Source of the DNA: Candidatus Lumbricidiphila eiseniae | Lineage (GTDB): Bacteria; Actinomycetota; Actinomycetes; Actinomycetales; Microbacteriaceae | NCBI GenBank assembly: GCA_002529645.1 | Contig: NAEP01000042.1 | Location: 1 to 64,000 of the forward strand | DNA length: 64,000 nt | Reading direction: 5' to 3' | Shown here: piece after piece, positions 1 through 64,000 of the stretch | Numbering within the stretch: position 1 is the first letter of the stretch | Layout of the letters: every line of letters begins with the position of its first letter | The notes under the pieces: generated by a model | Seen by the model: only the letters and a program-made list of their open reading frames with translations | What the model was told of the DNA's origin: nothing | Database searches by the model: none | Made by a program: the position numbers and the translations under genes

Positions 1-291
1 AGCGGCGTACGAAACCACGAAAACCTGTACCACACGAACGGGCTAACAAACCGGGATCGCCGCAACCGTGCAGACACCGTACTGAACACCGGACAAGCGT
101 ACTACACAAGCGAATCCTAATGCTCGTAGACGGTGAGGACGAGCAGACCGATCAGTTGCACATCCAGGCCGCGAGCGCCGAGGTCAAGTAGTCAGCTGCG
201 TATATGTTCATGAGGTCGATTGTCAATCGGTTGTGATCTCCGTCTTTGGCTACGAGGACCCTGCGGGGCAGATGGGGTTGTCCCGCGAGCG

Positions 292-379
292 CGGCGTCAC
301 CCCGAGGTAGGGGTGTGACCTCACCACAAGGCCGCTCGTGCTCGCACCTGACGGCGGCACCCCGAGGTAGGGGTGTGAC
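292..379. repeat. CRISPR-like unit A: two 28-bp repeats with a 32-bp spacer
   Basis: 292-319 and 352-379: cggc(g/g)(t/g)caccccgaggtaggggtgtgac, 1 mismatch; dyad CACCCC..GGGGTG; period 60. Confidence 0.75.
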
Positions 380-543
380 TCCGGGATGGGGCAGTGGCCT
401 GTTAGTAGGTGTCAACCCCAGCAGACAACAGGAGACTTGCGCAACTGGGCATAGCCCTCTACAGTGGTGGTATTGCTCCCCGCCCTCCCTCACAGGACTG
501 GCGGGGCTTTACTTTCGGGGTGGCCCACGTGTTGAGCGCGCAG

Positions 544-987
544 ATGTTTGTCGATTACCAGAACCTCCACCTCAGTGCGCATGGAACCTTCACCCCCTAC
601 GGCACACCTGTGCACGAAGCGTTGATCCATCCAGGAAGATTTGCAGATCAGGTCATAGCCGGATGGAAAGATGATCCTGTTTCCATCAAGCAAATCCACG
701 TCTTTCGAGGCCTCCCCAATTCCCGACGAGAGCCAGACGCTAACTCGCGGGTGAACCGGCAGCACAATCAGTGGAAACGTGATCCGCGCGTGATTATCCA
801 GACCGGATCATAGTTGCCACAAGAGATACCGATATCGAACCGGCAGTAGACATGGCGGAGACTGTTTATCCGGGTTCGGTCACGATTGCGACGTGGGAAG
901 GTGCAAGCACCATCAGAACGACAGCTCCAATTCTCCGACTGGACGAACGGGCCTACAAACTCAGCAGAGACACGAGCAACTACTCTT
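544..987 (+). pseudogene. NYN-domain (LabA/DUF88-like) protein, internally deleted and frameshifted
   Basis: Frame from ATG 544 gives MFVDYQNLHLSAHGTF...IKQIHVFRGLPNSRREPDANSRVNRQHNQWKRDPRVIIQTGS*. A second frame across the stop continues DRIIVATRDTDIEPAVDMAETVYPGSVTIATWEG, the NYN D-T-D motif region. The expected middle segment is missing. Confidence 0.6.
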
Positions 988-1062
988 GACACGCGGCGCA
1001 AAACAAGGGGGACCCTGTCATTTTGCACCGTAAAACATACCGGGATGGGCACACGGAAAGTT

Positions 1063-1410
1063 TTAGTGCTTTGGGGTGTGGTGGAGGGTTTTGGTGTTCC
1101 ATGGCATCGGGATACTTTGTAGGGCGTTGGCTGTGCCGGTAGGTTTCCATAGTCCGAAGTGGGTTCCGGTGGCGATGAGGAAGCTCGTGAGCGCGGTGGT
1201 GAGTGCTGTTGCGAGGTTGTAGGGGGTGTTTGTGGTGAGTGCGGTGGTGAGTTCGGTCAGTAGTGCGGTCGTGGTGGTGAGTGCGGCTAGGAGGGTGGCT
1301 TTGATTCCGGGGTGTGTGAGGTGTGTGGTTATGAGTCCGATGATGAGTGGGGCGATTGTTGAGGCCAGCAGTGTGAGGGTGGTGGTTGGGGGCAGGTCGA
1401 AGTAGAGCAT
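1063..1410 (-). CDS. small multi-TM membrane protein, possibly holin-like
   Basis: Hydrophobic ORF with several predicted TM stretches, beside a second small membrane ORF in the prophage. Confidence 0.45.
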   Translation of the reverse strand: MLYFDLPPTTTLTLLASTIAPLIIGLITTHLTHPGIKATLLAALTTTTALLTELTTALTTNTPYNLATALTTALTSFLIATGTHFGLWKPTGTANALQSIPMPWNTKTLHHTPKH

Positions 1411-1428
1411 GGTGTTGTTTTTCTGGGG

Positions 1429-1737
1429 TTAGAGTTTGGTGAGCCAGTTGATGAGGGAGGCGAGTGCGGCACCTGCGCCGATCGCAGTTGTGGTGGCGGT
1501 CCATAGTGTGCGAGTTGTGATGATGTGCCGGCGGTCGATGATCTCGTCAACGCGGCGTGTGAATTCGTCGGGGGTTATGGGTGTTGGGCGTGCTTCGATG
1601 GTTCGTAGCCGGTCTTCGTGGTCGTCGTGTCGGGTACCTTGTTCGTCGAGACGGCGGATGACTGCTTCGAGCATTGTTTCGATTCTCACGAGTCGGTCGC
1701 GGATATCGCGGCTGTCTCCGGGGTCGTTCATGGCCAC
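1429..1737 (-). CDS. phage-type coiled-coil plus C-terminal TM protein, possibly lysis accessory
   Basis: RDIRDRLVRIETMLEAVIRRLDEQG...TTTAIGAGAALASLINWLTKL, typical of small phage membrane proteins near lysis genes. Confidence 0.5.
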   Translation of the reverse strand: MAMNDPGDSRDIRDRLVRIETMLEAVIRRLDEQGTRHDDHEDRLRTIEARPTPITPDEFTRRVDEIIDRRHIITTRTLWTATTTAIGAGAALASLINWLTKL

Positions 1738-2279
1738 TCCAATCCGGCGGTGTGGGGTGCGGTGTAGTCGCGGGTGGGTTGTTCGGGAGTTGTCATGACA
1801 GAGAGCGTCCTTGGAGGGTTAGCCGTAGTGGTATCCGTAGACCCAGATCATGCCGGTGATTCTGGCGGTACCGGTGGTTGCGGTGATCTTGAAGCCGTCG
1901 AAAGCGGTGTGTGGGCGGTGCAGAAAAGACTTCATGACCGTTGCGGTGTACTGGGTAGTGGGGTGAGGGTGGAAAAAGAAAGAAACTTGCCGATAGTGGG
2001 CAGAGTCGTTGCCGGTCATGCCAACGTTAGCTCTACCCAGTGGTTTTTCCACTCCATGCTTGCAGCGGGATCGAGGTAGTGGCAGCAAGCTGGGAGGCAT
2101 ACGCGCTCGTGTGTCTTCCCGTGAAGGCCTCTATGTCATAGCTGGTGGCCAAGCCCACTTCGTTGACACCCAGTACCAGATAGATATCGGTCTCCTCTGC
2201 TTTTAGAATCACTCTTAAAACATCAAATGAGACGGGGAGAAGGCTGCCGAATTCGCGCGGAAGAAAGGTCTTTATTTAG

Positions 2280-2618
2280 TTATAAAGGTGCACCCAGAGG
2301 ATAGCTAAATGTTTTAAGCAAAGGGATAGTAAATGCATTAAATAGCTGCGCAAATTTCTGGTTCTTGCCGATTATTTTTAGCAGAAATAAAACCACGATG
2401 AAAGATTGTAAATCCTGCTTATCTAAACGGTCGACCCGTGTAAGAGGGACACGGTGATCAGCGGTGAAAGACTTCCGGTGTGTAGAAGGAAGCGTCGTAC
2501 CTATCGGATACCCACAACGCACACACGGCAGATTATGATCACGCGTACGACGCTTGAGCGCAGCTTGCTTACGACGGTAGGCGCGATGGCCTTTACCGTT
2601 TCTTATATTCTTTGTCAC
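2280..2618 (-). pseudogene. HNH endonuclease, C-terminally disrupted
   Basis: CVRCGYPIGTTLPSTHRKSFTADHRVPLTRVDRLDKQDLQ is an HNH-like N-terminus. The second half is unrelated AT-rich sequence and lacks the HNH C-terminal motif. Confidence 0.5.
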
Positions 2619-2688
2619 GATACACGGTGTAAGTGCTGGCGGTTACCCCGCGGTGAGTGAGGCACGAACACGTAAGTATCCGGAAGGG

Positions 2689-2744
2689 GTTCTGAGCGGC
2701 ACCGTGCTCCCAACACGTGTGGGGGCACGGTGCCGCTCAAGAAC
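2689..2744. terminator. very long GC-rich inverted repeat, terminator-like
   Basis: gttct-GAGCGGCACCGTGC-t-CCCA-acacgtg-TGGG-g-GCACGGTGCCGCTC-a-agaac, just 3' of the minus-strand lipoprotein gene. Confidence 0.7.
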
Positions 2745-2752
2745 ACCTGTGG

Positions 2753-3823
2753 TCAAGGGGTGGATGGGCGAGACGGATAGTCTTTCAGAGTATCCGTCTC
2801 GATGTCACCTGATGTTACTCGATAGTAGTTCCATCCCAGGTGGTTGACGTGAAAAGTAGCTTTGACTAGAGTCCGGCCTCCGACCCGTTCCTTATTCGTA
2901 GCAGGTATCTCACAACTACGTCCGTCGGTTCCATATTCGAACCCCACCAGGTCTGGGTCGACCGAGTTGGGATACGACGGGTCGTATGAAAAGTTTACCT
3001 CAGAGCATCTTATCAACGAGGTATCGAATGTTGCACCCTGATCAATTACCTCTTTGAGTAGTTCTACCGCTTGCGGTCTCGCTACATCAAAGCTAACCGG
3101 TTTACCGGCCGTGACAGCCTCAACAAACTTCGCTACAACTTGTGACGCATTATAGTAAGTTGGGGTTCCTGGGAGAATGATGTATCCATCCCACCGTAGA
3201 GCCAGCTCAGCAGACTTCGTACCACAGCACAGCACGTTGCTAGGGTCGAGATGCTCACCAGTGTCGAGAGCTGTCCATCTGACAATAAAACTGCCGTCAT
3301 CCGACACTGAAACGCTATGTATGGAGGACCTCGCGATACTGGCCGCTATCGAATTCACATCAAACGAACCAAGGAGCTTGAAGTCTTTATCCCAGAATAC
3401 AACCTGATCTAACCCAAGCTCTACTATCCTGTTGGTTTTTACTTCCACGTTATGACAGTTTACTGTCGCCGCGATCACAGGACTTCCTGTGTAGGAACTA
3501 ACCGCCACCGTCTTAGGTGCCGCACCTGCTTCCAAGTCTCGGGCTATCGTTGCTCCAAGATGAACCCCTCCCTGGATAACGGACAGACCGGGCAGAGTCC
3601 CGTTGACGAGTGTTCCCGCTGGAAGCCCGCAAAGACTGGGCACCGGAGCCGTCAACAACCCCGTCAGATTTACCGGTGCTTCCGGCGGTGTGGGTGAAGC
3701 TTTCGAAGCAGCAGTCTGCCCAGCGGTGGTGGCTGAAGCCGTACATCCCACAAGCAACAACACAACCCATAACGCATTAGCAGCAACACCCGCGAGAGCG
3801 AAGCGATTAGTCGCCCGCCTCAC
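2753..3823 (-). CDS. prophage-encoded lipoprotein, copy 1
   Basis: N-terminal signal plus lipobox MRRATNRFALAGVAANALWVVLLLVGCTAS; paralogous to 4892-5920. Confidence 0.75.
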   Translation of the reverse strand: MRRATNRFALAGVAANALWVVLLLVGCTASATTAGQTAASKASPTPPEAPVNLTGLLTAPVPSLCGLPAGTLVNGTLPGLSVIQGGVHLGATIARDLEAGAAPKTVAVSSYTGSPVIAATVNCHNVEVKTNRIVELGLDQVVFWDKDFKLLGSFDVNSIAASIARSSIHSVSVSDDGSFIVRWTALDTGEHLDPSNVLCCGTKSAELALRWDGYIILPGTPTYYNASQVVAKFVEAVTAGKPVSFDVARPQAVELLKEVIDQGATFDTSLIRCSEVNFSYDPSYPNSVDPDLVGFEYGTDGRSCEIPATNKERVGGRTLVKATFHVNHLGWNYYRVTSGDIETDTLKDYPSRPSTP

Positions 3824-3957
3824 GAGGTTGCCTCGACCTGAGCAGACCTCTCCACCTCTAGTTGACGAGCCAGATTAATTGAATCAATCAATTTCTGGTC
3901 GTCAATAACACCGTACAACGGATGCTGGTTTATTATCTCTTTCAAGTTCTCGTCCAT
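3820..3957 (-). CDS. 45-aa protein, translationally coupled to the lipoprotein, copy 1
   Basis: MDENLKEIINQHPLYGVIDDQKLIDSINLARQLEVERSAQVEATS*. GTGA overlap with the lipoprotein start. Conserved in copy 2. Absent from the supplied ORF track because of its size. Confidence 0.7.
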   Translation of the reverse strand: MDENLKEIINQHPLYGVIDDQKLIDSINLARQLEVERSAQVEATS

Positions 3958-4010
3958 TTTATTCAATCCTTGTGCTTGTCAGTACTTAACGGGTAATAGA
4001 TACCATAAAC

Positions 4011-4670
4011 TCAGGCTGTTGGCTTTGCGCTAACACCACCGAGGGCAAGTGAAACCCACAAGTCCCACTCACGTTCATTGCCAACAATGTGCTTCGACAT
4101 CACGCTCGAAGAAGCCGAGAGCTCCTCGCTCGTGCCAATATGTCTATAGTATCCAGCACCAATCAGTGCGATACCTCGGTAAGTGTTAACGATACGGATC
4201 ATGTCGTCTCCTTCTAGTGGGGGTGGGGCTTCAGGCTGGTTTCCTGCTTCTGCAATACACTCATTAATGTAGGGCAGTGGATCGAAGGTATCGCCACGAC
4301 AATAGCTGGTTAGAGTCAGTCCTAGAGTTGTATGCAGATGACTCCCGAAAGACTGCCGACCCGTATTCCCAACTATACCGAGTACATCACCCTTGCTAAA
4401 CCAATGCCCGTGCTGGAGAGGTGACGCTTCGCGTAAGTGGCAGAAACTTGCAAAATACGGTGGCAGACCAGGTCGATTCCATCGAACAACTAGGACGAAC
4501 CCGAGGTCTGCGTTCTTCACGTTCAGGACAGCCACTCCGTCTCGGTAGGCAGGAATCTCAATACCATTTCCCCACGGGAAATCAAGACCACGATGCGGAT
4601 TGTCCCGACCCTCTCTAGCGTGAAACCGGTCGCCCACTTTGGCGTAGAACTGTGCTGGGCTCATAACCAT
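4011..4670 (-). CDS. M23-family peptidase / endolysin-like protein, copy 1
   Basis: HRGLDFPWGNGIEIPAY...GHWFSKGDVLGIVGNTGRQSFGSHLHTTLG: M23 (LytM) HxxxD and HLH motifs. Confidence 0.8.
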   Translation of the reverse strand: MVMSPAQFYAKVGDRFHAREGRDNPHRGLDFPWGNGIEIPAYRDGVAVLNVKNADLGFVLVVRWNRPGLPPYFASFCHLREASPLQHGHWFSKGDVLGIVGNTGRQSFGSHLHTTLGLTLTSYCRGDTFDPLPYINECIAEAGNQPEAPPPLEGDDMIRIVNTYRGIALIGAGYYRHIGTSEELSASSSVMSKHIVGNEREWDLWVSLALGGVSAKPTA

Positions 4671-4891
4671 GTTGGCCTCAATCTTCCTGCATCCTGTAGC
4701 GGACTGCGAGCTTGTTCATGCTGCACTCTTCGACTGGGAACACCCCAGCACAAAGGCAGCAGTGGTCGATAGTAGCTTCAGTGTGTCTTGTGTGTCAAGA
4801 CTGTGAAATATGTTGGCTGGTTGGTTCTCGGCGCGGTGGCCGGGATTACTGTAACTCACTTATGGGGTGGGGGTCTATTTGGTCAACACGG

Positions 4892-5920
4892 TCAAACGCC
4901 ATCCAGGGGTGCGCGGCCTGCTTCTGTTATCCGGTAGTGGTTCCATCCCAGGTAGTTGACGAAAAATATGGCACCGTATAAGGATGATGTGGGGATTTCT
5001 AGGGGGTCTTGTCCGGGCAGTAGAGCCGGCGCCGCGGAGGGTATAACACAATAACGTCCGTGTGTTCCAGGCGCGAACCCCACATTCGGTGGAGGGAGTC
5101 GGTTCCCGTCGGAATCTTCGATGTAAGCCCACATGATCTTGCACCTTAGTGATGGTATGTCTAGTGTTGCACCGCCGGCACGCAGGTTTTTGAGTGCTGC
5201 TACCGCATCCGGTTCCGCTATATCAGCACCAACTGGCCTGTCCGCGTAGACTGCCTCAACCATTTTTACGATAACTTGTGAGCCATCGTAAATGGTCGGA
5301 CTTCCTGCAACAATGGAGCGCCCATCCCACTGCAGATTCACCTCAGCAGACTTCATGCCACAGCATCGCTCTTCGTCACTGTTAACAGCTCTCCACCTAA
5401 CGTCAAAACCACCGTCTACCGCCGCGGATATGCTATGGATGGAGGACCCCGTGCTACTGGTCGCTATCGCATTCACTTCAAACGAACCAAGGACCTTGAA
5501 GCTTTTGTCCCAGAGTACAACCTGATCCACCCCATCAGAACTGTCCGTAGCACAGTTCACTGCCGCCGCGATCACAGGCTTACCCGCGTAGGAACCAACT
5601 GCCGCCATAACGGACGTTGCACCCGTTCCCACATCTCGGACGATCGTCCCACCGAGAGAAACCCGCCCCTGACCAACAGACACCCCGGGCAACGCTCCGC
5701 CCGCGAGTGTTCCCGCTGGAAGCCCGCAAAGACTGGGCACCGGAGCCGTCAACAACCCTGTAAGGCTTACCGGTGCTTCCGACGGTGTGGGCGAAGCTTT
5801 CGAAGTAGTAGTCTGCCCAGCGGTGGTCGTTGAAGCCGTACATCCCACAAGCAACAACACAACCCACAACGCATTAGCAGCAACACCCGCGAGAGCGAAG
5901 CGATTAGTCGCCCGCCTCAC
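4892..5920 (-). CDS. prophage-encoded lipoprotein, copy 2
   Basis: Near-identical N-terminus to 2753-3823 with divergent C-terminal half. Confidence 0.75.
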   Translation of the reverse strand: MRRATNRFALAGVAANALWVVLLLVGCTASTTTAGQTTTSKASPTPSEAPVSLTGLLTAPVPSLCGLPAGTLAGGALPGVSVGQGRVSLGGTIVRDVGTGATSVMAAVGSYAGKPVIAAAVNCATDSSDGVDQVVLWDKSFKVLGSFEVNAIATSSTGSSIHSISAAVDGGFDVRWRAVNSDEERCCGMKSAEVNLQWDGRSIVAGSPTIYDGSQVIVKMVEAVYADRPVGADIAEPDAVAALKNLRAGGATLDIPSLRCKIMWAYIEDSDGNRLPPPNVGFAPGTHGRYCVIPSAAPALLPGQDPLEIPTSSLYGAIFFVNYLGWNHYRITEAGRAPLDGV

Positions 5921-6054
5921 GAAGTTGCCTCGACCTGAGCAGACCTCTCCACCTCTAGTTGACGAGCCAGATTAATCGAATCAATCAATTTCTGGTCGCC
6001 AACAACACCGTACAACGGATGCTGGTTGATTACTTCTTTCAAATCCTCGTCCAT
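5917..6054 (-). CDS. 45-aa protein, translationally coupled to the lipoprotein, copy 2
   Basis: MDEDLKEVINQHPLYGVVGDQKLIDSINLARQLEVERSAQVEATS*; 4 substitutions relative to copy 1; GTGA overlap. Confidence 0.7.
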   Translation of the reverse strand: MDEDLKEVINQHPLYGVVGDQKLIDSINLARQLEVERSAQVEATS

Positions 6055-6099
6055 TTTACTCAATCCTTTGCTTGTCAATGTTTAACAGATAATAGAAAC

Positions 6100-6792
6100 T
6101 CAGACTGTTGACTTCGCGCTAACGCCGCCAAGGGCGAGCGAAGCCCACAGGTCCCACTCGCGTTCATTCCCCTCAATGTGTTTCGACATCACACTCGAAG
6201 AAACCGAGAGTTCCTCGTTCGTGCAAATCGGTCTATAGTACCCAGCACCAATCAGTGCAATACCTCGGTGGGTGTTTACAATACGGATCATGTCGTCTCC
6301 CTCTAGTGGGAGCGGGGGAGGTGGAGGTGGGGCTTCAGGCTGGTTACCTATGGTTGCAAGACATCTCCTAATGTAGGGCACCGGGTCCTGGGACCCAACG
6401 CCCGCATAGCTATTAAGTCCTGGCCCGAGTGTTGTGTGCAAGTGGGCCCCGGTCACCCTACCCGTTGCACCTACCACTCCCAGAACGTCACCCACTCCGA
6501 ACCAGTGACCATGTTGATAGGGAGGGGGCTCTCGTAAATGGCAGAACCCCGCGTAATAAGTGCCCGGCAGATTATCTATCGGATCCCACCGAACGACCAG
6601 CACATTCCCGAGTTCACCGCACCTCGGCAGATTTGCAAAAACTACACCTCCGCGATAGGCAGGAATCTCGATCCCTTCCCCCCAGCTAAAATCCGTACCT
6701 TTATGCGGGCGACTCCGTCGGAAGCTTCCTTGCCCCATAGAACCAAATTCCTCATCGACCCTGGCATAAAACTGTGCTGGGCTCATAACCAT
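6100..6792 (-). CDS. M23-family peptidase / endolysin-like protein, copy 2
   Basis: HKGTDFSWGEGIEIPAY...GDVLGVVGATGRVTGAHLHTTLG; paralog of 4011-4670. Confidence 0.8.
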   Translation of the reverse strand: MVMSPAQFYARVDEEFGSMGQGSFRRSRPHKGTDFSWGEGIEIPAYRGGVVFANLPRCGELGNVLVVRWDPIDNLPGTYYAGFCHLREPPPYQHGHWFGVGDVLGVVGATGRVTGAHLHTTLGPGLNSYAGVGSQDPVPYIRRCLATIGNQPEAPPPPPPLPLEGDDMIRIVNTHRGIALIGAGYYRPICTNEELSVSSSVMSKHIEGNEREWDLWASLALGGVSAKSTV

Positions 6793-7096
6793 GTTGGCGT
6801 CAACCTTCCTGCATCCTACGGTGGACTGCGAGCTTGTTTGTGGTACGACCTTCAGGCTAGGAGGACCCTAGCACAGAGGCAGCAGTGATTGGTAGCAACT
6901 TCAGTGTGTCTTGTGTGCTAAGACCGTGAAGAGTGTTGTGAGTTAGTTCTCGGCCATGGGTCTGTGCTTCAGTCACAGGGCTCTTGTGGGGCACACGCAC
7001 ACTGAGAAAGTGCGGGTTTGCCGTCCTGGTGAGACACAAAAGTTCCCCAACCATGTGTGGGTACTTGTGCTGCTCAGGGGCGTCTTGGCAAGTGTG

Positions 7097-7330
7097 TTAG
7101 CGTGCTTTGTTTGCCCAGCGTGTTCGTGCGGATGTGTTCTGCATAGCGTGGCGTAGCTGGGTGAAGACTTCGTCTTCTCTGACCCATCTCTTCCCGGCAA
7201 TTTTCAGGGAACAGATTTTTCCTGATGTGACCCAAGAGAGGATGGTGGTGCGTGCCTTGCGGGTTTCGGTGGCAGCAGTGGCGATAGATATCCACCATCT
7301 GCCCTCGGCATCTTGGAATCGGGTTGCCAT
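7097..7330 (-). CDS. small HTH/excisionase-like DNA-binding protein
   Basis: WWISIATAATETRKARTTILSWVTSGKICSLKIAGKRWVREDEV resembles MerR/HTH_17 excisionase folds. Confidence 0.45.
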   Translation of the reverse strand: MATRFQDAEGRWWISIATAATETRKARTTILSWVTSGKICSLKIAGKRWVREDEVFTQLRHAMQNTSARTRWANKAR

Positions 7331-7586
7331 CAGAGGGGGAAGATCGCACTACAATCGCGCCCGGTCTGCGGCGCGTCACTGTGTGCGGCTTTCCGCGCGA
7401 GCGCGCAGCCGCCACCGTGTGCATCTTGGCGGTGTGTACCCTGCATGATGGCCTGCTCTGCTGTGGTGAGCCCGTAAGGCCCAACAGGTGGAAGGATCAT
7501 TAAACGGTGCAACTATCGCTCAAGAGCATCGTAACACAAGAGTGTCAATCGTGTGTGTTGTTTATCTGGTGTGTCTGCATGGTCGA

Positions 7587-8391
7587 TCATGCGGTGCTGT
7601 CCTCAAAAAGACGTGCGTAAAGCCCGTAGGTTGCCGGGTCCGCTACCCATCGACAGTCGTTACACATCACTGCCAGATCGGGATCAGAGACATCGGGCCA
7701 TTTTACAAAAACAGCTTTACGTCCACATGTTGGGCAGTCGCGATACGCAGACGGTTTCTGTAGTGGACGGTCGGGACCATACCGTTGCGCGAGAGTGAAA
7801 ACCCCCGGTGAGGAACCCCACCCGTCGTAGCAAATATCATCATGGAAAACTGCCGCGATGCTCTCAAGGCTTGCGATCTGTTCCAACCGCACGAGAAACC
7901 ATGCAACAAGCTGTGACGCGATCTCGTGAGCGCGTTCCGGTGACATTGGCCTCCCGCCCTGAGCTTCCCGGAAATTCATCCACACCGCCACAGACGGTTG
8001 CGGTTGTCCGAGCTTTCCTCCGACAACTTCGGTCCATGACACAAGGCGGGCGTAGAGGCTATCGGATGCATCCCAGGAGGCCGATCCGTAACGGGGCCGG
8101 ACTGCCATTCCTGCCGCCGGTGATCTTGTCCCCGTACGAGGATGCTGCAAGCGGGACAAGCTGCGTACGCATAGCCATCATAAGCTCCGGGATCAGAGTG
8201 AGGGCATGATCCAGGCGATAGAAACACGAATCGCACAACACCCCGTGTCGGGCTGGCTTCGGATGCGGTGCTTCGTCCTTGTCCGGAGGTTGCCACGTGC
8301 AGCGGCGAATACACAAAGCTGTCGGAGTGTCCGACTCAGATGATATCGAGCTCTCCTGCAACGATGACTTTTTCTTCATGGACGTAGGCAT
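7587..8391 (-). pseudogene. actinophage zinc-ribbon protein, frameshifted (two ORFs 8059-8391 and 7587-8159)
   Basis: Upstream frame ends ...APLRIGLLGCIR*; downstream frame gives ...DASDSLYARLVSWTEVVGG...CPTCGRKAVF...CNDCRW. Removing one G of GGG (CCC at 8072-8074) yields a continuous ...APLRIGLLDASDSLYARL.... Confidence 0.65.
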
Positions 8392-8512
8392 CAGAACGGT
8401 ATCTCATCCGCATACAACGGGACTTCGTTCGCACATCCCGCAACAGGAACAGTCCACTCCTGCAGGCGATGCCTGCCGGGATGATTTCGTTCAAACCTAA
8501 AGTTAATGCCTT

Positions 8513-8851
8513 TCATGTTGTTTTGTTCTTTCGGCTTGATTCTAAACCGTTTTTGCGTAGAACATTCCGGATTCTATCAATCGTGATTCCTGTTTGCTCA
8601 GCTATCTGCGCATTGAGTAATCTCGACTCGTGTAACGTCAAAATGCGGATAGTGACCGTGTCAGGCAGCTTAAGCCATGGTAGCTTATCAGATGGTAGAT
8701 TTTTCCGTGACCCGGAGATTTCTTTTACAATCACATCCGAAATAACATCCGCGACTTTCACTCCCCGCGAATCAGCAATATGCGCCAAACACCCATAATC
8801 CGAGTTCCACAACCGCAACACAACCGTGACCCGGAACGGCAAGGCACTCAT
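8513..8851 (-). CDS. phage HTH-containing hypothetical protein
   Basis: C-terminal NAQIAEQTGITIDRIRNVLRKNGL looks like HTH; overlaps its neighbour by 4 nt. Confidence 0.5.
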   Translation of the reverse strand: MSALPFRVTVVLRLWNSDYGCLAHIADSRGVKVADVISDVIVKEISGSRKNLPSDKLPWLKLPDTVTIRILTLHESRLLNAQIAEQTGITIDRIRNVLRKNGLESSRKNKTT

Positions 8852-9246
8852 TCTACGGCCTCCGGTGAGTAACCCGCTGCCACCAGCTGCCGGTGGTAAA
8901 CCGCAACCTCCAACGCAAACGCAACCGGATCAGTCCCTGCCGCGACCATCGCGGCATAGTTGACCGGAAGAGGTGCTGGCTTGTGATCCGGCAGTTTGCT
9001 CGCGGCGAGTTTTTCTTCAGCGCGTTTGTCTTCACGGATTACCACCCGAGCTTGTACAAGGATATGCCGGGGTTCAACATAAGCGATATTCGGGTCCCGT
9101 CGGACAGCCGCCAAAGCACGCCGAGCAATCCCGTAATCGAGATGCCCGATTGCTTCATGCCACGCCCCCACCGTCAACGGAGTCACTTCGCGATTATCAA
9201 TCGCTGCCATGACCGTCAACAACTCGGACATTTGGGAAATCTTCAT
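8848..9246 (-). CDS. phage replication-module hypothetical protein
   Basis: Overlapping operon position between the replication-initiator-like gene and the HTH gene. Confidence 0.5.
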   Translation of the reverse strand: MKISQMSELLTVMAAIDNREVTPLTVGAWHEAIGHLDYGIARRALAAVRRDPNIAYVEPRHILVQARVVIREDKRAEEKLAASKLPDHKPAPLPVNYAAMVAAGTDPVAFALEVAVYHRQLVAAGYSPEAVE

Positions 9247-10027
9247 TATTTTCCTCCTTTCGAAATTTTTGAGTAAGCGCGAATGCCCGCTCCGCAGCGG
9301 TCACTTTCGGCGGCAACGGACCACGCTGGGCAGATAATCGCTCGAAGTCGCTGAGTAACCAATTACGCCAGGTAGCAAACCAATCCAGTTTCGTGCCGTT
9401 TTTGCCAGGGCGCGCCTGCCAGTAATTCACGAATTTTTCCGTTGCGAGATCGATATCCACGCCGGGACATCGTTCAGCAGCCCAAGCCCGCATTTGGTCG
9501 GTGATCGTGAAATCATCCGGGATGCGCGCGCCGCGCGCTACAACACCTACGTCAGTAGGTGTTGTTAAGCGGTCGGGTCGGGTCGGGTCGGGAAGAGCGG
9601 ATAAAGACATCGCAAGGTCCGGGGCAGGACGCACATGTCCCAACGGGACAGCTGTGAGCGCCCCAGACTCTGTCTCACCTTTGTCCTGTTGGGACTTTGC
9701 TGTCTTCGCTGCTCGCCAGGTTGCTTTTCGGTCAGCTTCCTGCTTACGTCGCGAGTGAACCTCGTTCCGTGTTGGCTGATACTCATCCCAGTCATGGAAT
9801 TTCCACCCGTCTGAGACCGCGTCCCAGTACCCCACTGTGACAAGTTCCGCAGCTATCTCCGGCCCTGCTGAGAAAATTGGTAGAACATGGATCGGTATGT
9901 GTCCGTCTGTTAGCTGTTGTGATGCCCATGATCCGGCTCGTACCCATAACGCAATCGCAGCAGAGGTCAGCTCCAAAGTCTTCGGGTGTGCCCACCATGT
10001 GTCATCAATCTTGAACCACGCCATCAA
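9197..10027 (-). CDS. phage replication initiator / helicase-loader-like protein
   Basis: N-terminus WFKIDDTWWAHPKTLELTSAAIALWVRAGSWASQQLTDGHIP...WDEYQPTRNEVHSRR, with C-terminal FVNYWQARPGKNGTKLDWFATWRNWL, as in phage O/DnaT-like proteins. Confidence 0.65.
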   Translation of the reverse strand: MMAWFKIDDTWWAHPKTLELTSAAIALWVRAGSWASQQLTDGHIPIHVLPIFSAGPEIAAELVTVGYWDAVSDGWKFHDWDEYQPTRNEVHSRRKQEADRKATWRAAKTAKSQQDKGETESGALTAVPLGHVRPAPDLAMSLSALPDPTRPDRLTTPTDVGVVARGARIPDDFTITDQMRAWAAERCPGVDIDLATEKFVNYWQARPGKNGTKLDWFATWRNWLLSDFERLSAQRGPLPPKVTAAERAFALTQKFRKEENNEDFPNVRVVDGHGSD

Positions 10028-10437
10028 ATACTCTCCTTAAAAGCAAAATTGTGGACTGCAAACCCACCCTCGACCCGCACAAGTGTCTGTAGATCTACAT
10101 CTACGATGTCGCTATCCGAGTTCAAATACACCCAGTACCCGCGGTAAAGAACTGGCACACTGGCGGGATCGATGTATGACCGTACTGCCCAGCCGCGTTT
10201 GTATCTGGTTGTTTCGGTATGTGCTCCTCCATGGCAGCCGGTGTGGTTGTCCCATCTGCACACGTGTAACAAGTTCTCGACGGTGTTCATTGTGCTGTGT
10301 GATCTGTGAACTCTGTGGCAGATTTCGGCTGCGCTGTGTAGTCCGCATATCTCGCACACACCAAGGGAGCGGTCCGCGATCAGCTCGTAGATACGGCGAC
10401 GTGAGGGTCTCGTAGGCGTGGGGTTAGGGGTGCCCAT
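10024..10437 (-). CDS. HNH endonuclease
   Basis: CEICGLHSAAEICHRVHRSHSTMNTVENLLHVCRWDNHTGCHG; likely start at 10437 (MGTPNPTPTRPSRRRIYELI), overlapping the DUF2303 C-terminus. Confidence 0.7.
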   Translation of the reverse strand: MGTPNPTPTRPSRRRIYELIADRSLGVCEICGLHSAAEICHRVHRSHSTMNTVENLLHVCRWDNHTGCHGGAHTETTRYKRGWAVRSYIDPASVPVLYRGYWVYLNSDSDIVDVDLQTLVRVEGGFAVHNFAFKESI

Positions 10438-11274
10438 AGAAGATTGGGACAGTCCCGATGCCGGGATGGATTTGTTTTTTGGCATCGGTCTTGCCGTCGC
10501 GGATTTCTGAGAGTATGTCCACGAAAGCTGCTTCGAGCACGTTTTCTGGGCGTTCAAGCGTGTATCCTAAGCGTGAACCATCGCTAGATATACGATATCG
10601 GAATTGTGCCCATAGCGAGCATATCGGGCCACCGATGCAGGGACGTATCGCAAGCTGTATTCGCTTCGGAATTTCGATGCTGCTTTTTGTCCAACTTTCG
10701 CTGCAACAATCTCGTTGTATCCAAATTGCACCGCACCAGAGTCGAGACGAACCGCGGATGTAAAATCTGCGTTTTTCTTCGCTTCAAAAGTTGTCGCGAT
10801 TTCGATCAAACGAGCATGGCCAGGCTCTATCACATCCAAAGTCCGAGCCTCAATGAATTCAGCGAACTCGATCTGCTTTAGCCATATACCATCAATGGTA
10901 TGCCACTCAAGCCAGGGTTTGGTGTGTTCCAAAATGAGTTCGAGTCGATGATCAGACCAACCAGCTTTGGAACCTGATCCTCCATGCCCATTGATGATCG
11001 CTACGACTTTCGATGTGGACGTATGGGCATAAACCTCAGTTCCTGGGAGTACGTGTCGGTTCACATACGCCACAAAGGAAGCAGCGTTAGCGACAGTGAC
11101 AGTTCCTTTCGCACAGCATGGATGAGACAGAAATTTTTCGGTATCAATGGCTTCGATACCGCCACGGTTTGACAGAGCTGTATAGATCGTGCCCGCTGTG
11201 ACCGACCATGGGGTAAGCGCCTGTTGCGTCAACACAGAAATAGCAGTGGCCTCGGTAGAGGATTCGGTGTTCAT
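10424..11274 (-). pseudogene. DUF2303 (YfdQ-like) phage protein, frameshifted
   Basis: ORF 10567-11274 loses frame at A5 (T5 at 10684-10688). The -1 frame continues SSIEIPKRIQLAIRPCIGGPICSLWAQFRYRISSDGSRLGYTLERPENVLEAAFVDILSEIRDGK..., a DUF2303-like C-terminus, to TAA at 10424. Confidence 0.65.
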
Positions 11275-11501
11275 GAGTTTGGTACCTCTCTGATTTCTCC
11301 GGTTTTCGGGTCCGTGTTAACGGTACAGATATCGTCATCGAATAGCGGCATCGCGGTTGGATCGGTTCGTTGCAACCTGTTACCGTCACCCACGAAAGCC
11401 ATTGATCCTTCACGGGTTCTTTCCGGCACACGGAGCCGGAAAGTGTCATTGACAATTACCGTCTGACCGCCACCATCCACCGGTTTCACCTCGAATATCA
11501 C
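11271..11501 (-). CDS. phage hypothetical protein
   Basis: MIFEVKPVDGGGQTVIVNDTFRLRVPERTREGSM...; overlaps adjacent genes in the leftward operon. Confidence 0.5.
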   Translation of the reverse strand: MIFEVKPVDGGGQTVIVNDTFRLRVPERTREGSMAFVGDGNRLQRTDPTAMPLFDDDICTVNTDPKTGEIREVPNS

Positions 11502-11875
11502 CGAGCGAGTGCCTTTTTCCCCGTGCTACGAACCCCCTCAATGAGTTTGGCTATATTTTCTGCCAACTTAGCATCAGTCTTGGGCTGGATAGTCGCAAGC
11601 ATCGCAGCGAAACTACCCAAATCGTTTTCTGTCACAGTACTACTCATTTTTCTCCTTATTTGATTTTGCAGAACGCACCAGCCAGCGGCGCGAAGTACGC
11701 GCTCGTCTGACAGGTTGCTCATCGCACTTCCTCGTTCACGCTGTGACTTGGAAAAACACACCGCCCGAATACGGCCCTGAAAAGCTCGAGTCTCCCCAGA
11801 AAAAGGACAGCCTCGGGAGCGCGCATAGATGTCCATGTTTGACATCACCCACATCCACCAACTTTGTGCGCCCAC
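11498..11875 (-). CDS. phage hypothetical protein (true start probably internal, at MSSTVTENDLGSF)
   Basis: C-terminal 50 aa look like a phage gene; 4-nt overlap downstream. Confidence 0.4.
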   Translation of the reverse strand: MGAQSWWMWVMSNMDIYARSRGCPFSGETRAFQGRIRAVCFSKSQRERGSAMSNLSDERVLRAAGWCVLQNQIRRKMSSTVTENDLGSFAAMLATIQPKTDAKLAENIAKLIEGVRSTGKKALAR

Positions 11876-11918
11876 AGGGCACAGGTGCAGTATTTCCCAT
11901 TAGAGCTGCCATCCTTTT

Positions 11919-12609
11919 CTAAGCACTCCGCCATAACGGAACATTTTCCTTTTCTTCAGCCAACACGCTCGCGTCCACCCCACTCAACCGCTTATGCAAC
12001 TCGGCAAACCCTTTCGCCGTAATGCGAACCGTTGGTGATGACAGTTCCATAAGCCCGGTATTGGTGTTCAGGAAAGTCGCCCCTGACCGTTCCACTAAAC
12101 GCCCACAATCCACCTGCGGCTGACGGCGTAAGCGCCGCGACTTTAACCTCCAAGACCTCTGCCCGACGTGCCTCCTCCGCAGCAAGTTCCAACGCTTCCG
12201 CGAAATTGGTCGGCACGGCCCGCAGTGGCGTGAGTTCCTGTTTCCGTGTCTGAACCGCGAAATACTGTTGCAACGCCGCGATCTCCGGCTTCCGTGCATC
12301 CGCGTTCTGAAAAAGGATGTAGCACCCATACCGAGTCAACCGGTAGTCCTCCACCTGCCGAGACACACCTGAGCCAACCAGAACCATTTTCGCGGCACCG
12401 CGAAAATGGTCAGCCGGGTCCAAACCAGACACCTCAACAGATTGGATAGCACGAGATATCGCGTCACGAAACCTCTCCCACCGCTCGTACCCAGTGAACG
12501 GCATCAGCTCCCGCGCCGACCACTCCTCACCCTCCAACGTCACCGTCCTAAGACTGTCCAGCGACGCCCCCACATCAATGTTCATGCGCGTTCCCTTCAC
12601 GTAGGGCAT
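11919..12609 (-). pseudogene. phage antirepressor-like protein, frameshifted
   Basis: Frame 1: WSARELMPFTGYERWERFRDAISRAIQSVEVSG...YRLTRYGCYILFQNADARKPEIAALQQYFAVQTRKQE. The expected C-terminus (LNTNTGLMELSSPTVRITAKGFAELHKRLSG) is in the other frame near 12100-12125. Confidence 0.55.
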
Positions 12610-12853
12610 TAGTCAGTGGTGTGAGGTACGCGCTCATCCGCATCGGCATCAAGGCCACCTCTCCGACATCCACCACACCGGGCAGAAAAGGCAGCACGAT
12701 AGCGAGATCATGCAGCTGGCCATCATCACTCATACACACCGGACTCGCCAGGATGTACGACCCACCCGGTGTCAGGTAACCCTCCAAAAACGGAGTGTGA
12801 AATGGTCTACGTGCCAGAATGTCAGCCAACACCTCTGCCGGGTACGTACTCAC
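12575..12853 (-). CDS. phage hypothetical protein
   Basis: Leftward operon ORF with overlapping start. Confidence 0.45.
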   Translation of the reverse strand: MSTYPAEVLADILARRPFHTPFLEGYLTPGGSYILASPVCMSDDGQLHDLAIVLPFLPGVVDVGEVALMPMRMSAYLTPLTNALREGNAHEH

Positions 12854-13130
12854 GCCACCACCCCCTCAGAGGAGAGGTAAGTACGAAGCTGAAACACCGT
12901 TGAAGCCTCCGAACCAGTACGCGACGACGCACCAGGTAAGGAAGCGTCGGGTGCCTGAAACGCCGTAACCATTCGGCTCCGCCGCTTTTCCCCGGAGGGT
13001 TTTGTATGACGACGCGCCACCCGACTCATAGAGTCAAAAAAGGCCATGAGTCGGATGGCCCACCGATGGTTACTGGACGTTTCAAGTCCGGTGCCAACCG
13101 GGCCACGCTGTATGCGTGCTGTCAACCCTT

Positions 13131-13400
13131 TCATGAGGCACTCCGGCGTCGTGGGACGGCGACCGGTAGTCGTGACACGGACCGTACCTTTGATCCCACG
13201 GTCGGTGTTGAGTCCAGTCCCATCACCCACGCTTCAACCTCAGCTGCTGGGTATGTGATGAGCTTGCTTGTGACGCGCTTGTTGGGTAGGCCCGCCTGGC
13301 GTAGATTCCGCACGACCTCACGACGGGCTTTCTCGTCCCGCTCCAATAGGGTCGGGAAGAACTCAGCTACTACCTGTGTCTCAGACAGAAACCGACTCAC
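13131..13400 (-). CDS. HTH/excisionase-like phage protein
   Basis: REVVRNLRQAGLPNKRVTSKLITYPAAEVEAWV: winged-HTH/Xis-like pattern; overlaps the XRE gene. Confidence 0.5.
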   Translation of the reverse strand: MSRFLSETQVVAEFFPTLLERDEKARREVVRNLRQAGLPNKRVTSKLITYPAAEVEAWVMGLDSTPTVGSKVRSVSRLPVAVPRRRSAS

Positions 13401-13627
13401 GCCGCCACACCCTCAGACAGCCACAGGGCCGGATCAACATCTAGTGCGGCGCTTAGCGCGCGGAATTCGGCCAGTGTCAAGAGGTCGCCGTTGCGAATTT
13501 TCCTTGTCAATGTTGGTCGTGGTATCCCAGTTGCCTTGGCGAGGTCGTCAAGACTCGGTACTGGTACAAGGGAGAGCCGGAATGCGTCTATGCGATCACC
13601 GAGCGGTGCGTATGGGTTAGTGGCCAT
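13397..13627 (-). CDS. XRE-family regulator (Cro-like, lytic-side)
   Basis: SLDDLAKATGIPRPTLTRKIRNGDLLTLAEFRALSAALDVDP HTH_3; divergent from 13729-13980. Confidence 0.75.
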   Translation of the reverse strand: MATNPYAPLGDRIDAFRLSLVPVPSLDDLAKATGIPRPTLTRKIRNGDLLTLAEFRALSAALDVDPALWLSEGVAA

Positions 13628-13728
13628 ACCGTTATCTTAGTGACCAAATGGTCTCTAACACAAGATTTTGGTTTTCCTTGGTGTGTCGTGGTCCCTAAAA
13701 CGACCAACTGACTGGGTATACTGCAAGC

Positions 13729-13980
13729 ATGCCCAGACCAGCGACCGGTATCCCGGAAAATGAAGCCGCCGCCGCGCACTTTCGGGCGTTGAAGGCTGCG
13801 AAGCGTTTCACCTTCCCACGGCTCGAGCAGGCAACGGGTATCAAGCAGGCTCAGCTAAAACGCCTGTTCCTCGATCAGGCCACGTTCACGCTTGGAGACG
13901 TGAGGAAGATTTCGATCGCGCTCGGTGTTGATCCTCATGTCGAGTTTGTGAAGATTCTCACTGAAGTAGACAGCGACTAA
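13729..13980 (+). CDS. XRE-family regulator (repressor-like)
   Basis: FTFPRLEQATGIKQAQLKRLFLDQATFTLGDVRKISIALGVDP HTH; divergent pair flanking an intergenic operator region. Confidence 0.7.
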   Translation: MPRPATGIPENEAAAAHFRALKAAKRFTFPRLEQATGIKQAQLKRLFLDQATFTLGDVRKISIALGVDPHVEFVKILTEVDSD

Positions 13981-14247
13981 GTTCCCCACAGCCGGGTCAG
14001 CGCGCAGACGAATGATCTGCCACAGCTGGGTGCTGTCCGTGAGCTCTGTGCCCATGCTCTACAGGAAGTCTCCGGCTCGTTTAAGCTCCTCAGTGGCATC
14101 AGTCGAAGTGCGTTTGTCGTTCATCGTGTCCCTCCTTTGGGAAAATTTGGAGTCAAGCTGTGCTGCTGCTTGGGCTCCCCTGTCAGGCTACCTTGGTTGC
14201 AGAACACTCTCAAGCTCTCCGCTCCCACGCCCTCCGCCTTTGAAGGA

Positions 14248-14337
14248 GGCGGTGCTGTGCGCGCGGCGCGTGATCTACGGCCAAAAATACCCTTACGAAA
14301 GCCGGATCGGCGTCGCTGTGCGCGCGGCGCGTGACCT
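14248..14337. repeat. CRISPR-like unit B: two ~29-bp repeats with a 32-bp spacer
   Basis: 14248-14276 and 14309-14337: ggcg(gt/tc)gctgtgcgcgcggcgcgtga(t/c)ct; 20-bp identical core; period 61; core dyad CGCGC-g-GCGCG. Confidence 0.65.
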
Positions 14338-14544
14338 GCTCGATTCGATTGTCGGCACGGTCGAGCTAGACGAGGCGATCGACAACTACCTACGCGCTTC
14401 CTGAGTCTGCGCGCTTGGGTCACTGGGGCAGGAGCTGTGCGGGCTCACCCATGCGCAGCTGCCTATTCGGAGGCCGCTCATGTCGGGGGATCCCGGTGGC
14501 GCTGCCGTTCCTCACCCGCAAACAGTAGCCTTGTCAACGGTCGC

Positions 14545-14640
14545 CGCGCATGAGACCGCCGCGGGAGAGGGCACCGGGTCAGATACCGGAAGCCTGGCGG
14601 GTCACAGACCGACAAACGCGGCTTCAAACGCAAAGCAGAT
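14545..14640 (+). pseudogene. remnant of an integrase N-terminus (paralogous to 15321-16442)
   Basis: gcatgagaccgccgcggga..ggtcacagaccgacaaacgcggcttcaaacgcaaa closely matches the 5' end of the intact integrase at ~15340-15425. Confidence 0.65.
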
Positions 14641-14718
14641 TCCAATCCGTGATGTGGGCGAAATACTCGGTCGTCTAGCGCAACTTGCCAAACTGTCTAG
14701 GCTAGATAGCCTGGCAGC

Positions 14719-14919
14719 GTGAGGCGGGAAAGCCTCAAAAGACAGATCATGAAGATCGCCAAGCTGAACAACGTAACCGTCGAGTTCACAGAAGGTGGGA
14801 GCCACGAACACTGTCGAATCAACGGTCACCTTGTCACCGTGCTGCCCCGTCGCACCGAGGTCAACGAACTCACCGCGAGAGGAATTCTCAAAGACATCAG
14901 GAAAGCGGCGACCGAATAG
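14719..14919 (+). CDS. hicA: HicA-family toxin
   Basis: MRRESLKRQIMKIAKLNNVTVEFTEGGSHEHCRINGHLVTVLPRRTEVNELTARGILKDI: HicA dsRBD-like with conserved His. Confidence 0.7.
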   Translation: MRRESLKRQIMKIAKLNNVTVEFTEGGSHEHCRINGHLVTVLPRRTEVNELTARGILKDIRKAATE

Positions 14920-14940
14920 GGTGCCAGAAGGGAGAACATC

Positions 14941-15318
14941 GTGACCATCACCTACACCGTGACTGCTGAGCGCAGCGGTCGATTCTGGGCAATCGACATC
15001 CCCGAAATCCAGGGCGGACACACCCAAGCCCGATCACTCACAGAGGTCGATGTGATGGCACGCGACTGCATTTGCATCCTCAAAGACATACCAGCAGACA
15101 GCTTCGATATTGATGTGTCAGTGAAACTGCCCACCACAGCACAGGAACACCTCACCGCCGCACGTTCCCTGTCCGCTCAAGCTGTCGCCGTTCAGGCAAA
15201 AGCTGCAGCCGAGTCACGAGCTGCGGCCCGCGAACTCAAAGCTGCTGGTCTCACTCTCCGTGAAATCGGCATAGTGCTCGGAGTCTCACACCAGCGTGCA
15301 CATCAACTTGTCCACTGA
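14941..15318 (+). CDS. hicB: HicB-family antitoxin with C-terminal HTH
   Basis: YTVTAERSGRFWAIDIPEIQGGHTQARSLTEVDVMARDCICILKD (HicB fold) plus GLTLREIGIVLGVSHQRAHQLV HTH; adjacent to HicA. Confidence 0.75.
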   Translation: MTITYTVTAERSGRFWAIDIPEIQGGHTQARSLTEVDVMARDCICILKDIPADSFDIDVSVKLPTTAQEHLTAARSLSAQAVAVQAKAAAESRAAARELKAAGLTLREIGIVLGVSHQRAHQLVH

Positions 15319-15320
15319 CA

Positions 15321-16442
15321 ATGGCAACGATCACCGCGTATGAGACCGCCGCGGGGAGACGGTACCGGGTCAGGTACCGGAAACCTGACGGGTCACAGAC
15401 CGATAAACGCGGCTTTAGGCGCAAGTCTGATGCTGAGCAGTTTCTTGCCGCGATAACGGTATCGAAGTCACGGGGTGAGTACATTGATCCGGCTGATTCT
15501 CGGATCACTATCGGGGAGCTTGGTGCTGACTGGATTTCCACTCAGACACACTTGAAGCCTTCGACGGCTCGGAGTGTCGAGAGCACTTGGCGTGTTCAGG
15601 TTGAGCCGGTGTGGGGTGGCCGGGGTGTGGCAGAGGTTCGACACAGTGAGATTCAGCAATGGGTGGATGAGGTAGCACAGACTCACAGCTCGACTACCGT
15701 GAAGCGGGCACACGGTATCCTTTCCGCGATTTTTCAACGCGCGATCCGCGACCGACGTATTTCGTCCAACCCCGCACAGTCGATGAATCTGCCCAGGCGC
15801 AACCCTCTCCAACGGGTTTATCTGTCTGGCGCTCAGGTGAGGATGCTCGCTGAACAGGCACATCCTCACGGCACTCTCGTTTCCGTTCTCGCATACACGG
15901 GTTTGCGATGGGGGGAGGCTACCGCACTGCGAGTACGCGATATTGACTTAGAGCGACGACGGTTAACGGTAGCAGTCAACGCGGTCAACGTCGGCTCAAC
16001 CATCGTTGTCGGTACCCCCAAAACTCATCGTGCCCGCAGTGTTCCATACCCCGCGTTTCTTTCGTCTGCCATTGCAGAGCAGTGTTCCGGCAAGCCTGAG
16101 GATCAACTTGTTTTTGGTGACGGGAAAACCCATCTTCCGCGCGCTCATTCAGAACACGGGTGGTTTGCGAGAGCTGTCACAAGGTGCCAGAAGCTCGACC
16201 CGACATTCCCACGAATCACCCCGCACGACCTTCGGCATACAACTGCAAGTCTTGCCATCTCCGCAGGGGCAAACGTGAAAGCTATTCAACGGATGTTAGG
16301 GCACGCCTCCGCAACGATGACTCTTGACACTTACGCGGACTTGTTTGAGGACGACTTGGAGACTGTCGCAACCAAGTTAGACCAGGCCGCTCGCGCGGAT
16401 CATGTGGACCGGTTAGGCACCAACCCTCAGAAAAAATTTTAA
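15321..16442 (+). CDS. tyrosine-type site-specific integrase
   Basis: Phage integrase SAM-like domain plus TGLRWGEATALRVRDID...HDLRHTTASLAISAGANVKAIQRMLGHASATMTLDTYADL. Confidence 0.9.
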   Translation: MATITAYETAAGRRYRVRYRKPDGSQTDKRGFRRKSDAEQFLAAITVSKSRGEYIDPADSRITIGELGADWISTQTHLKPSTARSVESTWRVQVEPVWGGRGVAEVRHSEIQQWVDEVAQTHSSTTVKRAHGILSAIFQRAIRDRRISSNPAQSMNLPRRNPLQRVYLSGAQVRMLAEQAHPHGTLVSVLAYTGLRWGEATALRVRDIDLERRRLTVAVNAVNVGSTIVVGTPKTHRARSVPYPAFLSSAIAEQCSGKPEDQLVFGDGKTHLPRAHSEHGWFARAVTRCQKLDPTFPRITPHDLRHTTASLAISAGANVKAIQRMLGHASATMTLDTYADLFEDDLETVATKLDQAARADHVDRLGTNPQKKF

Positions 16443-16484
16443 AAAATGTGGGCAAAATGTGGGCAAAACTCGGGTCAAACTCCC

Positions 16485-16512
16485 AAAATTTGCTGCAATT
16501 GCAGCAAATTTT
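16485..16512. repeat. perfect 28-bp palindrome beside the att core
   Basis: AAAATTTGCTGCAA|TTGCAGCAAATTTT, 14-bp perfect arms with no loop. Confidence 0.85.
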
Positions 16513-16519
16513 CCTAGAT

Positions 16520-16550
16520 GGGCGTGGGTTCGAATCCCACGCCCGCCGCA
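16520..16550 (+). other. att site: tRNA 3'-end fragment (T-arm plus acceptor)
   Basis: gggcgtgggttcgaatcccacgcccgccgca: TTCGAAT T-loop flanked by GTGGG/CCCAC, no upstream D/anticodon arms, immediately after the integrase. Confidence 0.75.
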
Positions 16551-16799
16551 CACGATAGACAGTTTTACAACCCTGTATCGGCAAACACTACTCGGCTCGC
16601 AAGATCGTTGCTGGTTCTTGGCCCCCTATAGGCGGGCCACAGCGCCGCGATCACCGAAGCCACGGGGCTCATAACGGGTGCGATCAGCGTGACCGCAGGA
16701 TCAAGGATTGCTGTCCACTGATTAGTGATAGCGTCGGCAAGCACTACCGTAACGGTGACTACAAGAGAAAGCGATACAAATAGGCCGCGAAGCGATGTG

Positions 16800-16947
16800 G
16801 TGACAGTCCCTGCTCGAGGAACGGTAGATAGCGCGAAGGGAAATCTCCCGCCCGCCCTGCGACAGTTCCCTGCTCGAGGGACGGTGCTCGAATGGATTTT
16901 GCGGGTGCGATAACCTTCTGCGACAGTTCCCTGCTCGAGGAACGGTG
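16800..16947. repeat. CRISPR-like unit C: three repeats
   Basis: ctgcgacagttccctgctcgag(g/a)gacggt-type copies near 16800, 16857 and 16918; period 61 between copies 2 and 3, ~59-60 for copies 1-2 (1-nt indel); dyad GTTCC..GGAAC. Confidence 0.75.
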
Positions 16948-16962
16948 GCTCCGGTGGTGTGA

Positions 16963-18940
16963 CTAAAATGATGTGGGTTGATCGAGTCGGAGCGCAGTGG
17001 CAGCCTCAGAGGCCACCTGACTAGCAGCACCGATACGTGTGTGAATGACCATTCGTGCGGGTTGATCACTCGTTGGCGTTCCAAATGTCTGCAGGGCCAG
17101 TCCCGAAAGAATGTATGCGCTCGATAGTGTCTCGGGGTCGCGATCAAGGTCGGTAAGAATTCCGATCACCGTATATCCAGAACCAAGAAAGAAGATCGTG
17201 GATGCCGACTCGACAGAGGAAATATGGAGGACGGTGGCGAGGTCACTTCCGATCACAGCGACCGGCGCACTCCAGTTGTTGAGGATGTCACTGAACGGTA
17301 CGCCACTAACAAACCGGGCACCCACGGCTTCCAAGTAATCTGGTGACGCTGCTCGTACAGGAATCTTCGCCGTTTTGTCCGTGGATCGAGTGTTGTTGCC
17401 ACGTTGGACACGTCACTAAGCGGTAACTGCCACGAGATCCCCGAGCTCGTCATACCGTTGAGAGGGTCAATGTGCTTCTCAGCGTCGGCTGGAAAACTGG
17501 TCGATTTGTAGCCTCGGGTACCGACATCTGTGACCGTGACCGCCTGCGCACTGAGACGTGTAAACGCGTTGGAAACTTACCCTGCCGATGCCGCACCGAA
17601 CCCAGCGACCGCGACAATTGCGGCGATACCAAACGCTGTCACAAAGACAGTGAGCAGGGTCCTACCGATTCGCTGACCCAGTCCTGAGAGGCTCTCGATG
17701 AAAATCGTACCGACGCGTGCTCCGCAAACTCGGCGATGCACGAGGGCGACCTCTTGGACGTGGGTCTGCGCGGACCCTGCTGAAAGCAGCATCCCTGCAG
17801 CTTTCATACGGCCATCCTGAATGGTAATTTCGCGCTCTGCGAGCGCTGTGACCTTGTCGTTGTGGGTGACTATCACAACCGTCACTTCCTGTTTGTGGAG
17901 TTCGGCAAAAGGCTCAGCACCGATTCGCTGTTGATATGTCCAGGTTCCCGGTGGGCTCGTCACACAGGAGGATGTCGGGAGATCCCATGAGAGCGCGGGC
18001 GAGCGCGGGCGAGCGCGACCCGCTGCTGTTCACCGCCGGAGAGCGTTGCGGGTAGTGCGTCCATCCGATGTCCTAAAGCTATGCGTGTGAGAAGTTCTTC
18101 TGCCTCCGCAAGTCGGGCGGATGACGATGCACCGATGTAGAGATTTCCTAGCGCAACATTCTCAAGCGCAGTGCGGTTGTGTAAGAGATGAAACTTCTGG
18201 AAAACGAAACCTATGCACTGTGCTCTGATTCCGGAGCGTTGTCGATCACTCATATCCCCAACATCCTCGCCACTGAATGAGACTGTTCCGGAGGTTGGAC
18301 GATCAAGAAGGCCGATCACATTCAGAAGGGTGGACTTTCCAGAACCAGACTGGCCCCGGATCGCGACGAACTCACCTCGCTGAACATCAAGATCAATATC
18401 AGAGAGGATCCGCTGTGTTCCACGCACAACACTGACCCTTCGCAGAGACACTGACTGCTCTGCGGGTCGAGTTCCAGGCTCACTTGCCAACAAGAACTGT
18501 GTCTCCCGCGTACAGGTCGTCCTGGGGGGACGGGGTGATGGCAGCTTTACCGTCGGCGATCATTCCCGCCGACACCGCGTCACCTGTCCGGGCTATGACT
18601 TACCCTCAGAAACAGTCACGTAGTCCGTGCCCTTTGATCGTGAAGACAGCGCCGTTTCGGGTACAACAAGAGAATTAGAGGAGGCTTCTGACAGAGTGAT
18701 GACCATCCGTACGTCTTTCCCGATCCAGTCGCCCGGGACAGGCTCCGTCGTGGTGACGATGACCGGGTAACCGGAGGTCGCAACTCCGGAATCATTTCCG
18801 CTCTTGCCGCTGTCTCCCGTCGTGAAGGGGCCCACAGATTGCACCTGAGCGTCGAAACTCTTGCCGCTGATGTCACCTGTGATTACAGCGGCAAGATTCC
18901 TCCTTGACCTGTGACCCACCGCCGGCCTCAGACACCACAT
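16963..18940 (-). pseudogene. decayed MacAB-type tripartite ABC exporter (membrane-fusion protein, ATPase, FtsX/MacB permease fragments)
   Basis: ORF 17960-18493 is an ABC ATPase (GQSGSGKST, LSGGEQQRVALARA) that loses frame. ORF 17577-17963 holds the D-loop/H-loop end (VTVVIVTHNDK) plus the first permease TM. ORF 16963-17334 is MacB-core-like. ORF 18593-18940 is HlyD/MacA-like. Confidence 0.75.
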
Positions 18941-19002
18941 CAGCTACCCTCAATCCTCCTGTTGAGAACGTCAACAGGGAGGCCGTAGCCTCACTCGACA
19001 GT

Positions 19003-19092
19003 CGATCGCCCTCGTGCGCAGCGCTCTTGCTTTCTGAACATTCATTCCTCGATTCGGTTCATCCGATCGCCCTCGTGCGCAGCGCTCTTGCT
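19003..19092. repeat. CRISPR-like unit D: two identical 29-bp repeats with a 32-bp spacer
   Basis: cgatcgccctcgtgcgcagcgctcttgct at 19003-19031 and 19064-19092; period 61. Confidence 0.8.
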
Positions 19093-19982
19093 CACGAGAG
19101 CAGGAAAGCCCGGCACAAAACCGATTTCGTTCAGTGAAGTCACGTTGCCAATCAGGACGAAACCTCAATCTCGATACAGGGAACTGAGAGCACGAGCGGA
19201 GAGCGAGTCGTAAGTGCGAGGCTTCGCGGAGGCCTTCAGGTACCCGAGCCGCACCACGGCATCATTTAGTTGCATGACACCCGGCTCGACGCAACCACAC
19301 AAAGATATGTCGGCGACGTTGATTTAGAGGAGTTATTGGCTGCCTGCATTAACATATGGTTCACCTCGAAGATCGGCATCGAGCTGACTCGAGAGCTTGT
19401 CGAGCGCACCGCGATTATCCTGAATATACCTCGTATCGTAGGTACTTTGTACAGCCACGGCGGCGGCAACCAGATTCGTCCTATATTTTGCAATCGAAAT
19501 CCACCTGCACCATCGCGATCTGCCAAGCTGGCACGTAATTCTCCCGCACGAAGTGGAAAAACTCTCGTTCGGAGTCGTGTAGTCGAAACCTCGTCTTTTC
19601 ATGCGAGCACTTCATTTTGAACTACAGCGACATACCTCGAATCTCCAGTCGGTGTTTCAGGGCTTCCGTTCGGGAGCACCCCAGTGTGGGTGAAACCAAT
19701 TGACTCACGACTATCGAATACCCGAATCCCACACTTGTCTACAGCTATCTCCGGGATCGGAGGTAGCGTCAGCGGTTTAGGACTGGGCATTTCCTGATAA
19801 CCGGAGTGAGCTAATGAGTCTGTACCAAAAACATCCAACAAGAGAGACCGAACGACGCAATTTCTCGCACCAAAACACACATCTGCTGTGATCAAATTCA
19901 TGTCAGGTAACTGATACGTGGCGCTCGACCCCACCTTCCGAAGATAGGCATTAATGCGGTTCGCCTTCGCCACGATCAAATC

Positions 19983-20070
19983 AAGTATCCGCTGAGTAGA
20001 TGGTAAGGCACGCACGGCAACCGAGACATCCGGATATTCGGTGTAAGTATCCGCTGAGTAGAGGGAAAGG
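19983..20070. repeat. CRISPR-like unit E: two ~26-bp repeats, period 62
   Basis: aagtatccgctgagtagatggtaagg (19983-20008) and aagtatccgctgagtagagggaaagg (20045-20070). Confidence 0.6.
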
Positions 20071-20645
20071 GCTTATCAATCGATTCTACGAGCTACCGAT
20101 AATCGCTGCCGACAGACACCGACCCAATAGCGGGCTCCGACGCCCCGGTGGAACCCTGTCTTGTTCCCACACGCAAACACGCGGCCAACAATACCAATGA
20201 CACAGACGGAGACGAGGAGAGTCGACCGACGCAGGTCAATAGATCCGAATCCCCGCGGCAAGCACCGTCGCGACAACTGCTGCAACGACGTCTTTTCTAG
20301 CCTTGTTCACTGCTTGCCCATACTAATGTGATCTGTCACTCTGACAGACATCTCAGACGCTACTGCGTTACCCTGGCAGCTGCCTCAACCGATGCTGCGT
20401 ATGAGAACAATGTCTCACATAGGAACAGGCGGATGGGTTTGTCTTCATCCCGGTACACCGGAGGATGACACACAACGATATGCCTGGGCACATTCACTGG
20501 ACCTATACTCATCCCTGCGGTCGGTGACAGATCGTGTCGAATCGGCTAAACCACACCTGGGACACCGGTGGGGACACCACAAGCAAACCCCCACCGAGGC
20601 GTGCCTCACAAAGGAACAATACAGAATGACGGACGGAGTACGCAG

Positions 20646-21956
20646 ATGGACGATCTAGTCAATATCACATCGCGTCAATCAGCACGAAACCCTGGAATTG
20701 CCCGTCACGGTCGTCTCAAGCGAGCGAGTTTCTGGCGTTCCGCCACTAGACAAGTGTCACTTGTCCTCGCGGTCATCCTCGTGTCTGGAGCGGTCGTCAC
20801 CGCCTACGCGTTGCTGGATCTCGTGCACACAGCCAAACCGTCGGTGACGCTCGGGAACGAGAAGGTACTCGAGGGCGTCCCCGATGTTGGAGCTATTGAG
20901 GGCGGTGTCAACCTCCTCATTATCGGCAGCGACAGCGCGAAGGGGCAGGGCGCCGCGTTTGGTGAGGGAACAGACCGCACCGGCGTCCTCAACGACGTCA
21001 CCATCCTCTTCCACATCTCCCGGGACCACACCAATGCCTCCGTCGTGAGTTTTCCCCGCGATATGCTCGTGCCTGTTGAGGGATGCACCGACCCCGCGAA
21101 ACCCAGCCGCACCCTCTCCGCGCTATCGGGGGTCAAAATCAACACCCTGCTCAACTACGGCGGGATGCCCTGTGTCGTCAAGGCCGTGGAACAACTGACC
21201 GGAGTCACCATTCCGTTTGCCGGGATCGTGCAGTTTCTCGGCGTTGCCGCAATGTCAACGGCCGTGGGCGGGGTTCCGGTGTGCGTTGCCACGCAGCTCG
21301 ACGACAACTACACCGACACCCACCTCTCACCGGGAGAGCACACGCTGTCCGGCATCGACGCCCTGCAGTTCCTTCGCACACGGCACGGCGTGGGGGATGG
21401 CTCTGACCTCGGTCGAATTTCGAATCAGCAGGTGTTTCTCTCCGCGCTGGCACGCACGCTACAGTCGGATGGCACACTGAACGATCCGGTGAAGTTGTAC
21501 TCCCTCGCGAAGGCTGCCCTGTCCAACATGCAACTGTCCGACAGCCTCAACGATGTCACCCGACTTATTTCGATTGCGCGGGCGTTGAAAGACATCCCAC
21601 TCGATAAAATCGCGCTCGTTCAGTATCCGACCAGCTACACGCAGGGTGGCGGGGCGGTCAAACCAAACAGTTCCGCGAACCTCGTCAATAACGCACTTCA
21701 GGGGGATGTTGCGATCCAATTGTCCCCCGTAAGCCAAGAAAATAGCCCATTCGGCTCAAAAGTCGGCGCTGCCGCACCCGACCCCTCGGCGAGCAGGGCT
21801 CCCACTTCCACCACAGCCGCGCCGACCACCGGTGCCGTTGCCCCAACTGCTCCGTTCACGGTCGCGCCGACCCCGGAAACCCTCCCCGCTAATGTTCCCG
21901 GCCAGAGCGCTGCGGAAACCCGCTGCTCAGCCGGGCGGCCGCTGCGGGATCAGTAG
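20646..21956 (+). CDS. LytR-CpsA-Psr (LCP) family cell-wall glycopolymer ligase
   Basis: TM anchor then NLLIIGSDS...DRTGVLNDVTILFHISRDHTNASVVSFPRDM...RTRHGVGDGSDLGRISNQQ. Confidence 0.9.
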   Translation: MDDLVNITSRQSARNPGIARHGRLKRASFWRSATRQVSLVLAVILVSGAVVTAYALLDLVHTAKPSVTLGNEKVLEGVPDVGAIEGGVNLLIIGSDSAKGQGAAFGEGTDRTGVLNDVTILFHISRDHTNASVVSFPRDMLVPVEGCTDPAKPSRTLSALSGVKINTLLNYGGMPCVVKAVEQLTGVTIPFAGIVQFLGVAAMSTAVGGVPVCVATQLDDNYTDTHLSPGEHTLSGIDALQFLRTRHGVGDGSDLGRISNQQVFLSALARTLQSDGTLNDPVKLYSLAKAALSNMQLSDSLNDVTRLISIARALKDIPLDKIALVQYPTSYTQGGGAVKPNSSANLVNNALQGDVAIQLSPVSQENSPFGSKVGAAAPDPSASRAPTSTTAAPTTGAVAPTAPFTVAPTPETLPANVPGQSAAETRCSAGRPLRDQ

Positions 21957-22024
21957 CCACTCCGCCGCGGCTGAGAGGGCCGCCGTCGCGGGTGGGTGAC
22001 CACTGCGGGATCAGTGGCCACCCC
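21933..22024. repeat. CRISPR-like unit F: two ~28-31-bp repeats overlapping the LCP stop codon
   Basis: gggcggccgctgcgggatcagtagccactcc (21933) and gggtgaccactgcgggatcagtggccacccc (21994); 5 mismatches; period 61; dyad CCACT..AGTGG in copy 2. Confidence 0.65.
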
Positions 22025-22182
22025 CGGGCTAACCCCCTCACCGCACACTGGCAGGGTCAAACTAACCACCGCAGAATTACGCTTCCACCAGAGCCCAAGA
22101 ACGTGTAATACTAGGGGGGCGTCGAAGTCGATGCATCCCATCACAACGGATCGTCCGGCACGTACCTGCCGGTGAAGGAGAA

Positions 22183-23280
22183 ATGATCATGGCATCAGTT
22201 ACGTTTGACAACGCCACTCGCGTCTATGCGGGCGGAACCCGTCCGGCTGTTGACCAGCTCGACCTCGGAATCGCCGATGGTGAGTTCCTCGTTCTCGTTG
22301 GCCCCTCCGGTTGCGGAAAGTCAACTTCGCTGCGGATGCTCGCCGGCCTGGAAGAGGTCAATGAAGGCCGCATCCTTATTGGCGAGCGCGATGTGACTTC
22401 CGTGCCGCCCAAAGACCGTGACATCGCGATGGTATTCCAAAACTACGCCCTGTACCCGCACATGACGGTCGCTGAAAACATGGGGTTTGCGCTGAAAATC
22501 GCGGGCATCGGCAAGGAGGAGCGCGCAACCCGAGTGCTCGAAGCAGCCAAGCTGCTCGACCTCGAACCATACCTTGGTCGCAAACCAAAAGCGCTGTCGG
22601 GTGGTCAGCGTCAACGCGTTGCGATGGGACGCGCAATCGTGCGCCAACCGCAGGTATTCCTCATGGACGAGCCTCTCTCCAATCTCGACGCCAAGCTTCG
22701 CGTGCAAACCCGCACCCAGATCGCCTCGCTCCAGCGGCGACTCGGCGTCACGACGGTTTACGTCACGCACGACCAAACCGAAGCACTCACCATGGGTGAC
22801 CGGATCGCCGTGCTGAAGGACGGTGTTCTTCAGCAGGTGGGCACCCCGCGTGACCTGTACGAAAAGCCGAGCAACATCTTCGTGGCCGGCTTCATCGGAT
22901 CGCCCGCGATGAACCTGTTCCAGGCCGAGCTCACTGATCAGGGCATCATGTTCGGCACCGCGGTCGTTCCGGTTGATCGGGCTGTGCTCGCGGCAACCTC
23001 CGCCAAGACCGCAACCATCGGCGTTCGCCCCGAGGACATCACGGTCTCACCCACGGCCGGTAAGGGACTGGAGGTAAGTGTTGACCTCGTCGAGGAACTC
23101 GGCGCCGACGGCTACCTCTACGGCCACGCACTGGTTAATGACGCACGCACCGACATTGTCGCGCGCGTTGACGGGCGGGTGCATCCAAACGCCGGTGACA
23201 CCGTCTACCTCACGGCGACGCCAGACCACGTCCACCTCTTCGACATTGAGTCGGGTTTGGTTCTCGGTAATAAAGCCTAG
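22183..23280 (+). CDS. ABC transporter ATP-binding protein, UgpC/MsmK-type sugar importer ATPase
   Basis: GPSGCGKSTSLRMLAGLE...LSGGQRQRVAMGRAIVRQPQVFLMDEPLSNLDAKLR with C-terminal TOBE region. Confidence 0.9.
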   Translation: MIMASVTFDNATRVYAGGTRPAVDQLDLGIADGEFLVLVGPSGCGKSTSLRMLAGLEEVNEGRILIGERDVTSVPPKDRDIAMVFQNYALYPHMTVAENMGFALKIAGIGKEERATRVLEAAKLLDLEPYLGRKPKALSGGQRQRVAMGRAIVRQPQVFLMDEPLSNLDAKLRVQTRTQIASLQRRLGVTTVYVTHDQTEALTMGDRIAVLKDGVLQQVGTPRDLYEKPSNIFVAGFIGSPAMNLFQAELTDQGIMFGTAVVPVDRAVLAATSAKTATIGVRPEDITVSPTAGKGLEVSVDLVEELGADGYLYGHALVNDARTDIVARVDGRVHPNAGDTVYLTATPDHVHLFDIESGLVLGNKA

Positions 23281-23383
23281 TTCGGTCGTTGATCAATACT
23301 CGGCGGCGCGTCCTCTGGTCCGTTCGGATCGGCGCGCTGCCGGGTGTAGGTGTCGAAGGCCGTTGCGGCTACGCTGAACCACC

Positions 23384-24706
23384 ATGAGCAGCTCTCTCTC
23401 CATCACCTCGGCCATGACCGACCCGGCGCTGCTTGATCTGCCCTGGAACGTACCGCTCGAGTCTTGGCCCAACGACACAATCGCCACTCTCGCCAAGGGG
23501 ATTTCCCGCCACCTCGTTCGGTTCGCGCGCCTCAATGCGCATGTGCTTGCGGTAAAAGAAACCACCGGGGAAATGGCGGCCGCCGAGTACGAGATGCTTC
23601 GCCTGCTCCAGCGGTTAGACATCCCGTGTGTCGAACCGGTTGCGGTCATCACTGATCGCCGCGACCTCAGCGGCGAAGACCTCAAGCCCGTGCTCGTCAC
23701 CCGACACTTGCAATTTTCGCTGCCCTATCGTGCCCTCTTCTCGCAGACGCTCCGCCCCGATACTGCCACCCGCCTCGTCGATGCACTCGCAGTGCTGCTC
23801 GTGCGGTTGCATGTTGTCGGTTTTTTCTGGGGGGATGTCTCGCTCTCGAACACACTCTTTCGACGGGATGCCGGGGCGTTCGCCGCCTACCTGGTGGACG
23901 CCGAAACCGGCAAGTATTACGAATCCGGACTCTCTGACGGACAACGCGAACACGACCTTGAAATCGCCCGGGTCAATATCGCTGGTGAACTCTTTGACCT
24001 GGAAGCAGGTGGGCGGATCTCGGAGGAGCTCGACCCCGTGGCTGTCTCGGAGGGAATCCTCTCGGCCTATCGAAAATTGTGGCGAGAGCTGACCGGTTCA
24101 GAGTCGTTTGCGGCCGCAGAACGGTGGCGAATCAGCGAGCGCGTCAACCGTCTCAACGACCTCGGATTTGACATTGAAGAGCTCGCGATTGTCACCGATG
24201 ACAGCGGTTCAACCGTGCGTATTCAGCCAAAGGTGGTGGATGCCGGTCATCATCAGCGCCGACTCATCCGGCTCACTGGCCTTGATACCGGCGAAAACCA
24301 AGCTCGCCGACTGCTCAACGACCTCGACTCGTACCGGGCAAGCTACGGCTCAGCCAGCCTGAATGAGGAGATGGCCGCGCACGAGTGGCTGATGCGGGTG
24401 TTTGAACCGGTGGTGCGTGCCATCCCGGCTGATCTTCGCGGCAAACTGGAACCGGCCGAAGTGTTCCACCAGCTGCTCGAGCATCGATGGTATTTGGCAC
24501 AGAAGGCGGGCCAGGACATTCCGCTCTCGGAGGCCGTAAGTTCCTACATTGACGAAGTTCTTCGCCACCGGCGCGATGAGGCCACTATTCTGTCGCCACA
24601 CACGGGCACTGCCACCGCCGCACTGGAAGCCGTGCCACCCGATACCGCCGCGATCTCAACGAGCGATCCCGGAGAGAACGAAGCAGACTGGCGAGCTCAC
24701 GTCTGA
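23384..24706 (+). CDS. DUF4032 (kinase-like) protein
   Basis: HVLAVKETTGEMAAAEYEMLRLLQRLDIPCVEPVAVI...GFFWGDVSLSNTLFRRDAGAFAAYLVDAETG. Confidence 0.8.
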   Translation: MSSSLSITSAMTDPALLDLPWNVPLESWPNDTIATLAKGISRHLVRFARLNAHVLAVKETTGEMAAAEYEMLRLLQRLDIPCVEPVAVITDRRDLSGEDLKPVLVTRHLQFSLPYRALFSQTLRPDTATRLVDALAVLLVRLHVVGFFWGDVSLSNTLFRRDAGAFAAYLVDAETGKYYESGLSDGQREHDLEIARVNIAGELFDLEAGGRISEELDPVAVSEGILSAYRKLWRELTGSESFAAAERWRISERVNRLNDLGFDIEELAIVTDDSGSTVRIQPKVVDAGHHQRRLIRLTGLDTGENQARRLLNDLDSYRASYGSASLNEEMAAHEWLMRVFEPVVRAIPADLRGKLEPAEVFHQLLEHRWYLAQKAGQDIPLSEAVSSYIDEVLRHRRDEATILSPHTGTATAALEAVPPDTAAISTSDPGENEADWRAHV

Positions 24707-24721
24707 CACCGGTCCGCCCAT

Positions 24722-24809
24722 TCTGCTGTCCACGACACGGGAACAGGATACGGAATCATCGAACGCGACTCGGGCATCAACTCTGCTGTCCACGACACGG
24801 GAACAGGAT
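24722..24809. repeat. CRISPR-like unit G: two identical 28-bp repeats with a 32-bp spacer
   Basis: tctgctgtccacgacacgggaacaggat at 24722-24749 and 24782-24809; period 60; dyad CTGT(C)C..GG(A)ACAG. Confidence 0.8.
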
Positions 24810-25394
24810 GCTCCCGCGATTGTCCGCGCTGACGCTATCCAGCCCAGACCGTACGTCACAAGACGCGACACACCGAAGAACGTGACGCGCACGAGGCCCG
24901 ATTGAGTTCCTCAGTGCGCACTGTCCGCTGACGCGTACCGCCCTTCGCTGGCGCGCGCTGTCTCCCGCCGGCGCGCACCACCCACGTTCGGGGCGTGTTT
25001 ACCCGCACCCCTGGACCACTGTTCCCTGCCCGTCCCTACCGTCCGCCCGAGCTGTCCCCGTGTTGGTTCCGGGCTATTCACGCTTCTATCCGAGAAGAAA
25101 TTTTGAAGATTCGAACTGATAATAGGAAAGTTTGAACGGATAACAATAGAGTAGACGGGGGGCACCTGTCCCACGCGACGACCAAGAGCACGAGGACACG
25201 AGCCCACGATGAGTAAAAAGATGCTCCGAAGCGAGAAACTGCGACCAGCTCTAGTCGATCCGGTCGACATCACTGCAGCCACCAAGCGTGGCAGAGTGAC
25301 CGTCGTCGGTGAGGAAAACCGGGGAGACAGACGAAAACGTTGCGCGCACATCGCACGCAGAGTGTTGGAGGCGCGAGCTACTTTCCGACTTTAC

Positions 25395-25460
25395 GCGGGT
25401 GCACACACCGTGTTTCGTGCGGGTGCACACACCGTGTTTCGTGCGGGTGCACACACCGTG
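25395..25460. repeat. tandem 24-bp repeat, ~2.7 copies, upstream of the PlsC start
   Basis: gcgggtgcacacaccgtgtttcgt repeated head-to-tail without spacers. Confidence 0.85.
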
Positions 25461-25474
25461 CGCGGGGTGTTGGT

Positions 25475-26725
25475 ATGAACGCAGAACGCCTCGTCCGGTT
25501 CGTCACCTTTCACTTTGCAACGAGGGTCCTCCGGAAACACATCGGCACGATCGAGGGGCTTGAGCACATCCCGGCGGAGGGATCTTTTGTCCTGGTTCCC
25601 AACCACTCCAGCTATTTCGACCATTTTACGGTCGGGGCACTGATTGAGGCAGCACGCGGAACACCCACCTGGTTCTTAACCAAGCGGGAGAGCTTCGAGA
25701 AGCCACTGCCACGGCTGTGGGCGCAGGCATGGTATGCCATCCCCGTTGACCGTGACGCACCATCCCCGGGCACTATCCGCGAGGTTCAGCGGATACTCGC
25801 CTCCGGTGATGTGCTCTGTGTCTATCCGGAAGGAACTCGCGGCCCCGGGGATGTACTGCTTCCGTTCAGGCACGGTGCCTTCCGTTTCGCCCTCACAGAG
25901 GATGTCCCACTCATCCCACTCGGAATGGTTGGAACCAATTCGGTGCTACCCAGAGGCGATACGCGGTTTAAACCGGGCAAAGTGCATCTGGTCGTCGGTG
26001 CTCCCCTTGAGGTTCCGCTGACCGGAACCAAACAGCAAAAGGCGGAAATTCTCGCCCTCCGTGCTCGACCGTTGATCGAAAGCCTCATCGCGCGGGCAAA
26101 ACAGAACGCTGCGAACACTGACCATGAACACCTCGCACGCAAGAACGCGGCCGTGCTTGACGCCCGCATCACTGGCTCACTATCCGAAACATCCACACTG
26201 ACACGAAAAACCGTGGCACGCTTCATGCGGTTGACCCGACTGCTACTGGTCACCGCCCCACAAGATCCCGATCTTCGCTCACAACAGATTCGACTGAGAG
26301 GGCTTGCCGCAATGAATGCTCCCGCGGCACTCCGGGCTGTCTTTGCACCGTCAATTCGACGAGACGCCGAGGCGATCCTCCGTCAGGCTCCGGGCCATCG
26401 TGATGCGAGTTACCTGCTCGGTCGTTGGCACCTGATGATTCCAAAGATACTGGGTGGCCGCCTGCAAGACTCGATCCGCTATTTCGAGGCGTCTGCTCTG
26501 GCATCTGAGCCGGGCGATACCCGCGCACTGACCGGATTGGCTGACGCGTATCTTGCGTGCGACGACCGCGAGAACGCAATCGCTGCACTCCAAGCTATTA
26601 TCGCCGGAACGCCCCCGGAGCATCCTCGGTCGGAACCCCGCAGGAGAAAAGCTCAGCAGAAACTTACGAGCCTCACGTCCGTCACAGACAGTGGTTCCAG
26701 CCTAGATCAACGGCCAGGCCAATGA
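25475..26725 (+). CDS. PlsC-type 1-acylglycerol-3-phosphate acyltransferase with C-terminal TPR-like extension
   Basis: VPNHSSYFDHF (NHxxxxD), YPEGTR, plus C-terminal SYLLGRWHLMIPKILGGRLQDSIRYFEASALASEPGDTRALTGLADAYLA. Confidence 0.8.
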   Translation: MNAERLVRFVTFHFATRVLRKHIGTIEGLEHIPAEGSFVLVPNHSSYFDHFTVGALIEAARGTPTWFLTKRESFEKPLPRLWAQAWYAIPVDRDAPSPGTIREVQRILASGDVLCVYPEGTRGPGDVLLPFRHGAFRFALTEDVPLIPLGMVGTNSVLPRGDTRFKPGKVHLVVGAPLEVPLTGTKQQKAEILALRARPLIESLIARAKQNAANTDHEHLARKNAAVLDARITGSLSETSTLTRKTVARFMRLTRLLLVTAPQDPDLRSQQIRLRGLAAMNAPAALRAVFAPSIRRDAEAILRQAPGHRDASYLLGRWHLMIPKILGGRLQDSIRYFEASALASEPGDTRALTGLADAYLACDDRENAIAALQAIIAGTPPEHPRSEPRRRKAQQKLTSLTSVTDSGSSLDQRPGQ

Positions 26726-27423
26726 CGGTTCATGAGCACGCAAGAGTGGACACCGTTGAGCACCTCGGGCCTGCATTTTTCCACGGTGACTGTTTCATTG
26801 TGTTCGACGATAACTCACGCCTTCGATGGAGGCGGCCTGACCGACGAGAGTGGCGTCTCACCGAGATATGGCCGACAGAGAAAGAGCGACTGGGGATGGC
26901 TCAGCACATCGCACAGGGCGGGAAACTTCTCATCGTCGTGCCCATTACGAGTACTACCTACAGCGCTTTTGTAGAGGAAGTACCAACACACTATTCGACG
27001 GTTATTACGGGTTCTGGCGAAGAGCTGGTGGATTTTAGACTTGAGTCGCTTGACTGGTTACCAACTCCCCTCCGCGAGCACGCCGAAAATGCCCGCGAAC
27101 AGTTGAAGAAGCGATGGGGCAATGAACTGTGCCTACTCCGACCACCGGTGACAACCGCTAGGTTCAGTCACGAATACACGAATGTGGGTCTTGCCCTGCT
27201 GTGGCCAGATACTCCGCGGAGGCTGGTGGAACGTCATCTTGATGAACTCATCACGTCGGTATTTGACGTCCGGATAAGCCACCCGGTCAGCCATGAAAAC
27301 CTTGCTCTGTCCACGAAAGAGTCGGGCACTCGAATCCGTCCCCCATTGCAATTGGCACAGTCCGAAACCACTCGGATGATGCCGGAGGGGGAATCTAATA
27401 TGAATCCTGGGGTAACAATATGA
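26722..27423 (+). CDS. hypothetical protein in PlsC-MMPL operon
   Basis: ATGA overlaps with both neighbours indicate translational coupling. Confidence 0.65.
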   Translation: MTVHEHARVDTVEHLGPAFFHGDCFIVFDDNSRLRWRRPDRREWRLTEIWPTEKERLGMAQHIAQGGKLLIVVPITSTTYSAFVEEVPTHYSTVITGSGEELVDFRLESLDWLPTPLREHAENAREQLKKRWGNELCLLRPPVTTARFSHEYTNVGLALLWPDTPRRLVERHLDELITSVFDVRISHPVSHENLALSTKESGTRIRPPLQLAQSETTRMMPEGESNMNPGVTI

Positions 27424-29585
27424 AAATGATCACTGCAACAGCTCTTCGCGCTCCCCGAATTGTCTTGGGAATCTGGTTAGCGCTCGTGCTCGGTGCCGCG
27501 CTCTTCGCCGCCCAGCTTGACGCTGCTCTCTCCGGCGGCGGCTTCACCAATCCGCGAGCGGAGGCTCTGCTCACCCAGAAGGTTCTCGAACGGGCGTTTG
27601 GCGATGCTCCAAATCAGTTCGCCATAGTACTCGATTCCGAGACAAGTCTTCCGAAACATCTACTTGTGGACACCGAGACACTGCTAACGGATGCAGGCGC
27701 CTCCTCGATCATGACTCCGAAAACAAATCCGGGATGGCTCTCCGCCGAGGGAACCACTGCCCTGATTGTTGCTGGCTTTAGCGGCGATAATACAGCGGCG
27801 CAGAACCGCGTTCCAGACCTCCAGAAAAAGCTCAGCGCCCTCGTCGGCACCGGTGTTTCGGCATACGTCACCGGGCAAGCTGCCCTTGATTACCAGCTCA
27901 ATATCCACTCAAAAGAAGACGCAACCCGCGCCGAAATGATCGTCTTCCCACTACTCATAGTTGTGCTATTTCTCGTTTTCCGTTCAGTCGTCGCAACGCT
28001 TCTTCCACTGATGATGGCCGGATCATCACTTGCCATCGCAAATGGAATTGGCTTCCTCACAACTCAGGTCACCGAGATTTCCAACCTCTACTCGAACATC
28101 GTGTCGATGATCGGACTTGCCGTTGCCGTGGACTATTCGCTTTTCATTATCAAGCGCTTCCGAGAAGAGTTGGACCAGGGCAAGGAGTCCCTCGCAGCGA
28201 TCCGCGCAACTATGGCCACGGCAGGCCACTCAGTAATTTTCAGCGGCATCGCGGTTATTCTTGCCCTTGCCGCCCTGTTTGTTCCGAATGTTATGGTGTT
28301 CACCAGCATCGCCCTCGGTGGAATCATCGTGACTTTTGCCGCCCTTCTCATTAGCATGACGGTTCTCCCCGCTGCACTCCTTCTCCTTGGTCCCAATATT
28401 GATCGTGGAACTCTTCCCTGGTTGAGACGAAAGAACACTCACCTTGCTCCCCAGTCCCGACCTTTTACGCGGCATCCCGGCCTCGTGAGCGCAGTGGGAA
28501 TTGCCCTCATGATTGCTGCGACGATCCCGATCCTTGGCCTCTCGCTACAATCACCGGTCGCGAGTGCGACTATTTTGCCCGGGAACGATCCCGCCCGCAT
28601 CGGCCTGGAAACTATGACCAAGAAGATCGGTAGTGAGGGATTGTTCCCCATTCAGGTGGTTCTGACCGCGCCGCCCGGTGCTACCGTCAGTGATACGCTG
28701 CGGGCAGTGCAGCAGGCTACCGCGTTTGCCGACAACGAAGCGGGAGTGGCCAAAGTCACATCTGTCACAACGACAGGTGCTCCGAACGAACAGCTACATG
28801 CGGCGCTGTCTTCTGGAGCCATACCCCAGAGCCTGCGCCCACTGTGGGCGATTGACGGAGCGTCGGTGGTCACACGGCTTCTCATCGAAACATCCGATGG
28901 CCCAGACTCTGTGCGTGCCCATGAGCTGGTTGGCACCCTCCGAACCGCGCTACCGCCCACGCTGAACGGATCTGTAACCGTCGCTGTGACGGGAGCCACC
29001 GCCCAGGGTGCCGACTTTGATCAAACTCTTATCCGGTCAATTCCGCTCATCGCTGGCCTCGTGTTCCTGCTCACATTCCTCATGTTGATGGTCGCGTTTC
29101 GCTCGGCAATCTTGCCGCTTCTAGCCCTCTTCTTCAACACGCTTGTCGTCGGTGCCAGCCTGGGCCTTTTGACTCTGCTCCAAAAGACAATCAGCGACGT
29201 TCCGCTTAATTCGGTAACACCGGTCCTGCTCTTTGCCGTCATGTTCGGGCTGAGCATGGACTACATGGTCATTATCATTGCTCGCATCACCGAGGCCTAC
29301 CGAGACGGCAAGGACTTCTATCACGCCATTCAAACCGGAACGGCACAAACACGGAACATGATCAACAGTGCGGCCCTCATCATGATCACCGTCTTCCTCG
29401 CCTTCATGACCGGGCAGATCAGCATTGTTCGCGAGATCGGAATCGGACTCGCGCTCGCTGTTGCCTTCGACGCACTGTTGATTCGGATGGTCATCATGCC
29501 TGCCGTTCTCCGTACCCTCGGGCCTCGGGTTTTCGGTCGCCGTTCTCCGCGTCCCCTACCGTCTCTCACTCCCCCTCAGGAGTGA
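27420..29585 (+). CDS. MMPL/RND-family transporter
   Basis: 721 aa with two sets of TM bundles: VDYSLFIIKRFREEL and MDYMVIIIARITEAY. Confidence 0.9.
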   Translation: MKMITATALRAPRIVLGIWLALVLGAALFAAQLDAALSGGGFTNPRAEALLTQKVLERAFGDAPNQFAIVLDSETSLPKHLLVDTETLLTDAGASSIMTPKTNPGWLSAEGTTALIVAGFSGDNTAAQNRVPDLQKKLSALVGTGVSAYVTGQAALDYQLNIHSKEDATRAEMIVFPLLIVVLFLVFRSVVATLLPLMMAGSSLAIANGIGFLTTQVTEISNLYSNIVSMIGLAVAVDYSLFIIKRFREELDQGKESLAAIRATMATAGHSVIFSGIAVILALAALFVPNVMVFTSIALGGIIVTFAALLISMTVLPAALLLLGPNIDRGTLPWLRRKNTHLAPQSRPFTRHPGLVSAVGIALMIAATIPILGLSLQSPVASATILPGNDPARIGLETMTKKIGSEGLFPIQVVLTAPPGATVSDTLRAVQQATAFADNEAGVAKVTSVTTTGAPNEQLHAALSSGAIPQSLRPLWAIDGASVVTRLLIETSDGPDSVRAHELVGTLRTALPPTLNGSVTVAVTGATAQGADFDQTLIRSIPLIAGLVFLLTFLMLMVAFRSAILPLLALFFNTLVVGASLGLLTLLQKTISDVPLNSVTPVLLFAVMFGLSMDYMVIIIARITEAYRDGKDFYHAIQTGTAQTRNMINSAALIMITVFLAFMTGQISIVREIGIGLALAVAFDALLIRMVIMPAVLRTLGPRVFGRRSPRPLPSLTPPQE

Positions 29586-29651
29586 GAGACCAGTCCCAAT
29601 AGGGATGCCGCCGGGTACGCCGACCAGCACTCCCCCTCGGGAGTAAGAGGC
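29561..29651. repeat. CRISPR-like unit I: two ~24-28-bp repeats; copy 1 spans the MMPL stop codon and a 12-bp-arm hairpin
   Basis: cactccccctc(a/g)ggagt(g/a)agag at 29567 and 29628; period 61; copy 1 hairpin gtctctcactcc-ccctca-ggagtgagagac. Confidence 0.75.
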
Positions 29652-29709
29652 GGGTTATCCTCGCTCCCAGACATTCACACTCCGCCACGAATAGTCCGCT
29701 GAACAGCGG

Positions 29710-29861
29710 AGACTCCTCGCTCACGCGGGGGAACGCGTGCCGCCGCAGTTGCGACAGGTGGGCACCGTGCAGACTCCTCGCTCACGCGGGGGAACGCGGT
29801 AACCGTGGGTTATTCCGGGTGCCGACAGATCGGAGGTTCCTCGCTCACGCGGGGGAACGCG
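29710..29861. CRISPR. CRISPR-like unit J: three 28-bp type I-E-like repeats
   Basis: agactcctcgctcacgcgggggaacgcg at 29710-29737 and 29771-29798 (identical, 33-bp spacer) and 29834-29861 (2 mismatches, 35-bp spacer). Reverse complement CGCGTTCCCCCGCGTGAGCGAGGAGTCT resembles the type I-E repeat pattern. No cas genes nearby. Confidence 0.55.
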
Positions 29862-29874
29862 ACCGGTCGCACAG

Positions 29875-30906
29875 CTAGCTTTCTTGGAGCATCGCGCGCA
29901 GCTTCGTAATCTCGTACAGTGCGACCGAGGCAGCGATACCCGCGTTGAGCGACTCGGTCGCCGCCGAGATTGGAATACTCACGATCGCATCGCACCGCTC
30001 GGCGACCAGCCGCGACAGCCCCTTGCCCTCGCTACCGACGACGATGACGAGCGGTCGATCAGCCCACGATAGTCCCGGCAGCTGCACGTGACCACCACCA
30101 TCAAGCCCGAGCACGAACACTCCTCGCTCCTTCAGAGCGGTGAGCGTCTGCGTCAGATTCCCCGCCATCGCCACCGGAACCCGCGCCGCAGCACCGGCTG
30201 AGGTCTTCCATGCGGCCGAGTTGACGCCCACTGAGCGACGCTGTGGAACAATAACCCCGTGCCCACCGAACGCTCCTGTCGAGCGCAGAATCGCACCCAG
30301 GTTCCGCGGGTCGGTGATGCCGTCGAGAGCGACAAACAACGGTACATCCCGACGAGCTCGCACTGTTTCGAGCAATTCCAACGGGTGCGCGTATGAATAC
30401 GGTGGAACCTTCAACGCAAGTCCTTGGTGCACCCCTCCCTCACCGGCAAGCCGATCCAACTCGGGCCGCATGACTTCAAGAATTGGGATGCCGCGGTGCG
30501 TCGCCATCCTCAACGCCTCTTTCACACGGTCATCCATCTCAATCCGCGCCGCGAGATACAGCGTTGTCGCCGGAATGTGCGCACGCAGCGCCTCGACAAC
30601 GGAGTTGCGACCGGTGACAATCTCGGTGTCATCATGTGCTGTGGCGCGGCGACCGCCGCCACCCGGTGCGCGTATGCCATCGGATCGTCGTCCTGCTGCC
30701 CCGCCCGCAGCCGCAGCATATCGCTCCTTCGCGGACTTCCGCTTACCGGCCGGATGCCACGCCCGATCTTCCGCCTTCGGAGTGGGCCCTTTACCCTCAA
30801 GCGCCTTCCGCCCGTGCCCCCCGGTGCCAACCTGATTCCCGTGTGCTGCTTTCCGCACGGCGCCCGCACGTGGTTTTCCTGCACCCTTCATGTGTCCAGA
30901 CTCCAA
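29875..30906 (-). CDS. rlmB: 23S rRNA (guanosine-2'-O-)-methyltransferase RlmB (SpoU/TrmH family)
   Basis: GRNSVVEALRAHIP...LFVALDGITDPRNLGAILRSTGAFGGHGVIVPQRRS...VVGSEGKGLSRLVAERCD. Confidence 0.9.
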   Translation of the reverse strand: MESGHMKGAGKPRAGAVRKAAHGNQVGTGGHGRKALEGKGPTPKAEDRAWHPAGKRKSAKERYAAAAGGAAGRRSDGIRAPGGGGRRATAHDDTEIVTGRNSVVEALRAHIPATTLYLAARIEMDDRVKEALRMATHRGIPILEVMRPELDRLAGEGGVHQGLALKVPPYSYAHPLELLETVRARRDVPLFVALDGITDPRNLGAILRSTGAFGGHGVIVPQRRSVGVNSAAWKTSAGAAARVPVAMAGNLTQTLTALKERGVFVLGLDGGGHVQLPGLSWADRPLVIVVGSEGKGLSRLVAERCDAIVSIPISAATESLNAGIAASVALYEITKLRAMLQES

Positions 30907-32492
30907 TGCGTCCCGGTGTTAGTGTCCTCGATGGTGATGCCGGCCGCCGCGAGAGTGTCGCGAATTCGATCCGCGGCAACAAAGTCCCGGCACTCCCGCG
31001 CACTCTGACGTTCGGTCAGGAGTCGCTCGACAAGAAATCCGAGTGCCGACGGGGTCTGTGCCGCAACGTTCCACTGTGGGGCCCGCGGATCCAGGCCGAG
31101 CACCCCCAGCATCTGCGTGACCTCAGTGTCGGCGTGCATCGCCGCAGCAAGGTCCGCGCTGTCGAGCGCCTGGTTTCCCCGCCGAACGGTTTCATGCAGC
31201 ACGGCGAGAGCCTCTGGCATCCCGAAATCAGAGTCAAGTGCTGCGGCGAAAGCAGCAGGCACCGGCACGGGCGACACGGGTGCCGCGGACGGCACGGCTG
31301 TTGCGCTCGATAGAGGCGGTGCGGGTTCCGCGGGCGGTGTGGTTGGTGCGGCGGCTTCGTGAGGGGAGACCGCGGCTTTCATGCCTGTCACCCCGTCTGC
31401 GACGGCCACGGGGTGCGCGGGCAAACCGAGCGCTTCGCTTCGATGAGATTGTATGTCTGTCCCGGTCACGCTGCTCGTGGAACCGGCCTGCCGGGCCACT
31501 CGATCAAGGAAGGTTGAGAGGCGTTCCACCGCCGACGTCGCCTCTACCAGCGCGGCCGGGCTGTAGTCAAGCACTGATCGATAGTGCGCGGCTGCCAGGT
31601 AGTACCGCACTGCAAGCGGTGACGCAAGCCGGAACAGGTCGGCGACAAACACCGAGTTGCCCAGCGATTTCGACATCTTCTGCCCGCCAATGGTCACCAA
31701 ACCGTTGTGCACCCAGTATCGGGCGTAGCCGTGTCCCGCGGCGTTGGACTGGGCGAGCTCGTTTTCGTGGTGCGGAAAGCGCAGGTCAAGCCCGCCGCCG
31801 TGCACATCAAACTCGGTACCAAGGTAGCGGCTCGCCATCGCCGAACACTCGAGGTGCCATCCCGGCCGTCCCGGTCCCCACGGAGAGGACCAGGTCGCAG
31901 ACTCGGGTTCGTGCGCCTTCTGCCCCTTCCAGAGCGCAAAGTCACGCGGATCGCGCTTAGCGCGCGCCTCGGTGTCGGTCGCGGCCTCCATTTTGTCACG
32001 CGACTGTCGAGTAAACGACCCGTAATCGGCCCAGCTTGCGGTGTCAAAATAGACGTCTCCGGAGGCATCCGGGGCCACATACGCGTGACCGCGATCAATC
32101 AGCGTAGCGATGAGTTCGTGCATAGTCTGGATGCTGGCAGTGGCCCGCGGCTCGTAGCTGGGCGGCAATATTCCCAGTGAGGCATATGCCGCACTGAACT
32201 CAAGCTCGACGCGGTATGCACGCGCCCACCACTCTTCCGGCACCGGTGCCGTGTCATCGGCCGACGCCTGCAGGATTTTGTCGTCAATGTCGGTGACGTT
32301 TCGCACGAAAGTGACCTCATAGCCGCGATGGGTGAACCATCGCCGCATGATGTCGTAGACCAGTGCGCTGCGCAGATGTCCAATATGCGGACTCGACTGC
32401 ACGGTTGGCCCACAGACATACATGCCCACTCGGCCCTCGTGCCGTGGTTCGAACGCGCGCATTTCCTGCGCTTTCGAATCGTAAAGGTGCAC
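30888..32492 (-). CDS. cysS: cysteinyl-tRNA synthetase
   Basis: MHLYDSKAQEMRAFEP...YVCGPTVQSSPHIGHLRSALVYDIMRR...KMSKSLGN. Confidence 0.95.
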   Translation of the reverse strand: MHLYDSKAQEMRAFEPRHEGRVGMYVCGPTVQSSPHIGHLRSALVYDIMRRWFTHRGYEVTFVRNVTDIDDKILQASADDTAPVPEEWWARAYRVELEFSAAYASLGILPPSYEPRATASIQTMHELIATLIDRGHAYVAPDASGDVYFDTASWADYGSFTRQSRDKMEAATDTEARAKRDPRDFALWKGQKAHEPESATWSSPWGPGRPGWHLECSAMASRYLGTEFDVHGGGLDLRFPHHENELAQSNAAGHGYARYWVHNGLVTIGGQKMSKSLGNSVFVADLFRLASPLAVRYYLAAAHYRSVLDYSPAALVEATSAVERLSTFLDRVARQAGSTSSVTGTDIQSHRSEALGLPAHPVAVADGVTGMKAAVSPHEAAAPTTPPAEPAPPLSSATAVPSAAPVSPVPVPAAFAAALDSDFGMPEALAVLHETVRRGNQALDSADLAAAMHADTEVTQMLGVLGLDPRAPQWNVAAQTPSALGFLVERLLTERQSARECRDFVAADRIRDTLAAAGITIEDTNTGTHWSLDT

Positions 32493-32501
32493 CCGCCCAG
32501 C

Positions 32502-33749
32502 CTAGCTGGACCGACAGACAACGGCTGTTGCGATGGCCGCGATACCCTCACCCCGGCCTGTGAAACCCAGGCCGTCGGTTGTTGTTGCCGAGATGTTCAC
32601 GGGAGCACCAAGAATCGATGCGAGCAGTTCCTGGGCTTCCACCCGACGCGAGGCGACCTTCGGAAGATTACCGACCACCTGCACTGATACGTTCCCAATC
32701 CGATACCCGGCAGCACGCGTCCGTGCCACGGTCTCACGCAGGAAGTATTCTCCGGCTGCTCCGCGCAGCTGCGGCTCTGCTGTTCCAAAATTGCTGCCCA
32801 GATCCCCCAACCCGGATGCGGCCAATAGCGCGTCGCAGATCGCGTGCACCGCGACATCCCCGTCCGAATGGCCCGACAGTCCACGATGGCCTGGCCAGTG
32901 CAGCCCAGCGACCCACAGCGGAACATCTTCGGCCTCACCAGCAAACGCGTGACTGTCGACACCGGTACCAACCCGCGGCACAGACACACTTGAATCAGCA
33001 CTCACAGTATTCAAAATACGACTGAAAGTGTCTGAATCAACATTCATAATATCTGAACCATCGCCCGCGGCATCCCACGTCATCGCTCGTCGGAGATCCG
33101 CCGGGGTCGTGATCTTGAACGCTGCCGGATCACCCGCAATGACATCAACCGGATGCCCCGCCGCAGCCATCACGGCCGCATCGTCGGTGTAGTCTTCGTG
33201 CGCCACCGCATACGCGGCAATAAGGTGATCGCGCGGGAAACCCTGCGGGGTTTGCACGGCAACGAGCTCCGATCGATCAACCGTTGCCACCACCGCGCGG
33301 TGGCCGTTGACGCGCTTGATGGTGTCCGCAACATCCAACGCGGGCACGATGCCGCGGCCACGCGCCCGCACTGCCGCAACAACCTCGTCAAACAGGTGTG
33401 TCGGAGCGAGTGGGCGGGCGGCATCGTGTACAAGCACCGTGCGCACCCCTGCTGACACCCGGTCAAGACCGCGAGCAACCGATCCCTGCCGAGTCGACGC
33501 ACCAGCAGTCACCACGATCGAGGGTGTGGATGCCCCGGCCAGCACCTGTCGCGTGGCATCAATGTGTTCTGGCGCCACCACGACGATCACCTGCGGCTTG
33601 TGCCGCATCCCGAGCGCTGCGAGCACCGCGTGCTCGAGGAGGGTGCGCCCACTAAGCAACACAAAGGCTTTCGGTGTGGGGTGCCCCAGCCGCGTGCCAC
33701 TCCCTGCCGCAACGATAACGACCGCGACATCCGGACTGCTCTCCATCAT
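32502..33749 (-). CDS. ispDF: bifunctional IspD/IspF
   Basis: [15 protein letters not shown] (IspD) fused to [11 protein letters not shown]...[18 protein letters not shown] (IspF). Confidence 0.9.
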
Positions 33750-33827
33750 TCGAGCGTAGCGCCCGAGAACGCAACAACAACCGACACACTGACCGCACAA
33801 ACTAGCGGCGACACCGCACCGCCCAAG

Positions 33828-34310
33828 CTACGACGCGAGAACCTCGTCGAGAACGTGAGAGGCTTTCTCCTCGTCGGTCTTCTCGGCGAGCGCGAGCTCA
33901 GAGATGAGGATCTGCCGTGCCTTGGCCAGCATGCGCTTTTCGCCCGCGGAGAGGCCGCGGTCTTGATCACGGCGCCAGAGGTCGCGCACGACCTCGGACA
34001 CCTTGATGACATCACCCGATGCAAGCTTCTCAAGGTTCGCTTTGTAGCGCCGCGACCAGTTGGTCGGCTCCTCTGTGAACGGGGCACGAAGCACCTCAAA
34101 CACACGGTCAAGGCCCTCACGACCAATGACATCGCGGACACCGACGAGGTCAATATTGTCGGCCGGAACCTCGATCACCAGATCGCCCTGCGTGACATTT
34201 AGTTTAAGGTAGAGCTTTTCTTCCCCCCTAATGGTTCTCTTCTTCACCTCAGTTATTGTTGCGGCTCCGTGGTGCGGGTACACAACCGTCTCGCCAACCT
34301 CAAACAGCAT
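33828..34310 (-). CDS. carD: CarD-family transcriptional regulator
   Basis: [52 protein letters not shown]. Confidence 0.95.
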
Positions 34311-34468
34311 GAATTGTCATCCTTTCGGCATGTCCTATACTAGCACATCGGCGCCCCGTGCTATGCACACCCGTGTTCAAACCTGAGGTACACCGCTGTG
34401 ATGTTGTGACACGTGTTCGAGGGAGAAACGCAACGCGTGGCGGTATCACATTCGCTGAGTCGAAGGTT

Positions 34469-34557
34469 GCGCTTCCACCTCGAGCACGGAACGCCGCCGA
34501 ACCGCGCTGGCAAGACTTCGATGTCGACAGCGTTTCCACCTCGAGCACGGAACGCCG
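34469..34557. repeat. CRISPR-like unit K: two 28-bp repeats with a 33-bp spacer
   Basis: gcg(c/t)ttccacctcgagcacggaacgccg at 34469-34496 and 34530-34557; 1 mismatch; period 61; dyad GCGTT(T)CC..GGAACGC. Confidence 0.8.
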
Positions 34558-34569
34558 TCAGGCCAGAAA

Positions 34570-34656
34570 CCGGCGTCCGAGACAGCGGGACGGAGTATCC
34601 GACCCGCTCGGCATACGGCCTCGCTGCAGCCGGCGTCCAAGACAGCGGGACGGAGT
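34570..34656. repeat. CRISPR-like unit L: two 27-bp repeats with a 33-bp spacer
   Basis: ccggcgtcc(g/a)agacagcgggacggagt at 34570-34596 and 34630-34656; 1 mismatch; period 60; dyad CGTCC..GGACG. Confidence 0.8.
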
Positions 34657-34765
34657 CGACGACGATGCTGCGACAGCGGGCCAACGCTCCTGGCCTACGC
34701 TAAGATCGAGGTCGATTCCACCGCGCGTTCTTTTCACCGGACCGCGCCGAACTACGGGAGTAAAC

Positions 34766-35437
34766 GTGAAGGTTCGTGTCGCGGCATCCGCAGTCTTGGC
34801 TGCGGCGGTCACCCTGGCGGCCAGCGGCTGCACGCTGACGGCGTACCAGGCAACGCTGGCACACTACGAACCGAGCGACGGCGTCTCCGCCAGTGTGGGC
34901 TCACTCGACATTCGCAACATCCTCGTTGTGAGCGCTGATGGGAGCGTTGGAAACCTCATCATGACGGTCATCAACACCGGAACAGAGGATGTCGCACTCG
35001 GCGTGCAACCCGGCGCGGGCGGGGTGACTCAAACCGTCCGGGTCCCAGCCGGCAGCACGGTGTCACTCGGAACCGGAACCGCCGACGCCGCAACCGGCAG
35101 CACGGTGTCGCCCACCTCGACGACCCGCCCGATAACCACCCAGGGGAGCGCGTCCACCACCCCAAGCACCACGGTCGCAACGGCGACGGGCACACCCGCT
35201 GCTACCGCACCGGCAACAACCGGTCCTTCACCATCATCAACCTCAGCGGGAGATTCCACCCCGCCCGCGGTGCCATCTCCCGCCGGTGCCCGTAAGGCAC
35301 TGCCCCTGAGTGGATTCCACACCCAGCCGGGTGACCTGGTCTCGCTCTACTTCCAGTACGGCACCGCCGAGGGGGTCGTCACATCGGTCCCGGTGCTTGA
35401 CGGTCGGACCGGCCACTACCGCGCTTTCGTCTCCTAG
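34766..35437 (+). CDS. secreted lipoprotein, LpqE-like, with Thr/Pro-rich region
   Basis: VKVRVAASAVLAAAVTLAASGCTLTAYQ lipobox; position beside carD/ispDF as seen for LpqE-type genes. Confidence 0.65.
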   Translation: MKVRVAASAVLAAAVTLAASGCTLTAYQATLAHYEPSDGVSASVGSLDIRNILVVSADGSVGNLIMTVINTGTEDVALGVQPGAGGVTQTVRVPAGSTVSLGTGTADAATGSTVSPTSTTRPITTQGSASTTPSTTVATATGTPAATAPATTGPSPSSTSAGDSTPPAVPSPAGARKALPLSGFHTQPGDLVSLYFQYGTAEGVVTSVPVLDGRTGHYRAFVS

Positions 35438-35521
35438 CCGACACTCCCGCGACACATCGTGGCCTCTCGACGAAGTGGCCTGAGCTGTTGTGCCCCTGCT
35501 CCCCCACCTCCCGCAGTGACG

Positions 35522-36202
35522 CTAGTATTCGAATCGATACCCGAGACCACGCACGGTCACAAGGTGAACCGGCTCAGACGGGTTCTTCTCAATCTTTGAG
35601 CGGATGCGTTTGATGTGCACGTCAAGCGTCTTGGTGTCACCGAAGTAGTCTGATCCCCACACCCGGTCGATGAGCTGCCCGCGGGTCAGCACTCGGCCCG
35701 CGTTTCGCATGAGCAGTTCCAATAGCTCAAACTCCTTCAAGGGCATCGGGATGCCTCGGCCGCTGACCTCAACGGTGTGGCGGTCGACATCCATCCGCAC
35801 CTCACCACCCTCCAAAATCGACGCGTCGTAGTTCTCGACCTCCACTTGTCGGCGTAACACGGCACGAATACGCGCCAACAGCTCGCGAGTGGAGTACGGC
35901 TTGGTGACATAATCATCCGCACCGAGTTCTAGCCCCACAACAGTGTCGATCTCAGAGTCTTTCGCCGTGAGCATAATGATGGGCACCTGCGAGCGAGCAC
36001 GCAGTTCCCGACACACCTCAGTGCCCGACAACCCGGGCAACATCACATCGAGTAACACGAGGCCGGGAGTTGATTTGTCAAAGACGCTGAGCGCCTCCAG
36101 CCCGTCACCAGCAACGGTCACCTCGTACCCTTCGCGTTCGAGCAAGAAACTCAGCGGTTCGCTCAGTGCAGGTTCATCCTCGACAAGCAGAATGCGGGTC
36201 AC
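35522..36202 (-). CDS. regX3: OmpR/PhoB-family response regulator (RegX3-like)
   Basis: VTRILLVEDEPALSEPLSFLLEREGYEV...winged-helix C-terminus; paired with SenX3-like kinase. Confidence 0.85.
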   Translation of the reverse strand: MTRILLVEDEPALSEPLSFLLEREGYEVTVAGDGLEALSVFDKSTPGLVLLDVMLPGLSGTEVCRELRARSQVPIIMLTAKDSEIDTVVGLELGADDYVTKPYSTRELLARIRAVLRRQVEVENYDASILEGGEVRMDVDRHTVEVSGRGIPMPLKEFELLELLMRNAGRVLTRGQLIDRVWGSDYFGDTKTLDVHIKRIRSKIEKNPSEPVHLVTVRGLGYRFEY

Positions 36203-36213
36203 TCCGTTGCTCC

Positions 36214-37584
36214 TCAGCTTGATGCGGCACACGCCGCGGGTTTGATGGTGGAATCAGCGAAGCTGCCCGTGGCTGGGCGAGCAGTTTGGGTGGGCGGGGT
36301 GAACTCAGCAGGTCCCGCAGGCGAGAAGAACTCGGCGGATCCCGCAGGCGGAGCGGATCCTGTAGGCGGAGCGGATCCCGCAGGCGAGGCGGGCTCCGTG
36401 GACGAGGCGGGCTCCGCAGGCTCACGCGCCTCTCTCACCGCCAGGTCAGGCTGAGTCGGGCCGGGTTCCGCGAGCGGTAGCCGAATTGTGAACGTAGAAC
36501 CGCGCCCCGGCTGCGACCACACTCGCACATCACCACCGTGATTCTGCACAGTGTGCTTGACAATGCTCAACCCTAATCCTGATCCACCCGTGTGCCGCGA
36601 GCGGGCCTGATCAACGCGGTAAAACCGTTCGAACACTCGGTCAAGATCCTCCGGCTCAATGCCGATGCCCTGGTCCGTGACCGCAATCTCCACCACCGGG
36701 CCATCCACCCGAACCCCAACCCCGACACGCCCGCCCTCGCTGGAGTATGCAACGGCATTGGAGATGAGATTGTCTACGGCGACGACCATCAGCGCACGAT
36801 CACCGTAGATGCACGCCCCAGAGGAGGCACGGACCGCGATATCCACTCGCCTGTCAGCGGCAATGATCCGATTCTGATCGGCCGCAGCCCGAACAATCTG
36901 GTCAACACTGACGAGCGTATCGGGGCGCAGCGCGTCATGAGCCTGCAGTCGGGAGAGCTCGATGACATCCTTCGTGATCAACGCGAGCCGTTCCGCCTCG
37001 ACGCCGAGCCGGGTCGCGAACCGTTTAACCTGCTCCGGCTCGTTTGCGGCAGAATCGATTGCCTCGGCCAAAAGGCTAACCGAGGCAATCGGGGTCTTGA
37101 GCTCATGACTAATGTTCGCGATGAAGTCGCGACGCACCTCGTCGAGCCGGTTGGCCTCTGTCCGATCCTCCGCAAGCAGGAGCACGAACCTCGTACCGAG
37201 GCGTGCACCCCGCACCCACACGCGGATTGTCGCGTCACTGAATGGTCCGCGAGCAAGCGAAATCTCCGTCGCGATCGGTGCCTCCGACCGGCGCACCGCG
37301 GCTGCCAGCTCAACAAGTTCCGGGTGCGCGACCACCTGCTGCCGAACCAGACCCATCGCCAACGCGCCCGGCGAGGCCCGCAGCACATTGTTCGAGGGGT
37401 CGAGAACAATCCCCGCGGACTCCAGCACATCCAGCACCTGATTGACTCCATCGGGCAGTTGCGGCATAACGACGTTCGCCGCGTGACGGCCCCGACGCTC
37501 GGCCAGACGAAGCACCACCACGACAATAACTCCAACGGCAGCACCAAATACCAGCGCAACGAGCACCAGCCAGCGTGAGTCCAT
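36214..37584 (-). CDS. senX3: SenX3-like phosphate sensor histidine kinase with Pro/Ala/Ser-rich C-terminal tail
   Basis: FIANISHELKTPIASVSLLAEAI...HATPase motifs...GGSGLGLSIVKHTVQNHGG. Confidence 0.85.
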   Translation of the reverse strand: MDSRWLVLVALVFGAAVGVIVVVVLRLAERRGRHAANVVMPQLPDGVNQVLDVLESAGIVLDPSNNVLRASPGALAMGLVRQQVVAHPELVELAAAVRRSEAPIATEISLARGPFSDATIRVWVRGARLGTRFVLLLAEDRTEANRLDEVRRDFIANISHELKTPIASVSLLAEAIDSAANEPEQVKRFATRLGVEAERLALITKDVIELSRLQAHDALRPDTLVSVDQIVRAAADQNRIIAADRRVDIAVRASSGACIYGDRALMVVAVDNLISNAVAYSSEGGRVGVGVRVDGPVVEIAVTDQGIGIEPEDLDRVFERFYRVDQARSRHTGGSGLGLSIVKHTVQNHGGDVRVWSQPGRGSTFTIRLPLAEPGPTQPDLAVREAREPAEPASSTEPASPAGSAPPTGSAPPAGSAEFFSPAGPAEFTPPTQTARPATGSFADSTIKPAACAASS

Positions 37585-37768
37585 GGCTCTTACCCTAACC
37601 AGGCTCAGGCGAGTGTTTACCATGCGGCCACCTAAAGAGGGCTACGTTAGTCACTGTTCAGGTTCCCGGCACCTGCCGTTTACCTTGTCCCGCGAGGATG
37701 GGACACGGGCGCACAGGTGTGTCCTGGCGACAAGCGACGACATCACCCGTCGACGCGGAGAGGATGAC

Positions 37769-38422
37769 ATGCGGGAAGTTTTCCAACAGGAACTCCAGGA
37801 GGTGCAGGAGCGTCTCGTGGAAATCGCTAGCCTCGTTGCGCGTTCCATCGAGAAGGCCGTGCAGGCGTTTAATGGCTCGGACGTTGCCCTCGCCGAGGAG
37901 GTTATTAGCGACGACAACGAGATCGACCGAGCCGCCGTCGAGTTGGACGAGCTGGCCATCACGATCCTGGCTCGGCAGCAGCCCGTTGCTCGCGACCTGC
38001 GAATCGTCGTGAGCACCCTTCGGATCAGCGCATCACTCGAACGGATGGGGGACATGTCGACACACATCGCACAGCTTGCTCGCTACCGCTTCCCCGATAA
38101 GGTCATCCCGAAATCAGTTCGACCTACGTTTGCCGACATGGGTCGACTGGATGTGGCCATCGCCAACAAACTCGTCGAATTGCTCCGCACCGAGAACCTC
38201 GCGCTTGCCGAGGACATCCGCAACGAGGATGACGCGATTGACGCGCTCCACCTCACCGTTTTTGAAAAGGTACTCGGCGAGAAGTGGAAGGGAGAAACGG
38301 TCGACACGGTCGATGCGACACTCGCGAGCCGCTACCACGAGCGGTTCGCCGATCACGCGGTGTCCATCGCGAAAAAGGTGCAGTACCTTGCAACCGGCGA
38401 TTGGGTGCCAGAAAGCGCGTGA
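37769..38422 (+). CDS. phoU: phosphate signalling protein PhoU
   Basis: MREVFQQELQEVQERLVEIASLVARSIEKAVQAF...DEIDRAAVELDELAITILARQQPVARDLRIVVSTLRIS. Confidence 0.95.
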   Translation: MREVFQQELQEVQERLVEIASLVARSIEKAVQAFNGSDVALAEEVISDDNEIDRAAVELDELAITILARQQPVARDLRIVVSTLRISASLERMGDMSTHIAQLARYRFPDKVIPKSVRPTFADMGRLDVAIANKLVELLRTENLALAEDIRNEDDAIDALHLTVFEKVLGEKWKGETVDTVDATLASRYHERFADHAVSIAKKVQYLATGDWVPESA

Positions 38423-38446
38423 TGCCTTTACCCTTACCGTGTATCC

Positions 38447-39196
38447 CTACCCTGCGCGGCCCTGCGCGGCAACCGCCGCAGCGCCGAGGCGGGCGGCATC
38501 CGGATCGAGGTACTCGCCCGCCGACAGCGGCAGGAAGTCCTCCCCGAGCTGATACACGAGCGGGATGCCGGTCGGAATGTTAAGCTCGGCGATGTCCGCG
38601 TCGCTCACCCCATCAAGGTGTTTCACCAGGGCGCGGAGCGAGTTGCCGTGCGCGACCACGAGCACAACTTTTCCCGCCGCAAGATCGGGGAAGATGTCGT
38701 GTTGCCAGTAGGGGAGCATCCGCGCAATGACGTCCTTCAAACACTCCGTGCGCGGTAGCTCACCGTCGGCGACACGGGCATACCGAGGGTCGTTGATCTG
38801 TGACCACTTCGCGTCATCAGCCAGTGCCGGTGGAGGCACATCGAACGAACGCCGCCAGAGCTGAAACTGCTCTGGCCCGTACTTCTCGAGCGTCGCGGCC
38901 TTGTCGAGCCCCTGCAGCGCCCCGTAGTGCCGTTCGTTGAGCCGCCAAGAACGACGCACGTCAATCCACGCCCGGGCGGCTCTGTCAAGCGCAATATTGG
39001 CAGTCTGGATGGCCCGCGTGAGCACCGAGGTGTGCACGACATCGGGCAGGATGCCCCGCTCGGCGAGCAGCACTCCGGCGTGCGCAGCCTCCGCCTCCCC
39101 CACCTCGCTCAATCGGACATCCACCCAGCCGGTGAAGAGGTTCTGCTGGTTCCAGACGCTGTTGCCATGGCGAAGAAGGACAAGGGTGTGTGGCAT
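38447..39196 (-). CDS. gpmA: 2,3-bisphosphoglycerate-dependent phosphoglycerate mutase
   Basis: [30 protein letters not shown]...[20 protein letters not shown]. Confidence 0.95.
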
Positions 39197-39280
39197 TCCC
39201 TCAGCCTATCGGGGGGATCCGATCGGATGCTTGATGGCTGGTCTCCCAACATGAATTCCCTCAGCCTATCGGGGGATCCG
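39195..39280. repeat. CRISPR-like unit M: two 26/27-bp repeats with a 33-bp spacer overlapping the gpmA initiation region
   Basis: attccctcagcctatcggggg(g)atccg at 39195-39221 and 39255-39280; 1-nt G indel; period 60. Confidence 0.8.
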
Positions 39281-39434
39281 GGTCTCCCACCGTTTTGGCA
39301 CGGCAATGGATATGGCGCATGTGATGAACCCTGTTGGGGTCTGTTCCCGTCACGCGCCGCACGGCTACTACTAAAGTCACAGGGGCGATGAGAACATTCA
39401 CTCGACCATTTGGCCCGCGAAGGAGCGCACGAGC

Positions 39435-41390
39435 ATGACCGATACGATTGATCACACACTCGAGGAACTGCGCCGGTTCCCACCGAGTCAGCACTTCAGC
39501 GAGCAGGCGGTGGCCACCGAGGCGGAGTATCACGAAGCAGCCGCCGACCGGCTTGAATTCTGGGCGCACAGGGCACGCGAACTCCTGGAGTGGGAGACAC
39601 CGTTCACCCGGGTACTGGACTGGTCAACCCCACCGGTCGCGCGGTGGTTCGACGATGGCACGCTCAATGTCTCGGTCAACTGCCTCGACCGTCACGTCGC
39701 AGCAGGCAACGGCGACCGGATTGCCCTGCATTTCGAGGGCGAACCCGGTGATTCGCGAAGCTACAGTTATGCCGAGCTCACGACAGCGGTGAAACGCGCT
39801 GCCAACGCCCTGAGCTCACTCGGAGTTACGGCGGGCGACAGAGTCGCGATCTACCTCCCACTCATCCCGGAGGCGGTCATCGCTATGCTCGCCGTGGCGC
39901 GTATCGGTGCCATCCATTCGGTGGTCTTCGGCGGCTTCAGCGCCGAAAGTCTTGCCTCGCGCATTGACGACGCCGAAGCATCCCTTGTGATCACCGCCGA
40001 CGGGGGATACCGCAAGGGCAGGGTATTTCCACTGAAACCCACCGTTGACGAGGCAATTGCCCGCACCCGGGGCAGCGTTCGACAGGTCCTTGTTGTGCAG
40101 CGCGGCGACAACGATATCGACTGGCAGGAGGGTCGTGATATCTGGTGGCACGAAGCGCTCGCCGACGCCTCACCGAACCACACACCGCAGGCGTTTGCGG
40201 CGGAGCATCCTCTTTTCATTCTCTACACTTCCGGAACGACCGGGCGACCAAAGGGAATCCTGCACACCTCCGGCGGGTACCTCACCCAGGCCGCCTTCAC
40301 GCACCGCAGCGTCTTTGATCTGCATCCACAGACCGACGTGTACTGGTGTACCGCGGATATCGGATGGATCACCGGTCACACGTACGTCGTGTACGGGCCG
40401 CTTGCCAACGGTGCCACACAGGTCATCTACGAGGGAACACCCGACACGCCACACCCCGGCCGGTGGTGGGAGATCATCGAGAAGTACGGCGTCACGATTC
40501 TCTACACCGCCCCCACCGCTATTCGTACCTTCATGAAGCTCGGCACCGAGATCCCCGGACGCTTCGACCTGCGTTCACTGCGCCTGCTGGGCTCTGTCGG
40601 TGAACCGATCAACCCCGAGGCCTGGGTGTGGTACCGCGATGTCATCGGCGGGGGCACCACACCCGTCGTGGACACATGGTGGCAGACCGAGACCGGGGCA
40701 ATCATGATTTCGGCGCTGCCGGGCATCACAACACTCAAGCCGGGCAGCGCACAGGTGCCAATTCCCGGCATCAATATCGACATTCTCACCGACGGTGGTG
40801 CGCCCGTGACGAGCGAGGATGGTGGCCTCCTTGTCGTCACCGATCCGTGGCCATCAATGCTGCGCGGAATCTGGGGAGATTCAGAACGCTTCCAGGAAAC
40901 CTACTGGGACAAGTTTGGCGATAAGTACTTCGCTGGCGACGGTGCCCGGCGGGACGCCGACGGTGACATTTGGTTGCTCGGTCGAGTGGATGACATCATG
41001 AACGTCTCCGGGCACCGACTGTCAACAGCGGAAATCGAATCATCGCTGGTCGCGCACCCGTGGACCGCTGAAGCAGCGGTGATCGGGGTGTCCGATGCCA
41101 TCACCGGGCAGGCGGTGATTGCTTACTGTGTGATCAAGCAGTCGCACGAATCAGATCACGACCCTGCGGAGTTTGAACGCGTTCTCCGCGACCATGTCGC
41201 CAAGGAGATTGGTGCAATAGCAAGGCCCAAGCGGGTCTACATCGTTGGTGAGCTACCGAAGACCCGGAGCGGCAAGATCATGAGACGGCTCCTCCGCGAC
41301 GTGGCCGAGGGTCGCCCCATCGGCGACACGACCACCCTCGCTGACCCCGCAGTGATGAAGCTCATTGAGCAGATGAGTCGGGCGAGGTAA
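39435..41390 (+). CDS. acsA: acetyl-CoA synthetase
   Basis: LFILYTSGTTGRPKGILHTSGGYL...WWQTETGAIMISALPG...RTRSGKIMRRLLR. Confidence 0.95.
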   Translation: MTDTIDHTLEELRRFPPSQHFSEQAVATEAEYHEAAADRLEFWAHRARELLEWETPFTRVLDWSTPPVARWFDDGTLNVSVNCLDRHVAAGNGDRIALHFEGEPGDSRSYSYAELTTAVKRAANALSSLGVTAGDRVAIYLPLIPEAVIAMLAVARIGAIHSVVFGGFSAESLASRIDDAEASLVITADGGYRKGRVFPLKPTVDEAIARTRGSVRQVLVVQRGDNDIDWQEGRDIWWHEALADASPNHTPQAFAAEHPLFILYTSGTTGRPKGILHTSGGYLTQAAFTHRSVFDLHPQTDVYWCTADIGWITGHTYVVYGPLANGATQVIYEGTPDTPHPGRWWEIIEKYGVTILYTAPTAIRTFMKLGTEIPGRFDLRSLRLLGSVGEPINPEAWVWYRDVIGGGTTPVVDTWWQTETGAIMISALPGITTLKPGSAQVPIPGINIDILTDGGAPVTSEDGGLLVVTDPWPSMLRGIWGDSERFQETYWDKFGDKYFAGDGARRDADGDIWLLGRVDDIMNVSGHRLSTAEIESSLVAHPWTAEAAVIGVSDAITGQAVIAYCVIKQSHESDHDPAEFERVLRDHVAKEIGAIARPKRVYIVGELPKTRSGKIMRRLLRDVAEGRPIGDTTTLADPAVMKLIEQMSRAR

Positions 41391-41490
41391 CCACTGACTC
41401 CGGCAGGCCTCTGGGCACCGGCTGACCGCGAGGTTGAGCGGGTAGCCACCGTCCGCGCCGAAGGTCGGTGTTCGCTGATAGTATCTTCGT

Positions 41491-41865
41491 GTGAATGCAG
41501 ATAAACAGCAATGCGAACTAAATCCAGATTCGGAGTTCATCGAGCTGGCTGTCGAAATCTTCGCGATACTGGCTGATCCAACCCGAGTAAGGATCGTGCT
41601 CGCCCTGCGGAGTGCGGCTGAAATGTCGGTGAATCATCTTGCTGACACGGTCGACAAGTCTCCCGCCGCAGTTTCTCAGCACCTCGCAAAGCTGCGACTC
41701 GCAAGGATGGTGACGACCCGGCAGGACGGGACTCGGGTGTTCTACCGGCTCGCTGACGAGCACGTTTCCGACCTTGTCACCGACGCCATCAAACAGGCCG
41801 AGCACTCCGTCGCACACGGTCGAGTGCCTCGACACCACCACAATCAGATCGAAACAGTCGAGTGA
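41491..41865 (+). CDS. ArsR/SmtB-family metalloregulator
   Basis: FAILADPTRVRIVLALRSAAEMSVNHLADTVDKSPAAVSQHLAKLRLARMVTTRQDGTRVFYRL. Confidence 0.9.
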   Translation: MNADKQQCELNPDSEFIELAVEIFAILADPTRVRIVLALRSAAEMSVNHLADTVDKSPAAVSQHLAKLRLARMVTTRQDGTRVFYRLADEHVSDLVTDAIKQAEHSVAHGRVPRHHHNQIETVE

Positions 41866-42917
41866 GCGGGCAGCACGATCACGGTCTTTCACACGAGCAC
41901 CCGCACCCGCACCCGCACCCGCACGATCGTGATCGCCCGCACGGCCTCCGCGGTGTGCTCCACGGCCTTTTCGTTCCGCACTCGCACGATGCGGCCGACA
42001 CCATAGACGACGCGCTTGAGGCTAGTCGCGCCGGTGTCCGAGCGCTCTGGATCAGCTTGGCGGCGCTACTTGCAACGAGTCTTCTCCAGATCGTCGTCGT
42101 CATCCTCACCGCCTCGGTCGCACTGCTGGCGGACACCGTTCACAACTTCGCTGACGCACTCACCGCAGTACCGCTTCTCATTGCCTTCGCGCTCGAACGC
42201 CGCCTGCCAACCCGCCGCTACCCCTATGGCTACGGTCGCGCTGAAGACCTCGCCGGGCTGTTCATCGTGGTCGTCATCGCGATGTCGGCCGTCGTCGCCG
42301 GCTGGGAGGCGATTGACCGCCTGATCCACCCGCGAGCCATCGAGAACCCGTGGCTGCTGATCGCCGCCGGACTCATCGGCTTCGCCGGGAACGAACTCGT
42401 TGCCGTCTACCGAATCCGGGTCGGCCGACAAATCGGGTCGGCAGCGCTCGTCGCCGATGGCGTCCACGCGCGGCTCGACGGGTTCATCTCGCTCTCCGTC
42501 GTGCTCGGAGCGATCGGCGTTCTCCTGGGAGGGCCCCTCGTCGACCCGATCATCGGCCTACTCATCACAGTCTCGATCCTGTTCCTGCTCTGGGACACAG
42601 TCCGGTCGGTCGGGCGACGCCTCATGGACGGCATCGAGCCAGAACTCCTCGACCGCGCTGAACAGGCGCTCGAAGACACCGAGGGGGTTGAGCACGTCAT
42701 CGAAGTTCGGTTGCGCTGGGTCGGCCACCGCCTTACCGGCAGTGCGACCGTTGTGGTGAACCAGCCTGACCTGCAGGAGGCGACCCGTCTCGCCGAGCAT
42801 GCCGCAGCCAACGTGCACACCGCTGTTCACAGCCTCGATGCATTCCTGGTCACCCCGGTGCCGACTGCGCCAGATCGGAAAGTAGACCGCCTGCATCACC
42901 CGGAAACCACGGAATAA
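41862..42917 (+). CDS. CDF-family cation efflux transporter with His-rich N-terminus
   Basis: HDHGLSHEHPHPHPHPHDRDRPHG then CDF core ALLADTVHNFADALTAVP...; 4-nt overlap with the ArsR gene. Confidence 0.9.
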   Translation: MSGQHDHGLSHEHPHPHPHPHDRDRPHGLRGVLHGLFVPHSHDAADTIDDALEASRAGVRALWISLAALLATSLLQIVVVILTASVALLADTVHNFADALTAVPLLIAFALERRLPTRRYPYGYGRAEDLAGLFIVVVIAMSAVVAGWEAIDRLIHPRAIENPWLLIAAGLIGFAGNELVAVYRIRVGRQIGSAALVADGVHARLDGFISLSVVLGAIGVLLGGPLVDPIIGLLITVSILFLLWDTVRSVGRRLMDGIEPELLDRAEQALEDTEGVEHVIEVRLRWVGHRLTGSATVVVNQPDLQEATRLAEHAAANVHTAVHSLDAFLVTPVPTAPDRKVDRLHHPETTE

Positions 42918-43515
42918 CAACGGTTTACCAGCTGTTGTTTCCAGGGAGATTGTTAATCACTCCTCGGCCTGCTCATCCTGCTGACCCCAATCCCTCTTGT
43001 CTGTCGCTGTGCTCATCGTCCTCATTCGTGGCATACGCGGACTTCGGAGCGATCTCGGCGCGCAGCGCGCCGAGATCAGGCAAAACGCTGGCCGAAACAA
43101 CACAGACGTGCAGGATGTAGCTCCGACGACGTACGACACTGCAAGCATCGGGAGAGGGCCGGTCAAACTAGAAGAGTGAGTCCCACTGGGTGTTGTCTGT
43201 GTGACTGCCCGTTGTTGAGAGGTGGGGGGTGTTAGCTCCTGTGGCATGCAAACAGACTTAAGCACGGCCCGGCCATAGCGACCACCGACCCGCTGATAGA
43301 ATCTTCGGAGTGTTCAACCCTCGCCTGAATGCGGTGCACCTGCTCCCAGTTTTGACCGTCCCGGCTGAGACCATCACCGAGGTCTCGCGCGATGTGATCG
43401 GCTACACGTCGTGAGTTGTCAGCTACCGCGCACCGGCACAGTCCCACCCTCCCGCATACAACCCGCCCCGCGACGCTGTAGTGGCTGACAGCACCGGCGC
43501 AGATGCCGGTCGCTA

Positions 43516-44439
43516 GTGCACGACAGTAGCACCACATCCGCCCAGAAGTTGAACAGGCTGGTTCGTCCGGCAGCCTGGCCCTGGCTTCTTCTCACCACGG
43601 TCGTAGCGACAATCCTCACAAGCGGATTTACGGGCTTCACGAACGGGTTTACGAGCTTCACGAACGGGTTTACGAGCTTCACGAACGAACTCGTGAGCTT
43701 CACGAGCAAGTTCACGATCCCCCCGAACGAACTCACGATCTTCACGAACGATCTCACGCGGGTGCCACTCATCGTGCTAGCAGTGGGCTTGGCCTTCACC
43801 ATCACCTTCGGGGTGCTCCGCGCGTTCCGCAGGGTGAACCTCAACTGCGAGGTCGAGGGGCCTAACGCGAACTGGCACTCCCTCATTCGCAGTCATTGGC
43901 CCGGGGTGACTCAACTTGACTCTGTCTGGCACGTGACCGAGCAACGTGCGACTCAGACGCCTTATCACCAGAAGATCAACGCCGGTGCCGACTACATCAT
44001 TCATCGGCAGCGCGTGAAGGTCGCACTGTCGCCTCACGCTCGGGTGAAGAGCAATCTCGGCCTGCCGACTTTTATCGACGGCAAACACAGCATCTCGTTC
44101 TTACCAGACCGCATCCTCGTTCGGTCAGGTAGTTCATGGAGCTATCACGATTACAGTGACCTGCGGCTCAGCTGCCACCGGCAGCGGGTCACCGAACCCG
44201 GTACCGGTCCTGACAATAGTCAGCGGGTTGGCAAGACCTGGCAATACGCCAACAAGAATGGTGGTCCCGACGGGCGCTTCAAGAATAATCGGGAGTTGTC
44301 GGTCGTACTCTACGGCGAGGTAAAACTGATCACACCGACGGGATTTTGCTGGATACTTCAGCTTTCAAGGCCAGAGACGGCAGCCACGATGACGACGATC
44401 CTTCAAGCACACCCGTCGCTCAAGACCGTCACACGGTAG
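43516..44439 (+). CDS. membrane protein with FTNGFTS-type heptad repeats between two TM segments
   Basis: WLLLTTVVATIL-TSGFTGFTNGFTSFTNGFTSFTNELVSFTSKF...PLIVLAVGLAFTITFGVL...C-terminal WQYANKNGGPDGRFKNNRELSVVLYGE motif. Confidence 0.65.
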   Translation: MHDSSTTSAQKLNRLVRPAAWPWLLLTTVVATILTSGFTGFTNGFTSFTNGFTSFTNELVSFTSKFTIPPNELTIFTNDLTRVPLIVLAVGLAFTITFGVLRAFRRVNLNCEVEGPNANWHSLIRSHWPGVTQLDSVWHVTEQRATQTPYHQKINAGADYIIHRQRVKVALSPHARVKSNLGLPTFIDGKHSISFLPDRILVRSGSSWSYHDYSDLRLSCHRQRVTEPGTGPDNSQRVGKTWQYANKNGGPDGRFKNNRELSVVLYGEVKLITPTGFCWILQLSRPETAATMTTILQAHPSLKTVTR

Positions 44440-44543
44440 ATGCTCTGCCTGTTCGACAACCGGAACAAAGACAGCAACCGAGAGCCACGGCCGAGCAGGG
44501 TAGTTGTGAAGGTGGTCACCCGCCCACGCGTGGCTAACGCAGG

Positions 44544-46001
44544 TTAGCGCCTACTACCGCGGCGGCGGCTCGCGGCCGCTAGGCGGAGCATCAGTGACTT
44601 TACCGCCCGGATTGGTCGAGTAACTCGCCACGATGTTGACGTTTCCATCTTATGGATTCGATAGGCCAGTCTGTCAGCTTCGGCGCGCACGGCGTCGTAC
44701 TCGTGGATCATATTGTGGGCACGCGGTGTGGCGAGCAGTGAAACATCCGCGGCCCGGTGAGGATTCTTACAGAAATCGACCAGCGGACGAAGTAACAGGT
44801 TCCAGTGCATGACCTTCGCAAACGTCGCAACATTCTTTCTAAGTCGCTGCGGTGAGGTGGCATCGTAAAGGCAATAATCAATTGCATCGACAAGCGCATC
44901 AATGTCTTCCGGAGGAACAACTCGACCAATGTCATTGTGTGTGATAATCGACTCGAACGTATCGCCCTGGGTTGCCACGATGGGCAGCCCCGCCCACAGG
45001 TAGTCCAAAATTCGAGTGCGGAAACTGAACGTCGTCTCTAAGTGGTCAAAGTGAGTACTCACTCCAAGATCAGCATCCAACAAAAAATTGGCACGATCCT
45101 CGTAGGGAACCCAGCCCTCGTTAAAGAAGACGAATGTGTCAAGAATCCCTAGTTCACGGGCGAGAGCGACGGCTTTACCGACCATCTCCATTTCCGGCAC
45201 GTCAGGATTCGGGTGCTTCCCGCCGAGGAAGTACATCCTCAGGTTTGGTCTTGTCGCTGAGAGCCGGTGTATTGCGCGGATCAGTGTCAGCGGATCAAAC
45301 CAGTTGTATATTCCACCACCCCAGATGACAAGTTTATCCTCCTGCGCAATGCCGTTGACGACACCCTTAATACCACTGCGTGTCTGCACGGGAGGCTCAG
45401 CACTAATGCCGAAGGGAACAACCGCAAGAAGACTTCGCAACGAGGTATCGTAGTCGTAGTTAACCGGACTCACTCGACCCAACGACGCAAGATGACCCAG
45501 CCAAAAATCGCGCTGCTTTTCAGAAGCACACAGGAGAAAGTCGGCACGGAGGATCTGTTGATTGATCATGTCTCGAGTTCCCTGGGAAAGCCTGAATCGT
45601 TCGTCGTCCGAAAAATAGCGAGCCTGTTCCAAAATTTCAAGATGAATCGGATCGTAGATATCAACGGCAACGGCAACATCCTCGTCAGTGATCCAGTCAT
45701 GAGCCGCGAGCACAGAGCCCTGCAACACGATGACATCCGCCCACGCGACATGGGGACGTAAATCTTCACCGTTCGCGTAGTCCACGTCGATGTTCTCCAG
45801 CACAAGGTTCGACCGGTTCGTCGAGATCAGTCGAACCTCGCAGTGCTTGGCCAGTTCACGAGAAATTTCCACGGCCCGGATCGCCGGACCTGCCATGCGA
45901 GCTCCCAGAGAATCGGGAGTGCACACGAGAATCCGTCGCCGGTGCCCCGAATGGTTGTCCGTCACGCTAACTCCTCTGTCACCATCTTGTACTTTAATCA
46001 C
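44544..46001 (-). CDS. glycosyltransferase (GT4-like)
   Basis: ILVCTPDSLGARMAGPAIRAVEISRELAKHCEVRL...FSFRTRILDYLWAGLPIVATQGDTFESII; start uncertain. Confidence 0.75.
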   Translation of the reverse strand: MIKVQDGDRGVSVTDNHSGHRRRILVCTPDSLGARMAGPAIRAVEISRELAKHCEVRLISTNRSNLVLENIDVDYANGEDLRPHVAWADVIVLQGSVLAAHDWITDEDVAVAVDIYDPIHLEILEQARYFSDDERFRLSQGTRDMINQQILRADFLLCASEKQRDFWLGHLASLGRVSPVNYDYDTSLRSLLAVVPFGISAEPPVQTRSGIKGVVNGIAQEDKLVIWGGGIYNWFDPLTLIRAIHRLSATRPNLRMYFLGGKHPNPDVPEMEMVGKAVALARELGILDTFVFFNEGWVPYEDRANFLLDADLGVSTHFDHLETTFSFRTRILDYLWAGLPIVATQGDTFESIITHNDIGRVVPPEDIDALVDAIDYCLYDATSPQRLRKNVATFAKVMHWNLLLRPLVDFCKNPHRAADVSLLATPRAHNMIHEYDAVRAEADRLAYRIHKMETSTSWRVTRPIRAVKSLMLRLAAASRRRGSRR

Positions 46002-46221
46002 TCTTCGAGCAATCCCATAAGCAACCTATGCACTCGAGAACCCCGATGATCTTAGTCCGCAAGGCTTATGCTGGCTCCCAGAGAAGGTTCGCAAGCTCCG
46101 ACAACCCGCTATCGACCCCGGTAACAGTGCCCGAAACACCGACAGGTTCTGGTTGGATAACCCCGCACGATCCACGATTGCCCGCCGATCCACGATTGCT
46201 CACCGGTGTCGTGCGAACCCG

Positions 46222-46701
46222 CTAATTCGCGGCGCCAATCTCGACAACGAGCTCAATTTCGACCGGCGAGTCGAGTGGAAGCGCGGCCATTCCCACAGCA
46301 GAGCGCGCGTGCAGACCGGCATCGCCGAAGATGTCGCCGATAATCTGGGATGCACCGTTGATGACGGTTGACTGGTTCGTGAACCCGGGGTCCGATGCAA
46401 CAAACCCGACGAGTTTGACAACCCGGATGACCCGATCAAGCGAGCCAATTTCGGCGCGCACGGCAGCGAGCGCGTTGAGCGCACAGAGCCGGGCCGCGGC
46501 CGCGGCATCCACCACTGAAACCAGGCCAGCGCCATCACCCACCTTGCCCGTCACCGAGAGCACCCCGTCAACAAACGGCAACTGCCCCGATGTGAAGACG
46601 AGAGAGCCCGTTAAAACGGCGGGCACATAAGCCGCCACGGGCGCAGCAACCGGCGGAAGCTCAACTCCGAGATCAGCTAACCGCTGTTCAGCACGTGCCA
46701 T
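46222..46701 (-). CDS. RidA/YjgF-family protein
   Basis: VFTSGQLPFVDGVLSVTGKVGDG...SLDRVIRVVKLVGFVASDPGFTNQSTVINGASQIIGDIFGDAGLHARSAVGMAALPLDSPVEIELVVEI. Confidence 0.9.
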   Translation of the reverse strand: MARAEQRLADLGVELPPVAAPVAAYVPAVLTGSLVFTSGQLPFVDGVLSVTGKVGDGAGLVSVVDAAAAARLCALNALAAVRAEIGSLDRVIRVVKLVGFVASDPGFTNQSTVINGASQIIGDIFGDAGLHARSAVGMAALPLDSPVEIELVVEIGAAN

Positions 46702-46925
46702 TACGCGTTCCCTTCAAATTTTTGTGCCGCCTGGGCTGCGGCCGCGAGTCCTGCCTGGGCTGACGAATCGGTGCCACCGGCAGGGCGTTTGAGGTAGGCC
46801 ACAAGACCGCCCTCGGGGCCCTGCACAACCTGTACGAGTTCCCAGCCTTTCGAACCCCAGGTATTGAGAATAGCCGCGGTGTTGTGAATGAGCAGGGGAG
46901 TGGTGACGTATTCCCAGGTCGGCAT
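46701..46925 (-). CDS. DUF4177-like small protein
   Basis: MPTWEYVTTPLLIHNTAAILNTWGSKGWELVQVVQGPEGGLVAYLKRP. Confidence 0.75.
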   Translation of the reverse strand: MPTWEYVTTPLLIHNTAAILNTWGSKGWELVQVVQGPEGGLVAYLKRPAGGTDSSAQAGLAAAAQAAQKFEGNA

Positions 46926-47025
46926 CTTGGGTTCCTTACATCTTGGGTGTGGGTCGAATCGGTCGAAGCCGGTCGAGGCGATGACGGGCAACGGGTTCAC
47001 CGGCTCGTCGGGTACGCTCCACTAT

Positions 47026-49602
47026 ATGGCTGTCTCGAAACGAAGTGTCGGTGGCGTCGGATCCGGGGTGTTGGGTTTCCTCGGCCTTAGCGCGCTCACC
47101 GGTGTCCTGATCACAACCGCGTTGACTCCCGCTCTGGCTGTCACCGGGCTCGCTGCCAACAACGGAATCGCACTCTTCGAGAACCTTCCCGGGTACCTCA
47201 ACATCAGCGCACTCTCCGCAAAATCAGATATCTACGCAACCCGCAGTGATGGTTCGGTTGCGCATCTCGCCTCGTTTTTTGACGAAGACCGCCAGGAGGT
47301 GGGGTGGGATGCGATCAGCCAGTTCGCTAAGGATGCTGCGGTGGCCGCTGAAGATCCCCGCTTCTACTCGCACGGCGGAGTTGACCTGCAGGGCTCGCTG
47401 CGTGGAGCGGTGATAACGGCCCTGGGCGGAAAAAGGCAGGGGGGGTCATCCATTACTCAGCAGTACGTGAAGAACGTGCTCATTAACAATGGTGTGAACG
47501 CCGCGACAACACCGAAAGCCAAGGAGGCCGCGTACGAAGCGGCAAGCGAACCCACAGCGGCTCGCAAACTGAAAGAAATGCGCTACGCAATTTCCCTGGA
47601 AAAAAAATACTCAAAGAACCAAATACTCACCGGCTACCTGAATATTGCCGGCTTTGGCGGGCGAGTGTACGGCATTGAATCAGCCGCGGAATACTACTAC
47701 GGTGTCCCGGCAAAAGATCTCACGCTGCCCGAAGCTGCAAGTTTGCTGGCGATCATCAACGAGCCAGACCGATTCCGACTCGACAAGCCGAACGACAAGA
47801 CCAATGGAGCGCAAACGGTGAATGCTGCGGGAGTGGTGACACCGTACGCCGACACCAAAGGGCGACGCGATTACATCCTCAAAGAAATGTTGCAGTACAA
47901 GAAGATCACACAGCAGCAGCATGATGACGCCGTGAACACTCCGATTGCACCGAAAATCACTCCACCGAGCACCGGATGTCAGACCGCGGCGGGCAGCGCT
48001 TACTTCTGTGACTACGTGTCGTGGGTCATCCGAAACCAGTACGATGACCTGGCAACAACTGACGTTAACGAGGGCACCCAGCTTCTACAGACAGGCGGCC
48101 TGCAGATATACACCACGCTCGACCTCGACCTGCAAAACCGCTCCGAAACTGCCATTGCAAAGAACGTGCCGTTTAGCAGTCCGCAGCTCAATATCGGATC
48201 GGTGTCTGTGAGCGTGCAGCCGGGCACCGGGCGTATCCTTGCGATGGCACAGAACAAGAACTACTCCAATGACCCGGAGCAGATTGCGCAGAGCCCAGAC
48301 TACTCAGCGATTAACCTCAGCAGTGACTTTTCCTACGGTGGTTCGGGCGGCATGCAGCCGGGATCCACATTCAAGGTGTTTACACTCGCCGAATGGCTCA
48401 ACGAGGGACACTCGCTCAATGAGACCTTCAACGGTTCGCGGCGCGATTTCACAAGGTTCAAAGACTCGTGCAATGCCAGCGGTGGTGCCTCCGACGGCAC
48501 CTGGAATGGCCACTATAACCCGCTGAACGACGACCAAACCCAGGCAAACACGGCTCTTGCCGCGACGAAATATTCGGTCAATAGCGCATTCGTGTCCATG
48601 GCCCAGCAGCTTGACCTGTGCAAGATCAGGCAGACCGCAGCGGCATTTAACGTTCGCCATGCCGATGGCACAGAACTACAGTTACCACCCGCTGCGGTAC
48701 TGGGCACCGAATACGTCTCACCGCTCACCATGGCGACGGCCTTTGCGGGCATTGCGAACAAAGGCCTGTTCTGCACACCGATCGCGATCGACAAGATCAT
48801 GAAAGCGGATGGCAGTGAGGTTACACCGCCCGCGTCGAAGTGCTCACAGGCGGTCAGCGAGGACGTGGCAGCTGCGATGACATATGCCCTGCAGCAGACG
48901 TTCAACGGCGGGACAGCGAGCGCATCCAACACCGGAACCGGCATCCCACACATTGGAAAGACCGGAACGACAGACAGCGCTGTGAGCACCTGGATGGATG
49001 GTGCCAGCACAAAGGTGGCGACCGTGGTGTGGGTCGGCAACATATCGGGCAGCGTAAACCTTCGAAATACCTACTTTGCCGGCAGGCAGCAGGCGGCAGT
49101 CGTTCGACATCAGATCTGGAAAGATGTCATGACTCTGGCCGACCAAAAGTACGGTGGTGATAAATTTGCGACGCCAAGTTCCACCACGCTGCGACAGGTC
49201 CTCGTTCCCATTCCGGATGTCACCGGGCTCACGCCCGACGCCGCTAAAAAGACGATCGAAGACGCCGGATTCGTGTACGCTGACGGCGGTCAACGTGATT
49301 CAAACCTTCCACTTGGACAGGTCGCAGGCACTGAACCCGACGGTCAAGCTGGCCGTGGATCAACCGTTCAGGTCTTCACAAGCAACGGTCTGCAGATTCA
49401 GGTTCCGACCGTTCTCGGATTCAATCAGGCCCAAGCCAATAGCCTGCTCCGGACGGTTGGTTTTAGCAATATCGCGGTGCAGAAGACCGCCGTCAGTGAC
49501 TCGACAAAAATCGGACTCGTGGTGACTCAGTCTCCGAGCGCGGGCAGCTACGCCAAGAGAACCGACCTCATCCAAATCGCGATTGGCATTGCCCCCCAGT
49601 AA
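47026..49602 (+). CDS. class A penicillin-binding protein with PASTA domains
   Basis: AAEDPRFYSHGGVDLQGSLRGAV...QGGSSITQQYVKN...GSTFKVFTLAEWL...HIGKTGTTD plus PASTA repeats at C-terminus. Confidence 0.9.
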   Translation: MAVSKRSVGGVGSGVLGFLGLSALTGVLITTALTPALAVTGLAANNGIALFENLPGYLNISALSAKSDIYATRSDGSVAHLASFFDEDRQEVGWDAISQFAKDAAVAAEDPRFYSHGGVDLQGSLRGAVITALGGKRQGGSSITQQYVKNVLINNGVNAATTPKAKEAAYEAASEPTAARKLKEMRYAISLEKKYSKNQILTGYLNIAGFGGRVYGIESAAEYYYGVPAKDLTLPEAASLLAIINEPDRFRLDKPNDKTNGAQTVNAAGVVTPYADTKGRRDYILKEMLQYKKITQQQHDDAVNTPIAPKITPPSTGCQTAAGSAYFCDYVSWVIRNQYDDLATTDVNEGTQLLQTGGLQIYTTLDLDLQNRSETAIAKNVPFSSPQLNIGSVSVSVQPGTGRILAMAQNKNYSNDPEQIAQSPDYSAINLSSDFSYGGSGGMQPGSTFKVFTLAEWLNEGHSLNETFNGSRRDFTRFKDSCNASGGASDGTWNGHYNPLNDDQTQANTALAATKYSVNSAFVSMAQQLDLCKIRQTAAAFNVRHADGTELQLPPAAVLGTEYVSPLTMATAFAGIANKGLFCTPIAIDKIMKADGSEVTPPASKCSQAVSEDVAAAMTYALQQTFNGGTASASNTGTGIPHIGKTGTTDSAVSTWMDGASTKVATVVWVGNISGSVNLRNTYFAGRQQAAVVRHQIWKDVMTLADQKYGGDKFATPSSTTLRQVLVPIPDVTGLTPDAAKKTIEDAGFVYADGGQRDSNLPLGQVAGTEPDGQAGRGSTVQVFTSNGLQIQVPTVLGFNQAQANSLLRTVGFSNIAVQKTAVSDSTKIGLVVTQSPSAGSYAKRTDLIQIAIGIAPQ

Positions 49603-49627
49603 CGGTGCCACGCCAGGAAGGTAGCGT

Positions 49628-50614
49628 GTGGTGAGAAATAACCGAAACCGCAAGACACTCCAAACCCTGCTGACACTGGCGGTGGCTGGTGTCAGCGGTG
49701 TGGTCGCGTGGGCAACGCTCGTGGAACGCACCCGCTGGATGCTCCGCGAGGTGTCGCTACCGGTGCTACCCGGCCCAGCGGCGCCACTGCGGGTGCTTCA
49801 CCTCTCGGATCTGCACATGGCACCCTGGCAACGCTCCAAGCAGGAGTGGCTGCGACAACTGGCTGTGCTCACCCCCGATCTCGTTATCAATACCGGCGAT
49901 AACCTCGGGCACCCGCACGGCGTGATCGGACTGCGACGAGCGCTGGAACCATTCGCCGGAGTGCCGGGAGTGTTTGTCAACGGCTCAAACGATTACTTTG
50001 CCCCGGTCCCGAAAAATCCGCTGGGCTACTTTGCCGCCCCCTCGAAATTGGTGCGAAACACGCCCCGACTCGACACTGATGAATTGGTGGGGTTTTTTGG
50101 TGAGCTCGGCTGGATTAACCTCAACAATTCGGCCGCCACGCTCGAGCTGCGCGGCACCGAGGTGGAATTATTCGGGGTGGATGACCCGCACAAAGACTAT
50201 GACCGACTCGATCTCATGGCAACGGCACTCGATGATCTGCGCGCTGATGATCCACACGGCGACGATGCCTGGCCGCACGAAGCAGAGGCGCTACACAGAC
50301 CCCAACCGGCCATCAGTATCGGCGTGGCACACGCTCCCTACCAGCGGATTCTCAACAGCTTCATCACCTACGGCGCCGAATTGATCTTTGCCGGTCACAC
50401 GCACGGCGGTCAGATCTGCCTGCCCGGTGTCGGTGCGCTGGTGACAAACTGTGACATTCCGCGATCACAGGCGAAGGGCGTATCGCTGTGGCACCACGGG
50501 CCCAACACGGCATGGCTCAGTGTCTCTGCGGGACTGGGGACATCCATCTATGCACCCGCGCGATTTGCCTGCCGGCCGGAGGCATCCCTTGTGACCCTTG
50601 TTCCCACTGAATGA
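49628..50614 (+). CDS. metallophosphoesterase
   Basis: RVLHLSDLHMAPWQ...INTGDNLGH...NGSNDYF...FAGHTHGGQICLP. Confidence 0.9.
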   Translation: MVRNNRNRKTLQTLLTLAVAGVSGVVAWATLVERTRWMLREVSLPVLPGPAAPLRVLHLSDLHMAPWQRSKQEWLRQLAVLTPDLVINTGDNLGHPHGVIGLRRALEPFAGVPGVFVNGSNDYFAPVPKNPLGYFAAPSKLVRNTPRLDTDELVGFFGELGWINLNNSAATLELRGTEVELFGVDDPHKDYDRLDLMATALDDLRADDPHGDDAWPHEAEALHRPQPAISIGVAHAPYQRILNSFITYGAELIFAGHTHGGQICLPGVGALVTNCDIPRSQAKGVSLWHHGPNTAWLSVSAGLGTSIYAPARFACRPEASLVTLVPTE

Positions 50615-50695
50615 TCCTCAGCGCAACGGGATCCGGTCGGGGAGCGTTGCCCACTGCACGATCCGCGTGCCGACCGGTATCCCCCGCCATCCACC

Positions 50696-50784
50696 CAGCA
50701 CCCTCGGTGCGCGAAGAGAGGTGTCGGCAGCAGCGGGTATCACATGCCAACCCGGACAACACCCTCGGTGCGCGAAGACGGGTG
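50696..50784. repeat. CRISPR-like unit N: two 28-bp repeats with a 33-bp spacer
   Basis: cagcaccctcggtgcgcgaagagaggtg (50696-50723) and caacaccctcggtgcgcgaagacgggtg (50757-50784); 3 mismatches; period 61; dyad CACCC..GGGTG in copy 2. Confidence 0.8.
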
Positions 50785-50824
50785 AATCGTCGGCTATCCT
50801 GTCATAAGGCCCGCACGGGCGAGC

Positions 50825-50898
50825 CGGGGTGTGGCGCAGCTTGGTAGCGCGCGTCGTTCGGGACGACGAGGCCGCAGGTTCAAATCCTGTCACCCCGA
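50825..50898 (+). tRNA. tRNA-Pro(CGG)
   Basis: CGGGGTGTGGCGCAGCTTGGTAGCGCGCGTCGTTCGGGACGACGAGGCCGCAGGTTCAAATCCTGTCACCCCGA: cloverleaf by eye, anticodon loop TTCGGGA. Confidence 0.95.
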
Positions 50899-50955
50899 CG
50901 CTGTGGGCTCTGACGGCTGAAAGCGGGCGCCCCAGGCCGCGGCGTCGAGCGCCCG

Positions 50956-52257
50956 CTACGGGCGCCCCAGGCCGTGATACTCCCACCCCGCTGCGCGCCA
51001 CACGAGCGGATCAAACACATTGCGACCATCAATGATCCGAGGGTCGGCAACCAACTCCGCCGTCAGCACCGGATCCAGTGCGCGAAATGCCTCCCACTCG
51101 GTCAGCAAAACAACAAGCTGCGCCTGATCGAGCGCGTCCCGGATTGAGCTCACATAGGTCAACTGCGGATGCCGCGACCGGGCATTCTCGATTCCCTCCG
51201 GGTCGGTCGCCACCACCTCTGCCCCCAGTCCGTGCAGTTGCACCGCAACGTCGAGCGCGGGCGAATCGCGCACATCGTCGGAGTGTGGCTTGAAACTCAA
51301 CCCCAGCACCGCAATTCGGGCTCGGTAAACCGAGCCCCCCAGTATCCGGGTCGCAAGATCCACGACGCGCTGCCGCTGCCGCAGATTAATGGTGTCAACC
51401 TCGCGAAGGAACGCGAGTGACTCACCCCGACCAAGCTCCTCCGCACGGGCTGCAAAAGCGCGGATATCCTTGGGTAAACATCCACCACCAAACCCAGCAC
51501 CCGCGTTGAGGAAGCCGCGGCCTATCCGGGAATCATGTCCGAGGACATCGGCGAGCACCGTCACGTCGGCACCCACCACGTCCGCGATCTCCGACATCGC
51601 GTTAATGAAGCTAATCTTGGTCGCGAGGAAGGCGTTTGCCGCCACCTTGACCAGTTCCGCGGTTGCATAGTCGGTGACAATGCGCGGGACGCCCGCCGCA
51701 ATCGCCCGCGCGTAGACGTGGTCGAGTGTGCCCGCGCTGCGGGCATCCGCAACACCGTACACAATCCGGTCGGGCTCCAGCGTGTCTTGCACCGCGAGGC
51801 CCTCCCGAAGAAACTCGGGATTCCATGCGAGGCTCGCGTGCGGAGCATCCCGTGCTAACCATTCGGCAAGCCGCGCCGCCGTTCCCACCGGGACGGTGCT
51901 CTTGCCGACCACGAGCGCACCCGGAGCCAAGTGGGGTAGCAGCGCTTCAAACGCACCGTCAACGTAGCTCAGATCGGCAGCGGTGCTCTCAGCCGACTGT
52001 GGGGTACCAACCGCGAGGAAGTGCACCTCAGCCTCCGCGGCATCTGCCACAGAGGTGCTAAAACGCAGACGACCCGTCGCAAGCATCGAGGTCAGGATAT
52101 CTCCGAGCCCCGGCTCGAAAAACGGTGCCGTACCGGCCGTGAGCAGCCTAATCCGACGCTCATCAGTGTCGATTCCCCTCACCTCATGCCCGAGTTGCGC
52201 CATCGCGGCGGCGTGGACCGCACCGAGATACCCGCAGCCAATCACTGATATTCGCAC
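50956..52257 (-). CDS. UDP-glucose 6-dehydrogenase
   Basis: VRISVIGCGYLGAVHAAAMAQLGHEVRGIDTD...GGGCLPKDIRAF. Confidence 0.9.
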   Translation of the reverse strand: MRISVIGCGYLGAVHAAAMAQLGHEVRGIDTDERRIRLLTAGTAPFFEPGLGDILTSMLATGRLRFSTSVADAAEAEVHFLAVGTPQSAESTAADLSYVDGAFEALLPHLAPGALVVGKSTVPVGTAARLAEWLARDAPHASLAWNPEFLREGLAVQDTLEPDRIVYGVADARSAGTLDHVYARAIAAGVPRIVTDYATAELVKVAANAFLATKISFINAMSEIADVVGADVTVLADVLGHDSRIGRGFLNAGAGFGGGCLPKDIRAFAARAEELGRGESLAFLREVDTINLRQRQRVVDLATRILGGSVYRARIAVLGLSFKPHSDDVRDSPALDVAVQLHGLGAEVVATDPEGIENARSRHPQLTYVSSIRDALDQAQLVVLLTEWEAFRALDPVLTAELVADPRIIDGRNVFDPLVWRAAGWEYHGLGRP

Positions 52258-52444
52258 GAAAGAACCTCCAATGGGCACACCCTAGCGGGTGAAGGAAAAC
52301 AGCGTGTGGCAGGAGGTACCAGTGTGTGGTGGCACACCGCACACTAAGCACCTGGTCAGGGGTTTTGTGGCAACAGGTCCCCCGCCACGGCCGCACCCAG
52401 TCGTGCCACCGGGTGCGGTGCCGACTTCGTTGACAGGCCTCGCA

Positions 52445-53050
52445 TCACGGCTGCAACACCCCACCGCTTTCGGCCAGGTAACAGGCACCGCAGAGTGCTT
52501 CGTATCCGACACTGTCCCCGTCAATAGCCACCTGTCCGCCATCAAAGACAAACACGCCCTCATTCGTGCGGCCGTTGAAGATGGCTTTGCGACCGCATCG
52601 GCAAATTGTCTTGAGTTCTTCTAGGCTGTGCGCAATCTCGAGCAGCCGCCGACTCCCGGGAAAGGCTACCGTTTGAAAATCCGTACGAATCCCATATGCC
52701 AAAACTGGAATATTTTGATCGAGGGCGATCCGAAGCAGGTCATCAACCTGATGTGAACCGAGAAACTGTGCTTCGTCTACAAGCAGGGAACTGACCGGAC
52801 GATCGTCGTGGGGTTTGTGCGCCTGAAACATTGCGAAGGCAGTGATCACGCTCTGTTCTGGGCTAATCGTGAAATCGACCGGTCGGGATGTCCCGAGTCG
52901 CGACACCACCAGCTGATCACCCTTGGTGTCCACCGTGGGTTTGACCACCGCCACCCGATGGCCGCGCTCCTCATAGTTGAATGCGGCCTGTAACAGGGCC
53001 GTGGACTTGCCCGAGTTCATCGCACCATAGCGAAAATACAGCTTTGCCAT
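52445..53050 (-). CDS. tdk: thymidine kinase
   Basis: MAKLYFRYGAMNSGKSTALLQAAFNYEERGHRV...LLVDEAQFL...C-terminal Cys motifs. Confidence 0.9.
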   Translation of the reverse strand: MAKLYFRYGAMNSGKSTALLQAAFNYEERGHRVAVVKPTVDTKGDQLVVSRLGTSRPVDFTISPEQSVITAFAMFQAHKPHDDRPVSSLLVDEAQFLGSHQVDDLLRIALDQNIPVLAYGIRTDFQTVAFPGSRRLLEIAHSLEELKTICRCGRKAIFNGRTNEGVFVFDGGQVAIDGDSVGYEALCGACYLAESGGVLQP

Positions 53051-54528
53051 CAGCCAGAAATTCCCAACACCTTCGCCGTGCGGGCGAGCGATGCTGCAGC
53101 AACCCCGGGATCATCCGACAGCCGCGTCCCGTAACTCGGAATCATCGAACGTAACACACTCGACCAGTTCTCCATTCGGTCCGGGAAACACCGTGCCAGC
53201 ACGTCGAGCATGATCGGTACCGCCGTCGACGCCCCGGGCGACGCCCCGAGCAGGCCCGCAATTGTGCCCTGCCCACCCGTAATCACCTCGGTGCCAAACT
53301 GCAAAACTCCGCCTCGGTCGGGATCGTGTTTCATGACCTGCACCCGCTGACCGGCTGAGATAAGCTCCCAGTCCTGGCTCTGCGCCGCGGGCATAAACTC
53401 ACGCAGGGCCGCGATCTGCGCTGAACGCGATGCAAACACTTCCCCCCATAAATACTTCACGAGCGGGATGTTTCGAACCCCCACCTGCAGCATCGTGCCG
53501 ATGTTGTGGAATCGAACCGAAAACGGCAGGTCACACCACGTGCTGTTCTTGAGAAACTTCGGTGTGAAGCCGGCGTACGGGCCAAACAGCAGCGCCGCCT
53601 GGCCGCCAACAACCCTCGTGTCAAAGTGCGGCACCGACATTGGCGGAGCCCCGACCGCAGCCTTGCCGTACACTTTCGCGCGGTGCGCGGCAACCAGCTT
53701 CGAGTTGCTCGTGCGCAGAAATTTACCGGAGATGGGGAAGCCACCGAAACCACGAATCTCAGGAATTCCCGAGTGCTGCAGCAGCGCCAACGCCCCACCA
53801 CCCGCGCCAACAAAAACAAACCGTGCGCGCACGCGCACGGGAGTGCGGCCCACAGTGTGCTGCAGCTTGAGGTGCCACGAGCCATCCGTCTGCCGTTTCA
53901 AGCCGACGACCCGATGGTTGGTGTGGATCGTCGCACCCCGGCTCGACATATCCCGAAACAACAACCGGGTCAACGACCCAAAATCAACGTCCGTGCCCGC
54001 CGCCACACGGGTGGCTGCAACCAGCTCACGAGGATTCCGCTTCGCCATGAGCAACGGTGCCCACTCGGCAATCTGCGCGGGATCCTCCGAGTACTGCATC
54101 CCGGCGAAAAGCGGCTCATCCGCGAGCACCGCAAACCGCTTCCGCAGGTATTCAATGTTGGCTTCACCGGTCACAAAGCTCATGTGCGGAGTTTGGTTAA
54201 TGAAGGATGACGGTTCCGGCAGTTCCCCGGCCGAGACAAGGTGTGCCCAGTACTGCAGGCTCACCTGGAACTGCTCGTTGATTGCCACCGCTTTGTCGGC
54301 ACTGACGGTGCCATCCGGATTTTCTGGCATGTAGTTGAGTTCGCACAGCGCCGCGTGCCCGGTGCCCGCGTTATTCCAGGCGCTGGACGATTCCTGCGCC
54401 ACCTCACCCAGCCGCTCATAGACGCGGATGCGCCACGACGGCTCCAGTCGGGAAAGAAGGGAACCGAGGGTCGCGCTCATAATGCCGCCACCGACGAGCG
54501 CGACGTCAACCGTTTCTACTGCCGTCAC
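53050..54528 (-). CDS. mqo: malate:quinone oxidoreductase
   Basis: VDVALVGGGIMSATLGSLLSRLEPSWRIRVYERL...FPISGKFLRTSN...MLDVLARCFP. Confidence 0.9.
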   Translation of the reverse strand: MTAVETVDVALVGGGIMSATLGSLLSRLEPSWRIRVYERLGEVAQESSSAWNNAGTGHAALCELNYMPENPDGTVSADKAVAINEQFQVSLQYWAHLVSAGELPEPSSFINQTPHMSFVTGEANIEYLRKRFAVLADEPLFAGMQYSEDPAQIAEWAPLLMAKRNPRELVAATRVAAGTDVDFGSLTRLLFRDMSSRGATIHTNHRVVGLKRQTDGSWHLKLQHTVGRTPVRVRARFVFVGAGGGALALLQHSGIPEIRGFGGFPISGKFLRTSNSKLVAAHRAKVYGKAAVGAPPMSVPHFDTRVVGGQAALLFGPYAGFTPKFLKNSTWCDLPFSVRFHNIGTMLQVGVRNIPLVKYLWGEVFASRSAQIAALREFMPAAQSQDWELISAGQRVQVMKHDPDRGGVLQFGTEVITGGQGTIAGLLGASPGASTAVPIMLDVLARCFPDRMENWSSVLRSMIPSYGTRLSDDPGVAAASLARTAKVLGISG

Positions 54529-54611
54529 GATCCCAGTTTAGGGTCTGTCATTGCTCGACCGTCACGGTGTGATCCTCGGGCGGAGCGGCCCGGTGTCGCG
54601 CACCGCCCAGA

Positions 54612-55232
54612 TCACGCGGATCGTGACCCCATGACCGCAGCCAACGCCGACAGCTGGGCAGGATCCTCCAGCGCCGATCCCACGGCGACCGAGCGCACGC
54701 CCGCAGCGAGAAACTCTCCAGCGTTCTGAGAACTCATGCCGCCCGTTGCGACAAACCGCGCCTGCGGAAACGGTCCAGCCATCGCACCAAACCAGCCAGT
54801 ACCCAGCAGCGAAGCGGGAAAAGCCTTCAGCCAGCGCAACCCAAGCGCCACTGCGGCCTGCACTTCACTCGCCGTCGCAACGCCCGGCAACGGGGGCAGT
54901 CCTGCCGCAACCGAGGCACGGCACACCTCAGCATCGAATCCAGGACTCACCGTGAAAGCAGCACCAGCGGATGCCGCGAGTTCAACGTCACGAGTCGTGA
55001 CCACGGTTCCCGCGCCGACCACCTTTCCTCGCTCTCGACCAGCGGACACTACCGCCGCAAGCGCCTCAATGTCCGTCGGGCTCTGGATGGGAAGCTCCAC
55101 CACGGAGATCCCGAGATCCCACGCCGTTGCCGACAGCTCCAGGCTCCGCTCAACGCCCATGCCCCGGAAGATCGCCATGAGCGGCTGATCGGCAAAGATC
55201 GCCTCAAACTCATCATTGCTCACGTGTGTCAT
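54612..55232 (-). CDS. 2-dehydro-3-deoxyphosphogluconate (KDPG) aldolase-like
   Basis: PLMAIFRGMGVERSLELSATAWDLGISVVELPIQSPTDIEALAAVVSAG...VGAGTVVT...FPASLLGTGWFGAM. Confidence 0.85.
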   Translation of the reverse strand: MTHVSNDEFEAIFADQPLMAIFRGMGVERSLELSATAWDLGISVVELPIQSPTDIEALAAVVSAGRERGKVVGAGTVVTTRDVELAASAGAAFTVSPGFDAEVCRASVAAGLPPLPGVATASEVQAAVALGLRWLKAFPASLLGTGWFGAMAGPFPQARFVATGGMSSQNAGEFLAAGVRSVAVGSALEDPAQLSALAAVMGSRSA

Positions 55233-55289
55233 GTCCGTGCCTTTCTTGCTGCGCATTCTGGGCGGCATAGGTTTTGTTTTCAACATGTG

Positions 55290-56246
55290 TTATTGCGCAC
55301 GTGTCGTCCGTGAGCGCTCGTGTCGGGTTGTGTGCTTGTCGGGCACATCCCCCATTGTCTGCAGGCTCAGTGCGGCACGTTCGTGTCCGCCCCGCAGTCG
55401 AGCGTGGGCGTCGAGGCCCGCGAGCAGGGCGGCCAGGTATCCGGCCGCGTAGGCATCACCAGCCCCCACCTCTTCCACCACCTCCACCCGCATTGATGCA
55501 ACGAAGGTCTGCACGTCACAACCATTCTCTCCGCGTGCGAATTCAGTGGCGCCGACCGCACCATCCTTGACGATGAGATAGCTGGGCGAGGCCAGCAGAT
55601 CCCTGACTTCCTGCGCGGTCGATATTCCCCACAGGCGAGCCGCCTCGTCACGACCAACAAAAACAATATCTGCCTGATCGGCCAGCGTTCGCAAGCGCGA
55701 TGCCGCGACATCCGCCGCCCACAGCGCGGCCCGGTGATTGACATCAAAACTCACGAGAGTGGATGCCCCGCCCACCCGATCCATGACGGCGTCGATCATC
55801 TCGCTACAGGTTGGCGACAGCACGGGGGTGATCCCGCTCACGTGGATGAGTCGTGCCTCGCGCAGCGGTAGACGGGTGAGAAAAGTCGATGACATTCGGG
55901 ATGCAGCCGAGTTTGCGCGGTAGTAGTGCACCCCAGTTCCCGGATTTTTTACGTACATTCCGGTGGGAAAACTCGCGTCAACCTCGACCCAGCGTGTGTC
56001 GACGCCGCGCTCGGTGAGCTGACGCACAAGTCTTCGGCCCAGGGGGTCATCCCCCACGCGTCCTGCCCACGCGACAGCCACACCAAGTGCGGCCAGATGA
56101 CACGCAACGTTCGATTCCGCACCACCGATACCGAGTCGAAACTCTACCGCCGACTCGACCGGTTCGAACCGTGCCGGATGCACGAGGATCATCGTTTCGC
56201 CGAGCGTCACAACACGGGGCATCGACACAGGGGGCACGTCCCTCAT
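55290..56246 (-). CDS. PfkB-family sugar kinase (2-keto-3-deoxygluconate kinase-like)
   Basis: VVTLGETMILVHPARFEPVESAVEFRLGIGGAESNVACHLAALGV...VEEVGAGDAYAAGYLAALL. Confidence 0.85.
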   Translation of the reverse strand: MRDVPPVSMPRVVTLGETMILVHPARFEPVESAVEFRLGIGGAESNVACHLAALGVAVAWAGRVGDDPLGRRLVRQLTERGVDTRWVEVDASFPTGMYVKNPGTGVHYYRANSAASRMSSTFLTRLPLREARLIHVSGITPVLSPTCSEMIDAVMDRVGGASTLVSFDVNHRAALWAADVAASRLRTLADQADIVFVGRDEAARLWGISTAQEVRDLLASPSYLIVKDGAVGATEFARGENGCDVQTFVASMRVEVVEEVGAGDAYAAGYLAALLAGLDAHARLRGGHERAALSLQTMGDVPDKHTTRHERSRTTRAQ

Positions 56247-56285
56247 GTTACGACGTGGGACGCGCTCCGCTTGCATCGACGGTGG

Positions 56286-57488
56286 TTACGGTGTCGCGAG
56301 TGCCTCGGTCGGCGAGAGTCGAGATGCCCGGCCCGCCGGATACAGCCCCGCGATGACTCCCACGAAGAGCGTCGCTAGGAGGCCACCGGCTGTGGCCCAC
56401 ATCGGAACCGACACCGGCCACGCCCGGGCAGCCGCGTACCCGGTGGTAGCCGCGATTCCGATGATGACGCCGCCTATGCCACCGATCATCGCAAGGAGAA
56501 ACGACTCCATGAGGAACTGGAGCCGAATGTGCCCTCGCGTTGCCCCGAGCGAACGCCGTAATCCAATCTCGCCACGTCGTTCCAACACCGAAATCACCAT
56601 TGTGTTGGCGACCCCAACCCCACCGACGACGAGCGCGACCGCGCCCACACCGAGCAACAATCCGGTGAACGAATCGTCGGCGGCTTCCTTTGCGCGGAGC
56701 GCGTCCGATGGGCGTGACACCTCGACCTCGTTCGCTGCCATCGGGTTGGCGGTGGCTGCCAAGACATCCTTCACTGCGGTCACCGACTCTTCTTGAATCC
56801 GCGTAAAGATGGAGGTGGGATGTCCGTCAAACTTGAGCAGGCTCTTGGCCACGGGCCATCCGATCATGACTCCCGAGTCGAGCGACGGAGCCAGCGGAGC
56901 CATGTTAAGGATTCCGATGACCGTGAACCACGCGTTACCAACTCGCACCTGGACGTCAGCGCCAACTCGATCAATTCCGAGCGACTCAGCCGTTGTTGTT
57001 CCCAGTACGACCGTCGGGAAATTCTCGGTGGCTTTGGTCAACCACTGCCCTTTCGCCAGCGTTGCGCTAACCGTTTTCATGAGATCCAAGTCGACCGCGT
57101 ACGTGCCGATGCCACCGGATCGTTCGAGAGGAATGCGATCATTTCGATAGACCGCGACATCGGGCACCATGCCGATGGCGGAAACGTCGGTGACCGGGGC
57201 AATTCGCGAGATCATCTGGGGTGCTTCGTCAGGCATTGATGCTGCTTTGCCGAATATATTCGACCCGGACTTAACCGTCAGGAGGTTGGTACCCAGTTTG
57301 GCGAGCTTTCGATCAAAATCGGCGCGACCTGAGTTAGAAATTCCGACAACTCCGATCATTGCGGCAATACCAATCGCAATTCCCAACGCCGCAAGCACGA
57401 CCCGAGTCGGTCGGGAACGCAGAGCGGATCCACTAACTTTGACCAGATCACGCAGCCGAATATGTGCGGGACGTAGCTGTCGACTCAT
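56286..57488 (-). CDS. MacB/FtsX-type ABC transporter permease
   Basis: RPTRVVLAALGIAIGIAAMIGVVGISNSGRADFDRKLAKLGTNLLTV...ERRGEIGLRRSLGATRGHIRLQFLMES. Confidence 0.9.
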   Translation of the reverse strand: MSRQLRPAHIRLRDLVKVSGSALRSRPTRVVLAALGIAIGIAAMIGVVGISNSGRADFDRKLAKLGTNLLTVKSGSNIFGKAASMPDEAPQMISRIAPVTDVSAIGMVPDVAVYRNDRIPLERSGGIGTYAVDLDLMKTVSATLAKGQWLTKATENFPTVVLGTTTAESLGIDRVGADVQVRVGNAWFTVIGILNMAPLAPSLDSGVMIGWPVAKSLLKFDGHPTSIFTRIQEESVTAVKDVLAATANPMAANEVEVSRPSDALRAKEAADDSFTGLLLGVGAVALVVGGVGVANTMVISVLERRGEIGLRRSLGATRGHIRLQFLMESFLLAMIGGIGGVIIGIAATTGYAAARAWPVSVPMWATAGGLLATLFVGVIAGLYPAGRASRLSPTEALATP

Positions 57489-58144
57489 GCCGCGACCTCA
57501 CCGTCTTTGATATTGATTTGGCGCGGAGCGCTCGCCGCGACATCCGGATCATGGGTAATAACGATGACTGTGGTGCCCTCCTTGTGGAGGTCGTCAAGTA
57601 GGCTCATAACATCGTCACCGGAGCGTGAATCGAGGTTCCCGGTTGGTTCGTCGGCGAGCAAAATGGTTGGCGATCCGGCCGTCGCACGGGCAACGGCAAC
57701 CCGCTGTCGTTCTCCACCCGACAGTTCGTGCGGTCGATGGTCAAGGCGGTGACCCAACCCGACCCGTTCCAACGCTGTGGCAGCCAGTTTTCGCCGCCGC
57801 GCGGGATCGATTCCCTGATACAGCATTCCCTCTGACACGTTCTCCAGCGCACTCACCCCGGGCGCGAGGTGGAACTGCTGGAAGACAAACCCAATCCGTT
57901 GTGCACGCAATGCCGAGAGTTCCCGATCGGTGAGAGTGGCAATGTTGTAACCGTCAATCGTCACCGTGCCAGAGCTGGGACGGTCAAGAGTTCCGACCAG
58001 TTGCAGCAGGGTTGATTTCCCCGAGCCCGACGGACCAACGATCGTAACGAACTCGCCTTCCTCAATGGTGAGGCTGGCGTCTCTGAGGGCCACCACCCCG
58101 TCGTATTCCTTTCGAACATTCTCGAGAACGATCAGCGCGGTCAT
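57485..58144 (-). CDS. MacB-type ABC transporter ATP-binding protein
   Basis: GPSGSGKSTLLQLVGTLDRPSSGTV...LSGGERQRVAVARATAGSPTILLADEPTGNLD. Confidence 0.95.
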   Translation of the reverse strand: MTALIVLENVRKEYDGVVALRDASLTIEEGEFVTIVGPSGSGKSTLLQLVGTLDRPSSGTVTIDGYNIATLTDRELSALRAQRIGFVFQQFHLAPGVSALENVSEGMLYQGIDPARRRKLAATALERVGLGHRLDHRPHELSGGERQRVAVARATAGSPTILLADEPTGNLDSRSGDDVMSLLDDLHKEGTTVIVITHDPDVAASAPRQINIKDGEVAA

Positions 58145-59319
58145 GAGGCTGGGACCACCACTTTGGTTCCCTCATCGATACCGTCACCGCTGATCTCTAC
58201 TTTTCCTTTCGAGAACAGACCGGTTGTGACACCAACGAGCTTGGACGGCGGCGCGCTCTTCCCCCCCTCGGCGCTCTCAGACACAACCTCCACCGCGTAG
58301 CCACCTTCACTGAGGGCGAGCAGGGCAGTAATCGGCACTATCAACACCCCCGTTCGGGAGTCGGACACAAAGACAGCCTTTGCGGTGGATGCCCCGGCCA
58401 GCGTGATTGCACTGCTGTCGTTTGGTGTGATGATGACGCGGAGTTGTGTGTTTTTGCTGTCCTCACCCGACACCCCCCCGCCCTGTGAGTTTGACGTGGT
58501 CACAGCGGTGGAGACCGAGGTTATCGTGCCGTCAAAGGTCGCATTGTCGGGCATCGTGACCTTAACCGCCTTGCCGGGGATCGCGTAGTTGGAATCGGTC
58601 GTGTCTAGGTCGATGGTAACAACGCGGGTCTTGCTCGACACCGTCATGATCGCGCCCGAGGCGGGATCTCCAACTCCAACGGACAGCGCCGTAACCTGCA
58701 TCGGGCCCGGCGCGATGTGTACAAGCCGGGTCTGCACAATGCCGGTCTTTTCTTGACCAAGGCTGGCCTGCCACTTCTTCACCGCCGTTGCTGTGCCCGC
58801 AGTGAACTTAGTGTCAACGTCGAATCCCTTGTAGCCCATCGCCGCAAGATTCTCCTCGAGTTGCTGCACATCAGCACCCGTATCATCGGTCTGCAGGGTC
58901 CGGTAGAACGGCAGTTCACCGTACAACAACACGATCGGCCCCTCGTCGACTCGGGCAAGCACACCGCCACGCTCCACAGTGGTGCCTACCACGGGAAGCC
59001 AGGTCACTGTGCCGCTCGGAGCTCGCACCGTTGACTGCCGAGCGTACCCGAGTGTTCCTGATCTTTCGAACGTTGAGGTGAGATCCCCCCTTGTCACGGC
59101 GACGGTTGACGCGGCGGCTGGACCCTTCGGGGGAGGGGGGGGGCTAAAGCTAAAGCCGTTTGCGGCAGCAACGGTCAGCCCCACACCAAGAACCAGCACG
59201 CCAACAACAACGATCGAAACGACCGTGCGCCGGGCTCCGCGCGAATTCCTTGTTCGGGGCTCATCCGATGACTCGTGCGACAAGCGAACAGGTGCTGTGA
59301 TGTTACGTCGCGCGTTCAC
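58141..59319 (-). CDS. MacA/HlyD-like periplasmic adaptor with peptidoglycan-binding region
   Basis: Single N-terminal TM, DDTGADVQQLEENLAAMGYKGFDVDTKFTAGTATAVKKWQ (PG_binding_1-like), then adaptor core. Confidence 0.85.
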   Translation of the reverse strand: MNARRNITAPVRLSHESSDEPRTRNSRGARRTVVSIVVVGVLVLGVGLTVAAANGFSFSPPPPPKGPAAASTVAVTRGDLTSTFERSGTLGYARQSTVRAPSGTVTWLPVVGTTVERGGVLARVDEGPIVLLYGELPFYRTLQTDDTGADVQQLEENLAAMGYKGFDVDTKFTAGTATAVKKWQASLGQEKTGIVQTRLVHIAPGPMQVTALSVGVGDPASGAIMTVSSKTRVVTIDLDTTDSNYAIPGKAVKVTMPDNATFDGTITSVSTAVTTSNSQGGGVSGEDSKNTQLRVIITPNDSSAITLAGASTAKAVFVSDSRTGVLIVPITALLALSEGGYAVEVVSESAEGGKSAPPSKLVGVTTGLFSKGKVEISGDGIDEGTKVVVPAS

Positions 59320-59843
59320 TACTGACCTCCCTGCTGCGGCCTGTTTTCTGTCTCACACTTCTTTAACGCATCAGTGAACGCTTTATCGTTGAAGTCGAAC
59401 TCTGGGGACTCGCTGAGCTGCAACGAACCTGAGGCGTCTGGGTCTGGAAATTTTTCAAAACCGGACTTGCGCATGCACGCAGACATCTTTTTCATCGCCG
59501 CAATCATCTCCGGCGAGTTGAGGTCACCGACGGCACTTTTCATGTATTTCCCGCAGGCCGCCAACGCTGCATCTAAGACCTTCGGATCGGTGTCTTTGCC
59601 GCCAGCTTCCAGAGCACCGCCCTTCTGGCCAGGGCCCGGGTCTGGCATGTTCACTCCGTTTTCCCTCATGCACTGGACGAACTTAAGCTCCGGATCCACC
59701 GAACTGGTGGCGGCTGTTGGTTTCCCTGATGCTGTCGCGAGAGTCGCAACCTTCGGTGTGCTCTGGGAACAGCCCGTGAGCGCGAGCGCGCCGATCATCG
59801 CCACGGCAACGATTCTTCCGATTGATACTGACTTATGTAACAT
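59319..59843 (-). CDS. secreted lipoprotein
   Basis: AVAMIGALALTGCSQSTPK lipobox; overlaps the adaptor gene. Confidence 0.8.
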   Translation of the reverse strand: MLHKSVSIGRIVAVAMIGALALTGCSQSTPKVATLATASGKPTAATSSVDPELKFVQCMRENGVNMPDPGPGQKGGALEAGGKDTDPKVLDAALAACGKYMKSAVGDLNSPEMIAAMKKMSACMRKSGFEKFPDPDASGSLQLSESPEFDFNDKAFTDALKKCETENRPQQGGQ

Positions 59844-60002
59844 GCGTTCGGTCCTCGAGATTGTTCGTTAGCACCGCATCTTCTCGCACGAGAGGGAGCG
59901 GCATCCTGGATCTGTGCTACCAGTCAAGCAGATCTAATGTTTCCTGGCCGTCACCATCCGTGCTAACACGAAATTAACGTACCTTCACGGAAGAATGGGC
60001 GT

Positions 60003-60659
60003 GTGCGCATCCTTGTGGTAGAAGATGAACCCCTGTTGGCGGAGGCAGTTGCCGAGTGGCTGCGAAAATCTGCCCACGCCGTCGATGTCGTGATGGATGG
60101 AGATTCAGCCATTGAGCGAGCATCCGTTAACGATTACGACCTCGTCGTGCTTGACCGCGATCTGCCGCTCCTGCACGGTGACGACGTATGCCGCCGCATA
60201 ACAGCGGTCGAGAATCCGCCGCGAGTCTTGATGCTGACCGCCGCGGGCAGTCTTGACGACCGCGTCGCCGGCCTCGTCATGGGTGCTGACGATTATCTGC
60301 CGAAACCGTTTGCGTTCGTAGAGCTCGGAGCGCGAGTCGAGGCGCTCGGTCGACGATCACGACCCGCAGCCCCGCCGGTGCTTGTGCGCGCTGGTCTTCG
60401 AGTTGATACCCACCGCCGCGAGGTTGTCCGCGACGGTCGCTACGTGCCGCTATCGAAGAAGGAGTATGCGGTGTTGCTGGAACTGCTGCTCGCAGACGGG
60501 GCGCCCGTCTCAGCGGAACAACTCCTCGAAAAAGCGTGGGATGAAAACATTGATCCGTTCACCGGCGTCGTGCGCCTGACGATCCTCAAATTGCGACGAA
60601 AGCTCGGCGACCCACAAATCATTGAAACCGAAGCCGGGGTGGGGTACCACATCACATGA
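60003..60659 (+). CDS. OmpR-family response regulator
   Basis: VRILVVEDEPLLAEAVAEWLRKSAHAVDVVMDG...Trans_reg_C. Confidence 0.9.
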   Translation: MRILVVEDEPLLAEAVAEWLRKSAHAVDVVMDGDSAIERASVNDYDLVVLDRDLPLLHGDDVCRRITAVENPPRVLMLTAAGSLDDRVAGLVMGADDYLPKPFAFVELGARVEALGRRSRPAAPPVLVRAGLRVDTHRREVVRDGRYVPLSKKEYAVLLELLLADGAPVSAEQLLEKAWDENIDPFTGVVRLTILKLRRKLGDPQIIETEAGVGYHIT

Positions 60660-61873
60660 AACAGCATCGTGGAACGCTGCGTGGTCGATTAACCCTGGTG
60701 TACGGGACACTCTTCCTTGTCGCCGGACTGGTAACTCTCCTGCTCACGTGGGCGCTGGTGCAGCAACAGCTCGTTATCATGACGAGCGGTTCGAATATGA
60801 TTCCTGATGGCATTCCAGCCACCATCCCTCCGCCGGGCTCTCTCGCTTTCCCTGACGGACAGTTTCTGCAGCCCTCCGACCCGATCGTGAAATTGCTCAA
60901 CACGGTCCGTACTGACGCTCTTCGGTCATTGATTACGCAGGGCGCTATAGCCGTTGTTCTCGTAGGTGGATTGACAAGCTGGATCGGCTGGTTGGTGGCC
61001 GGTCATATGCTCCGTCCGCTCGCGACAATTACCGACACCGCCCGCCGGATCGCCCAGGCACCCGATGCCGACCGCCGGATTCACGAACGCATCGGACTCG
61101 CTGACGCTCCTCAGGAGATCATGGAGCTTGCCAACACGTTCGACGGGATGCTGGCCCGACTCGACACAAGCTTCGACGGACAACGACGCTTCATTGCCAA
61201 TGCCTCACACGAACTGCGAACCCCACTGACCCTCAATCGAGCACTTATTGAGGTGTCTACGAGCCGGTCGGATGCCTCCGCTGACGTGCAACTTCTTGGC
61301 AACACTCTGCTCGACATCAACGCCCGACACGAACAACTCATTGAGGGCCTACTCTTGCTCGCACGATCCGAGCAAGAACTGACAGAGCGCAGATTCATTG
61401 ATCTGGCCGATATCGTCGAACACGTCGTTGAACAGGTCACAGCATTGGAAACTGCGCCGACTATCACTGTTGAGGCATCCGAATCGCCCACTGTCGGAGA
61501 CGCCATACTGTTGGAACAGCTGGTCCGAAATCTGCTTAACAACAGCATTCAGCACAACCTGCCCACCAATGGTTGGGTTCATCTGGATGTCCGTAGCCGG
61601 GCACCGCACGCTGTTCTTACAATCGCCAACTCCGGCCCCGTTATTGCCCGCTACGAGCTGAAATCCCTCGTTGAACCGTTCCGACGGCTGGGAACACAGC
61701 GCACCTCACGTTCACGGGGAGTGGGGCTCGGTCTCTCGATCGTTCAGTCGATCGTTCAGGCTCATAACGGAACAATCGATTTGGATGCCCCGCCCACCGG
61801 TGGTCTCGTTGTCACCGTCACCCTTCCGGGTGAGACGTACGGGCTGGACGATGACGCGGCCCAGGGCGGCTAG
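60656..61873 (+). CDS. sensor histidine kinase
   Basis: HAMP region, RRFIANASHELRTPLTLNRALIE, GVGLGLSIVQSIVQAHNG; 4-nt overlap with the regulator. Confidence 0.9.
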   Translation: MKQHRGTLRGRLTLVYGTLFLVAGLVTLLLTWALVQQQLVIMTSGSNMIPDGIPATIPPPGSLAFPDGQFLQPSDPIVKLLNTVRTDALRSLITQGAIAVVLVGGLTSWIGWLVAGHMLRPLATITDTARRIAQAPDADRRIHERIGLADAPQEIMELANTFDGMLARLDTSFDGQRRFIANASHELRTPLTLNRALIEVSTSRSDASADVQLLGNTLLDINARHEQLIEGLLLLARSEQELTERRFIDLADIVEHVVEQVTALETAPTITVEASESPTVGDAILLEQLVRNLLNNSIQHNLPTNGWVHLDVRSRAPHAVLTIANSGPVIARYELKSLVEPFRRLGTQRTSRSRGVGLGLSIVQSIVQAHNGTIDLDAPPTGGLVVTVTLPGETYGLDDDAAQGG

Positions 61874-61921
61874 CCGGAACGGCGTAGCACTATTGGTTCG
61901 CACTTTGTGTGCGCCGGATCA

Positions 61922-62986
<1,065 letters not shown>

Positions 62987-62991
62987 CTAGG

Positions 62992-64000
62992 CTACCGTCC
63001 AGTTCCAGCGTGCACGACAGCATCCTCCTCCGCATCGAGTTCAAACGCGGTGTGTACCGCGAGCGCGGCCTGGTTAACGCTGTCAGCACGGGTGATGACC
63101 GAGATTCTAATTTCACTCGTTGTGATCATTTCAATATTGATGCCAGCGTCGAAGAGGGCCTCGAAAAGTCGGGCGGATACCCCGGTCGATGACCGCATTG
63201 CAGCACCAACCACCGAGAGTTTTCCGATCTGGTCGTCGTACTGCAATGACTCAAAACCGATATCGTCCTTGGCAGCTCCAAGCGCCGAGAGGGTTTTCTC
63301 ACCGTCGGTTTTGGGGAGGGTAAAGGAAATATCGGTTCGTCCGGTAGCCGCGACCGAAACGTTCTGTACGATCATGTCGACGTTTGCATCGGTTCCTGCC
63401 ACGATCTTGAAAATCTTCGCGGCGACGCCGGGGATGTCCGGCACCCCCACGACGGTAATTTTTGCTTGGGACAGGTCAATTGCAACTCCAGCAATAACGG
63501 ATTCTTCCACCTCTGCTCCTTCCGGAAGCCGCGCCGGGTCGTAAACGACCGTCCCCGGACTGTTGTTGAATGACGAACGAACACGAAGCGTAACCCCGTG
63601 GCGGCGTGCGTATTCCACCGCACGAATGTGAAGAACCTTGGCACCGGATGCCGCGAGCTCCAGCATTTCCTCGCTTGAGATGTGCGCGAGCTGGCGCGCC
63701 CGTTTCACAGCTCGAGGGTCAGACGTAAATATGCCATCAACATCGGTGTAGATCTCACACAGGTCAGCACCCAGCGCAGCGGCCAGCGCGACCGCGGTCG
63801 TGTCGCTGCCGCCACGCCCGAGGGTTGTGATGTCACGGGTGTCGCGATTGAACCCTTGGAACCCCGCGACAATGACAATGGCACCTTCGTGCAGAGCCTC
63901 GCGTAGGCGCACCGGGCTGACATCGACAATCTTCGCGGCACCGTGGGTGGCGTCCGTGATCATCCCGGCCTGGCTACCCGTGTATGAGCGAGCTTCGTAG
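62992..64000 (-). CDS. lysC: aspartate kinase (C-terminal part; runs off the right edge)
   Basis: ..[29 protein letters not shown]...[31 protein letters not shown] plus ACT domains; reading frame open to 64000. Confidence 0.95.

Follow-up and report, generated by a model that had tools for sequence, protein, structure and literature searches.

A three-repeat unit in Candidatus Lumbricidiphila eiseniae as a probable scar of off-target spacer integration by a type I-E CRISPR system

When a CRISPR spacer is integrated away from its array, a repeat-length target resembling the native repeat is reportedly duplicated, as Nivala, Shipman and Church are said to have described in 2018 (Nat Microbiol 3:310), and only a few putative natural cases, in Yersinia pestis and Sulfolobus islandicus, are said to be named there. 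Overexpression of the E. coli type I-E Cas1-Cas2 leads to off-target integration, with spacers entering the chromosome elsewhere than at the array, as described in PMC11788318, and motif-guided non-canonical integration is discussed in PMC9456107. For a minimal type V-C Cas1, PMC13034035 mentions frequent off-locus integration when targeting factors are missing.

The repeat units described here share with the E. coli events their location at chromosomal sites outside the array and the duplication of a repeat-length target. In E. coli the enzyme was overexpressed, whereas here one natural genome holds fixed events by the hundred, differing in age and with spacers traceable to self. The type V-C case is of a different type and involves Cas1 alone, whereas the host here has a complete type I-E system with Cas2. 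With a canonical type I-E array the units have in common 28-bp repeats, 33-nt spacers, a 61-bp period, and an AA PAM, and some of them, like such an array, grow to three or four repeats; they differ from it in having no leader, no common repeat sequence, spacers from self, and no cas genes alongside. A literature search, incomplete in its coverage and so no proof of absence, turned up no natural genome reported to carry such events in the hundreds. The process is one known from overexpression in E. coli, while its scale, the self origin of the spacers, and the long accumulation appear to be new.

The window, which is the whole 64,000-nucleotide stretch of DNA that was analysed, carries three repeats of about 28 bp and two spacers at 29710-29861, here called unit J. 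As the sequence-only reading had it, repeat copies 1 (29710..29737) and 2 (29771..29798) are identical over 28 bp and copy 3 (29834..29861) has 2 mismatches to them, with AGAC becoming AGGT; all three are on the minus strand. The intervals of 33 bp and then 35 bp between the repeats are also as claimed, with the refinement that the second insert is itself 33 nt (29799-29831), which would mean that the final two bases ahead of copy 3 either are part of the duplicated target or belong to an indel next to it. At 3 or fewer mismatches the unit J repeat has 3 copies in the 2.85-Mb genome as a whole, while the reversed repeat pattern has none.

The placement of the unit between convergent MMPL and rlmB genes is borne out by Pfam, with an MMPL-family transporter gene on the left (27420..29585, plus strand; PF03176) and a SpoU/RlmB-type rRNA methyltransferase gene on the right (29875..30906, minus strand; PF00588, PF08032). 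These are the only neighbours, and there is no leader and there are no cas genes in this neighbourhood, the latter being found on contig C67. A further unit, a 22-bp partial repeat pair with 61-bp spacing, lies beside unit J at 29567..29649, overlapping the MMPL gene at its 3' end, and its spacer matches C17:9149-9180 (32 nt, 96.9%). In related genomes the MMPL gene is not adjacent to rlmB, and no pre-insertion site for unit J was found there, since rlmB in these relatives is only about 74% (73–75%) identical in DNA and the intergenic region is not alignable.

Both spacers of unit J come from the host chromosome, and neither has a match among phage records; that they are not foreign was missed in the sequence-only reading. 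Spacer 1 (29738..29770, 33 nt) is identical at 33/33 positions to C9:44516-44548 on the minus strand, inside a predicted gene, where the source is flanked by GA and TC and so has no AA PAM. Spacer 2 (29799..29831, minus strand, 33 nt) derives from about 8153-8185 of C12, also on the minus strand, with a core matching at 30/30 positions and 32/33 matching in all; TT lies at the 3' edge of its source, corresponding to an AA PAM on the other strand. The repeat is identical to the host's canonical repeat at 17/28 positions, a likeness reached by 0.17% of random sites, and unit J ranks among the top 3 of 190 units in this respect. Three readings had been offered for the unit: an array that is nascent, one that is orphaned, or the closest match to the target that the integrase prefers. 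A nascent or ectopic origin is supported by this rank and by the complete set of type I-E genes in the genome, so that lack of such a system in the species can no longer be held against it, but the site is not a special one, being one of hundreds.

The resident type I-E locus on C67 runs in the order cas1 and cas2, a 70-repeat array, cas5, cas7, cse2, cse1, cas3, cas6e, and a second small array. The canonical repeat is ATCCGCCCCGCACATGCGGGGGTGAACC, with a 61-bp period. The cas1 gene scores 334.7 bits against cas1_ECOLI (TIGR03638), cas2 scores 63.9 bits against cas_CT1978 (TIGR01873), and cas3 is an open frame of 977 codons. It was suspected that cas6e was missing, but the gene is present at C67:61147-61689. 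The second array, with a near-canonical repeat, is at C67:61839-62000 (near the start of L139), directly upstream of cas6e. Cas2e was found in 0 of 36 other same-genus genomes searched, and there was no same-genus match to Cas1 among those listed; absence of the cas genes from these genomes suggests that the system was acquired horizontally.

Three canonical spacers (50, 52, and 66) match a resident prophage on C11 (L171:5148-17480), two of them perfectly, and the prophage carries genes for terminase, portal, capsid, and tape measure. This self-targeting is somehow tolerated, even though cas3, like the rest of the cas genes, appears intact. Comparison of 26 canonical spacers with phages gave a single weak match. 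The canonical array opens with a 77-bp stretch, comprising the leader end and one repeat, that is duplicated perfectly in tandem (L013:7574-7727, on C67), and the spacer CTGTATAGTGCGGCATATGCCGAGTCTGAAGTC occurs twice in the array, at L013:7821 and L013:9775.

Unit J has many siblings. In 2.00 Mb of sequence, taken in stretches and amounting to 70% of the 2.85-Mb genome, there are 254 repeat pairs at 228 unit loci, a count that leaves out the canonical arrays, including the second small near-canonical one. Start-to-start spacings of 60, 61, and 62 bp account for 71, 138, and 25 pairs, against about 0.8 pair for each remaining spacing in the 40–85 bp range once the shoulders of the peak are left out, an excess that shows unit J not to be a chance occurrence. 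Nearly every unit has its own repeat sequence, the duplication is typically 27–29 bp across the genome, and three or four repeats are present at some 25 loci. Some units are old, with at least 4 mismatches between repeats, and others are perfect duplications. By extrapolation, the whole genome is estimated to hold about 300–325 unit loci.

Within the window, a repeat scan detects about a dozen two-copy 28-bp repeats at 60–63 bp spacing, each of distinct sequence. Twelve siblings with 60–62 bp spacing are at 292-379, 14248-14337, 16857-16947, 19003-19092, 19983-20070, 21933-22024, 24722-24809, 29567-29649, 34469-34557, 34570-34663, 39195-39275, and 50696-50784. Eight of the 12 have spacer sources elsewhere in the genome, those starting at 16857, 34570, and 39195 deriving from C2, and those at 19003, 19983, 24722, 29567, and 34469 from C34, C45, C15, C17, and C12, respectively.

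Across the sampled 70% of the chromosome, 138 of the 254 ectopic spacers (54%) match a second location, compared with 0/254 for reversed spacers and 21/254 for genomic 39-mers taken from 200 bp away, the latter matches probably arising through dispersed repeats. A matched share of 54% in a 70% sample of the genome leaves room for as many as roughly one pair in four to be decayed, foreign, or a product of chance; among the perfect-duplication 61-bp units, 28/44 spacers match, which is near the 70% expected if all are self. The modal match between spacer and source is exactly 33 nt (63/130). The G+C content of the ectopic spacers is that of the genome (0.606), and that of the canonical spacers is 0.52.

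An AA directly 5' of the source or a TT directly 3' of it is present for 57 of the 93 matches of 32–34 nt, where about 8% would be expected. The two arrangements are nearly equal in number, which would mean that inserts occur in both orientations. AA is likewise present, at the leader-side end, in the prophage sources of canonical spacers 50, 52, and 66, and one capture rule therefore fits both sets. The sources are unevenly distributed over the contigs (C2, 12 versus 4.4 expected; C56, 14 versus 6.3; C5, 11 versus 4.2; chi-square p = 0.0002), and at C2:71243-71632 there are overlapping or near-adjacent sources, which are possible capture hot spots.

The target sites, when oriented by the PAM and exact spacer edges, have C at positions 8-9 and G at positions 20-21, like the CC and GG of the canonical repeat. 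A CC-N10-GG core is present in 21.6% of the units and 1.7% of random sites, and mean similarity to the canonical repeat is 12.4 for units and 10.4 for random sites. Some units lie within dispersed repeat or gene families of which other copies have no insert. The clearest case is the unit at C5:69173, with a spacer from C10, where the copy at C14:1915-1775 can be aligned to the joined flanks over 141 bp with no gap and lacks exactly one repeat plus the spacer. Less clean pairs of this kind involve C34:24564, C9:10770, and C23:117475, and comparisons of EamA transporter and PriA genes gave suggestive length differences in alignments that were not clean. Several ectopic integrations have also struck a family of dispersed intergenic repeats, at least about 150 bp long (C1:161336-161478, C14:1775-2036, C12:69700-69844, C34:117049-117387, and others).

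Samples of 24 genomes were used as controls, one from the same genus without cas2e (G002) and 23 with type I-E cas genes. There were 0 units outside arrays in 400 kb from G002 and three type I-E genomes of the order that have long arrays, and twenty further type I-E genomes, at 20 kb each, yielded 4 pairs resembling background, compared with the roughly 46 that the density in this host would predict. Ectopic units are therefore not a general property of type I-E genomes in the order.

Taken with the duplicated target, these observations make it very likely that the host's own type I-E Cas1-Cas2 integrated spacers off target twice in succession here, and that unit J is the resulting neo-CRISPR scar. 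Against this stand the absence of an AA PAM from the source of spacer 1 and the failure to find a pre-insertion site for unit J in relatives. That unit J should instead be an orphan or degenerate true CRISPR array, once serving in immunity and with repeats descended from the canonical array, is highly improbable. The 17/28 likeness to the canonical repeat, the three repeats, and the regular spacing are what such an array would have, but its spacers are chromosomal self DNA, no leader or cas genes are near it, and the true second array at C67:61839, near-canonical and beside cas6e, looks quite unlike the scars. Hundreds of siblings with unrelated repeats cannot, moreover, all be relics of arrays.

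Flank duplication is common to ordinary tandem duplications, transposon footprints, and slippage repeats, and some of the 60-bp pairs are in coding tandem repeats, yet the chance that the units are events of these kinds is close to nil. What lies between the repeats was copied, over 33 nt, from another locus bearing an AA PAM, and is not part of the duplicated site; no element is shared between units, and the spacing falls sharply at 60–62 bp, matching the CRISPR array. For the units with matched interiors, this explanation is refuted. It is also very unlikely that the integrations were made by the Cas1-Cas2 of another system, since lost or mobile. The age of some units would allow it, as would the absence of cas genes from the other same-genus genomes searched, which makes it probable that the present system was acquired. 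The PAM, spacer length, spacing, and repeat core are, however, all the same as those of the resident array, and the perfect duplications suggest recent activity.

The agent would accordingly be the resident Cas1-Cas2. Carrying 33-nt prespacers excised from the host chromosome, for the most part beside an AA PAM, the integrase may have bypassed the leader-repeat junction in favour of a 28-bp intergenic site similar to the canonical repeat's core, with the target site being duplicated at each integration. Spacer 2 would have been inserted first, after which its two flanking repeats diverged, and spacer 1 later, leaving repeats 1 and 2 still identical. That spacer 2 is the older is suggested by the divergence of repeat 3 and the one mismatch in spacer 2, compared with the identity of repeats 1 and 2 and the perfect match of spacer 1. 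The same process would have acted at about 300 other sites in the genome, with many of the insertions now old. As the repeats of the units differ from the canonical repeat, Cas6e is unlikely to process them and the self spacers probably do no harm; unit J itself is presumably functionally inert. Candidate reasons for the permissiveness of this genome are that a host factor guiding the integrase to the leader was missing after horizontal transfer, or that Cas1-Cas2 activity was raised.

The units document, in a natural setting and largely free of selection, which DNA a type I-E integrase captures and the places into which it is inserted, and they provide many natural target sites from which integrase specificity in the absence of a leader can be worked out. 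What is captured ectopically is mostly self DNA, while the exact same-genome matches of the canonical array are mainly to the resident prophage. The units also show that a CRISPR system can be a significant source of insertion mutations. It is conceivable, as a long shot, that the integrase is now a genome-wide insertion mutagen some of whose products are used, either as in-frame insertions of 20 codons into proteins or as neo-arrays with self-derived guides acting on the source genes.

Of 229 loci placed against our own gene calls, which are rough and approximate (81% coding), 122 are intergenic, 51 are within genes, and 56 lie across a gene end. Units of 60 bp, which keep the reading frame, are enriched in genes (26/57, compared with 30/133 intergenic; Fisher p = 0.0018), and some of these in-gene pairs may be ordinary coding repeats. 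Plain tandem repeats, unrelated to the units, are also present in the window, at 43595-43750, 36335-36406, and 25395-25466, with periods of 21, 18, and 24 bp, respectively.
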